A DNA stretch of 40,955 nucleotides from an uncultured Bacteroidota bacterium (lineage in GTDB: Bacteria; Bacteroidota; Bacteroidia; Flavobacteriales; Flavobacteriaceae), in the NCBI GenBank assembly GCA_902511755.1, contig CABXGL010000012.1:1-40955 (forward strand), in the 5' to 3' direction. Below the pieces are notes generated by a model. It worked only from the letters and a program-made list of their open reading frames with translations. It ran no database searches and had not been told where the DNA came from. This document shows positions 1 to 40,955 of the stretch, in pieces. Numbering within the stretch: position 1 is the first letter of the stretch; every line of letters begins with the position of its first letter. The position numbers and the translations under genes were made by a program.

Positions 1-729
1 AGAATTTATGAAGTAAACATGATAGCTTGTTCAACTTATTTGAATAATTTAAATGCTATTATTGCTAAAGAATCTACATGTGAAAATTTAATTCCTTTAT
101 ATAGAAAGAATTTTGATAAATTTAAATCAGATGCAGTTTGGTTAAATAGAGCTGCAAGTAGAATGGACAGTAAAGACTGTTCGGATGATCCATTATTTGT
201 TGAATTAGTAGAGGCTTTACACGAATTAAACCCCTCAGCTAATTCTGCTTATTATTTAGGCTTATTAAATGATAAAAAGGGTGATTCTAAAACTGCAATT
301 CAATATTATAATGAGTCTATTGCATTAGAAACGGATAATCTTAAAAAAGCTAAGACATTATATAAAATTGCTTTAAAGTTTAAAAAATCAGGACAATTAA
401 GTAAATCTAGAAGCTATGCATATAAAGCACTTAAGTTTCAGCCTTCTTCAGGAAGATCATATTTATTAATTGCTAATCTATATGCTGCAAGTGCTAATAA
501 GTGTGGTAATACACAATTTGAAAAAAGAGCAATATATTGGTTAGCTGCTAAAGAAGCTAGAAAGGCGGCGTCTGTAGATGCATCTGTTAGAAGAACTGCA
601 AATAAAACAGCCGCAAGCTATGAAGGTAGAGCTCCATCAAAAACAGATATTTTTACTGAAGGAAGATCTGGTGAAACTATTTCTGTAAAATGTTGGATCG
701 GTAAAAGTATTACAGTTCCTTCCATTTAA
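1..729 (+). CDS. TPR-repeat protein, 5' end outside window
   Basis: The reading frame is open from base 1, and the first ATG at 19 is only an internal Met, so the gene begins upstream of the window. What is visible is helical. Tetratricopeptide-like repeats cover roughly residues 65-165 counted from that Met, for example a unit with NSAYYLGLLNDKKGDSKTAI followed by a KAKTLYKIALKFKKSGQ unit. The product is probably a periplasmic or membrane-associated scaffold. It ends 3 bp before lptC and is probably co-transcribed with it. A TPR protein just upstream of lptC is, from memory, common in flavobacteria. The exact function is unknown. Confidence 0.75.
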   Translation, partial: RIYEVNMIACSTYLNNLNAIIAKESTCENLIPLYRKNFDKFKSDAVWLNRAASRMDSKDCSDDPLFVELVEALHELNPSANSAYYLGLLNDKKGDSKTAIQYYNESIALETDNLKKAKTLYKIALKFKKSGQLSKSRSYAYKALKFQPSSGRSYLLIANLYAASANKCGNTQFEKRAIYWLAAKEARKAASVDASVRRTANKTAASYEGRAPSKTDIFTEGRSGETISVKCWIGKSITVPSI

Positions 730-732
730 ATA

Positions 733-1290
733 ATGAATTGGTCTAAATTTTTCATTTTAACTTTTTTTTGTTTTTTTTCTTGTGAAGACAATTTTCAAGA
801 AATAAAAAAAATTAATAATTATGATAATATTCCCATAGGAATTGCTGAAAATATAAAGCTAATCTATACTGATTCAGCTAAGGTTAAGGCAGTATTAATA
901 TCTCCTACAAATAAAGATTTTACAAATCAAGAATTTCCATATTCTGAATTTCCAAATGGAATAGAAATTACTTTTTTTGATAAAAATAAAAATCCAACTG
1001 TAGTAACATCAAATTATGCCATTACTTACAACAAAACTAATATTGTTGATTTGGTAGGGGATGTTGTTATCAATATTCATGATGGGTCTGAGTTAAAAAC
1101 TTCTCAACTTTATTGGGATCCTGAACAAGAATGGCTTTTTACTGAAGAAAAATTTAGTTTTAAAAATATAGATTATGATATTATTGCTAAAAGATTAGAT
1201 GCAAATAGATCATTTACTATATTTAATACTGGCGAATTAGATGGTAAGGTTATGTTTGAGGAAAATGAAATTTTAGTTAATGAAAATTAG
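733..1290 (+). CDS. lptC: LPS export ABC transporter periplasmic protein LptC
   Basis: 185 residues, LptC family. LptC is the bitopic/periplasmic part of the Lpt bridge that moves lipopolysaccharide from the inner-membrane ABC transporter (LptBFG) toward the outer membrane. The N-terminus is a short hydrophobic segment ending in FFSC at about residue 17, so this copy looks like a lipoprotein, as is usual in Bacteroidota. The rest is the beta-rich LptC fold: a TDSAKVKAVLISP strand pair, the FPYSEFPNGIEITFFD segment, and a LVGDVVINIHDGSELKTSQL turn. The gene starts 3 bp after the TPR gene and its end overlaps the next start by 11 bp, indicating an operon. Confidence 0.85.
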   Translation: MNWSKFFILTFFCFFSCEDNFQEIKKINNYDNIPIGIAENIKLIYTDSAKVKAVLISPTNKDFTNQEFPYSEFPNGIEITFFDKNKNPTVVTSNYAITYNKTNIVDLVGDVVINIHDGSELKTSQLYWDPEQEWLFTEEKFSFKNIDYDIIAKRLDANRSFTIFNTGELDGKVMFEENEILVNEN

Positions 1291-1468
1291 AAAAATTTCC
1301 GAAATAGTTTATTTATTAATTTTTTTTATTGCTTCAATAGATTATTTTTTTGGATCAAATGATCAGTCTAACAGGAAAAATATTTTACTAATTTTTGCTT
1401 TGGTATCTTTATTTATGTTTTTTTTTAGAAGATTCTATAGAAAAAAATTTGAAAAAAGAAATAAATAA
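1280..1468 (+). CDS. small two-TM membrane protein, unknown function
   Basis: 62 residues with two hydrophobic stretches (about residues 9-24 and 34-49), separated by a short polar loop (FGSNDQSNRKN) and followed by a strongly basic tail (RRFYRKKFEKRNK). It overlaps the end of lptC by 11 bp and ends 5 bp before the CNNM/CBS gene, so it is translated within the same operon. Small membrane proteins at this position are familiar in flavobacteria but have no assigned role. The basic C-terminus suggests an inside-facing tail. No enzymatic motif is seen. Confidence 0.65.
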   Translation: MKIRKISEIVYLLIFFIASIDYFFGSNDQSNRKNILLIFALVSLFMFFFRRFYRKKFEKRNK

Positions 1469-1473
1469 ATTTA

Positions 1474-2743
1474 ATGGATTTACAAATAGCCGTTATTTTA
1501 ATTTCAATTATTTTTTCAGCTTTCTTTTCTGGAATGGAGATAGCGTATGTTTCTTCAAATAAAATTTATTTAGAAATCGAAAAAAAACAAAAAGGATTTT
1601 TTTCTAAAATTTTAAAAAAAATAACTTATTCTCCATCTAAATTTATAGCGACTATGCTACTAGGCAATAATATTGCATTAGTTGTATATGGCCTTTTTTC
1701 AGGAAAATTAATCTTAGATATGCTTTTCCCAGAAATAGACAGTTCAAAGTCTTTGGATTTTATATATATATTTTACCAAACAATAATTTCAACTTTTATT
1801 ATTTATAATTACAGCTGAGTTTTTACCGAAAGTTCTATTTCAGATTTATGCAAATAGATTTCTTAAATATCTGTCTTTTCCCTCTTATGTCTTTTATATT
1901 TTACTTAGCCCTATCACATATGTATTAAATTATATATCAAATAGTGTTTTAAGTAAATATTTTAAAACTAAAAAAGATGAAATACGAATAGTTTTTAGCA
2001 AAGATGAACTTGGAGATTATATTAATGAAGAATTGGCAAATGATTCTAAAATAAAAAATATGGATTCAGAAATTCAAATTTTTCAAAATGCTTTGGAATT
2101 TTCTACTGTAAGGGCTAGAGAAGTTATGGTTCCTAGAGCTGAAATTATTTCTGTAGATAGATATAGTGTTTCATCTGATATAAAAAACAAATTTATTGAG
2201 CAAGGATTATCCAAAATTTTAATTCACAGAGAAAACATTGATCATATTGTTGGCTATATTAGTTTACAGGATATGTTTAACCAGCCAAAAAATATTAAAT
2301 CATTTATTCATTCTGTAGAATTTATCCCTGAATCAATGTTAATTAATGATGTTTTAAACCTTTTAACAAGAAAACATAGTAATATTGCTGTTGTTATAGA
2401 TGAATATGGTGGTACTTCAGGGATTATTACTATTGAGGATATAATTGAAGAATTATTTGGAGAAATAGAGGATGAGCATGATTTAAGTAATTTTTTAGAT
2501 AAGAAAATTAATTCCAATACATTCCTTTTATCAGCTAGATTAGAAGTAGATTATCTAAATGACAAGTATAAATTAAATATTCCTGAGAGTGATCAATATG
2601 AAACTTTAGGTGGTTTTATTGTTCATAATACACAAGATATTCCTGGAAATGGAGACGTAATTAAGATTTCTTCGTTTGAATTTATAGTTAGAGATGTATC
2701 TGAGACTAAAATTGAAACATTAGAGTTAAAAGTCTTAAATTAA
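1474..2743 (+). CDS. CNNM/CBS/CorC-HlyC transporter-like protein, frameshifted
   Basis: Hemolysin/CorC-family membrane protein of the type implicated in divalent cation (Mg/Co) handling. The first part (1474-1818) encodes the start of the CNNM (DUF21) membrane domain and hits TGA at 1816. From about 1787 the adjacent frame is open and reads straight on (TAEFLPKVLFQIYANRF) through the rest of the domain, then a CBS pair (VREVMVPRAE-like motif, VGYISLQDMF, VVIDEYGGTSGIITIEDIIEELFG) and a CorC_HlyC C-terminal domain to 2743. Removing one base between 1787 and 1818 restores a protein of about 422 residues, the normal family length. Both halves look well conserved, so an assembly/sequencing indel or a very recent mutation is likelier than an old pseudogene. 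Without correction, the 3' part would appear as a separate ORF from about 2033. Confidence 0.8.
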
Positions 2744-2810
2744 ATTAAATACAGGTCTTTTTTTTTAATTGATAAGGATATTGTATTTTCGTTTGCTACA
2801 AAAAAAAAAT

Positions 2811-4919
2811 ATGGCGATTTTAGGAAGTCTTAGAAAAAATTCTGTTGTTTTGATTACTGTAATTGGAATGGCATTATTTGCTTTTGTAATTTCTGGAGTT
2901 TTTGATGGAAAGGGTTATGTTGCTCAAGATCCAATTGGTATAGTGAATGATCAAGATTTATCAATTGAAGAATTTAGGGATCAAGTAGATTTTTTAGAAA
3001 GATCTTACAATTTATCTGGGATGAATGCCGTTAATAGTGTTTGGGATCAAACAGTTAGAAATTTAATCCTAAAAAATCAGTTTAAATTAAGTGGAGTTGA
3101 TTCAGGGAAAGACCATCTTTATTATATTATATCACAAAATCCAAGTTTTAATTCTGATCCTCAGTTTTTGAATGATGCAAAAATTTTTGAAATAGAAAAG
3201 TTTATTGATCTGATTGTTGAATTTAAAACAACTAATCCAGATGCTTATGAACAGTGGAAAAAACAAGAATCTATTTTTCAAAGTCAATCAAATGAAAAAA
3301 TTTATTTTGATTTGATATCATCTGGTATTAACTTTTCTTATAAAGATGGAGAATTTGAGTATTTATTACAAAATGATAGAGTTGATATAGAATATGTTCA
3401 AATTCCTTATAGTTCTATTCCTGATAGTTTGGTAAAACTTAAAAATTCTGATGTTGAAAAATATATTAAATCAAATGATTCTGATTTTAAAATTGATGCT
3501 TCTAGAAGTATAGAGTATGTTTTATTCGACGAAAAACCTTCTAATGAAGATGAAAATGAAACTAGAAAAATTTTACAAAATTTTCTAGTTGAAAATAAAG
3601 AATATAATGATGTTTCAAAACAAGAAGAAACTATTCCAAGTTTGTTAACTGCTAAAAATTTAACTGAATTTATTAATCAGAACTCTGAAATAAAATTTGA
3701 TTCTATATATGTTCCTAAAGGTTCTTTACCAACTAATGATGCTAATCTTTTATTTAACTTAAATATAGGTCAAACTTATGGTCCATACTTAGATGATGAA
3801 TATTTTAAAATATCGAGAATGCTTGACAAGAAAAAAGGAGGAAATGTTAGAGCAAGTCATATTTTAATTTCATTTAAAGGATCTCAAAATGCCTCACCTG
3901 AGATTACTAGATCTAAATCTGATGCTAAAAAAGAAGCAAATAGAATTCTAAAGTTAGTGAGAAAGAATCCCGATTCTTTTTCCGAATTAGCATTTGAATT
4001 TTCCGATGGCCCTTCAAAATCAAGTGGTGGAGATTTAGGCTTTTTTCAAGAAGACGCTATGGTTAAACCTTTTAATGACTTTGTTTTTTCAAAAAAAGAA
4101 GGAACTATTGGAGTTGTTGAGACAGATTTTGGTTTTCATGTAATAAATGTAGTAGCTAAGGAAGACTTGGTACTTTTAGCCTCCATTGCTATAAAAAATA
4201 TTCCATCAGAAAAGACCAGCGATAAAACTTTTAATTTGGCTACTAAATTTGAAATTAATCTTTCAAAAAATAAAAATCTAAATGAATTGGCTAAAGAAAA
4301 TAATTATGAGATTAGACCAGTTAGTAATATTAAAATTTTAGATGAAAATTTGCCTGGCTTAAGTAATCAAAGAAGATTGGTTCAATGGTTATTTTCTGAA
4401 GAAGTTGAATTAAATTCTTATAAAAGATTTGATCTTTCTAAGGGAGGTTATTTAATAGCTCAAGTAACCGGGTTAAAAGAAGAAGGTCTTTCGTCTGTAG
4501 AAGACGCATCTTTTACAGCAGTTCCTAAGGTAAGAAACAAAAAGAAAGCAGAATTAATTATTAAACAAAATAAAAAAAATAAGTCTTTAGAGGATTTAGC
4601 GAACAATAATAATACTGAAATTAAAAAAGCTTTAGCATTAAATCAAAAAAATGCTACAATTAGTGGTGCAGGTAGAGAACCTTTATTAGTTGGTTATGCA
4701 TTTGGTTTAAAGGTTGACCAGATTTCAGATTTTATTATTGGTGAAAATGGTGTTTATAAAATTAAAGTCACAAAAAAAGATAAATCAAGTGGTTTAGATG
4801 CTTACTCTTCATATCAGAATCAGTTGTTGCTTTCATCCAGACCAAGTGTTAATAGCATTCTATATCAAACTGTAAAAGAATCAGCTGAAATTATTGATAA
4901 TAGATCTACATATTACTAA
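2811..4919 (+). CDS. ppiD: PpiD-like peptidylprolyl isomerase / periplasmic chaperone
   Basis: 702 residues from the ATG at 2811. An upstream in-frame start at 2769 would add 14 residues before the typical MAILGSLRKNSVVL start and is not preferred. One N-terminal transmembrane helix (residues 11-31) anchors it in the inner membrane with the body in the periplasm. A SurA-N/PpiD-N type chaperone region follows. A parvulin (PpiC) rotamase domain lies at about residues 345-447, with RASHILI, SGGDLGFF and FGFHVI signatures. The C-terminal third is another chaperone-like module. The role is folding of exported outer-membrane proteins. It is the last gene of the envelope operon, 67 bp after the CNNM gene. 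Confidence 0.85.
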   Translation: MAILGSLRKNSVVLITVIGMALFAFVISGVFDGKGYVAQDPIGIVNDQDLSIEEFRDQVDFLERSYNLSGMNAVNSVWDQTVRNLILKNQFKLSGVDSGKDHLYYIISQNPSFNSDPQFLNDAKIFEIEKFIDLIVEFKTTNPDAYEQWKKQESIFQSQSNEKIYFDLISSGINFSYKDGEFEYLLQNDRVDIEYVQIPYSSIPDSLVKLKNSDVEKYIKSNDSDFKIDASRSIEYVLFDEKPSNEDENETRKILQNFLVENKEYNDVSKQEETIPSLLTAKNLTEFINQNSEIKFDSIYVPKGSLPTNDANLLFNLNIGQTYGPYLDDEYFKISRMLDKKKGGNVRASHILISFKGSQNASPEITRSKSDAKKEANRILKLVRKNPDSFSELAFEFSDGPSKSSGGDLGFFQEDAMVKPFNDFVFSKKEGTIGVVETDFGFHVINVVAKEDLVLLASIAIKNIPSEKTSDKTFNLATKFEINLSKNKNLNELAKENNYEIRPVSNIKILDENLPGLSNQRRLVQWLFSEEVELNSYKRFDLSKGGYLIAQVTGLKEEGLSSVEDASFTAVPKVRNKKKAELIIKQNKKNKSLEDLANNNNTEIKKALALNQKNATISGAGREPLLVGYAFGLKVDQISDFIIGENGVYKIKVTKKDKSSGLDAYSSYQNQLLLSSRPSVNSILYQTVKESAEIIDNRSTYY

Positions 4920-4925
4920 AAACAT

Positions 4926-5417
4926 CTAAATAAGATTTCCAAAGGATAATGCTTTTTGAATATATATTATCAAAAAAATAAATGATACTGTAAATTTCAT
5001 TGCCATTCCTGCTAAAAATCCAATTAATGTTCCTACTGATGCTTTAATAGCTTTTTTATAACCCAAATTATTCATTAATTCACCTGATAAAGCTCCTATA
5101 AATGGACCGGTTAATACTCCAATAGGTCCCAAAAAAAAGCCAATTAATAAACCAATGGTAGCACCAATAAGTCCTTTTTTAGTTCCACCTAATTTTTTTA
5201 ATCCAATCATAGGAATTATTAGGTCTAATATGAAAACGGTTATGGCAATTAAAAAACTACCAATAAGAAAATAAATTTCAAAAGGAACAAATGATGTGAA
5301 ATGTAAAAGCAATAAACCAATCCAGCTAGTTATTGGGCCAGGAATAAAAGGAATAAAACTTCCAACTAGACCTATTATGCAAAATAGTAACCCAATTATT
5401 AAAAATAATATGTCCAT
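4926..5417 (-). CDS. DUF456 family membrane protein
   Basis: 163 residues, nearly all hydrophobic and glycine-rich, with about four to five transmembrane helices. It carries the GSFIPFIPGPITSWIGLLLL and KKLGGTKKGLIGATIGLLIG segments characteristic of the DUF456 family. The glycine-zipper-like GATIGLLIGFFLGPIG and GTLIGFLAGMAMK stretches suggest tightly packed helices. It converges on the PpiD-like gene with only 6 bp between stop codons and is divergent from the lipoprotein gene at 5473. Function unknown. Confidence 0.75.
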   Translation of the reverse strand: MDILFLIIGLLFCIIGLVGSFIPFIPGPITSWIGLLLLHFTSFVPFEIYFLIGSFLIAITVFILDLIIPMIGLKKLGGTKKGLIGATIGLLIGFFLGPIGVLTGPFIGALSGELMNNLGYKKAIKASVGTLIGFLAGMAMKFTVSFIFLIIYIQKALSFGNLI

Positions 5418-5472
5418 GAATTAGATAAAATTGTAATATATAGATATGAATTTTTTGTAATTTACATATGTG

Positions 5473-5940
5473 ATGAAAATAATAAATTTTTTTCTTATAA
5501 TTTTTTTAATGTTGGGATGTAATAATAATTATAATCAAAAGCAAATTGTAGTTCCAAGTAGTATAACTGTATGGAACAAAAATGATGAATTTCCATCAAT
5601 TATTTCATGTGAGCAAATTGAGTCTGAATCGGAAAGGAATATTTGTTTTCAGCAAAAATTGACTAAATCTATTTTTGATAATATTGATTTTAGTCAAATT
5701 GAAGTTAATAATAGTTTAAATGATACTTTAAGAATTTCTATTTTAATTGATAAAGATGGAAAAATTTCTCTCTATGATAGTCAGATTAATTTGAAAGTTA
5801 AAAAGCAAATTCCATTAATTGATAGTATATTGTATAATGCCATTAACAATTTGCCACAAGTATTACCTGCAATTAAAACAAATATTGGAGTTGAGGTTAA
5901 CTCAAGATTTGAATTACCTTTAATAATTAAAACAAATTAA
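5473..5940 (+). CDS. hypothetical lipoprotein
   Basis: 155 residues from the ATG at 5473. A GTG immediately before it is possible but less likely. The N-terminus MKIINFFLIIFLMLGC is a lipoprotein signal with the modified Cys at residue 16. The mature part has a pair of cysteines in SCEQIESESERNICFQQKL and a SILIDKDGKISLYD segment reminiscent of TonB C-terminal/energy-transducer-like folds in Bacteroidota, but I do not recognise a family with confidence. It lies 10 bp upstream of ruvC on the same strand and is probably co-transcribed. Confidence 0.65.
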   Translation: MKIINFFLIIFLMLGCNNNYNQKQIVVPSSITVWNKNDEFPSIISCEQIESESERNICFQQKLTKSIFDNIDFSQIEVNNSLNDTLRISILIDKDGKISLYDSQINLKVKKQIPLIDSILYNAINNLPQVLPAIKTNIGVEVNSRFELPLIIKTN

Positions 5941-5950
5941 TTTAAAGTTC

Positions 5951-6508
5951 TTGGAAACAAAAAAGGAAAACATAATATTAGGAATTGATCCAGGAACAAC
6001 AATTATGGGTTTTGGATTGATTAAAGTTTATGATAAAAAAATGAAATTTATGCAATTAAATGAATTGAAATTAAAAAAATATGATGATCATTACTTGCGT
6101 CTTAAACATATTTTTGAAAGGACAATTGAATTGATAGATGAGTATAAACCAGATGAGATTGCAATAGAAGCTCCCTTCTTTGGAAAAAATGTACAGTCTA
6201 TGTTGAAATTAGGAAGAGCTCAGGGAGTAGCTATGGCAGCAGGTCTTTCAAGAGAAATTGCAATAACAGAATATTCTCCAAAAAAAATAAAAATGGCAAT
6301 AACTGGAAATGGAAATGCTTCTAAAGAGCAGGTTGCTAAGATGCTGCAGAGCTTGTTATCTATTAAAGAGTTGCCAAAAAATCTTGATTCAACAGATGGA
6401 CTTGCAGCAGCAGTATGCCATTTTTATAATTCTAATAAAATTAATTATGGATCTAAGTATACCGGATGGGAATCTTTTATAAAAAAAAATCCAAGTAGAC
6501 TTAAATAA
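5951..6508 (+). CDS. ruvC: Holliday junction resolvase RuvC
   Basis: 185 residues. RuvC is the endonuclease that resolves Holliday junctions with RuvAB. The acidic catalytic residues are in place: Asp13 in GIDPGT, Glu73 in AIEAPFFGKN, and Asp146/Asp149 in LDSTDGLAAAVCH. The start is a TTG at 5951. No ATG lies between it and the catalytic Asp, and the first internal Met (in IMGFG) comes after the catalytic residue, so a non-ATG start is required. hemW follows 6 bp downstream. Confidence 0.93.
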   Translation: METKKENIILGIDPGTTIMGFGLIKVYDKKMKFMQLNELKLKKYDDHYLRLKHIFERTIELIDEYKPDEIAIEAPFFGKNVQSMLKLGRAQGVAMAAGLSREIAITEYSPKKIKMAITGNGNASKEQVAKMLQSLLSIKELPKNLDSTDGLAAAVCHFYNSNKINYGSKYTGWESFIKKNPSRLK

Positions 6509-6514
6509 TTTATA

Positions 6515-7648
6515 TTGGCAGGAATATATATTCATATACCTTTTTGCAAACAAGCTTGTCATTATTGCAATTTTCATTTTTCAACCTCATTAAAAAATAA
6601 AAATGATATAATTGAAGCTATGCTAAAAGAAATCTATATTCGATCAAAAGTATATAATGGTATAGTTGAAACTATTTATTTTGGAGGAGGAACACCATCT
6701 CTATTGGACATAGATGAGATATCGAAATTAATTGAAACGGTTTTCAAAAATTTTAAAACTTCTTCATGTCTAGAAATAACATTAGAAGCAAATCCAGATG
6801 ATTTATCAGAGTTAAAGTTAAAGGAATTATCTACAACGAAAATAAATAGATTAAGTATTGGGGTTCAATCCTTTGTAGATAATGATTTAAAAATGATGAA
6901 TCGTGCTCACAAATCCAATGATTCTAAAAAATGTATTGAAACAGCAAAAAATTATTATGATAACATATCAATTGATTTAATTTATGGAATACCAAATGCT
7001 GATTTAAAAAATTGGGAATACAATTTAGACTTAGCTATTGAATATAATACTAATCATATTTCTGCTTATGCATTAACTGTTGAGCCTAACACTGTTCTTG
7101 AAAAACATGTTCAAAAAGGAAGTGTTAAACTTTTAAATGAAGAAATAGTCTTCGATCAATATAAATTAATGTTTAATAAATTAACAAGTTGTAATTATAT
7201 TAATTATGAATTGTCAAGTTTTGCAAAAGAAGGGTATTTCTCTAATAATAATAGTGGATATTGGCTTAGAAAAAATTATTTAGGAATTGGCCCCTCAGCT
7301 CATAGCTATGATGGTGTTTCAAGAACTTGGAATATTTCAAATAATAATTTATATGTTAAAGCACTTAATAGTAATAAAATTTTTTTTGAGAGTGAAAAAT
7401 TAACAAAAACAGATAAGTACAATGAATATATAATGACTGGATTAAGAACTATATGGGGAGTATCTAAAGATTATTTAAAAGATAATTTTGGATATAAATT
7501 TGAAAAACATTTTACTGAAAAATCAGAAAAATATTTTGATTCTAACCACTTAATTCAAAAAAATAATGTTGTAACTACGACAATTAATGGAAAATTTTTA
7601 TCAGATCGAATTGCTTCAGATTTATTTATAATTAATTCTAAGAGTTAG
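6515..7648 (+). CDS. hemW: radical SAM heme chaperone HemW
   Basis: 377 residues, HemN-like radical SAM family, HemW subgroup (heme trafficking/chaperone, often mis-called coproporphyrinogen oxidase). The Fe-S cluster motif CxxxCxxC is at Cys11, Cys15 and Cys18, preceded by GIYIHIPF. Then come YFGGGTPSLL (SAM binding), ITLEANPDD, RLSIGVQSF and the C-terminal HemN domain with GIGPSAHSY. The start is TTG at 6515, because the first downstream ATG lies after the cluster motif. It overlaps the convergent dipeptidase gene by 11 bp at the 3' ends. A one-residue spacing difference separates HemW from true HemN, so the call rests mostly on length and context. Confidence 0.88.
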   Translation: MAGIYIHIPFCKQACHYCNFHFSTSLKNKNDIIEAMLKEIYIRSKVYNGIVETIYFGGGTPSLLDIDEISKLIETVFKNFKTSSCLEITLEANPDDLSELKLKELSTTKINRLSIGVQSFVDNDLKMMNRAHKSNDSKKCIETAKNYYDNISIDLIYGIPNADLKNWEYNLDLAIEYNTNHISAYALTVEPNTVLEKHVQKGSVKLLNEEIVFDQYKLMFNKLTSCNYINYELSSFAKEGYFSNNNSGYWLRKNYLGIGPSAHSYDGVSRTWNISNNNLYVKALNSNKIFFESEKLTKTDKYNEYIMTGLRTIWGVSKDYLKDNFGYKFEKHFTEKSEKYFDSNHLIQKNNVVTTTINGKFLSDRIASDLFIINSKS

Positions 7649-9035
7649 TTTTAAACAATTTTGAAAATTGATAATAAAATTTAGATATTGTTTCTATTCC
7701 TAAAAGAAAATTTGAAACACCGTAATGTTCATTTGGAGAATGAATTGCATCACTATCTAATCCAAATCCCATTAAAATAGTTTTGCTTTTAAGTTCCTTT
7801 TCAAAAAGTGCTATTATTGGAATACTTCCACCATCTTTAGTTGCAAATGGTTTTAATTTAAAAACATCCTCATATGCATTACTTGCAGCCTGAAACCCAA
7901 TAGTGTCTGTAGGAGCAACATAAGGCTCTCCTCCATGATGCTCTCTTACTTTTACAGTAACTCCTTTAGGAGTTATATTTTTTATGTGTTTAGTAAAAAG
8001 AGAACTTATTTCTTTCCAGTTTTGATTTGGAACTAATCTCATAGAAATTTTGGCAAATGCTTTACTTGGTAATACTGTTTTTGAGCCTTCATCTATATAT
8101 CCACCCCAAACCCCATTAACATCTAAAGCTGGTCTTATAGATTGTCTTTCAATAGTCGAATAACCTAATTCACCATATTCAGAATTAATTCCTATTGAAT
8201 CTTTAAATTCCTCTAGATTAAAAGGAATTAAAGATGTTTCTTTTCTTTCATCTTCTGTAACTTCAAGCACTTTATCATAAAAACCTGGAATAGTAATTCT
8301 GTTGTTAGAATCATGGAGAGAAGCTATCATCTTTGATAGCATGTTTATTGGATTTGCCACAGTTCCACCATAATGCCCAGAATGTAAGTCTCTATTCGGT
8401 CCAGTTATTTCTAATTCCATATAAGAAAGGCCCCTTAGGCCTGTAGTAATTGATGGAATATTTTTACTAATCATCCCAGTATCAGAAACTAAAATAATAT
8501 CATTAGAAAGTTTTTCTTTGTTGTTTTTTACAAATATTTCAAGATTGTCACTACCTACTTCCTCTTCACCCTCAATCATAAATTTTACATTACAAGGAAT
8601 ACCATCATGTTTGAGCATAACTTCTAAAGCCTTTACATGCATGAACATTTGCCCTTTATCATCACATGATCCTCTAGCAAAAATAGCCCCCTCAGGATGA
8701 ATTTTTGTTTTTTTAATATAAGGTTCGAAGGGATCTTTATTCCATAGTTCTATTGGGTCAACGGGCTGAACATCATAATGTCCATATACGAGTACTGTTG
8801 GGAGGTTAGAATCTATTATTTTTTCTCCATACACAATGGGATGCCCCTTTGTCTCACAAATTTCACAATTATTTAAACCTAGTTTCAAAAGATGTTCCTT
8901 AATTAGGTTCGCAGCTGATCTAATATCAGATTTGTTTTCTGAAACAGCACTTATAGAAGGAATCTTTAATAGTTCAAAAAGTTCATCTAAAAAACGATCT
9001 TTATTTTTTTCAATATAATTCTTAAATTTTTCCAA
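7638..9035 (-). CDS. M20-family dipeptidase
   Basis: 465 residues, peptidase M20 (PepV/CNDP-like dipeptidases), a cytosolic di-zinc hydrolase. Metal and catalytic motifs are visible: GHYDVQP with His86 and Asp88, RGSCDDKGQ at 121-129 with a metal-binding Asp, and the catalytic Glu pair in EGEEEVGS (about 158-159). A dimerisation lid follows with HSGHYGG, and the C-terminal metal ligand is in AIHSPNEHYG. The start is a TTG at 9033-9035 and the N-terminus (KNYIEKNKDRFLDELFELLKIPSIS) fits the family. The 3' end overlaps hemW. Confidence 0.87.
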   Translation of the reverse strand: MEKFKNYIEKNKDRFLDELFELLKIPSISAVSENKSDIRSAANLIKEHLLKLGLNNCEICETKGHPIVYGEKIIDSNLPTVLVYGHYDVQPVDPIELWNKDPFEPYIKKTKIHPEGAIFARGSCDDKGQMFMHVKALEVMLKHDGIPCNVKFMIEGEEEVGSDNLEIFVKNNKEKLSNDIILVSDTGMISKNIPSITTGLRGLSYMELEITGPNRDLHSGHYGGTVANPINMLSKMIASLHDSNNRITIPGFYDKVLEVTEDERKETSLIPFNLEEFKDSIGINSEYGELGYSTIERQSIRPALDVNGVWGGYIDEGSKTVLPSKAFAKISMRLVPNQNWKEISSLFTKHIKNITPKGVTVKVREHHGGEPYVAPTDTIGFQAASNAYEDVFKLKPFATKDGGSIPIIALFEKELKSKTILMGFGLDSDAIHSPNEHYGVSNFLLGIETISKFYYQFSKLFKTNS

Positions 9036-9114
9036 AATAATATTTTGTGTAAATGTAATTAAATATGCTTTTTTAACATAGAGAAATGCTTAAGGATATT
9101 ATAATAATCTTGCT

Positions 9115-9122
9115 TATATTTG
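9115..9122 (+). promoter_or_regulatory. -7 promoter box of tRNA-Leu
   Basis: TATATTTG, an exact match to the Bacteroidota -7 consensus TAnnTTTG, ends 10 bp before the mature tRNA 5' end. No convincing -33 TTG is seen. Confidence 0.55.
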
Positions 9123-9132
9123 ATTCCCTTTT

Positions 9133-9214
9133 GCGGGTGTGGTGAAATTGGTAGACACGCTAGACTTAGGATCTAGTGCTTTACGGCTTGGGGGTTCGAG
9201 TCCCTTCACCCGCA
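9133..9214 (+). tRNA. tRNA-Leu (anticodon UAG)
   Basis: An 82-nt class II tRNA. The acceptor stem GCGGGTG/CACCCGC closes exactly. The D arm contains AAATTGGTAGACACGC. The anticodon stem CTAGA/TCTAG holds the loop CTTAGGA with anticodon TAG. A long variable arm (GCTTTACGGCTT) and a T arm with GGTTCGAGTCC follow. The discriminator base is A. CCA is not encoded and must be added after transcription. The long variable arm and the anticodon both identify leucine (CUN codons). Confidence 0.95.
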
Positions 9215-9216
9215 CT

Positions 9217-9241
9217 AAAACCCACTTTATGTGGGTTTTTT
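9217..9241. terminator. bidirectional intrinsic terminator
   Basis: A perfect 9-bp stem AAAACCCAC (9217-9225) / GTGGGTTTT (9231-9239) with loop TTTAT. It sits 3 nt after the tRNA. The A-tract/T-tract symmetry means it can terminate the tRNA on the plus strand and the 9240-9959 gene on the minus strand, whose stop codon abuts the hairpin. Confidence 0.85.
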
Positions 9242-9959
9242 ATTTTCTTTTAACCCAAATTTCATGCATTGGATCTCCTTTGCTACTAAAACCTTTATGA
9301 TTCCACTCATTGTTGGTTAATTCATAGTTAAATTTTAAACTTAAACCTGCTTTAGTATCATCTCTAGAAAAGAACTCTATGTTCTCAACATATTCACCAT
9401 TAATTGTTGTATATGTTCCTCCTCCTGTTCCCATAAATTGTTTAGTTTCTGTATTATAAGCAATCCATTGAAATCTAGTTCCAGATAAAATTTTCATGGT
9501 TTTCCTTGGTCTGTCAGTATCTCTCATTTGTCTTTTTCCGTCTCTTACTCTTCCTGCCATTAACCAAGCTCCATAAAGTTTTCCAGGTTTACCACTATCT
9601 ATTCGTTTAAATTTCATTGGTTTTCCTCCATTTTGTGTGACAACAACACTGGAATGGTCAAGATTTATTTTTAAAGAATACTCCTTACCAACCTCATCAG
9701 GAGAATTAGAATCAAATTCAATTTTTTCAATCATTGTATCACCATATTGTACCCAGCTTCCACCATTTGCCCATAGAAATTCTCCGGTTTCAGATTTATA
9801 TACACTTTTAGTATGATATCCATCTCCAAAAATGACAACATATTTGAATTTTTCTCCATTTTCTGAAATAATTTCATTTTCCCATGCACCATTGAGGAAT
9901 TGTGCATTAATATTTAATACAAATAAATTACAGATAATTAAAACAATTATTTTTTTCAT
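9240..9959 (-). CDS. secreted protein with two tandem beta-rich units
   Basis: 239 residues with a clean signal peptide (MKKIIVLIICNLFVLNINAQ, cleavage near residue 20). The mature protein contains two similar units of about 100 residues. Each opens with GAW (GAWENEII and GAWLMAGR) and then has a hydrophobic strand with an aromatic or glycine turn (VVIFGDGYHTKSVYKSETGEF; MKILSGTRFQWIAYNTETKQF). Each continues with a GGSW/GGTY strand, a VENIEF-like segment (MIEKIEF; YVENIEF) and a final KxxYSLKINL/LKFNYEL segment. It resembles lipocalin-like secreted proteins of Bacteroidota, but no family function is known to me. Its start overlaps the waaA stop by 4 bp (ATGA), so it is translated from the waaA transcript. 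Confidence 0.72.
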   Translation of the reverse strand: MKKIIVLIICNLFVLNINAQFLNGAWENEIISENGEKFKYVVIFGDGYHTKSVYKSETGEFLWANGGSWVQYGDTMIEKIEFDSNSPDEVGKEYSLKINLDHSSVVVTQNGGKPMKFKRIDSGKPGKLYGAWLMAGRVRDGKRQMRDTDRPRKTMKILSGTRFQWIAYNTETKQFMGTGGGTYTTINGEYVENIEFFSRDDTKAGLSLKFNYELTNNEWNHKGFSSKGDPMHEIWVKRK

Positions 9960-11197
9960 TTTTTTTCTTTTAAATAGTTTATTACTTTTTTATAAGCTCC
10001 AAGGTTAGCATTTATATACTCATAATTAATATTTCCAATTTGATCTCTTTTTTCTTTTGAATTTAAAAGTGCATTCAACTCATCAGTAAAAGATTTTATA
10101 TTATTAACACTAATTATTCCTTTTAAATCAATTAGCTCTTTAACTTCTGGAAATTTTTCAAAATTATTTCCAATTATTACAGGAATTTTAAACACTGCTG
10201 GTTCCAATGTATTATGAAGGCCAGTATTTCCCATGCCACCACCTACATAAGCAATATCAGCATAGCTATAAACCTTTGTTAATAACCCTATGGAATCAAT
10301 AATTATAACTTCAGGATTTATTGCATTAGATTTATCTAATTCTGACATTAAGATAGTATTTTTTGTGATTAATTGTTTTAGTTCATTAATTCTATTAAGA
10401 TTTATTTGATGAGGAGCTATTATAAAACAAACATCATTTTTCTCATACGAATTAATAAATTTTATGATTAAGCTTTCATCTTTTTCCCAAGTACTACCAG
10501 CTACAAAACATTTTTTATTGCCTTTAAAATTATTTAAGTATTTAATTTCATTATTTTGCTTTGGCAGATCTATGACCCTATCATATCTAGAGTCACCCAT
10601 TACAGTACAATTAGTAAATTTTTGTTTAATTAATATGTTTTTTGAGGATTCATTTTGAACAAAAAAATGATGAAATGCTTTTAAATATTTTTTCATCCAT
10701 AATCCGTAAAAATTAAAAAACCAATGATTTTCTCTAATAATTCCTGCTATTAGATATGTAGGTATATTTCTATTTTTTAAAGATTTTAAAAAATTAGGCC
10801 AAAACTCATATTTTACAAAAAAAACCATTTTTGGTTTTAATAAATCGAGAAATTTATTGGCATTTTTTGCAGTATCAATTGGCAAATAAACTGTTAGATC
10901 ACTTATTGGATTCAATTTTCTTACATTATAACCAGATGATGAGAAAAAAGAGATAACAATTTTATGATCATTATAGAGAGATTTAATTTTATTAAAAACA
11001 GGAACCCCTTGTTCATATTCACCCAATGAAGCAACATGAATCCAAATGTATTTTTGATTATTTGAAATATTAAATTTTAAATCTTTAAAAACATCTTTTC
11101 TCTCTTGAATAAATTTTTTAATATTACTATTAAAGTATTTTAAAAAATGCAGAATAATTTGGATTATTTGAATAATGAAGTTATAAATTATGCCCAT
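9956..11197 (-). CDS. waaA: 3-deoxy-D-manno-octulosonic acid (Kdo) transferase
   Basis: 413 residues, WaaA/KdtA family, the inner-membrane GT30 glycosyltransferase that adds Kdo to lipid IVA in LPS core synthesis. An N-terminal hydrophobic anchor (about residues 3-22) is followed by two Rossmann-like (GT-B) domains. Family signatures are IWIHVASLGEYEQGVP (GT30 N domain with the catalytic Glu region), FFVKYEFWPNFL, GDSRYDRV, FVAGSTWEKDE, and the C-terminal AYVGGGMGNTGLHNTLEPA nucleotide-sugar loop. It runs divergently from the sugar aminotransferase at 11286 and overlaps the downstream secreted-protein gene by 4 bp. Confidence 0.92.
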   Translation of the reverse strand: MGIIYNFIIQIIQIILHFLKYFNSNIKKFIQERKDVFKDLKFNISNNQKYIWIHVASLGEYEQGVPVFNKIKSLYNDHKIVISFFSSSGYNVRKLNPISDLTVYLPIDTAKNANKFLDLLKPKMVFFVKYEFWPNFLKSLKNRNIPTYLIAGIIRENHWFFNFYGLWMKKYLKAFHHFFVQNESSKNILIKQKFTNCTVMGDSRYDRVIDLPKQNNEIKYLNNFKGNKKCFVAGSTWEKDESLIIKFINSYEKNDVCFIIAPHQINLNRINELKQLITKNTILMSELDKSNAINPEVIIIDSIGLLTKVYSYADIAYVGGGMGNTGLHNTLEPAVFKIPVIIGNNFEKFPEVKELIDLKGIISVNNIKSFTDELNALLNSKEKRDQIGNINYEYINANLGAYKKVINYLKEKK

Positions 11198-11213
11198 TTT
11201 ATATATAATTGTA

Positions 11214-11221
11214 CTAAAGTA
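11214..11221 (-). promoter_or_regulatory. candidate -7 box for waaA
   Basis: TACTTTAG on the minus strand matches TAnnTTTG at all but one base and lies 16 bp upstream of the waaA ATG in the divergent intergenic region. It is a weak call. Confidence 0.3.
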
Positions 11222-11263
11222 GTATTTTATAAATATATTTAATTTTAAAGCTTTACATTTTAT

Positions 11264-11271
11264 TATTTTTG
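11264..11271 (+). promoter_or_regulatory. -7 promoter box of the DegT-type aminotransferase
   Basis: TATTTTTG, an exact TAnnTTTG match, ends 14 bp before the ATG at 11286, giving a very short leader. Confidence 0.45.
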
Positions 11272-11285
11272 TACAAAACTATTTT

Positions 11286-12416
11286 ATGAAAAAAATCCAA
11301 ATGGTGGATTTACAAAGCCAGTATAAGCATATAAAGGATAAAATAGACAATTCAGTAATAAATGTAATTGAAGATGCAACTTTTATAAATGGGCCATCTG
11401 TAAAAAGTTTTCAGAAAAATTTAGAGGATTATTTAGATATAAAACATGTTATTCCTTGTGCCAATGGAACGGATGCTCTTCAAATAGCTATGATGGGATT
11501 AAATCTTAAACCTGGAGATGAGGTCATAACGGCAGATTTTACTTTTGCTTCTACTGTGGAGGTAATAGCATTATTAAACTTAACTCCTGTTTTAGTAGAT
11601 GTCGATTTAGAAACTTTTAATATTGACTGTAATAAGATTAAAAAAGCAATCACATCAAAAACAAAAGCAATAGTTCCTGTCCATTTATTTGGCCAACCTG
11701 CCAAAATGGAAGAGATAATGGAAATAGCTAATCAGAATAATCTTTTTGTTATTGAAGATAATGCTCAAGCAATTGGTTCAGAATACCAATTTTCATCAGG
11801 AAATAAAATAAAAGCAGGTACAATAGGAGATATTGGAACAACTTCTTTTTTCCCTTCTAAGAATTTAGGTTGTTATGGAGATGGTGGTGCATTATTTACA
11901 AACAATGATGATTTAGCTCATACAATTAGAGGAATAGTTAATCATGGGATGTACAAAAGGTACCATCATGATGTTGTTGGAGTTAATTCTAGATTAGATA
12001 GTATTCAAGCATCTATTTTAGATATTAAATTAAAGTTATTAGATAATTATAATTCAAGTAGAAATAAATCTGCAAGATTATATTCTGAAAATTTAAAAGG
12101 GAATCAAAATATAATTCTTCCTTCATTTAAAGCAGAAGAAAAATTTCATGTATTTCACCAATATACAATTCGAATTATAAATAATAAAAGAGATGATCTT
12201 GCAAACTATTTATCAGAATCTAATATTCCTTTTGGTATTTATTACCCTATACCTTTACATAGACAAAAAGCATATATAGACTCTAGATATAATGAAGATG
12301 ATTTTTTAAATACTAATTTATTAACTCAGCAAGTTATTTCACTTCCTATGCACTCTGAATTAGAACTGGATCAAATTAGATTTATTTGTGAAAAGATTAA
12401 TACATTTTTAAAATAG
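11286..12416 (+). CDS. DegT/DnrJ/EryC1/StrS-family sugar aminotransferase
   Basis: 376 residues, PLP-dependent aminotransferase of the DegT/ArnB type acting on keto-sugar nucleotides for surface polysaccharide or LPS. The N-terminus (KIQMVDLQSQYKHIK) is typical. PANGTDAL-type cofactor loop residues are present as CANGTDALQIA. The PLP-ring Asp is in VIEDNAQAIG (about 157-159), and the Schiff-base Lys is Lys192 in FFPSKNLGCYGDGG. The substrate cannot be told from sequence. The divergent waaA neighbour supports a role in LPS/O-antigen sugars. Its 3' end overlaps the convergent fabD by 9 bp. Confidence 0.9.
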   Translation: MKKIQMVDLQSQYKHIKDKIDNSVINVIEDATFINGPSVKSFQKNLEDYLDIKHVIPCANGTDALQIAMMGLNLKPGDEVITADFTFASTVEVIALLNLTPVLVDVDLETFNIDCNKIKKAITSKTKAIVPVHLFGQPAKMEEIMEIANQNNLFVIEDNAQAIGSEYQFSSGNKIKAGTIGDIGTTSFFPSKNLGCYGDGGALFTNNDDLAHTIRGIVNHGMYKRYHHDVVGVNSRLDSIQASILDIKLKLLDNYNSSRNKSARLYSENLKGNQNIILPSFKAEEKFHVFHQYTIRIINNKRDDLANYLSESNIPFGIYYPIPLHRQKAYIDSRYNEDDFLNTNLLTQQVISLPMHSELELDQIRFICEKINTFLK

Positions 12417-13289
12417 GGGGGCACTTACTACAGTATCTCTATTAATCTTTTTTATTAGCCCTTGAAGAACTTTTCCCGGACCAATTTCAATAAATTCTGT
12501 AGCACCATCTTCGATCATCTGATTTATACTTTGAGACCATTTTACTGGAGATGTTAACTGAGAAATTAAATTTTCTTTTATAGAAACAACAGAATTTTCC
12601 GCAATTCCCTTAACATTTTGATAAATAGGGCATATGGGATCATTGAATTTAGCTGTGTTAATTGCTTGAGATAGCTCTTCTTTAGCTTCGTTCATTAATT
12701 CAGAATGAAATGCGCCTCCGACAGGAAGAATTAATGCTCTTCTAGCACCTTTCTCTGTAAGAACTTTACAAGCTTTTTCAACAGCATCAAATTCTCCTGA
12801 AATTACAACTTGACCTGGACAGTTATAATTTGCTGAAACAACATTACCAATAATTTTTTGACATACATTTTCAATTATACTATTCTCAAGTCCAAGAATT
12901 GCTGCCATTGTTCCTTTTGTGTTTTCACATGCTCTTTGCATTGCTTTTGCCCTTATAGAAACAAGCTTTAAAGCATCTTCAAAGCTTAATACTCTTGCAG
13001 CAACTAGAGCAGAAAATTCACCAAGAGAATGACCAGCTACCATTGTTGGATTAAAAGATTTTTCTAGCACTTTTAATACTGCCATTGAATGAATAAAAAT
13101 TGCAGGTTGAGTTACTTTAGTTTGTGTTAAATCATCATTTGATCCATGAAACATTATTTTAGAAATATCAAATCCTAAAATATCTTCAGCATTTTGAAAC
13201 ATTTCCTTTAATGAATGGTGTTTCTTATAAAGATCATGACACATTCCAGTAAATTGTGAACCTTGACCAGGAAATACGTATGATTTCAT
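12408..13289 (-). CDS. fabD: malonyl CoA-ACP transacylase FabD
   Basis: 293 residues. FabD transfers malonyl from CoA to acyl carrier protein, opening fatty acid elongation. It shows FPGQGSQ at the N-terminus, the nucleophile elbow GHSLGE with Ser88, the Gln/Arg region (TQPAIFIHS; RAKAMQRACE) and the catalytic His in GGAFHSELM. The C-terminal FIEIGPGKVLQGL is characteristic. It lies 3 bp downstream of the DHFR fusion gene on the same strand and converges with the sugar aminotransferase. Confidence 0.94.
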   Translation of the reverse strand: MKSYVFPGQGSQFTGMCHDLYKKHHSLKEMFQNAEDILGFDISKIMFHGSNDDLTQTKVTQPAIFIHSMAVLKVLEKSFNPTMVAGHSLGEFSALVAARVLSFEDALKLVSIRAKAMQRACENTKGTMAAILGLENSIIENVCQKIIGNVVSANYNCPGQVVISGEFDAVEKACKVLTEKGARRALILPVGGAFHSELMNEAKEELSQAINTAKFNDPICPIYQNVKGIAENSVVSIKENLISQLTSPVKWSQSINQMIEDGATEFIEIGPGKVLQGLIKKINRDTVVSAPLF

Positions 13290-13292
13290 GTG

Positions 13293-14192
13293 TTATTTTT
13301 TATTATACCTTATAAAGGTGAAGTCAAATTTATGCTTATCATCTTTGAATCTTTCATTTCTACTAACTTCTTCCCATAATTTATAATCAATTTCAGGAAA
13401 ATAAGTATCCCCTGAAGAATCAGTATGGACCCTTGTTAATTCAATTCTATTGGCTAATAGTATACTTTGATTATATATTTCACCTCCACCTATAATAAAT
13501 GGTTGTTTATCATTAATTGACCTCTCTAGAGCTTCATGAATTGAGTTTACGACAATTGCATCTTTTGCTATATAATCTAATCTTCTTGTTATTACTATAT
13601 TGGTTCTATTAGGTAATGCTTTTGGCATAGATTCAAAGGTTTTTCTTCCCATAATAACACAGTGACCCTTAGTAAGTTCTTTAAAGTGTTTCAAATCATC
13701 AGGGAGATGCCAAATAAGTTTATTCTCATTTCCAATTACATTATTCTCTGAAGCTGCTGCAATTAAGGTAATACAATTACTAGAATTTTTTTCATTAAAT
13801 AATTGTGATTCAGCTTTGATTCTTGCCTCCTTTTCAAATTCTGTTTTTATTTTAGCAATTTTTAACTCTTGTTTAGAAACAAGTTTTTTTATTTGCTCTT
13901 TTTCCCAATTTCCCCCCATAAACCTATTTGTAATAAAAACATTATAGGTATGGATTAAGAATAATAAGATCCAAATGGCACTTGCAATAAATGACCAAGG
14001 ATAATTAAAAAAAATCAGTTCTTCTTTAAACCCAAATAATAAATTAACAGCAAGAAAAGATATGATTCCAAAAAACATTAATGAGAGATGAAAGAATAAC
14101 CTTTTCTTTTGCTTTACTCTTCTTTGAGCTGTCTTTATTAGATTGATTTGATCTTCGTTAATTTTGTCGCTACTTTTACCTTTGAATAACAT
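13293..14192 (-). CDS. folA: 2TM-domain / dihydrofolate reductase fusion
   Basis: About 299 residues from the ATG at 14190-14192. The longer frame from a TTG at 14216 is disfavoured because that TTG lies inside an exact promoter box (TACTTTTG, 14214-14221). Residues about 17-105 form a 2TM domain: a basic run (RRVKQKKR), then FFHLSLMFFGIISFLAVNL and FIASAIWILLFLIHTYNVF helices, then GGNWEKEQIKKLV. A charged, probably coiled linker (105-138) leads into complete DHFR (141-298). The DHFR shows ITLIAAASENNVIG, WHLPDDLKHF with Asp166 equivalent to E. coli Asp27, VIMGRKTFESMP, and IIGGGEIY. DHFR regenerates tetrahydrofolate after thymidylate synthesis. The fusion implies a membrane-tethered enzyme with the catalytic part in the cytoplasm. 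Usually the two domains are separate proteins, so a lost stop codon or indel should be kept in mind. Confidence 0.85.
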   Translation of the reverse strand: MLFKGKSSDKINEDQINLIKTAQRRVKQKKRLFFHLSLMFFGIISFLAVNLLFGFKEELIFFNYPWSFIASAIWILLFLIHTYNVFITNRFMGGNWEKEQIKKLVSKQELKIAKIKTEFEKEARIKAESQLFNEKNSSNCITLIAAASENNVIGNENKLIWHLPDDLKHFKELTKGHCVIMGRKTFESMPKALPNRTNIVITRRLDYIAKDAIVVNSIHEALERSINDKQPFIIGGGEIYNQSILLANRIELTRVHTDSSGDTYFPEIDYKLWEEVSRNERFKDDKHKFDFTFIRYNKK

Positions 14193-14213
14193 GTAGAGCT
14201 TAATCTTAAATGG

Positions 14214-14221
14214 CAAAAGTA
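14214..14221 (-). promoter_or_regulatory. -7 promoter box of the 2TM-DHFR gene
   Basis: TACTTTTG on the minus strand, an exact TAnnTTTG match. It overlaps the upstream TTG of the longest frame and lies 21 bp before the ATG at 14192, which decides the start. Confidence 0.5.
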
Positions 14222-14260
14222 AGATTTTAAAATAAATTATTTGTTCTATAACTTTTTAAT

Positions 14261-15295
14261 ATGAATTTTCCAATTTCTGATAAATATATATATTTTGATT
14301 CTGCAAGATCAGGAGGAATGTGCCAAGAACTTTTAAATTGGAGGAAGAAGCATGATAATTTATTTTTGAATAAGGGAAGTCAATTTAGATTGAATAATGA
14401 TGATTTTATTGATGAAGTTAGAATTGGAGTTGCAAATTTTTTTAATTCCCAAAAGAATTATGTTTTCTTATCTAATAGCTTTTCAATTGGCTTTAATTCA
14501 CTACTGAATATTTTAAATCCAAATCTGAAATTTCTATTAATAGAAGAGGATTATCCATCAATTACAGACCAAGTGAAATTTAATAGATTTAAGCATGACT
14601 TTGTAGAAAAAACATTTGACTTGGAAGAAAAAATAATAGAAAAAATAGAAATATATAAACCTGATGTTTTGGCTTTGTCTGTAGTTCAATATTTAAATGG
14701 AGTTTATTTAGATTTAGATTTTTTTAATAAAATTAAAAGGAAATTTCCAAAACTTTTAATTATTGCTGATGGAACTCAATTTTGTGGAACAAAATCATTT
14801 GATTTTAGTAGTTCTGATATAGATGTATTAATTTCTAGTGGATATAAATGGCTTTTTAGTGGTTATGGAAATGGATTTGTATTAATTAAAAAGAATTTTA
14901 TTGATGATTTTTTAAAAAATAATGACAGAAATAACACAGAAGAGTTTCTTTATAGAACTTTTGAACCAGGAAATTTAGACACACTTAGTTTTGGAAGTTT
15001 ATTATTTTCTATTAATAAGATATCAGACTATGGAATTGATAAAATTGAAAGCAGAATAAAATTTTTGTCGAATTATGCAAAGAAAAAATTTATTGATTAT
15101 GACCTTTTAGATTTTCAAGTTAAAAATAGAGTAAAGCATTCAAATATATTTAATCTCAAAGGAAATGATTCATTGTATAAAAAATTGATTAAAAATAAAA
15201 TAATTTGTTCAAGAAGAGGTAGTGGAATAAGAGTAAGTTTTAATTTTTATAATAAAGAAAAACAAATAGATTCTTTATTAAAATTTTTCAAATAA
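14261..15295 (+). CDS. class V aminotransferase-fold PLP enzyme
   Basis: 344 residues, fold type I PLP enzyme of the class V group (cysteine desulfurase/selenocysteine lyase/kynureninase relatives). It has YIYFDSARSGGM at the N-terminus, the cofactor Asp170 in IIADGTQFCG, and the Schiff-base Lys196 in SSGYKWLFSGYGNGF. It is shorter than typical IscS/SufS (about 400), and I see no cysteine-desulfurase active-site loop, so the reaction is unassigned. It is divergent from the DHFR fusion (68 bp gap) and convergent with the lipoprotein at 15301 (5 bp gap). Confidence 0.8.
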   Translation: MNFPISDKYIYFDSARSGGMCQELLNWRKKHDNLFLNKGSQFRLNNDDFIDEVRIGVANFFNSQKNYVFLSNSFSIGFNSLLNILNPNLKFLLIEEDYPSITDQVKFNRFKHDFVEKTFDLEEKIIEKIEIYKPDVLALSVVQYLNGVYLDLDFFNKIKRKFPKLLIIADGTQFCGTKSFDFSSSDIDVLISSGYKWLFSGYGNGFVLIKKNFIDDFLKNNDRNNTEEFLYRTFEPGNLDTLSFGSLLFSINKISDYGIDKIESRIKFLSNYAKKKFIDYDLLDFQVKNRVKHSNIFNLKGNDSLYKKLIKNKIICSRRGSGIRVSFNFYNKEKQIDSLLKFFK

Positions 15296-15300
15296 AATTA

Positions 15301-16008
15301 TTATTCAATTACTACAAAAGTAGACACTCCAGAATCAGATGTTGCACCATGATTATCTTTTGTAATTATTCTCCAATAGTATGTCCCTGTATCATTAATC
15401 GTAATGGTTTTTTTTGTGGCTGTATAATTTGAAACATTTACAGTGGTGGCATCTTTTTGGTCTAGATAAATATCAAATGTATGAGTATCTCCAGAATCTA
15501 CATCAGAAAAAGACCATGATAATTGAACCGCTCCTAAATTAACCGTTGCCCCAGGTTTAGGTGCAACAATTTCAGCTGGAAAAGGAGCATGATTCTTTTG
15601 AGGAGTTCCAGATAAATAAAATTTCCACTTTGCACTAGTTGCAGTAGCGGTACCAGTATTGGTAGAAATGACATACCATGAATAAGGGAATCCCTTTGTC
15701 AAAGTTATTTCAACACTTGTAGAAGTAGTTGTTTGTGAAATACTAGCTTGATTTAAAAGATTCTTTACAACAATTGTATATGAAGTCGTATCATCAGATT
15801 TATTCCATTCAAACTTAACAGCATCTACCTCAAGACATTCAGAATTATTTGCAGGTTTTGAAAGTGTAGCAGGCTTTGGAGCAACTGGACCTGTTGGATT
15901 TCCTCCTCCATTTCCTCCACCATTATTGCCATCATCTCCACCACTACCACCACAAGAAATAAAGAGGGGAAAAAATAAACACAATGATATGATTAATATC
16001 TTTTTCAT
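15301..16008 (-). CDS. lipoprotein with two FN3-like domains (copy B)
   Basis: 235 residues. The signal peptide MKKILIISLCLFFPLFIS is followed by the lipobox Cys. A flexible Gly/Asp/Asn-rich tether (CGGSGGDDGNNGGGNGGG) comes next, then two beta-sandwich units of about 90 residues. Each looks fibronectin-III-like: LSKPANNSECLEVDAVKFEW through WKFYLSG, then PFPAEIVAPKPGATVNLGAV through YYWRIITKDNHG. It overlaps the upstream T9SS gene by 4 bp (ATGA), indicating translational coupling. It is paralogous to the protein at 20362-21027, and the first 12 codons lie inside a 440-bp near-identical repeat. It is likely an outer-membrane lipoprotein acting with its T9SS partner; function unknown. Confidence 0.8.
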   Translation of the reverse strand: MKKILIISLCLFFPLFISCGGSGGDDGNNGGGNGGGNPTGPVAPKPATLSKPANNSECLEVDAVKFEWNKSDDTTSYTIVVKNLLNQASISQTTTSTSVEITLTKGFPYSWYVISTNTGTATATSAKWKFYLSGTPQKNHAPFPAEIVAPKPGATVNLGAVQLSWSFSDVDSGDTHTFDIYLDQKDATTVNVSNYTATKKTITINDTGTYYWRIITKDNHGATSDSGVSTFVVIE

Positions 16009-16411
16009 TCTCTAATTACTTTAATTGATTTTTTAATTGTTTTGGAATCTACTTTTAGAATATAAAGTCCAGATTTAACATCATTAAATGGCACATTCAG
16101 TGATCTTGAATATGGTACTTTATCGTTTCTAGTCCAGATAACTCTTCCTGTAATATCAAACAATGTAAGATTTACATTATCATCAAATCCACCTACCCAT
16201 AATTTAGAAGAAGCATTAGCTGGGTTAGGACTTAATAGAATATCTTCAGATATAAAGATTATTTCTTCATAAATTCCTTGGCATTCTTTGTTGGCAGTTA
16301 CTCTAATGGTATTAATACCAGGGCTTAATGATAGATCTATATTATCATCATAAGTTGTAATTAAGTTTCCGTTAAGTAAGATATTATATTTAGTTCCTCC
16401 ACTCATGTCTA
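15972..16411. repeat. 440-bp direct repeat, copy 1
   Basis: Read base by base against 20991-21430 (offset 5019). I find a single mismatch, at 16392 (a versus g). It covers the last ~135 codons of the T9SS protein, the ATGA junction and the first 12 codons of the lipoprotein gene. Identity stops sharply at both ends. Confidence 0.9.
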
Positions 16412-19400
16412 ATGAAACTCTTCTGTTTTCTCTACTTACACCTGATAAAACTGCAAGATCTTGAGGCTGCTCTACATTAGCATCAAAACATTGTTTCATA
16501 TTTGGAAAAGCAGTAGTGGTTAAACAAACCTTGTATATGCCAGCTTTTAAATTAGTTAATGACCAATCAGATCCAGAAATCTCTTCTGGAGTGTGACTAA
16601 AATCAGTTGGTCCACCAGTAACAGCTACAGTAAAAGAAAATCCTAGATCACCTTTTACTGTTACCTTTATTGTTCCATCATTAGAATTTCTACATGTTTC
16701 ATCAGTATATTCTATTTTTAGAGTATCCCCTGGAATTGGATAGGGATCACATACATCTCCAATATCATCGTTATCAAAATCTTCTTGACCTGGATTTGGT
16801 GTATTAGGACAATTATCATCCTTGTTTTTAATTCCATCATTATCATAATCATTTGAAAGTACTATTAAACTTATACCAGTTTCTTCAACTTTACTAGAGG
16901 CGCTACTATTGGTCCCTTTTATTAATAAAGGATATGTTTTAGGGACGGCAGTATCTGAAATAGTTAATTCAATAGTTAGTTCACCATCTTGATTTATAGC
17001 TATTTTTTGGGAAGGTGTATATGTAACAGTTGATCCTGCAGGAAGACCAGTAACTGAAAATTCTGTTTCTTCATTATAATTTTTAAAGATCTTATATTTT
17101 ACTTTAAAACTTCCAGTTCCACCTTGATCTATTTTTATTTTATTTTCTTTAGAAGTTAATCTAAGCATTGGGACATCTGAATCAAAATAGGATGAATATA
17201 CACCTCTACCATATGTAGAAGCAAATACAGCATAATCATCTCTCATATCCATGTCAGTAACTCGAACATCACTCATGCCATTAAATCCTTGAGACCAATT
17301 AGGAGAGGCATCTTTAAAATTTTTAGTGTACCAAACACCTAAATCTGTACCAATAATTACTTCATTGGAGACAATAGGGTTTTGTAAGATACATCTTACA
17401 GGCAAATCAGGTAAATCACCCTCTTTATTAACCCATGTTTTTCCAGCATCTGAGGAATAAAAAACATTTTTTACAGCATAGTTATGGAAAGTAACAAAAA
17501 TTTCATTTTCATTTGCTCCAAACTCAATATCAGAAACACTTCCTAAAAACTCGCTGCCTGTAAGATTAGTCCATGTGGGAGAATTTGTGTTGGCATTTTC
17601 AACTTTAAGGACATATCCATTTTCTAAACCTACCATTAGGGTAGAAGTATCATTGCCAAAGGGAGAAACAGTTAGTGCTGAAACATTGGAGAACATTTGA
17701 GAATTACTTAAAATCTTCTTAGTTGCATTTGTATTTAGATCAGCAGTCTGAAAATCATCCCACCCAACATAAGCAGCAATTTCATAATTACCATTATTTC
17801 TGTAATTAGAATAAATCACTCCTAATTTAGAATCTAAAGCTTGAACATTTATGAAATCTCCATATTGAGTTGCTTCATTGTTTATTTGAAAAAGCTGATT
17901 GGATTTAAAATCATAAACATCAACATATCTATTGTATACATAATTTTGCACAAAATAAGGTTTGGTTAAATCCTGTGAAAACATGGAAGCAGCACCGTCT
18001 CCACCACTTGTGTCATGCCCTCGACTAATTGATTCAGTCTTATTTGCTAATAATTGGGTTCCATTATCTTGAAGACCACCAACAAATACATCTGTCATTC
18101 CACTTATTGTAAGTGTACTGTTAAGTCTAGTTGATCTATCACTCCCTTGAACTTGTTTAGTAAGATCTTTAAACATTTCGGATGGAGCAACTGCAATAGT
18201 ATAAAATTGACTTGTTACAAAGTTATTATTTCTAGAACTAATGGTCTCAGAGCCACTAGATTCTGATTTGCTGTAATAAACTCCACCATCATTTCCAAAT
18301 ACTTTTTTTGAAGAATCAACTGGGGAAAAAGCAGCTCCATGCTGATCTGCATGGGCATATGGTTGACCGAATCCTGCATACCAATGAGTAAGTTGATTCC
18401 AAGGATTTGTCCCTCCAGTACTAACAGCTCCTGTTGTTGATTTAAATAAATCTATCCCTCCAGCAAAAATAGTATTAGTATTATTTGGATCACTTTCTAT
18501 TAAAAGATCATAGAATGATTGTCCTCTAGTAAAATCACTAGCATTTATATTGGAATCAGCATCATTAGGAAGAGTAATATCAGTTGGAGCTGAACTAAAC
18601 TCATTAGTAGATTTTAATATTTTAACAGGTGTTTCAGCAACATTTACACTAGCTAAGGCGTATATATCACCATTTCCAGCTATTTCTATTTCTGTCCTTC
18701 TTCCATTTTCTATTGTATGTTTTTTTGTAAAACTTGTTCCTTGGTCATTTGCAACTAAAATATTTCCAGATCCTCCTCCTCTAAAGTTATAAGTTGTTGA
18801 CATCCATAATTTATTAGTGGATGGAGAAATTTCTAAGTCAATAGGTTGGTATAGAATAGTAGAACCTTCAATATATGCCGGAACTTTTGTCCATGAAGAT
18901 CCTGCATCAAGAGATTTCCATATTCCATAATCATCAGGTCCAAAAATATGAGAGGCGGCATCTCTATGGGAAGATGTTCCTGCTGCAATATAAACTTCAG
19001 AATTTCCATTATTATTTCTAACTACCACATCATTTATATAGAAGATTCCTGGAACAACAGTAGTTCCTTTAGAAGTAGAGTATTCTTCCTTTAATGAGAC
19101 AGTAACTGTACCATTATTTAAAGCATTTTTAAGTTTTGCTCCATCTGAAGTGGAAATCATCAATGAAGGAATTTTAATATCACTAGCACCTTCTGTTCCA
19201 CCCATTACAATTGGTGCGGGAGTCCAATCTGATTTGCTTCCATCATTTCTGTTTACTACAATAACAGCTTTCGCACCAGCATCTTGAGCAGTTTTTACTT
19301 TTTGAATAAATGGGCAATCTCCTCTTTCAATTAAGGCAATATTCCCATTCATTACAGCAGCATTAGCAGAAGTTAAACTTTGACATGCATCAGAAGTTGT

Positions 19401-20264
19401 TCCGCCAATTCCATCAGAATCATCTCCAGCCGTTGAACCATCATTTGCAAGAATTAGATTATGGACAATTGGATTTTTAGTTAATGAGGGGCCAAATGAA
19501 GCAGCTACATAAGTATAAGGTCCTAATCCACTTGGAACAGTAACCTCAACAAAATTTCCGGGACTTATATAAGTAATTTCAGAATCAGATTTTCCTCCAA
19601 ATACATTTGACCATGTATTTCCACCATCAGCAGATTTCCAAAGACCATTTCCTAATGCTTCAGCACCTGTATAGGATTCTCCAGTTCCTACATAAAATAT
19701 TTTTGTGTTATTTGGATCATATGTAATACTAGATACAGGAATATTGTCAGGAATTCCTTGAGTAATATGGTCCCATGTGGAACTTTGATTAGATATATTA
19801 GTATTTTTAAATAGTCCACCACTAACACCTCCTGCAAAAACAGTTTCACTAGATCCGTCATTAGGATCAAACATTAACCCTTTGGTTCTTCCACCTACGT
19901 TTCCAGGTCCTCTTTCTTTCCATTTCATATCACTTGATTCTCCAGGAACAAGTGGAGATTTCTTTGAATTAAATCTAATTTTTCTTAATTCATATTGTAA
20001 TTCAAATAGTTTCTCAGGATTTGGTTTTCCCTCCATTGGATTCATAGAAAGTTCCCACATTTTTTCAGAATATTTATTGGGAGGAAGTTCTATCTTTCTT
20101 CTTTCTTCTTTAGATAGATTATAAGTTTCCTTAAAAGGACTATTCTCTAAATTTTCTTTGTGAATGCTTCTTTTATATTTAATTGACAAAGAATCAAAAT
20201 TGACAGATAAAATCAATAAAAAAATTGATGAAACAATTAGATATATAAGATTCTTATTTTTCAA
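16005..20264 (-). CDS. T9SS-secreted VPS10/BNR beta-propeller protein with PA domain (copy B)
   Basis: 1419 residues, TTG start at 20264, 31 bp downstream of an exact -7 box. Order: N-terminal hydrophobic signal/anchor (about 5-24); propeptide-like region; the RGPGNVGGRTKG motif near residue 117 that opens a sortilin/VPS10-like beta-propeller with Asp-box motifs (KSADGGNTW, KSLDAGSSW, SSDAGKTW); a protease-associated (PA) domain inserted at about residues 224-400 (NIALIERGDCPF, AGAKAVIVVN); an Ig-like domain (about 1030-1130); one thrombospondin-type-3 repeat (about 1138-1174, DNCPNTPNPGQ); SprB-like domains starting at ETCRNSNDGTI; and a type A T9SS sorting domain (about 1341-1419, SPNPANASSKLW to the end). 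It is exported by T9SS to the cell surface or medium. Such propellers bind or cleave polymers or peptides. I see no clear catalytic residues. Confidence 0.85.
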   Translation of the reverse strand: MKNKNLIYLIVSSIFLLILSVNFDSLSIKYKRSIHKENLENSPFKETYNLSKEERRKIELPPNKYSEKMWELSMNPMEGKPNPEKLFELQYELRKIRFNSKKSPLVPGESSDMKWKERGPGNVGGRTKGLMFDPNDGSSETVFAGGVSGGLFKNTNISNQSSTWDHITQGIPDNIPVSSITYDPNNTKIFYVGTGESYTGAEALGNGLWKSADGGNTWSNVFGGKSDSEITYISPGNFVEVTVPSGLGPYTYVAASFGPSLTKNPIVHNLILANDGSTAGDDSDGIGGTTSDACQSLTSANAAVMNGNIALIERGDCPFIQKVKTAQDAGAKAVIVVNRNDGSKSDWTPAPIVMGGTEGASDIKIPSLMISTSDGAKLKNALNNGTVTVSLKEEYSTSKGTTVVPGIFYINDVVVRNNNGNSEVYIAAGTSSHRDAASHIFGPDDYGIWKSLDAGSSWTKVPAYIEGSTILYQPIDLEISPSTNKLWMSTTYNFRGGGSGNILVANDQGTSFTKKHTIENGRRTEIEIAGNGDIYALASVNVAETPVKILKSTNEFSSAPTDITLPNDADSNINASDFTRGQSFYDLLIESDPNNTNTIFAGGIDLFKSTTGAVSTGGTNPWNQLTHWYAGFGQPYAHADQHGAAFSPVDSSKKVFGNDGGVYYSKSESSGSETISSRNNNFVTSQFYTIAVAPSEMFKDLTKQVQGSDRSTRLNSTLTISGMTDVFVGGLQDNGTQLLANKTESISRGHDTSGGDGAASMFSQDLTKPYFVQNYVYNRYVDVYDFKSNQLFQINNEATQYGDFINVQALDSKLGVIYSNYRNNGNYEIAAYVGWDDFQTADLNTNATKKILSNSQMFSNVSALTVSPFGNDTSTLMVGLENGYVLKVENANTNSPTWTNLTGSEFLGSVSDIEFGANENEIFVTFHNYAVKNVFYSSDAGKTWVNKEGDLPDLPVRCILQNPIVSNEVIIGTDLGVWYTKNFKDASPNWSQGFNGMSDVRVTDMDMRDDYAVFASTYGRGVYSSYFDSDVPMLRLTSKENKIKIDQGGTGSFKVKYKIFKNYNEETEFSVTGLPAGSTVTYTPSQKIAINQDGELTIELTISDTAVPKTYPLLIKGTNSSASSKVEETGISLIVLSNDYDNDGIKNKDDNCPNTPNPGQEDFDNDDIGDVCDPYPIPGDTLKIEYTDETCRNSNDGTIKVTVKGDLGFSFTVAVTGGPTDFSHTPEEISGSDWSLTNLKAGIYKVCLTTTAFPNMKQCFDANVEQPQDLAVLSGVSRENRRVSLDMSGGTKYNILLNGNLITTYDDNIDLSLSPGINTIRVTANKECQGIYEEIIFISEDILLSPNPANASSKLWVGGFDDNVNLTLFDITGRVIWTRNDKVPYSRSLNVPFNDVKSGLYILKVDSKTIKKSIKVIRE

Positions 20265-20294
20265 AATATAAATTCTATCAATTAATTAGGGTAC

Positions 20295-20302
20295 CAAATA
20301 TA
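20295..20302 (-). promoter_or_regulatory. -7 promoter box of T9SS gene copy B
   Basis: TATATTTG on the minus strand, an exact TAnnTTTG match, 31 bp upstream of the TTG start, in the 97-bp gap between the two cassettes. It suggests copy B is transcribed independently of copy A. No clear terminator is seen in the same gap. Confidence 0.5.
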
Positions 20303-20361
20303 AAAAATCATTTTATAATAAACCTATTGATTTATAACCTTTTAATATAATATGAAAAGCA

Positions 20362-21027
20362 CTATTGAACAGTAAATTTATAGATTCCAGACTCGGAATG
20401 ATTTCCATTATTATCTTTTGCTACAATTCTCCAATAATAAACCCCAGCTGTGAGTGAAACGGTTTTAGTTGTAGCTGACTGATCAGCACTTATTATAGTC
20501 GTAGCATTTGTTTTATCTAATTTGACATCAAACTTATGCGTGTCTCCAACATCAACATCTGAAACCTTCCAAGAAAGTTCAATAGATTCAGCTGAGACTG
20601 TAGTTCCGTTTTTAGGAGCAATTATTTCAGCTGGAAATGGAGCATGATTAGAATCTGCAGCACCAGATAAATAAAATTTCCAAACTTCAGATTTTGCCGT
20701 TTTTGAAGTAGTCTTATTTTTTGAAGTAATTTGCCATGAATAAGGCCTCCCCTTAGGCAACGTAATTTCTACTGTATTAGTACTAGTGTTTTGTGTTACC
20801 GTTTTACTAGAAATCAAATCAATAATAGTAATTGTATAGGTGTCAGTATTGTCAGATTTATTCCATTCGAACTTAACTTTATCAACCTCTAAACATTGTG
20901 AATTGTTTGCTGGTTTAGAAAGGCTTGCAGATGCAGGATCTACTGGAGCCCTAAACTCATAAGTTTTAGAACATGAAATGGTTATCATAGAAAATAAACA
21001 CAATGATATGATTAATATCTTTTTCAT
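20362..21027 (-). CDS. lipoprotein with two FN3-like domains (copy A)
   Basis: 221 residues, paralogue of the 15301-16008 protein. The signal peptide MKKILIISLCLFSMITIS ends at the lipobox Cys. The mature N-terminus is short (CSKTYEFRAPVD) and lacks the Gly/Asp-rich tether of copy B. Two FN3-like units follow (LSKPANNSQCLEVDKVKFEW to WKFYLSG; PFPAEIIAPKNGTTV to YYWRIVAKDNNG). It overlaps the upstream T9SS gene by 4 bp, exactly as in the other copy, so the two-gene unit duplicated as a unit. Judged by eye, the mature parts are clearly homologous but well diverged, while the first 12 codons are identical. Confidence 0.8.
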   Translation of the reverse strand: MKKILIISLCLFSMITISCSKTYEFRAPVDPASASLSKPANNSQCLEVDKVKFEWNKSDNTDTYTITIIDLISSKTVTQNTSTNTVEITLPKGRPYSWQITSKNKTTSKTAKSEVWKFYLSGAADSNHAPFPAEIIAPKNGTTVSAESIELSWKVSDVDVGDTHKFDVKLDKTNATTIISADQSATTKTVSLTAGVYYWRIVAKDNNGNHSESGIYKFTVQ

Positions 21028-21430
21028 TCTCTAATTACTTTAATTGATTTTTTAATTGTTTTGGAATCTACTTTTAGAATATAAAGTCCAGATTTAACAT
21101 CATTAAATGGCACATTCAGTGATCTTGAATATGGTACTTTATCGTTTCTAGTCCAGATAACTCTTCCTGTAATATCAAACAATGTAAGATTTACATTATC
21201 ATCAAATCCACCTACCCATAATTTAGAAGAAGCATTAGCTGGGTTAGGACTTAATAGAATATCTTCAGATATAAAGATTATTTCTTCATAAATTCCTTGG
21301 CATTCTTTGTTGGCAGTTACTCTAATGGTATTAATACCAGGGCTTAATGATAGATCTATATTATCATCATAAGTTGTAATTAAGTTTCCGTTAAGTAAGA
21401 TATTATATTTGGTTCCTCCACTCATGTCTA
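20991..21430. repeat. 440-bp direct repeat, copy 2
   Basis: Partner of 15972-16411. It spans the same features (C-terminal sorting domain, ATGA junction, start of the lipoprotein signal peptide), with one mismatch at 21411. Confidence 0.9.
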
Positions 21431-24400
21431 GGACAATTTGGTTTTTATCTCTATCAATATTGGAAACTACACCTAAATCTGCTGGCTCTTTTATATTAGC
21501 ATTAAAACATTGGTTTAAAGTTGAAAAAGCAGTTGAAGTAATACAAACCCAATAGTTACCAGCTTTTAAATTATTTAATGACCATGTTGAACTTGAAATA
21601 TTTTCTGGAGTATGACTAAATCCAGTAGGACCTCCAGTAATCTTTATATTAAAAGGCTGACTAAATTCTCCTTTAATTGTTAATTGAATACTTCCATTAT
21701 CAGAACTTTTACACGTTTCATCAGATGCTTTTAAAGAAAATGTATCTTTAGGAACTGGGTTTGGATCACAAACATCTCCTTGACCATCACCATCAAAATC
21801 TTTTTGATCAGTATTTGCATTATAAGGACAATTATCACTTGCATTTAAAATAGTATCTCCATCAATATCATCATCACAAGCATCTCCTTTGCCGTCTCCA
21901 TCAATATCCGATTGATTTGCATTAGCATTGATTGGGCAATTATCGACATCGTTATTAATTCCATCTCCATCCTTATCGTCATCACAAACATCTCCCTTTC
22001 CATCCCCATCTAAATCTGCTTGATCCGTATTAACAATTGATGGGCAGTTGTCATTAACATTTAAAATAGTGTCTCCATCTTTATCGTCGTCACAAACATC
22101 TCCTATTCCATCACCATCCATATCCGCTTGATCCGTATTTGCTTTGTTAGGGCAGTTGTCACTTGCGTTTAAAATAGTATCTCCATCAATATCATCATCA
22201 CAGACATCTCCTTTACCATCCCCATCTGTGTCTTTTTGATCGGCATTTGCAGTATTTACACAGTTATCTGTATCATCAAAAACTCCATCCGCATCAGAAT
22301 CATCACAAACATCACCAACTCCATCTCCATCTGTATCCTTTTGATCAGCATTAGCTTTATTAGGACAGTTGTCATCATCATTTAAAATTCCATCCCCATC
22401 TAAATCATTTGAATTATTTGCTATTACTGTTAATACAACTCCAACTGTATCTAGTGTTACAGAAGATGATCCATCAGTTGCATCTATTACTAAGTTGTAT
22501 GTTTTAACATCAGCATCAGAGGGCACATCTATTTTAATAGTCACCTCCCCATTTGCATCAATTGTACTGTTGTTTGCTGGGGTGTAGGTATAAGTTGCTC
22601 CACTTGGTCCACCACTTACTGTAAATGTGGTTTGTTTATTGTATCCTCCTAAAACTTTATATTTAATTTTAAATGTACCAGATTCATTTTGTTTTACAGA
22701 AAGAGTACTGGGAACGGCATCTTCTAAAAATAATTTTGGGGTATCAGAATCAAATTTGGATGAAAAAATACCTCTACCATAGGTTCCTGCAAAAACCTTA
22801 AAATCATCTCTCATATCTAAATCAGTAACTCTAACATTACTCATCCCATTGTAAGATTGAGACCAATTTGGCGAGCTATCACTAAAGTTTTTTGTATGCC
22901 AAACTCCTAAATCAGTTCCAATAATTACCTCTTTAGGATCAATAGGATTTTGAAGAATACATCTTACAGGAATATTAGGAAGGTCACCATCTTTTTTGGA
23001 CCATGAAGAACCTCCATCGGAAGAATAAAAAACATTATTGACACCGTAGTTGTGCATGGTTACGAAAATTTCATTTGCAGTTTTTCCAAATTCAATATCC
23101 GATACACTACCAACAAATTCAGAACCAGTAATTTTAGTCCATGTTATATCTCCTGCTACGTTAACTCGTAATAAATTTCCATCTTCAAGACCTACCATTA
23201 AAATGGAAGTACTAGTTGTTCCAAAAGGTGAAACAGTTAATGCAGAAACATTACCAGTTAATAATGCATTTGTAAGTATAGTTTTTTTAGGACCAAAATC
23301 AGAAAAATCATCCCAATCATTGTAAAGGGCAATTTGATTAGTCCCGCCACTTCGGTAATTTGAATAAAGGTAGCCTTTCTTTGAATCTAAAGCTTGGGTA
23401 GTTATAAAATCTCCATTACTGGTATCTTCATCATTAATTGTTCTTCTAGTATTGTTACTAAAATCCCATACATCTACAGCTTGATTGTAAACATAATTTG
23501 TAATGAAATAAGGATTTGAATTATCTTGAGAAAACATAGATGCAGCTCCATCTCCTCCAGAAGCCATGGTAGCTTTACTAATTGCATCATTATTATTTGC
23601 GATCAATTGACTTCCATTGTCTTGTAAACCACTAATAACAACATCAGTCATTCCACTAATTGGTAGAGGATAAAAAGCATATGAACTTATGTCATAACCA
23701 GAAACAGTTTTATTTAAATCTTTAAACATTTCCGAGGGAGCAACACCAATAGTATACATTTGAGATGTATTTAAGTTGTTGTTTCTAGAAGATGCTGTTT
23801 CAGTTCCAGATTCAGTTTTAGAATAATATATACCTCCGTCATTACCAAACAATTTTTTTGAAGAATCCGTATTTCCAAAAACCATACTATGTTGATCAGC
23901 ATGGATATATTGATGTGTGAACCCTCCATACCAATGAGATATTTGTGTCCAAGGATTAACATTTGGATCAGAATTTTCACCTCCAGTAGTAGATTTAAAT
24001 ATATCAATTCCTCCTATATATATGTGTTCAGGGTTATTAGGATCTGAATCTAGCATCAAATCATAGAAAGATTGTCCTCTAGTGAAATCATCCGCACTAA
24101 TTCCACCATCTGCATCATCAGGTAAGGTAAGCTCTGTTGGAGTAGTAGCAAAAAAATCTGTTGATTTATATACTTTAGGTTTATTATTAACTTGTACTAA
24201 GACATAAATTTTACCATTTGAAGTAACTTCCATTTCTGTTCTTCTACCATTAGTCACTTCATGTTTTACATCAAAAGATGTGACATCAGCATTAGACTTT
24301 AGAATTGTTCCTCCAGTTCCATAGGCTCTTTTAGTTGTACAAGCCCAAATTAAATTGTCACCATCAATTTCTAAATCTATCACTTCATATGTTTGACCAT

Positions 24401-25280
24401 TAGAATTTTTAGCATCAATCTTTGTAAAATTAGCTCCAGCATCAGTAGATTTATAAATTCCATAACCACTTAAACCAACCCAGCCAGCTCCATCATAACC
24501 AGGACTGGAAGAAAAAATAACTTCGGAACTTCCACTGTTATTTCTTACAACTATGTCATTAATATAAATTAGCCCCTCTTTTCCATAATTTCCATCTCTT
24601 CCACCAAATATTTTAGTCCATGTTGCTCCACCATCAGCAGATTTCCAAACACCATTTCCAGGACCATCACTAGTGTAAGATTCTCCTGTACCTGCATAAA
24701 ATATTTGTTTATTATTCGGATCATAAGCCATTGAAGAGACTGGAATGTTTTCAGGTATTCCATCAATTTTAACCCATTGTGAGTTTGGATCTGAAATATT
24801 GGTGTTTTTAAATAAACCTCCAGTAACTCCACCTGCAAAAACAGTTTCATCAGTGCTATCATTTGGATCAAAAAGCATTCCTTTTGTTCTACCACCAACA
24901 TTATTAGGACCTCTTTCATTCCATTTTGCTGTTGCTGATTCACCTGGCACTATTGATTCTCTAAATGAAGAGGGATCATCTAAACGTCTGGAATTATTAA
25001 GTTCCTCTTGTAATTCAAATAATTCTTCAAAAAGAGGTCTCCCTTCTATTGGATCCATAGATACTCTCCATAGTTGTTCAAAATATTTATTTGGAGGGAG
25101 CTCAATTTCTCTTCTTTCTTCTTTTGAAAGTTGATATGTTTCCTTAAAAGGATTGTTTTCTAAATTTTCTTTATGAATCATTCTGGTTATTTCAACAGAA
25201 ATACTTTTATGATTAATAAATAGGATCATCAAAATAGATGACAATAGAAATAAGGAATATTTTCGAAATTTAGAATTCAA
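21024..25280 (-). CDS. T9SS-secreted VPS10/BNR beta-propeller protein with six TSP3 repeats (copy A)
   Basis: About 1418 residues from the TTG at 25280. The frame extends to a TTG at 25304, but that codon lies in an exact -7 box (25302-25309), and the shorter start aligns with copy B. Order: hydrophobic N-terminal signal; RGPNNVGGRTKG motif; VPS10/sortilin-like propeller with Asp boxes (KSADGGATW, SSDGGSSW) but no PA insertion, the chain passing directly from FGGRDGNYGKEG to LIYINDIVV; Ig-like domain; six calcium-type thrombospondin-3 repeats (DNCPNKANADQKDTDGDG type); SprB-like domains; and a type A T9SS sorting domain identical to copy B. Surface-exposed or released. The acidic repeats should bind Ca2+ and act as a stiff spacer. 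Ligand or substrate is unknown. Confidence 0.85.
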   Translation of the reverse strand: MNSKFRKYSLFLLSSILMILFINHKSISVEITRMIHKENLENNPFKETYQLSKEERREIELPPNKYFEQLWRVSMDPIEGRPLFEELFELQEELNNSRRLDDPSSFRESIVPGESATAKWNERGPNNVGGRTKGMLFDPNDSTDETVFAGGVTGGLFKNTNISDPNSQWVKIDGIPENIPVSSMAYDPNNKQIFYAGTGESYTSDGPGNGVWKSADGGATWTKIFGGRDGNYGKEGLIYINDIVVRNNSGSSEVIFSSSPGYDGAGWVGLSGYGIYKSTDAGANFTKIDAKNSNGQTYEVIDLEIDGDNLIWACTTKRAYGTGGTILKSNADVTSFDVKHEVTNGRRTEMEVTSNGKIYVLVQVNNKPKVYKSTDFFATTPTELTLPDDADGGISADDFTRGQSFYDLMLDSDPNNPEHIYIGGIDIFKSTTGGENSDPNVNPWTQISHWYGGFTHQYIHADQHSMVFGNTDSSKKLFGNDGGIYYSKTESGTETASSRNNNLNTSQMYTIGVAPSEMFKDLNKTVSGYDISSYAFYPLPISGMTDVVISGLQDNGSQLIANNNDAISKATMASGGDGAASMFSQDNSNPYFITNYVYNQAVDVWDFSNNTRRTINDEDTSNGDFITTQALDSKKGYLYSNYRSGGTNQIALYNDWDDFSDFGPKKTILTNALLTGNVSALTVSPFGTTSTSILMVGLEDGNLLRVNVAGDITWTKITGSEFVGSVSDIEFGKTANEIFVTMHNYGVNNVFYSSDGGSSWSKKDGDLPNIPVRCILQNPIDPKEVIIGTDLGVWHTKNFSDSSPNWSQSYNGMSNVRVTDLDMRDDFKVFAGTYGRGIFSSKFDSDTPKLFLEDAVPSTLSVKQNESGTFKIKYKVLGGYNKQTTFTVSGGPSGATYTYTPANNSTIDANGEVTIKIDVPSDADVKTYNLVIDATDGSSSVTLDTVGVVLTVIANNSNDLDGDGILNDDDNCPNKANADQKDTDGDGVGDVCDDSDADGVFDDTDNCVNTANADQKDTDGDGKGDVCDDDIDGDTILNASDNCPNKANTDQADMDGDGIGDVCDDDKDGDTILNVNDNCPSIVNTDQADLDGDGKGDVCDDDKDGDGINNDVDNCPINANANQSDIDGDGKGDACDDDIDGDTILNASDNCPYNANTDQKDFDGDGQGDVCDPNPVPKDTFSLKASDETCKSSDNGSIQLTIKGEFSQPFNIKITGGPTGFSHTPENISSSTWSLNNLKAGNYWVCITSTAFSTLNQCFNANIKEPADLGVVSNIDRDKNQIVLDMSGGTKYNILLNGNLITTYDDNIDLSLSPGINTIRVTANKECQGIYEEIIFISEDILLSPNPANASSKLWVGGFDDNVNLTLFDITGRVIWTRNDKVPYSRSLNVPFNDVKSGLYILKVDSKTIKKSIKVIRE
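21768..22410 (-). repeat. six tandem thrombospondin type 3 repeat units
   Basis: Six units of about 102-111 bp within T9SS copy A. Each encodes DNCPxxAN(A/T)DQxDxDGDGxGDxCD. The second unit has Val in place of Pro after the Cys. Asp-rich DxDxDG motifs are calcium-binding in this family. Copy B has one such unit. Confidence 0.85.
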
Positions 25281-25301
25281 TACTTTACTGTTATAACTTC
25301 T

Positions 25302-25309
25302 CAAATATA
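25302..25309 (-). promoter_or_regulatory. -7 promoter box of T9SS gene copy A
   Basis: TATATTTG on the minus strand, an exact TAnnTTTG match and identical to the copy B box. It overlaps the most upstream TTG of the frame, which argues for the start at 25280. Confidence 0.5.
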
Positions 25310-25326
25310 ATAAATCGAAAATAAAA

Positions 25327-26151
25327 TTAAACGGCTACTTTTCCCTTAATATGTGGGTGTGGATCATAATTTAAAATTTCAAAGTCTTCAAATCTGAAAT
25401 CAAAAATATTTGTCACTCTCCTTTTAATTTTTAAAATAGGAAGTGATCTTGGTTTTCGGGATATTTGAAGCTCTAATTGTTCCATGTGATTATTGTATAT
25501 GTGTGCATCACCAAAAGTATGAACAAATTCTCCGGCTTTGTATCCACATACGTGAGCAATCATTTCAGTGAAAAGAGCATAAGATACAATATTAAATGGT
25601 ACTCCTAAAAAAATATCGGCACTTCTTTGATATAGTTGACAGGATAATTTATTATTGTGCACATAAAATTGAAAAAAAGCATGACAGGGAGGTAAGGCTG
25701 CTTTTCCATTTTTAACATTTTCTTCAAAGCTAATTTTAGTGTCTGGCAATACACCGGGATTCCATGCTGTCACAATCATTCTTCTACTATCAGGATTATT
25801 TTTCAAACTTTCAATTACATCTACTATTTGGTCAATTCCATTATCATTCCAATTTCTCCATTGATGGCCATAAACAGGACCTAAATTACCATTAGAGTCA
25901 GCCCACTCATTCCATATTTTTACGCCATTTTCATTTAAAAATTTTGTGTTAGTATCCCCTTTTAAGAACCATAATAATTCATAAACAATAGATTTTAAAT
26001 GAAGTTTTTTAGTGGTAATCATTGGAAATCCTTTAGAAAGATCAAAACGCATTTGATAACCAAAAACACTTTTTGTTCCAGTACCAGTCCTATCAGACTT
26101 TTCATTTCCTGATTGTATTACGTGTTTAACTAGATCTAAATATTGTTTCAT
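25327..26151 (-). CDS. thyA: thymidylate synthase
   Basis: 274 residues. ThyA converts dUMP to dTMP using methylene-tetrahydrofolate and yields dihydrofolate, which the DHFR encoded at 13293 recycles. Signatures: [13 protein letters not shown] (phosphate-binding Arg), [20 protein letters not shown], catalytic Cys156 in [26 protein letters not shown], and HIYNNHMEQ. An extra segment before the catalytic Cys ([12 protein letters not shown]) makes it slightly longer than E. coli ThyA, as I recall for flavobacterial enzymes. It follows nupC after a 75-bp gap on the same strand. Confidence 0.95.
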
Positions 26152-26226
26152 GCGATTTATTTCGACTAAAATAAGAATAATGAATAATTCATTTATTATA
26201 TTTTAAAAGAACTTTATTAAAATATA

Positions 26227-27606
26227 TTAACCAATAATCATTCCTGCAATAGTAGCAGAAAGCAGGGAAGCTAGAGTTCCTCCAATTAATGCTAAAAAAC
26301 CAAATTTTGATAAATTTTTTCTTTGTGTTGGTTCAAGTGCTCCAATACCACCAATTTGTATACCTATGGATGCAAAGTTTGCAAAACCACAAAGCATATA
26401 TGTTGCCATTATAATAGATTTCTGATAATGTAAATGAATTAGATTGGAAGCATCTTTCAAACTGGAGAGTTGTATGTATCCAATGAATTCACTGGCTGCT
26501 AATTTAATACCTAGAAGTTGACCCATTAAAGTCATATCTTCCTTAGCAACACCAATTAACCACATTATTGGAGAAAATAGATATCCTAAAATAAATTCCA
26601 AGGAAAGATTTTCATAAACTGTATTGTTACTAATTAATTCATTTAAGTAAAAAACTCCACCAATTCCATTTAGCATATAATTTATCATAGCAATAAAGGC
26701 AAGAAATACTAAAAGCATTGCACCTATATTTGCTGCTAATTTTAGACCTTCAGTTGTACCATTTGAAATTGCATCTAGAAAATTTGAACCAATTTTATCC
26801 TGAGAAATATTTAAATCAGTATTTGTTTTTTCAGTTTCAGGATATAGTATTTTTGAAATAACAATAGCACCAGGTGCAGCCATTACAGAAGCAGTCAAAA
26901 GGTGTTTAGCATAAAAGATTTTTAATTCTGGGTCATCTCCACCTAAAAATCCAATGTATGCAGCTAAAACTCCTCCAGCTACTGTTGCCATACCACCAAT
27001 CATTACTAAGAGGATTTCAGATTTTGACATTTTTTCTAGGTATGCTTTTATCATAAGTGGAGATTCTGTTTGACCAAGAAAGATATTTCCAGCAACACTC
27101 AAACTTTCTGGTCCAGAAACTCCGAGAAGTTTAGACAATAATAAAGCCATTACTTTTACTACTTTTTGTATTATTCCAAAGTAAAATAATATTGAAGTTA
27201 ATGCAGCGAAAAATATGACAGTTGGTAAAATGGAAAAAATAAAAACATTTCCAAAATTTTCAACACTTACTAAATCACCAAATAAAAATTTGGTACCCTC
27301 CATTGTAAAATCTAGAATTTTAACAAAGACCTTTCCAGCGGATTCAAATATCATTTTTACCCAGGAAATTTTGAGAACTGCAATTGCAAGAATTATTTGA
27401 AGAATTAGACCATAGGATACAGTTTTCCAATTAATTGCTTTACGATTTTTGCTAAGCAAAAAGGCAAATAGAATTAATACTGACATTCCAATTAAACCTC
27501 TAATTAGGCCTTCTAAAGAAAACCCCTGGCTTAATATGATTTCTTTGTTTTGTTCAAATCCATTAAGGTTAAACATATTAAAAAGAAATAATTGCATTGA
27601 AATCAT
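26227..27606 (-). CDS. nupC: concentrative nucleoside transporter (CNT family)
   Basis: 459 residues, about ten or more transmembrane helices. NupC/CNT cation-coupled nucleoside uptake across the inner membrane. The signature GQTESPLMIKAYLEKMSKSE is present, followed by MIGGMATVAGGVLAAY. The C-terminus has the LCGFANFASIGIQIGGIGAL gate region, all typical of CNT transporters. The start is at 27606 (MISMQ), and a second Met four codons in is equally possible. It begins 2 bp after the bifunctional nuclease gene and lies before thyA, so salvage uptake and dTMP synthesis are likely co-expressed. Confidence 0.92.
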   Translation of the reverse strand: MISMQLFLFNMFNLNGFEQNKEIILSQGFSLEGLIRGLIGMSVLILFAFLLSKNRKAINWKTVSYGLILQIILAIAVLKISWVKMIFESAGKVFVKILDFTMEGTKFLFGDLVSVENFGNVFIFSILPTVIFFAALTSILFYFGIIQKVVKVMALLLSKLLGVSGPESLSVAGNIFLGQTESPLMIKAYLEKMSKSEILLVMIGGMATVAGGVLAAYIGFLGGDDPELKIFYAKHLLTASVMAAPGAIVISKILYPETEKTNTDLNISQDKIGSNFLDAISNGTTEGLKLAANIGAMLLVFLAFIAMINYMLNGIGGVFYLNELISNNTVYENLSLEFILGYLFSPIMWLIGVAKEDMTLMGQLLGIKLAASEFIGYIQLSSLKDASNLIHLHYQKSIIMATYMLCGFANFASIGIQIGGIGALEPTQRKNLSKFGFLALIGGTLASLLSATIAGMIIG

Positions 27607-27608
27607 TA

Positions 27609-28196
27609 TTATTTTCTTTTGTTTATTTCATCTCTTAAATGAGCAGCTAGTTCGTAATCTTCATTTTTTACAGCTACAGAAATTGCTTTTTCTAGCTGAA
27701 TGATTGAAAGTTTAGCGTAATCTATTTTCTTTGACAAATTATCTTCTTCAGATTTTTTTTCTTCTTGCTTTTTTATTTCTCCAGCTTTTAATATAATTCC
27801 AGCTTTTTCTAATACATTTTCATAGGTAAATATTGGAGAATCAAATCTAATGGCTAGGGCGATAGCATCAGAAGTTCTAGAGTCTATAATTTCTTCAATT
27901 TTATCTCTTACACAGATTAAACTTGAAAAAAATACTCCATCTACAATTTTGTGAATAATTACTTGTTTTATTTTTATTTCAAAGCAGTCCGAAAAATTTT
28001 TAAATAGATCGTGTGTTAATGGTCTTGGAGGTCTAATTTCTCTTTCCAGAGCTACAGCTATTGATTGAGCTTCAAACCCACCTATAACAATTGGAAGCTT
28101 TCTGTCACCATCCTTCTCATTTAATAAAAGGGCATACGCTCCATTATGTGTTTTGCTATAGGAAATACGATTAATAGTAAGACGAATTAAACTCAT
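27609..28196 (-). CDS. bifunctional nuclease-family protein with UVR motif
   Basis: 195 residues. Residues about 1-135 match the BFN (DUF151) family: LNEKDGDRKLPIVIGGFEAQSIA, RPLTHDLF, and IDSRTSDAIALAIRFDSPIF. After a Lys/Glu-rich linker, the C-terminal about 30 residues form a UvrB/UvrC interaction motif (LEKAISVAVKNEDYELAAHLRDEINKR). BFN-UVR proteins are conserved in Bacteroidota; nuclease activity was described for plant relatives, and the bacterial role is unclear. It lies between etfA (39 bp) and nupC (2 bp) on the same strand. Confidence 0.88.
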   Translation of the reverse strand: MSLIRLTINRISYSKTHNGAYALLLNEKDGDRKLPIVIGGFEAQSIAVALEREIRPPRPLTHDLFKNFSDCFEIKIKQVIIHKIVDGVFFSSLICVRDKIEEIIDSRTSDAIALAIRFDSPIFTYENVLEKAGIILKAGEIKKQEEKKSEEDNLSKKIDYAKLSIIQLEKAISVAVKNEDYELAAHLRDEINKRK

Positions 28197-28235
28197 TTAA
28201 TTAAGACTCATTGAATCCCTAAATTAATAAAATAA

Positions 28236-29198
28236 TTAAGAGTTTTGAGCTTTAAATGCTTTCAATTTTGCATTTAACCTAGGAACAACATCAAAGGCAT
28301 CCCCAACAACTCCATAATCCGCTGCTTTGAAAAAAGGAGCTTCAGGGTCATTATTAATAACAACTTTTATTTTTGACGAATTAATTCCTGCAAGATGTTG
28401 AATAGCACCAGAGATGCCAATAGCAATATATAGATTGGTAGCAACTGGTTTTCCAGTTTGTCCAACATGTTCACTATGAGGCCTCCATCCCATATCAGAA
28501 ACTGGTTTAGAACAAGAGGTTGCAGCACCTAATGTTTCAGCTAAATCTTCAATTATATTCCAATTTTCAGGACCTTTAAGACCTCTTCCACCTGAAACAA
28601 CAATGTCTGCATCTGCTATTGAAATTTTTCCTGAAACTTTTTCAGTTGATTTTACAGTTATTTTCCTGTCTAATAATGATACTTCCAAATTTTCTGAAGA
28701 ACTGTTTGTCTCATTTTCTATAGCTCCAAAAGCATTACCTGATAATCCTATTATTTTTATATCAGATTCAATTGTAGATTCGCAAAACGCTTTATTTGTA
28801 AAGCAGGTCCTTTTTATTGTAAATGGGTTTAACTTACTTGGAAGTTCAACAACGTTACTTAAATATCCAGCATCTAATTCAATAGCTAAAAGTGGAGCCA
28901 TATATTTTGAGTCAAGACTGCTACTAATAACAATATGATTAGAATTTGTATGTTTTGCTACCTGTGCAATTACATTGCTGAAAATTTTTGAATCAAAATT
29001 GTCAAGTTCAGAATTTGAAATTTTAATTATTTTGGAAACACCATATTTATTCAATTCATTTGTATCCTCTACATTAATTGTTAATACAACAAGTTCAGTT
29101 CCTAGTTGTTTAGCTAATTCATTTGAATAGGACACAAGTTCAAATGCACTTTTTTTAATTTTTCCTTTATTTGATTCGATATAGGTTAATACGGACAT
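28236..29198 (-). CDS. etfA: electron transfer flavoprotein alpha subunit
   Basis: 320 residues. EtfA binds FAD and, with EtfB, accepts electrons from acyl-CoA dehydrogenases and passes them to ETF-quinone oxidoreductase. The C-terminal FAD domain is intact: VSGGRGLKGPENW, GAATSCSKPVSDMGWRPHSEHVGQTGKPV, IAIGISGAIQHLAGI and the INNDPEAPFFKAADYGVVGD loop. The N-terminal domain is the ETF adenine-nucleotide-fold half. It begins 8 bp downstream of etfB. Confidence 0.95.
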   Translation of the reverse strand: MSVLTYIESNKGKIKKSAFELVSYSNELAKQLGTELVVLTINVEDTNELNKYGVSKIIKISNSELDNFDSKIFSNVIAQVAKHTNSNHIVISSSLDSKYMAPLLAIELDAGYLSNVVELPSKLNPFTIKRTCFTNKAFCESTIESDIKIIGLSGNAFGAIENETNSSSENLEVSLLDRKITVKSTEKVSGKISIADADIVVSGGRGLKGPENWNIIEDLAETLGAATSCSKPVSDMGWRPHSEHVGQTGKPVATNLYIAIGISGAIQHLAGINSSKIKVVINNDPEAPFFKAADYGVVGDAFDVVPRLNAKLKAFKAQNS

Positions 29199-29206
29199 AT
29201 TTATAA

Positions 29207-29953
29207 TTATAAAACTTTGGCTTCATTATGAAGCAAATCAATTAATTCTTCTAAGTTATCTGGAGATATAAGTTTAACTTCTTTTCTAGGAGCTGGCTTA
29301 TGAAATTTTACAGAATTTGTTTTGAAATCAGAGCTGAAAGGACTTAAAACTTCTAGAGGTTTTTGTCTAGCCTGCATAATTCCACGCATATTAGGAATTC
29401 TTAAATCACTTTCCTCTACCAGACCTTTTTGTCCTCCAATAATTAAAGGAAGATCACAGTTAAGAATTTCTTTTCCTCCATCAATTTCTCTTTCAAGAAT
29501 GGCAGATTTATTATCAATTTCTATACTTGTACAATTTGTAACAAAATTTATTTTTGATAAACCTGCGATTAATCCAGGAACCATTCCTCCATTATAATCA
29601 ATAGACTCTCTACCTGCAATAATTAAATCATATTGATTTGAGGAAAGGTATTCGGATATTTGTTTTGCAACAAAAAATCCATCTATCGGTTCTGCATCGA
29701 TTCGAATTGCTTTATCAGCTCCAATTGCTAATGTTTTTCTCAATGTAGGTTCAGTATTTGAGCTACCCACATTTATTACATCGACTGTTGCATTTTGTTT
29801 TTCTTTAAACCACATTGCTCTAGTTAAACCAAATTCATCATTGGGATTAATTACAAACTGAACTCCTTGATTATCAAAGACCTTATTATCATCAGTAAAA
29901 TTAATTTTTGATGTAGTGTCAGGCACATGACTTATACAAACTAATATTCTCAT
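29207..29953 (-). CDS. etfB: electron transfer flavoprotein beta subunit
   Basis: 248 residues. It is the beta half of ETF, with structural AMP binding, and runs from MRILVCISHVPDT through FVINPNDEFGLTRA, LAIGADKAIRID, IIAGRESIDYNGGMVPGLIAGL and LPLIIGGQKGLVEESDLRIPNMRGIMQAR, the recognition loop for partner dehydrogenases. It is the first gene of a minus-strand run etfB-etfA-BFN-nupC-thyA, divergent from pdhB. Confidence 0.95.
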   Translation of the reverse strand: MRILVCISHVPDTTSKINFTDDNKVFDNQGVQFVINPNDEFGLTRAMWFKEKQNATVDVINVGSSNTEPTLRKTLAIGADKAIRIDAEPIDGFFVAKQISEYLSSNQYDLIIAGRESIDYNGGMVPGLIAGLSKINFVTNCTSIEIDNKSAILEREIDGGKEILNCDLPLIIGGQKGLVEESDLRIPNMRGIMQARQKPLEVLSPFSSDFKTNSVKFHKPAPRKEVKLISPDNLEELIDLLHNEAKVL

Positions 29954-29978
29954 ATAATATATTACATTAATTGATTCG

Positions 29979-29986
29979 CAAATATA
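29979..29986 (-). promoter_or_regulatory. -7 promoter box of etfB
   Basis: TATATTTG on the minus strand, an exact TAnnTTTG match, 25 bp upstream of the etfB ATG. It lies 19 bp from the palindrome at 30006-30019, so a factor bound there would sit near the -33 region. Confidence 0.5.
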
Positions 29987-30005
29987 AATAAATAATAAGA
30001 AAATA

Positions 30006-30019
30006 CTATGCGCGCATAG
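30006..30019. promoter_or_regulatory. 14-bp perfect palindrome, candidate operator
   Basis: CTATGCGCGCATAG is a perfect 7+7 palindrome, conspicuously GC-rich in very AT-rich sequence. It lies between the divergent etfB and pdhB promoters and is followed by a T-tract. Its position upstream of both -7 boxes fits an operator better than a terminator, since no gene reads into it. Confidence 0.45.
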
Positions 30020-30063
30020 CTTTTTTTAATTTAAATAATAAATTTTATGTCTAAATTATTTAA

Positions 30064-30071
30064 TATTTTTG
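30064..30071 (+). promoter_or_regulatory. -7 promoter box of pdhB
   Basis: TATTTTTG, an exact TAnnTTTG match, 27 bp upstream of the pdhB ATG. Confidence 0.45.
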
Positions 30072-30098
30072 AGAAGAATTTATCATTAAATCAATTTT

Positions 30099-31079
30099 AT
30101 GAGAGTTATTCAGTTTAGGGAAGCAATATGTGAAGCAATGTCAGAGGAAATGAGGTTGGATGAAACAATATATTTAATGGGTGAGGAAGTTGCTGAATAC
30201 AATGGTGCATACAAGGCCTCTAAAGGAATGTTAGATGAATTTGGAGAAAAAAGAGTTATAGACACTCCTATTTCTGAACTTGGTTTTTCTGGTATAGGTG
30301 TGGGTTCAACTATGACAGGAAATAGACCAATTATTGAATTTATGACATTTAATTTTGCACTTGTAGGAATTGATCAAATCATCAATAATGCTGCAAAAAT
30401 TAGACAAATGTCTGGAGGTCAGTTTCCTTGCCCAATAGTTTTCAGAGGACCTACTGGATCGGCTGGGCAATTAGCAGCTACTCACTCCCAAGCTTTTGAA
30501 AGTTGGTATGCAAATTGTCCCGGATTAAAAGTAGTAGTTCCTTCAAACCCATATGATGCTAAAGGATTATTAAAATCAGCAATTAGAGATAATGATCCAG
30601 TTATTTTTATGGAATCTGAACAAATGTATGGAGATAAAGGGGAGGTCCCTGAAGAAGAATATCTTATTCCATTGGGTGAAGCGGAAGTTAAAATACCTGG
30701 AAAAGATGTTACCATAGTATCATTCGGTAAGATCATTAAAGAGGCAATTAAAGCAATTGATGAACTTAAGAAAGATGGAATAGAAGCGGAACTTATTGAT
30801 TTGAGAACTATTAGACCTTTGGATATTAATACAATTATTGAATCTGTTAAAAAGACTAATAGACTAGTAATTTTAGAGGAATCTTGGCCATTTGGAAATA
30901 TCTCTACGGAAATAACTTATCAAATTCAAAATCAAATTTTTGATTATTTGGATGCCCCAATTGAAAAAATAAATACTGCGGATACACCAACTCCTTATTC
31001 CCCTGTTTTATTAGCGGAATGGATTCCTAATAGTAAGGATGTTATTAATTCAGTTAATAAAGTACTTTACAAATCATAA
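30099..31079 (+). CDS. pdhB: pyruvate dehydrogenase E1 component, beta subunit
   Basis: 326 residues, transketolase-like beta subunit of the alpha2beta2-type 2-oxoacid dehydrogenase E1, which with E1-alpha and ThDP decarboxylates pyruvate. Motifs: MGEEVAEYNGAYKASKGM with the ThDP-activating Glu region, RVIDTPISELGFSGIGVG, FMTFNFALVGIDQIINNAAK, FRGPTGSAG, THSQAFESWYANCPGLKVVVPSNPYDAKGLL, and the C-terminal domain with ELIDLRTIRPLD. The alpha subunit is not in the window. It is transcribed alone from a 145-bp divergent region shared with etfB. Confidence 0.93.
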   Translation: MRVIQFREAICEAMSEEMRLDETIYLMGEEVAEYNGAYKASKGMLDEFGEKRVIDTPISELGFSGIGVGSTMTGNRPIIEFMTFNFALVGIDQIINNAAKIRQMSGGQFPCPIVFRGPTGSAGQLAATHSQAFESWYANCPGLKVVVPSNPYDAKGLLKSAIRDNDPVIFMESEQMYGDKGEVPEEEYLIPLGEAEVKIPGKDVTIVSFGKIIKEAIKAIDELKKDGIEAELIDLRTIRPLDINTIIESVKKTNRLVILEESWPFGNISTEITYQIQNQIFDYLDAPIEKINTADTPTPYSPVLLAEWIPNSKDVINSVNKVLYKS

Positions 31080-31097
31080 TTAATTATACAATCATTT

Positions 31098-31118
31098 TAG
31101 GTTTTTTATTTAAACCTA
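31098..31118 (+). terminator. possible intrinsic terminator after pdhB
   Basis: A 7-bp stem TAGGTTT/AAACCTA with a 7-nt loop, 18 bp after the pdhB stop. The T-tract after the stem is poor, so this is tentative. Confidence 0.4.
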
Positions 31119-31124
31119 TTTAAC

Positions 31125-31132
31125 TATTTTTG
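31125..31132 (+). promoter_or_regulatory. -7 promoter box of the pyrophosphatase gene
   Basis: TATTTTTG, an exact TAnnTTTG match, 28 bp upstream of the ATG at 31161. Confidence 0.5.
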
Positions 31133-31160
31133 CCACCGTTAATAATTTAAAAAAATACAT

Positions 31161-33584
31161 ATGGAATCTATAATAATTTATTTACCAATTGGATTAGCCT
31201 TATTAGGCCTTGCTTATATGACTTACAAAAAGTCTTGGGTAATGAATCAAGATGCTGGTGATGGTAAAATGAAAGAAATTTCTGATCATATTTACGAAGG
31301 AGCTCTTGCCTTTTTAAATGCAGAATATAAATTGTTGTCCATATTTGTTATCATTGTAAGTTTAGCTCTTGCTGCAGTATCATTTATAGTTCCTACCACT
31401 CATATTTTAATTGTAGTTGCATTTATATTTGGAGCCTTTTTTTCTGCATGGGCAGGGAATATGGGAATGAAAATTGCTACTAAAACTAATGTTAGAACAA
31501 CTCAGGCTGCTAGAACTAGTTTGCCTAACGCATTGAAGATCTCTTTTGGAGGAGGAACAGTCATGGGATTAGGAGTAGCAGGACTTGCTGTTCTTGGTTT
31601 GACTGCATTTTTTATAATTTTTTATAAAGTATTTATGGGAGGTGTGTGGACTACTTCTGAAGATATGATTATCGTTTTAGAAACTTTAGCTGGATTCTCT
31701 CTAGGCGCAGAATCTATTGCTCTATTTGCAAGAGTTGGAGGTGGAATTTATACTAAAGCCGCTGATGTTGGTGCTGACTTAGTTGGTAAAGTAGAAGCTG
31801 GAATCCCAGAAGATGACCCTAGAAATCCTGCAACAATTGCTGATAACGTGGGAGATAATGTGGGGGATGTAGCAGGAATGGGAGCAGATCTATTTGGCTC
31901 CTATGTAGCTACTGTTTTAGCTTCAATGGTTTTAGGAAACTATGTAATTATAGATATGGGTGGAAGTATTGAAGATGCATTTGGAGGTATAGGACCAATC
32001 CTTTTACCTGTTTTTATTGCAGGTTTTGGAATTATTATTTCAATTATTGGAACTATGCTTGTTAAAATTAAAAGTAATGAAGCTAAAGAAGATCAGGTAA
32101 TGGGAGCTTTAAATGTAGGAAATTGGACCTCAATTTTTCTTGTTGCAGTAGCATGTTATGCTTTATGTAATTGGATGCTTCCTGAGACTATGAAAATGGA
32201 ATTTTTTGGTGAAGGTATTAAAGAAGTTTCTTCAATGAGTGTTTTTTATGCTTGTCTTGTTGGATTAGTTGTAGGAGCTGTTATTTCTTCAGTTACCGAA
32301 TATTATACTGGACTTGGAAAAAGTCCAACTTTAAAAATAGTTCAACAATCAAGTACTGGTGCTGGAACTAATATTATTGCTGGTTTAGCTACCGGAATGA
32401 TTTCAACTTTTCCTTCTGTTTTATTATTCGCTGGAGCTATTTGGGCTTCTTATTTATTTGCTGGATTTTATGGTGTTGCATTATCTGCAAGTGCAATGAT
32501 GGCAACAACTGCTATGCAATTGGCTATTGATGCTTTTGGCCCTATTTCTGATAATGCAGGTGGAATTGCAGAAATGAGTGAGCAAGAGCCTATAGTTAGA
32601 GAAAGAACAGATATTTTAGATTCTGTTGGTAATACTACTGCTGCAACTGGAAAAGGTTTTGCTATTGCTTCTGCAGCTTTAACTTCATTAGCGTTATTTG
32701 CAGCTTATGTAACTTTTACTGGAATTGATGGAATTAATATTTTTAAAGCACCTGTATTGGCTATGCTTTTTGTTGGAGGTATGGTTCCTGTTGTTTTTTC
32801 TGCACTTGCTATGAATGCAGTTGGAAAAGCAGCAATGGAAATGGTTCAAGAAGTAAGAAGACAATTTAAAGCTATTCCAGGCATTATGGAAGGTACTGGA
32901 AAACCAGAATATGATAAGTGTGTAGCTATTTCAACGCAGGCTTCATTAAAAGAGATGATGCTTCCAGGTTTATTAACAATAGGCTTTCCGTTATTAATTG
33001 CTTTTGTTCCTATGATTTTTGGAATGGATAATTTAGCAATTGCAGAAATGTTAGGTGGGTATATGGCAGGAGTTACAGTAAGCGGTGTATTATGGGCTAT
33101 TTTTCAAAATAATGCAGGAGGAGCATGGGATAATGCAAAGAAATCATTTGAAGCTGGAGTAGAAATAAATGGAGAGATGACCTATAAAGGTTCAGATGCT
33201 CACAAAGCAGCTGTAACTGGAGATACTGTGGGTGATCCATTTAAAGATACTTCTGGTCCTTCAATGAATATTTTAATAAAACTTACTTGTTTGATTGGAC
33301 TTGTAATTGCTCCAATTTTAGGTGGGCATTCATCTGAACCTAGTTCAATGGTTATGAATTCAATTGATACTCAGGTAAATCAAGAGATTTCAATAAATGT
33401 TGACGATACTAATTTAAATGCTACTTTAAAAATCGTTTCAAGTAAGGTAGAAAATGGTGTTGCAACTGAATCTACTGAAGTTTTTGAAGGTACAAAAGAT
33501 GAAATGATGGATAAATTAGAAGAATTAAAACTAGAAGGTAAGATTTTAAAGAAAAAGAACAATGCAGATAAAGAAATAGAATAA
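31161..33584 (+). CDS. hppA: membrane-bound ion-translocating pyrophosphatase
   Basis: 807 residues, about 16 transmembrane helices. It couples PPi hydrolysis to H+ and/or Na+ export. Active-site signatures: [40 protein letters not shown] (about 216-238), [17 protein letters not shown] and [12 protein letters not shown]. The sequence after GNTT is [14 protein letters not shown] (about 493 on), the Ala form associated with K+-dependent enzymes rather than the Lys form of K+-independent ones. Na+ versus H+ specificity cannot be settled by eye. After the last helix ([20 protein letters not shown], ending near 722) there is an extra tail of about 80 charged residues, expected on the periplasmic side. 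It converges on the kinase gene with 1 bp between stops. Confidence 0.94.
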
Positions 33585-33585
33585 A

Positions 33586-34188
33586 TTAAATTTCTTTATC
33601 AATTTTTTCAATTATAATATTTAAGTCAGATTTGTTTTTTACAAAATCTAAATCATCTACATCAATTATTAGTAGTTTTCCTTTATCATAAGTTTCAATC
33701 CAAGCTTCATATCTTTCATTAAGTCTACTTAAATAATCTATACTTATAGAGTTTTCATAATCTCTTCCTCTTTTATGAATTTGATCAACTAAATTAGGAA
33801 TCCCACTTCTTAAATATACAAGTAAGTCAGGGCTTTTTACAAAAGACTCCATAAGATTAAACAGAGATTTATAATTATCAAAATCTCTATTTGTCATAAG
33901 TCCCATAGCTAAAAGGTTTGGAGCAAAAATATGTGCGTCTTCATAGATCGTTCTATCTTGGATAATCTTTTTTCCATTTTTTTCAAAGTCCATTATTTGA
34001 CGAAACCTACTATTTAGAAAATAGATTTGTAAATTAAATGACCATCTTTCCATTTGATCATAAAAATCATCCAAATAAGGATTTTTTAAAACATCTTCGT
34101 AATGTCCCTCAAATTTATAATGTTTAGCCAGTAGCTTGGTTAATGAGGTTTTCCCAGCTCCAATATTTCCTGCAATAGCTATATGCAT
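33586..34188 (-). CDS. deoxynucleoside kinase
   Basis: 200 residues, dNK/thymidine-kinase-2-like P-loop family. The P-loop is GNIGAGKTSL at residues 7-16. A substrate-site region follows (EDVLKNPYLDDFYDQMERWSF), with an FLNSRFRQ helix and a DRTIYEDAHIFA motif carrying the DR pair. The lid region is IHKRGRDYE. It phosphorylates deoxynucleosides for salvage, most likely purine deoxynucleosides as in related bacterial enzymes, though specificity is inferred only. It fits functionally with nupC and thyA in the same window. Confidence 0.88.
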   Translation of the reverse strand: MHIAIAGNIGAGKTSLTKLLAKHYKFEGHYEDVLKNPYLDDFYDQMERWSFNLQIYFLNSRFRQIMDFEKNGKKIIQDRTIYEDAHIFAPNLLAMGLMTNRDFDNYKSLFNLMESFVKSPDLLVYLRSGIPNLVDQIHKRGRDYENSISIDYLSRLNERYEAWIETYDKGKLLIIDVDDLDFVKNKSDLNIIIEKIDKEI

Positions 34189-34302
34189 ACTAATATGTAT
34201 TTAATAATTTAAAAGTGACATCTAATTTAAAATTTAAATTTGAAAAAATTCATTCTAATTAAACTTTATTGAATTCTTATTGTCTATTTAGTAATAAATC
34301 AC

Positions 34303-34310
34303 TAGAATTG
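34303..34310 (+). promoter_or_regulatory. promoter of the GLPGLI-TonB pair
   Basis: TAGAATTG (one mismatch to TAnnTTTG), with a TTG at 34280-34282 and a 20-bp spacer. Transcription would start about 34314, which excludes an upstream ATG at 34313 and favours the start at 34334. Confidence 0.4.
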
Positions 34311-34333
34311 CGATGGTTTTAAAAAACAGAATT

Positions 34334-35179
34334 ATGAAAAAAATGCTAATTATTTTATGTTTTATAGCGTTTAGTGGATTTTCTCAAGATTTTCAAGGGA
34401 AAGCCTATTATATGTCAAAGATGAATGTAAATATGGATTGGATGAAAAATTTGCCACCTGATAGACAAGCATCTGTGAAAGCAAGTATGAAAACAGCAAC
34501 AGAAAAAAACTATATACTTAATTTTAATAGTTCCTCATCTTTCTTCAAAGAAGAAGAAAGGCTTGATCCCAATGCAAAAGGTAGTGGATTTAATTGGCAA
34601 CAATTTGTTACTGGACCAGCACAAGGTGATATATACAGAGATATTCAATCAAATACTTACACTAATAAAAAAGAACTTTTTGGAAAAATATTTTTAATAC
34701 AAGATAGTTTGCCTAAAAGTAAATGGGTTATGACAGGAGAAACAAAACAAATAGGTATATACAATGCTTATAAAGCAACAATATCTAAAGAAGTTGAAGA
34801 GGAAGTAATTAGTTTTCAAAGATCTCGTGGGCGTCAAGGTCAAAGACCGTCTCCACCTCAGCCTCCAGAAAAAAAGATTCGTAAAGTAGTTATGTCAGCT
34901 TGGTTCACACCAGAAATACCTGTATCAACAGGCCCATCATTATATGGTGGACTTCCAGGTCTTATTTTAGAATTAAATGATGATAAAATGACTATACTTT
35001 GCACCAAAGTAGTTTTAAACCCAAAAGAGAAAGTAAAAATTAAAGAACCATCCAAGGGAAAGAAAGTTACAAGTGTTGAGTTTGAAAAAATTGCAGAAGA
35101 TAAAGCTGAAGAAATGCGAAACCGTTGGGATGGACGAAGAAGTCCAAGAAGCAGTAGAGCATTGATAATCAGAAATTAA
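34334..35179 (+). CDS. GLPGLI family protein
   Basis: 281 residues from the ATG at 34334, which gives a clean signal peptide (MKKMLIILCFIAFSGFSQ). An upstream in-frame ATG (34313) would precede the likely transcription start. The family-defining motif appears as YGGLPGLILELND (about residue 210). A Pro/Arg/Gln-rich low-complexity segment (RGRQGQRPSPPQPPEKK) lies just before the AWFTPEIPVSTGP segment, and the C-terminus is basic. GLPGLI proteins are secreted, Bacteroidota-specific, of unknown function, and typically precede a TonB-receptor-like gene, as here (20 bp gap). Confidence 0.85.
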   Translation: MKKMLIILCFIAFSGFSQDFQGKAYYMSKMNVNMDWMKNLPPDRQASVKASMKTATEKNYILNFNSSSSFFKEEERLDPNAKGSGFNWQQFVTGPAQGDIYRDIQSNTYTNKKELFGKIFLIQDSLPKSKWVMTGETKQIGIYNAYKATISKEVEEEVISFQRSRGRQGQRPSPPQPPEKKIRKVVMSAWFTPEIPVSTGPSLYGGLPGLILELNDDKMTILCTKVVLNPKEKVKIKEPSKGKKVTSVEFEKIAEDKAEEMRNRWDGRRSPRSSRALIIRN

Positions 35180-35199
35180 TTTCAATTTATTTTAAATAT

Positions 35200-37932
35200 A
35201 TGAATAAATCACTTTTATTTTTTCTATTATTTTTTACCTCTTTTGTTTATTCTCAAGTTAGATTCGAAGGAGTAATTACAGATTCCATGGGAAATACAAT
35301 CATGGGAGCTAACGTTATTGCAGTTGAAAAAGAATCACAAATTTTAGATGGTTTTGGTATTTCTAATGATTCAGGTTTCTATAGAATTTCATTGAAGAAA
35401 AATACCGATTATCAAATAAAAATTTCTTTTATTGGATTTCAACAAATAGAGTTAGACTTAAATCTTAGTGAAGATTTCGAAAAGAATTTTGTTTTAGAAC
35501 AACAAGCAGAAGCATTGGATGAAGTGGAGATTGTTTATGAAATGCCGGTTACTATCAAGGGCGATACAATTGTATATAATGCGGATTCTTTTAATACAGG
35601 AACTGAAAAAAAATTAGAAGACGTTTTAAAAAACATGCCAGGAATTGAAGTAACAGATGATGGAACTATTGAAGTTGAAGGTAAAGAAATAACAAAGATA
35701 ACGGTTGAAGGTAAAGATTTTTTTGATGGAGACTCAAAACTTGCAACACAAAATTTACCTGCAAATGCTGTTAATAAAGTAGAAGTTCTAAGAAACTTTA
35801 CTGAAGTTAGTCAATTGAGAAATGTGACAAATAATGAGGATAATATAGCTATAAATATTAGTCTTAAAAGCGGGAAAGATAAATTTTGGTTTGGGGAAAT
35901 ACTGGGTGCAAAAGGTAATGAAGATACACATTTGGCTGCACCAAAGATTTTTTATTACGCAAAAGATTTAAGCATGAGTCTTCTTGGAAACACTAATAAT
36001 TTAGGTGAACCAGTTTTGTCAAGAAGAGATTTTTACAGATTTGGTGGAGGATTCAATAATTTAAATCAACAAACAGGAACATCTATAAATATTTCATCTG
36101 ATGGTGCTGGAATTGGAAATCTTCAGAATAACCGCGCTAAATCAATAGATGCTAAACTTGGTGCATATAATTTTAGTAAATCTATAAATGAAAAGTGGGA
36201 GATAAGTGGTTTTGCAATTTTTGCAGAAACTCAAAATGTTGTGGAAGAAAAAATTTCAAGAATATACACTGCTACTAACGCAAAACAAGAAACATCAGAG
36301 GGTGTAGTTCAAGATAATCAACAACAATTATATAAGTTTACAACTGAATATAATCCAAATGAAAGATTACAAACGGAATATAATTTATTAGTAAAATCTG
36401 CTGAAAGTATAGAAAACACTAACCTTAATTCAAGTGTAGGGAGACCTGGGTCAAATACTACTGAAGATATAAGTGAACTAAGAAGTGACAAGCCCAGTTC
36501 AATTAATCAAGAACTTAAGGCTTATTATACTTTAAATGAAGATCATATTTTCTCATTTGAGGCTCAACATTTATCACAAAATGAAGATCCATTTTATCAA
36601 GCAATTAAGGAGCTACAACCTTTTAGAAATATTTTAAGTCTTGATAGAAATCAATCTAAATTTAATATTAATCAAAAAAGAGAAACAGAGACAAATAAGA
36701 TTGAAGGAAAGCTAGATTACTATTATATTTTAAATCCAAAATCTAATTTGAATTTTTCTTTTGGATTAACTGATGTGAGTCAAAAATTTAATTCTTCTAT
36801 TTTTCAAATTTTGGATAATGGTACTCAAAAGAATTTTAATGAAGACGTTTTATCAAATGATGTACAGTTTAATTTTTTAGATGCCTATTTTTCATTTAGA
36901 TATAGGTTTATTACGGGAATTTTCACTATTGATCCTGGATTTACAATACATAACTATAAGAATGAAACATTTCAATTAGGGGTTTTAGAATCTAGAAGTT
37001 TTTCTGATATAAGACCTAATATGAGAATTTTTATCAAGTTCAAAGATTCGGAATCCTTAAGATTTAATTATAGATTGACAACTCAGTTCACTGATGTTAA
37101 TAATTTAGCTAAAGGGTATGTGTTTAATAATTATAATAGTTTTTTTCAGGGTAATCCTACTTTAGAATCTGCTGAAATTTATAACTATGGATTAAATTAT
37201 CAAAGCATCAATATTTTTAATTTTACAAATATTTTTGCCAATTTAAGGTATAGTAAAAGAAAAAATTCAATTCAAAATAAAACCTTAATTTCTGGAATTA
37301 ATTCAGTAAGATCTGCAGATAATTCAAACTTTCCAATAGAATCTTATTCTGCTTCGGGGAGAATTGATAAAAGGTTTAAAAACTTTAAAGCAGGTTTTAA
37401 TATGAATTTCAATTTTAGTGAATTCAATAATATTGTAAATGGAAATCCTTTAGAATCTGTTAATTTCACACAATCCTATAAAGCCACAATTGCTACAAAT
37501 TTTAGAGATAAACCAAATTTAGAAGTTGGATATAGCTATAATAAAAGAATGTATGATATTGGAGATAACAAAAATTATTTTTACACAGATTCACCATTTG
37601 CTAGGATAGATGCTTACTTTGGTAATGGTTTTGTGTTCACAGCGGACTATTCATATAATTACTATAGAAATGCCGAACAAACATTAAATGAATATAGAAA
37701 TGCTGAAGCTGATTTATCTTATAATAAAGATGGATCTAAGTGGGAATTTGGAATTAGCGTTACTAATTTATTTAATGATACATCTTTAAATAGAGATAGT
37801 TTCAATCAACTTTTTACTCAAACAAGATCATACATTGTTCAGCCGCGATATACTGTCTTTAGAATAAAGTATGATTTAACTGGTCTAAACACTTCACCTA
37901 GAGGAGGAGGGAAAGGAAAAGGTAGAAAATAG
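35200..37932 (+). CDS. TonB-dependent receptor-like outer-membrane beta-barrel protein
   Basis: 910 residues with a signal peptide (about 1-18). Residues about 20-110 are a carboxypeptidase-regulatory-like domain (FEGVITDSMGNTIMGANV, IKISFIGFQQIEL). A plug-like region with DTIVYNADSFNTG, KLEDVLKNMPGIEVTDDG and TVEGKDFFDGD follows to about 215. The rest is a long outer-membrane beta-barrel with alternating aromatic strands. The C-terminus ends in a basic Gly/Lys tail (PRGGGKGKGRK) after the last strand instead of the usual terminal aromatic. It pairs with the GLPGLI gene. Transported ligand unknown. Confidence 0.88.
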   Translation: MNKSLLFFLLFFTSFVYSQVRFEGVITDSMGNTIMGANVIAVEKESQILDGFGISNDSGFYRISLKKNTDYQIKISFIGFQQIELDLNLSEDFEKNFVLEQQAEALDEVEIVYEMPVTIKGDTIVYNADSFNTGTEKKLEDVLKNMPGIEVTDDGTIEVEGKEITKITVEGKDFFDGDSKLATQNLPANAVNKVEVLRNFTEVSQLRNVTNNEDNIAINISLKSGKDKFWFGEILGAKGNEDTHLAAPKIFYYAKDLSMSLLGNTNNLGEPVLSRRDFYRFGGGFNNLNQQTGTSINISSDGAGIGNLQNNRAKSIDAKLGAYNFSKSINEKWEISGFAIFAETQNVVEEKISRIYTATNAKQETSEGVVQDNQQQLYKFTTEYNPNERLQTEYNLLVKSAESIENTNLNSSVGRPGSNTTEDISELRSDKPSSINQELKAYYTLNEDHIFSFEAQHLSQNEDPFYQAIKELQPFRNILSLDRNQSKFNINQKRETETNKIEGKLDYYYILNPKSNLNFSFGLTDVSQKFNSSIFQILDNGTQKNFNEDVLSNDVQFNFLDAYFSFRYRFITGIFTIDPGFTIHNYKNETFQLGVLESRSFSDIRPNMRIFIKFKDSESLRFNYRLTTQFTDVNNLAKGYVFNNYNSFFQGNPTLESAEIYNYGLNYQSINIFNFTNIFANLRYSKRKNSIQNKTLISGINSVRSADNSNFPIESYSASGRIDKRFKNFKAGFNMNFNFSEFNNIVNGNPLESVNFTQSYKATIATNFRDKPNLEVGYSYNKRMYDIGDNKNYFYTDSPFARIDAYFGNGFVFTADYSYNYYRNAEQTLNEYRNAEADLSYNKDGSKWEFGISVTNLFNDTSLNRDSFNQLFTQTRSYIVQPRYTVFRIKYDLTGLNTSPRGGGKGKGRK

Positions 37933-37985
37933 TTGCTAAACTACTTTTATATAATTCTTCAAATAAAGACATTATCTTTACTTAC

Positions 37986-39008
37986 ATGATTTTTAAATTG
38001 AAGTTTAGAAATATACTTTTATTTCTAATTTTTCCTTTAATATCCTATTCTCAATCAGGTTTTGAGTCAATTCTATTGGCTGTAGAAGACGATTCAAAAA
38101 AAATATTTAAAAGATATATGAATCCTTTAATGAAAGGAGCTATTTATAGTTCTAATTCAGGATGGTACAATACAGCAAAAGTCCATAGTAAATTAGGAGT
38201 TGATTTAAGTTTTAGACTAAATACAACATTTGTTCCATCTTCTGAGCAAACTTTTTCTATTTCTGACTTAGAAAATATAACTAGCAATGCTAAAAATTTA
38301 CCAACAATAATTGGAGAAAATAGACAAGAGAATTTATTGATTACTATTCCTGCAGATGGTCTTTTACCAGAATTAAAAACAACTGTTAAAGCTCCTAAAG
38401 GAATAAAAAGCAAATTGCCTTTAGGAGGAGTTCCAGCTCCAGTATTACAATTGGGAGTTGGAATTCCTTTTGACACAGAAATAATCATAAGATATAGTCC
38501 TGAATATCATCGAAAAGGTATAGATATGTCTTTAAAAGGATTAGGAATTAAACATAACTTACTTCAATATTTTGGGCCGATTGATAAATTTCCATTAAAT
38601 GTTTCTGCATTTGCCTCTTTTTCTAAAATGGAAATTGATTATGATATCCAATCATTTAGTTCAATAAAAGGATCTGGTCAGGTTGCAGAATTTAGTCTTA
38701 ATAATTATAATTTATTATTGTTGGCATCTTTGGACGTTTTAGTTGTTAATTTTTACTGTGGATTTGGTTTAACAGGCGGAAGCTCTTCTTTTAAAATGAT
38801 AGGACAATATGATTTAGAGTATCAAACACAATCAAATGTTCCTGTAAACAAAACTTTAATTGACCCAATTGATATAAATTTTAATACTTCAAATTTTCAG
38901 ACTACAATTGGAGCTAAGTACAAATTTTTGATTTTTAGCACTTTTATAGACTTTACTTTTCAGAAATACAAGACCTTATCTGCTGGGATTTCTACAAATT
39001 TTAGATAG
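37986..39008 (+). CDS. DUF6588-type outer-membrane/secreted protein
   Basis: 340 residues with a signal peptide ending around YSQSG (about residue 23). The opening GFESILLAVEDDSKKIFKRYMNPLMKGAIYSSNSGWYNTAKVH is characteristic of a Bacteroidota family I recognise as DUF6588. Mid-region VGIPFDTEIIIRYSPE and repeated amphipathic strands toward the C-terminus (FSTFIDFTFQKYKTLSAGISTNFR) suggest a small outer-membrane barrel. Function unknown. A TATCTTTA element (37973-37980) lies too close to the ATG to be a convincing promoter, so it may be read from the TonB-like gene 53 bp upstream. Confidence 0.7.
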   Translation: MIFKLKFRNILLFLIFPLISYSQSGFESILLAVEDDSKKIFKRYMNPLMKGAIYSSNSGWYNTAKVHSKLGVDLSFRLNTTFVPSSEQTFSISDLENITSNAKNLPTIIGENRQENLLITIPADGLLPELKTTVKAPKGIKSKLPLGGVPAPVLQLGVGIPFDTEIIIRYSPEYHRKGIDMSLKGLGIKHNLLQYFGPIDKFPLNVSAFASFSKMEIDYDIQSFSSIKGSGQVAEFSLNNYNLLLLASLDVLVVNFYCGFGLTGGSSSFKMIGQYDLEYQTQSNVPVNKTLIDPIDINFNTSNFQTTIGAKYKFLIFSTFIDFTFQKYKTLSAGISTNFR

Positions 39009-39066
39009 TTTTTAGTGTTAATAGTTTTTTGTTATTTCAATAACTAATATTACATTTACATTAGTT

Positions 39067-39153
39067 ATGTTTAATACAAGATTATCTTTTTATACAGAAA
39101 AGTTTTATTTCTTCTTCTATTTTGGAGTTGAAAAAGGACTTTCATATATATAA
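39067..39153 (+). CDS. aromatic-rich leader peptide of the pheA attenuator
   Basis: A 28-codon ORF, ATG to TAA, in the 205-bp gap before pheA. It has 7 Phe and 4 Tyr in 28 residues, including the run KFYFFFYF at residues 12-19 (seven consecutive aromatic codons, 39103-39123). It ends 24 nt before the terminator hairpin. Its tail (39135-39140) contains AGGACT, the complement of the terminator 5' arm. This is the classical layout of a leader peptide whose translation senses charged tRNA-Phe/Tyr, analogous to E. coli pheL but with no sequence relationship implied. The product itself is expected to be inert. Confidence 0.75.
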   Translation: MFNTRLSFYTEKFYFFFYFGVEKGLSYI

Positions 39154-39183
39154 GATTTTTTTAAATATATAATTTTTAGTCCT
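39135..39183 (+). promoter_or_regulatory. candidate antiterminator of pheA
   Basis: AGGACT (39135-39140), inside the leader ORF, can pair with AGTCCT (39178-39183), the outer six bases of the terminator 5' arm. An inner AT stem (ATATATA near 39144-39150 with the same at 39165-39171) could extend it. The two structures are mutually exclusive. A ribosome at the leader stop codon would cover AGGACT; one stalled at the FFF codons would leave it free. Confidence 0.65.
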
Positions 39184-39205
39184 GATTTTTCAGGACTTTT
39201 TTTTT
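39178..39205 (+). terminator. attenuator terminator upstream of pheA
   Basis: A perfect 8-bp stem AGTCCTGA (39178-39185) / TCAGGACT (39190-39197) with a TTTT loop and eight further T residues. It is a textbook intrinsic terminator ending only 8 nt before the pheA ATG. That position would block pheA unless it is regulated. Confidence 0.85.
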
Positions 39206-39213
39206 AATGCAAT

Positions 39214-40035
39214 ATGAGCAAAGTAGGAATTCAAGGAATTAAAGGATCTTACCATCATCAGGTGGCAATGGACTTTTTTGGAAAAAAAATAGAAATAGCA
39301 GAATTTATGTCTTTTGATGAATTGGTTAATTCAATAATAAATAATAAATGTGAAATGGGAGTTATGGCGATTGAAAATTCAATTGCAGGATCAATAATTC
39401 CAAACTATGCATTGATTGATAATTCTAATTTAAAAATTATTGGTGAACATTATATTAATATTAACCATCAATTAATGGCCTTTCCAGGATCAAAAATTAA
39501 AGATCTAGGTGTAGTAGCTTCTCATCCTATGGCTCTTTTACAATGTAAAGAGTTCTTTAGGAAACATTCTAAAATTACATTAGTTGAAGATAAGGATACT
39601 GCTGCAGTTGCTTATAGAATTCAAAGAGATAAAATTAATAATATGGGAGCAATTGCTAGTGTTGAAGCTTCTAAAATTTATGAATTAGAAATTTTAAGTG
39701 AAAACATTCAAACTATAAAAAATAATGAAACCAGATTTGTAATTGTTTCTAAAAATCTATTAAAAAATGATTCTAAATTTGATAAAGCATCTCTTAAATT
39801 TGTGCTAAGTCATAAAACAGGTAGTTTATCTTCAGTTTTAGAAATTCTAAAAGATTGCAATTTAAATTTGACAAAAATTCAATCTCTTCCTATTGTAGAA
39901 ACTCCTTGGAAGTATTCTTTTTTTGTTGATACAACTTTTAATTCTATAGATTATTTAAATAAAGCATTACGATTAATGGATGAAAAATCAGAATTTCTTA
40001 AAGTATTAGGAATTTACCAAAATAAAATTAGATGA
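39214..40035 (+). CDS. pheA: prephenate dehydratase with ACT domain
   Basis: 273 residues. PheA converts prephenate to phenylpyruvate, the committed step to phenylalanine. The catalytic PDT domain (about 1-175) runs from VGIQGIKGSYHHQVA through MGVMAIENSIAGSI to the hallmark TRF triplet in NNETRFVIVS. The C-terminal ACT domain (about 190-265) has the HKTGSLSSVLEIL effector-site motif. The usual ESRP is QSLP (TKIQSLPIVE), a variant I recall from other Bacteroidota PDTs, so feedback by Phe is likely but not certain. There is no chorismate mutase domain. It overlaps the next gene by 4 bp (ATGA) and lies directly behind the attenuator. Confidence 0.93.
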   Translation: MSKVGIQGIKGSYHHQVAMDFFGKKIEIAEFMSFDELVNSIINNKCEMGVMAIENSIAGSIIPNYALIDNSNLKIIGEHYININHQLMAFPGSKIKDLGVVASHPMALLQCKEFFRKHSKITLVEDKDTAAVAYRIQRDKINNMGAIASVEASKIYELEILSENIQTIKNNETRFVIVSKNLLKNDSKFDKASLKFVLSHKTGSLSSVLEILKDCNLNLTKIQSLPIVETPWKYSFFVDTTFNSIDYLNKALRLMDEKSEFLKVLGIYQNKIR

Positions 40036-40955
40036 TTAAAGGTTCAAAAAGATTAGATACAGTTTCAGAATACTATTTTTCAAGAAAATTAAGAGAAGTA
40101 TCTGCTTTACATGACTCAGTACAGCCTGTTATTAATATGGGAATAGGTAGTCCTGATTTATTTCCATCTAAAGAAATAATTAAAGCTTTGAAGAAAAGTT
40201 TAGATCATAAAAATGCTCATAAATATCAGAGCTATCAAGGCTTACTAGAATTACGTGATGCTATCTCAAAATTTTATTATAAATTTTTTAGAGTAAAATT
40301 AAATCCTGAAAATGAGGTATTGCCATTAATTGGATCGAAAGAAGGAATTATGCATATTTCTTTAGCATTTTTAAATCCAGGTGATGAGGTATTAATACCA
40401 AATCCAGGATATCCTACATATTTATCAGTTACTAAATTAGTTGAGGCAAATCCTCTTTTTTATGATTTATCAAAAGAAAATAATTGGTTTCCTAATCTAT
40501 ATGATTTAGAGAAGAAAGATTTGTCAAAAGTCAAAATTATGTGGGTTAATTATCCTCATATGCCTACTGGTTCTTCTGCAACTTTAAAACAATTTCATGA
40601 ACTAGTTGTTTTTGCAAGAAAAAACAATATTTTGCTAGTAAATGACAATCCATATAGTTTTATTTTAAACAATGATTTTATAAGTCTATTATCTGTAAAA
40701 GGCTCAAAAGAAAATTGTATGGAACTAAATTCTTTGAGTAAATCTTTTAATCTTTCAGGATGGAGAATTGGGATGTTATTAGGGGCTAAAAAAAATATTT
40801 CTAGAGTTTTAAAAGTTAAAAGCAATATGGATTCAGGAATGTTTTATGGAATTCAAAAAGGAGCTATAGAGGCACTTAATTCTGATATAAATTGGTTTAA
40901 AAAACTAAATACTATTTATAATAAAAGAAGAGAACTAGTTTGGGAATTAGCATCT
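40032..40955 (+). CDS. class I/II aminotransferase, 3' end outside window
   Basis: 308 residues are visible and the frame is still open at the window end. PLP-dependent aspartate-aminotransferase-fold enzyme. It starts MIKGSKRLDTVSEYYFSRKL, with the substrate loop MGIGSPDLFP, HKYQSYQGLLELRDAI, NPGDEVLIPNPGYPTY, and the Schiff-base Lys in LSKSFNLSGWRIGM. The canonical NPxNPTG loop appears as NYPHMPTG. Translational coupling to pheA and the shared attenuator suggest it makes phenylalanine/tyrosine from phenylpyruvate/4-hydroxyphenylpyruvate. In Bacteroidota this slot is usually followed by tyrA and a DAHP synthase/chorismate mutase gene, not visible here. Confidence 0.88.
   Translation, partial: MIKGSKRLDTVSEYYFSRKLREVSALHDSVQPVINMGIGSPDLFPSKEIIKALKKSLDHKNAHKYQSYQGLLELRDAISKFYYKFFRVKLNPENEVLPLIGSKEGIMHISLAFLNPGDEVLIPNPGYPTYLSVTKLVEANPLFYDLSKENNWFPNLYDLEKKDLSKVKIMWVNYPHMPTGSSATLKQFHELVVFARKNNILLVNDNPYSFILNNDFISLLSVKGSKENCMELNSLSKSFNLSGWRIGMLLGAKKNISRVLKVKSNMDSGMFYGIQKGAIEALNSDINWFKKLNTIYNKRRELVWELAS

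Follow-up and report, generated by a model that had tools for sequence, protein, structure and literature searches.

A dihydrofolate reductase joined to a two-helix membrane domain in Flavobacteriaceae: a candidate membrane-tethered form of a housekeeping enzyme

Dihydrofolate reductase (DHFR) serves as the model of a soluble enzyme and is an important drug target. The thymidylate synthase ThyA produces dihydrofolate, from which DHFR regenerates tetrahydrofolate. In protozoa and plants, DHFR and thymidylate synthase form one bifunctional protein, and the enzymes of mitochondrial thymidylate synthesis have been reported at the inner membrane; to our knowledge, the DHFR of that mitochondrial system carries no covalent membrane domain. 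The flavobacterial gene described here resembles the bifunctional enzyme in that DHFR is joined to a partner with a tie to thymidylate synthesis, but the partner is a membrane domain and ThyA is a separate protein. With the mitochondrial enzymes it has in common the idea of dihydrofolate recycling located at a membrane. Compared with FolA (DHFR_1, PF00186), it retains the whole domain, the catalytic and cofactor residues, the status of sole copy and the clustering with thyA, whereas the fusion protein adds an N-terminal two-helix membrane domain and a linker. That added part belongs to the 2TM proteins (PF13239), which occur alone or on proteins of histidine-kinase size (about 450 residues) and share a two-helix domain with an H, W, H, W-E pattern; the folA-linked members differ by K29, L104, Q108 and I112, and by the DHFR behind them.

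The gene lies in a stretch of 40,955 nucleotides (hereafter the window, meaning the whole stretch that was analysed) from an uncultured member of the Flavobacteriaceae, whose genome is a draft MAG of 1.41 Mb in 57 contigs with 68% completeness. The relevant features are the following:

13293 to 14192, minus strand: 2TM-DHFR fusion gene, a single open frame of 299 residues; ATG start at 14192, stop codon ending at 13293
13878 to 14132, minus strand: 2TM domain, residues 21-105, with two hydrophobic helices and conserved H35, W66, H81, W96 and E97 (Pfam and alignments)
13776 to 13877, minus strand: charged stalk and linker, residues 106-139, opening with the conserved Q108 and I112, then variable in sequence and length; no standard in-frame start codon
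13299 to 13772, minus strand: DHFR_1 domain, residues 141-298, with an intact set of catalytic residues (Pfam and alignment)
14214 to 14221, minus strand: TACTTTTG, putative -7 promoter box, located 22 to 29 bases ahead of the ATG (read by eye)
12408 to 13289, minus strand: fabD-like acyl transferase (Acyl_transf_1), whose frame begins 3 bases beyond the DHFR stop codon
25327 to 26151, minus strand: thyA, the sole thymidylate synthase found in the genome, about 11 kb upstream of the fusion gene

An initial annotation of this DNA had described one frame joining a 2TM domain, a charged linker and a DHFR with its key aspartate, both domains appearing intact. The Pfam matches bear this out, as do the end points given for the gene. 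The 2TM match scores 57.5 bits (cut-off 24.8) and spans profile positions 2-78 of 79; the DHFR_1 match scores 200.3 bits (cut-off 25) and is complete (positions 2-159 of 159). By eye, and in E. coli numbering, W22, D27, F31, R44, R57 and T113 of the E. coli enzyme presumably correspond to W161, D166, F170, R183, R196 and T253 here, all six of which are invariant in an alignment of 25 sequences (the copies from L001 and L002, and L009, which is cut by a contig end, were left out). The protein departs from the usual soluble single-domain form (about 160 residues, which is no strict criterion) by its 299 residues, its 2TM part and the lack of an internal standard start. An acquired trimethoprim-resistance Dfr gene was considered and rejected, the best NCBIfam score being 130.5 bits against a cut-off of 300.

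Hydropathy windows place two hydrophobic stretches in the 2TM part with basic ends on either side: lysine and arginine number 10 in residues 1-34 and 11 in residues 91-139, with a single one in the loop. The positive-inside rule would accordingly predict an N-in/C-in topology for this hairpin. The best PDB match of the DHFR part is 8f09_A, and the solved DHFR chains listed cover residues 137-299 only. A profile search of the 2TM part against solved structures gave KwaA as its best match, at a non-significant 15 bits (E 0.18). The AlphaFold2 model, built from five sequences, has a mean pLDDT of 53.9 and a pTM of 0.38, with low-confidence helices at 13-55 and 65-92; it is too poor to use, so structure lends the membrane reading little support.

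One DHFR_1 and one 2TM were found in the window's draft genome, both within the fusion gene, and the same holds for G004, a genome of the same genus with 93% completeness. Among 67 family genomes with the fused form, 66 have a single DHFR_1 match, the exception being a weak partial second match (31.7 bits) in G109. A bypass by a second DHFR_1 or by ThyX was not found in 12 fused genomes, namely the window's own, G004 and ten that are single contigs: each has one ThyA, and none has a ThyX. With a sole fused DHFR_1, a single ThyA that makes dihydrofolate and no ThyX, these cells should need the fused DHFR.

As for the surroundings, the fabD-like gene is probably co-transcribed with the fusion gene and is also kept downstream in four relatives (L038-L041). 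The fusion gene is separated from thyA by an aminotransferase-V gene together with the genes of two large proteins that carry secretion-tail domains. The distance to thyA is about 6 kb in G004, and thyA is close to the 2TM/DHFR pair in many relatives (126 bases between frames in G043). The large secretion-tail genes (1419 and 1426 residues) are related, and their 3' ends, together with the starts of the lipoprotein-like genes that follow, are spanned by a 300-base stretch present in two fully identical copies (15972-16271 and 20991-21290), which could stem from a recent event of gene conversion or duplication, or else from the assembly. Four tandem repeats of thrombospondin-3 type, spaced by 108 bases, lie at 21766-22305 within the larger secreted protein. 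Elsewhere in the window, a gene at 1474-2743 on the plus strand, which we take to be of the CNNM/CBS transporter type, looks broken: a stop closes the frame 1474-1818, and the rest lies in another frame (2033-2743), as if frameshifted.

The fusion extends well beyond this genome. A search with the single protein returned 57 candidate stretches, four of which were confirmed as relatives in a species-level collection; all four are fused, with 92, 92, 79 and 57% identity. The initial annotation had proposed comparing fused and adjacent genes across flavobacterial genomes. In a sample of 149 genomes of the family, from 148 genera, DHFR_1 was found in 146 and a 2TM somewhere in 130. Among the 146 DHFR-bearing genomes, 67 have the two fused, in another 56 a folA-type 2TM frame immediately precedes DHFR on the same strand, and 23 have neither arrangement; the folA-type 2TM is thus fused or adjacent in 123/146. 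Tethering had at first been called unexpected: the sequence does encode a predicted inner-membrane tether for a complete DHFR, but with 67 fusions and 56 unfused pairs the arrangement is no rarity in this family. Of the 23 remaining genomes, 17 have no 2TM anywhere; these measure 1.3-2.7 Mb, so the 2TM appears to have been lost from small genomes. The window's genome, also small, retains it, in fused form. Outside the family, no uninterrupted full-length fusion was seen among the matches listed for a phylum sample (247 genomes, 27 of them from the family) or for an order sample (196 genomes, 30 from the family), and none of 20 outgroup loci from other families has a 2TM near DHFR. Several of these loci have thyA just upstream of folA, and the simplest history is that the 2TM gene arrived between the two early in the family.

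The 2TM domains linked to folA form a subfamily of their own. In a tree of 41 of the 123 folA-linked domains and 20 from histidine-kinase clusters, the two sets fall on opposite sides of a branch with an SH-aLRT of 100 and do not group together. Such clusters, as seen at L033-L037, consist of several stand-alone 2TM genes (about 100-130 residues) adjoining a 2TM protein of about 450 residues, of histidine-kinase size and presumably such a kinase; they are widespread in the family. H35, W66, H81 and W96 are present in 100% of both the 67 fused and the 56 adjacent 2TMs, while the 20 kinase-cluster domains share them in part (H35 50%, W66 75%, H81 85%). Four further positions set the folA-linked type apart: K29 (100% fused, 94% adjacent; isoleucine in 65% of the kinase-cluster set), L104 (98% and 100%; leucine in 30%), Q108 (97% and 92%; D or E in 75%) and I112 (94% and 82%; a gap in all 20). 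This equal conservation says that the 2TM probably has one and the same role in both states, and that it would be more than a greasy tail; as fused and separate domains share it, it also suggests that the covalent tether may not itself be essential. Against L038, L039 and L040, dN/dS is 0.149, 0.065 and 0.137 for the 2TM, 0.129, 0 and 0.147 for the linker, and 0.068, 0.077 and 0.045 for the DHFR, with synonymous sites near saturation in the comparison to L040. The 2TM value exceeds that of DHFR in two of the three comparisons; the ratios show purifying selection on either domain.

We propose, with a probability of roughly 0.6, that the gene encodes a housekeeping DHFR tethered to the inner membrane and facing the cytoplasm, with the 2TM as its dedicated partner. 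The 2TM part would insert as a hairpin of helices whose two ends lie in the cytoplasm, and the charged stalk with its flexible linker (about 30 residues) would hold a complete, presumably catalytically competent DHFR at the cytoplasmic face, where it would regenerate tetrahydrofolate from the dihydrofolate made by ThyA. As a dedicated partner, the 2TM would provide docking and probably act as a regulatory or oligomerising subunit. Having apparently joined the ancestral thyA-folA cluster early in the family, it would work either fused or as a separate subunit from a tightly packed upstream gene, possibly in physical contact with DHFR in unfused species, and lineages have moved between the two states several times. 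The pairing of 2TM with folA looks deliberate, and we infer that the tether matters for DHFR; separate genes in 56/146 genomes and the lack of a 2TM at the locus in 23/146 mean that it is dispensable in those lineages.

The main rival supposes that neighbours in a tight operon were joined repeatedly by the loss of a single stop codon, without benefit, the 2TM having an unrelated membrane job and DHFR tolerating the tail. Adjacent 2TM and folA frames usually overlap or nearly touch, and 6 of the 56 such pairs share a reading frame, five of them with one stop between. Several species of genus g127 (L165-L169, from G313, G214, G364, G348 and G127) read 2TM-TAG-DHFR in one frame, with four codons between the TAG and the DHFR ATG and a TAA as well in G127, so that the fused and split states stand one codon apart. 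The persistence of both states, with a 2TM equally conserved in each, is likewise what neutral joining would predict. A rooted tree of 164 sequences (leaving out the long-branched G016 and G128) requires no fewer than 6 transitions between the fused and the adjacent state. Six fused sequences are scattered in it outside one clade (SH-aLRT 89) that unites 61 fused members and 4 without a 2TM. Forcing all fused sequences into one clade, in a set of 61 of the 123 (27 fused, 34 adjacent, the scattered fused ones retained), costs 152 log-likelihood units under a mixture model. A single ancestral fusion is therefore rejected (p-AU 4.9e-6, on a weakly resolved gene tree), so fusion and/or fission happened repeatedly, in a direction that the weakly resolved tree of one short gene does not give. 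What neutrality does not lead one to expect is a 2TM subfamily specific to folA, nor an adjacency kept across most of the family while the neighbours thyA, nupC and fabD vary; none of the 61 fused members of the large clade has been re-split. On balance we find neutral joining rather unlikely.

A second alternative grants the membrane location and makes the 2TM a sensor that regulates DHFR in response to membrane state, quinone, haem or metal, beyond serving as an anchor. H35, H81 and W66 lie in or next to the hydrophobic helices and are invariant in 123/123 folA-linked 2TMs, which exceeds what an anchor needs, and 2TM relatives sit on proteins that are presumably histidine kinases. However, the same three residues recur in part in other 2TMs and may be structural, and the 2TM has no significant solved relative; we give a sensor role little credence.

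It could also be argued that the fused product is cut, or that DHFR begins within the linker, which would leave a soluble active enzyme and a separate 2TM product. The linker is variable and likely flexible, and it contains an ATG, GTG or TTG in 36 of the 67 fused genes (ATG in 12). The remaining 31 fused genes, the window's among them, have no start-like codon in the linker, and no protease site is known to us. Between codons 92 and 167 of the window gene there is no in-frame ATG, GTG or TTG, which means that a free DHFR cannot start there at a standard codon; short of cleavage or of initiation at a non-standard codon, the window's DHFR would hence come only as part of a membrane protein. At the other end of the frame, a TTG at 14216 is less likely as start than the ATG at 14192, since the promoter-like box, by eye, overlaps that TTG. 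The box fits the Bacteroidota -7 consensus (TAnnTTTG), and a consensus promoter scan did no better than shuffled sequences (13 found against 12.0). We regard a soluble product as improbable and retain the membrane-tethered DHFR as the preferred reading.

An assembly or frameshift artefact, conceivable in a draft of 57 contigs with another gene that looks frameshifted, is extremely improbable and was rejected, given that the assembled linker has neither the stop nor the indel named at the outset as grounds for doubt, that the close relatives share the fused state, and that the fusion recurs in four named relatives assembled independently, as well as in ten genomes that are single contigs.

Both halves of the protein are named by Pfam models, and entries of this kind very probably stand in protein databases already, as dihydrofolate reductase. 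What seems new is an ordinary enzyme in an uncommon, family-wide membrane architecture, apparently undescribed as far as the literature records covered go. Within those records, no paper was found on 2TM-DHFR, on DHFR as membrane-bound in those words, or on PF13239, and papers naming a "2TM domain-containing protein" concern other subjects, judging by titles and the openings of abstracts.

We speculate further, and hold it to be doubtful, that DHFR is a two-subunit, membrane-seated enzyme in this large family, in which the folA-specific 2TM, repeatedly fused to the catalytic subunit, serves for sensing or for docking in a metabolon and thereby makes the recycling of folate and the supply of thymidylate depend on the state of the inner membrane. 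If the 2TM is indeed a partner-specific membrane subunit, the level, lifetime or cellular location of DHFR would be controlled at the membrane in these bacteria. Since fused-form and separate-form species are neighbours in the tree, the effect of membrane seating on an enzyme of central metabolism would be directly testable.

Follow-up and report, generated by a model that had tools for sequence, protein, structure and literature searches.

The window analysed here is a 40,955-nt stretch of DNA from an uncultured marine member of the Flavobacteriaceae. At its 3′ end lies pheA, whose stop codon is overlapped by the ATG (40032) of an aminotransferase gene, and a DUF6588 gene (37986-39008) precedes them on the same strand. 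The intervening DNA holds a predicted promoter, a short ORF, and a set of alternative hairpins (Table 1). The first-pass annotation had taken the controlled unit to be pheA and the aminotransferase. Both genes do adjoin, but the unit is larger in two relatives (L033 and L048), where the genes behind pheA encode the aminotransferase, prephenate dehydrogenase (tyrA), and a fusion of DAHP synthase and chorismate mutase. Operon content beyond the aminotransferase is taken from these two loci, the window ending before the third gene.

Table 1. Features of the pheA leader region and the genes behind it, in window coordinates.
Feature	Position	Strand	Basis
Predicted Bacteroidetes-type promoter	39028..39058	+	Scored scan; like boxes in most relatives
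Leader peptide ORF MFNTRLSFYTEKFYFFFYFGVEKGLSYI (predicted)	39067..39153	+	ORF list; like ORFs in 124/130 family genera
1:2 hairpin (predicted)	39099..39142	+	-12.5 kcal/mol, z -3.2; 1/200 shuffles folds as well
Control codons FYFFFYF, strand 1 core	39103..39123	+	Sequence; kept in relatives
Strand 2, AGGACT, antiterminator 5′ arm within leader ORF	39135..39140	+	Sequence; covaries with strand 3
2:3 antiterminator hairpin (predicted)	39135..39183	+	Fold, -9.8 kcal/mol
3:4 intrinsic terminator hairpin, 8 bp, loop 4 (predicted)	39178..39197	+	-11.7 kcal/mol, z -5.2
Terminator T8 tract; predicted attenuated 3′ end about here	39198..39205	+	Sequence
pheA, prephenate dehydratase	39214..40035	+	PF00800 (E 1.4e-53), PRK11898
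Class I/II aminotransferase, runs past window end	40032..40955	+	PF00155

The leader ORF comprises 28 codons and ends in a TAA at 39151-39153. Counting both strands, the 41-kb window has 534 ATG-initiated ORFs of 10-42 codons; at least seven aromatic residues out of nine were found only in the pheA leader, and nowhere else on either strand is an aromatic short ORF accompanied by both a terminator and an antiterminator strand complementary to it. In relatives, TTT and TTC, and likewise TAT and TAC, interchange at the control codons while aromatic identity is unchanged, and a Trp codon is present in 86 of 129 leaders. With enzymes for Phe and Tyr synthesis and for entry into the common pathway, the operon would account for the Phe and Tyr control codons and for the Trp codon too; its content in the two relatives fits the sensing of both Phe and Tyr.

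The terminator reads AGTCCTGA-TTTT-TCAGGACT, and 8 nt separate the end of its T8 tract from the pheA ATG (39214). No other terminator-like site occurs in 38800-39400 (shuffle mean 0.1). Strand 2 is complementary to AGTCCT (39178-39183), the 5′ arm of the terminator (strand 3), and is also, letter for letter, part of the terminator 3′ arm. In the predicted 2:3 hairpin, the pairing of 39135-39140 with 39178-39183 is accompanied by an A-U helix between 39145-39151 and 39165-39171. In the predicted 1:2 hairpin, the U/C-rich control codons pair with the purine-rich 3′ part of the leader, in which AGGACT lies. The first-pass annotation had located the leader ORF with its aromatic run and the terminator with its eight T correctly to the base, and the complementarity that it had noted between AGGACT and AGTCCT was confirmed. 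The folding of 39067-39205 that it had proposed as a check was better than that of any of 200 shuffles. Its remark that no 1:2 pause hairpin was obvious proved wrong, as the one in Table 1 is also conserved; because this hairpin exists, masking by the ribosome need not be the whole switch, as had been suggested.

Upstream of the ORF, the predicted promoter consists of a -33 box TTTG (39028-39031), a 19-nt spacer, and a -7 box TACATTTA (39051-39058), which would place the transcription start at about 39063 and leave about 4 nt of 5′ UTR. Most relatives have a counterpart of the form TTTG-N18-TACTTTAG; a score of at least 13 was reached in 107 of 129 loci as compared with 51 of 129 shuffles, an enrichment of two-fold only. 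At most loci, a box pair TTTG-N18/19-TACNTTAG or similar typically ends 8-22 nt upstream of the leader ATG, so that the predicted 5′ UTR ranges from a few to about 18 nt. The position of the box, -12 to -5, agrees with that in a published transcriptome study (PMC9723704). The exact TANNTTTG pattern showed no enrichment across the window. A scan for a sigma-70-type promoter gave no clear excess over chance, and the Bacteroidetes-type box was used instead.

To follow the element through the family, upstream regions were gathered via the PheA protein from one genome per genus, plus named genomes, and the full composite (aromatic leader ORF, terminator, and matching antiterminator strand) was called under fixed rules. 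It was detected in 124 of the 130 pheA-bearing Flavobacteriaceae genera (Flavobacterium, Sinomicrobium, Gelidibacter, Bizionia, Formosa, and Euzebyella being among the named ones) and in 0 of 260 dinucleotide-shuffled upstream regions used as a control. Six genera were missed: L134 is cut at a contig end, L165 and L169 have a leader and a terminator by eye, and L183, L193, and L198 carry pheA seemingly without the leader element. Sampling of the phylum outside the family yielded the composite in L243, L244, L246, L247, and L269, and it was recognized by eye in L276; it was not seen in the other members of this thin sample, including a second family of the same order (L232, L241, and L242). Since that family and the three genera seem to lack it, the element is not indispensable. 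Repeats occur at some of these loci: L198 has repeats of type GACCTGNTAGGT where the leader would be, and short repeat copies (GTTCGAAGAACGAAATAAAATGAACTAGTTGAACTAATCCCGCC..GGCGGGAT) lie upstream of pheA in L004, L050, and L056, in the last of which they separate the terminator from the start of pheA and put the attenuator about 200 bases away.

This distribution bears on whether the terminator belongs to pheA at all. It might merely end the DUF6588 unit, with the pheA promoter behind it and the short ORF a product of chance in AT-rich DNA; a same-strand gene does end at 39008, and T-rich DNA readily yields short Phe/Tyr-rich ORFs. We consider this extremely unlikely. A promoter would not fit into the 8 nt that separate the pheA ATG from the T tract, and the element stays beside pheA where the DNA farther upstream is unrelated (L033-L035). 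The resemblance of L033 to the window is limited to the leader-terminator region, so the element does not represent the end of the gene before it. Its retention across the genera, its absence from the shuffles, and the covariation of strands 2, 3, and 4 likewise argue against a chance origin.

That covariation is apparent from the terminator 5′ arm, which is of clade-dependent types (GTCTC, GTCCC, GTCCT, ATCCC, ATCCTG, ACCCGG, GCCTT, and GTTCC), and from the segment where the leader ORF ends, which changes along with the clade-specific arm. We measured it with an alignment-free test comparing own with swapped pairings. The pairing score of strand 2 with its own arm averaged 16.7, as compared with a permuted mean of 13.4 and a best of 14.3 among 500 permutations, an excess of which part reflects shared ancestry because the permutation tests take related sequences as independent. 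The test replaced a MAFFT core alignment in which strand 2 is one base out of register between clades, for which reason pair counts based on that alignment understate the covariation. As judged by sequence comparison, strands 2, 3, and 4 have changed together several times. The first-pass annotation had looked to relatives for a short Phe/Tyr-rich ORF with covarying arms, and this is what they carry.

Folding of the relatives pointed in the same direction. With strand 4 absent, pairs between strands 2 and 3 form in the minimum-energy fold of 128 of the 129 loci, and the median energies of antiterminator (-14.1) and terminator (-13.3) are near balance. At least five pairs of the 1:2 hairpin are present in 120 of 129 loci, and the own combination of strands gave -7.5, as compared with a permuted mean of -6.0 and a lowest value of -6.3 in 200 permutations. 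By shuffled z-score this hairpin is weak in most species (median -0.9), so its support is aggregate. With respect to geometry, the leader stop codon ends between -12 and +20 nt relative to the end of strand 2, the ORF stopping ahead of strand 2 in some loci and behind it in others, always within reach of a ribosome. Between the last control codon and strand 2 lie 7-28 nt, in most cases 9-18. The ribosome footprint is about 15 nt on each side; a ribosome at the stop codon would therefore cover strand 2, and one stalled in the aromatic run would leave it mostly free.

The same data speak to a route in which the leader acts chiefly on pheA translation or on Rho, with the hairpins secondary. The terminator hairpin is close to the pheA start in the window and could also affect initiation. 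Such closeness is not required, as the terminator of L005, L010, and L056 stands tens to hundreds of bases away from pheA; together with the T tract behind the hairpin in nearly all loci and the near-balanced energies of the two alternative folds, these gaps make a translational or Rho-dependent route highly unlikely.

We conclude that the pheA leader very probably works by classical ribosome-mediated transcription attenuation, with control codons for Phe and Tyr and with 1:2, 2:3, and 3:4 alternatives, an ordinary mechanism that is well supported by the comparison. The region has a short leader ORF with a run of end-product codons (FYFFFYF in the window), a predicted intrinsic terminator between that ORF and the first gene, a predicted antiterminator that is exclusive with the terminator and conserved by covariation, and a 1:2 hairpin that would involve the control codons, both in the fold of the window and in relatives. 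The attenuation of the pheL/trpL kind proposed in the first-pass annotation thus draws support from the conserved leader ORF, the covarying arms, and the antiterminator fold in relatives.

Parts, geometry, and the covariation of strands 2, 3, and 4 are shown by comparing sequences; from these we infer stalling, termination, and a response to Phe and Tyr. Transcription would start a few bases upstream of the leader ORF. When charged tRNA-Phe and tRNA-Tyr are ample, the leading ribosome would pass FYFFFYF, reach the stop codon, and cover AGGACT, whereupon the 3:4 terminator would form and the RNA would end at about 39205. If charging of either tRNA falls short, the ribosome would stall on 39103-39123 and open the 1:2 hairpin; strand 2, being free, would pair with AGTCCT, no terminator would form, and pheA and the downstream genes would be transcribed. 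In the absence of translation, the 1:2 hairpin would hold strand 2, making termination the default. A broader proposal, to which we give slightly less than even weight, is that a single ancestral Bacteroidota attenuator on an almost leaderless mRNA pools the charging of Phe, Tyr, and often Trp tRNAs and sets the whole Phe/Tyr branch plus DAHP synthase in one operon, its mechanism having been conserved while the three strands were jointly rewritten many times.

In E. coli, the pheL leader carries Phe codons, precedes pheA alone, and forms 1:2, 2:3, and 3:4 hairpins. The pheA element resembles enterobacterial pheL in its leader peptide ahead of pheA and in these alternatives, but it has Phe and Tyr codons (with Trp in about two thirds of genera) and precedes a Phe/Tyr/DAHP-synthase operon. 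The multivalent E. coli leaders ilvL and thrL sense several amino acids of one operon; they share with the pheA element the use of one leader for several amino acids and differ from it in the amino acids and the phylum. Searches of Rfam gave no match to the window leader or to the scanned pheA leaders. The Phe_leader (enterobacterial pheL) and T-box covariance models had no match there at gathering score or at E ≤ 10, and the Bacteroid-trp model (RF01692) had none in the window or the scanned pheA loci, matching before trpE only.

In other phyla, aromatic genes can be controlled by T-box-like RNAs or riboswitches, and the leader could in principle be an RNA that binds uncharged tRNA or another ligand, the ORF being incidental. 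The five matches obtained before pheA at E ≤ 10 are chance matches, none of them a T-box and none at gathering level. The whole leader is about 140 nt long, all of it taken up by the ORF and the alternative hairpins, and the aromatic codons are conserved as codons. We therefore regard a ligand-binding RNA as scarcely credible here and retain ribosome-mediated attenuation.

Within the phylum Bacteroidota, Rfam accepts the Bacteroid-trp leader RNA (RF01692; Weinberg et al. 2010, PMC2864571) as a family. Like the pheA element, it has a short leader ORF with control codons and a terminator shortly before the first gene; unlike it, it has Trp codons and belongs to the trp operon. The RF01692 model matches the trpE leaders of four relatives (L286-L289), so that attenuation logic of this kind is already accepted in the phylum. 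A 2021 transcriptome of F. psychrophilum reported structured 5′ elements before pheA and hisG, conserved in other Flavobacteriaceae genera and unmatched in Rfam, along with strong indications of leader-peptide attenuation ahead of amino-acid operons (PMC9723704). Its pheA element, a transcribed 5′ region, is very likely the one analysed here, and the earlier statement that the element is not described for flavobacteria was thus too strong. The main text of that study does not describe a pheA leader peptide, control codons, three-strand covariation, or a range beyond the family, and the main text of Naville and Gautheret (2010) mentions neither Bacteroides nor pheA. Relative to these texts, the present analysis adds the anatomy of the pheA element, the covariation evidence, and its range. 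An RNA element outside Rfam that, to judge from the same texts, had so far only been flagged by a transcriptome study is thereby given a full, testable anatomy. Flavobacteriaceae form a major part of marine, freshwater, and soil communities, and the recurrent concerted changes of strands 2, 3, and 4 offer a natural data set on alternative RNA pairing.

Leaders of other biosynthetic operons were also encountered. His-rich leaders (e.g., MNNIQLHHHHFHTCAQAR) precede hisG in L282-L285 and Trp-run leaders precede trpE in L286-L291, all about 110-360 nt ahead of the conserved domain and each followed by a terminator. The trpE leaders of L290 and L291, the latter from the window's genus, score below the Bacteroid-trp cut-off, and the window's own genome, an assembly that is 68% complete, yielded no hisG. 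Together with the pheA element, the presence of trp and his leaders in the same relatives indicates that leader-peptide attenuation is a routine control of amino-acid synthesis in flavobacteria. Two further RNAs were recognized in the searches, a SAM-II long-loop riboswitch at L033:1388-1447 (RF01726, 72.5 bits) and a tRNA gene at 9133-9214 on the forward strand of the window (RF00005, 57.7 bits).
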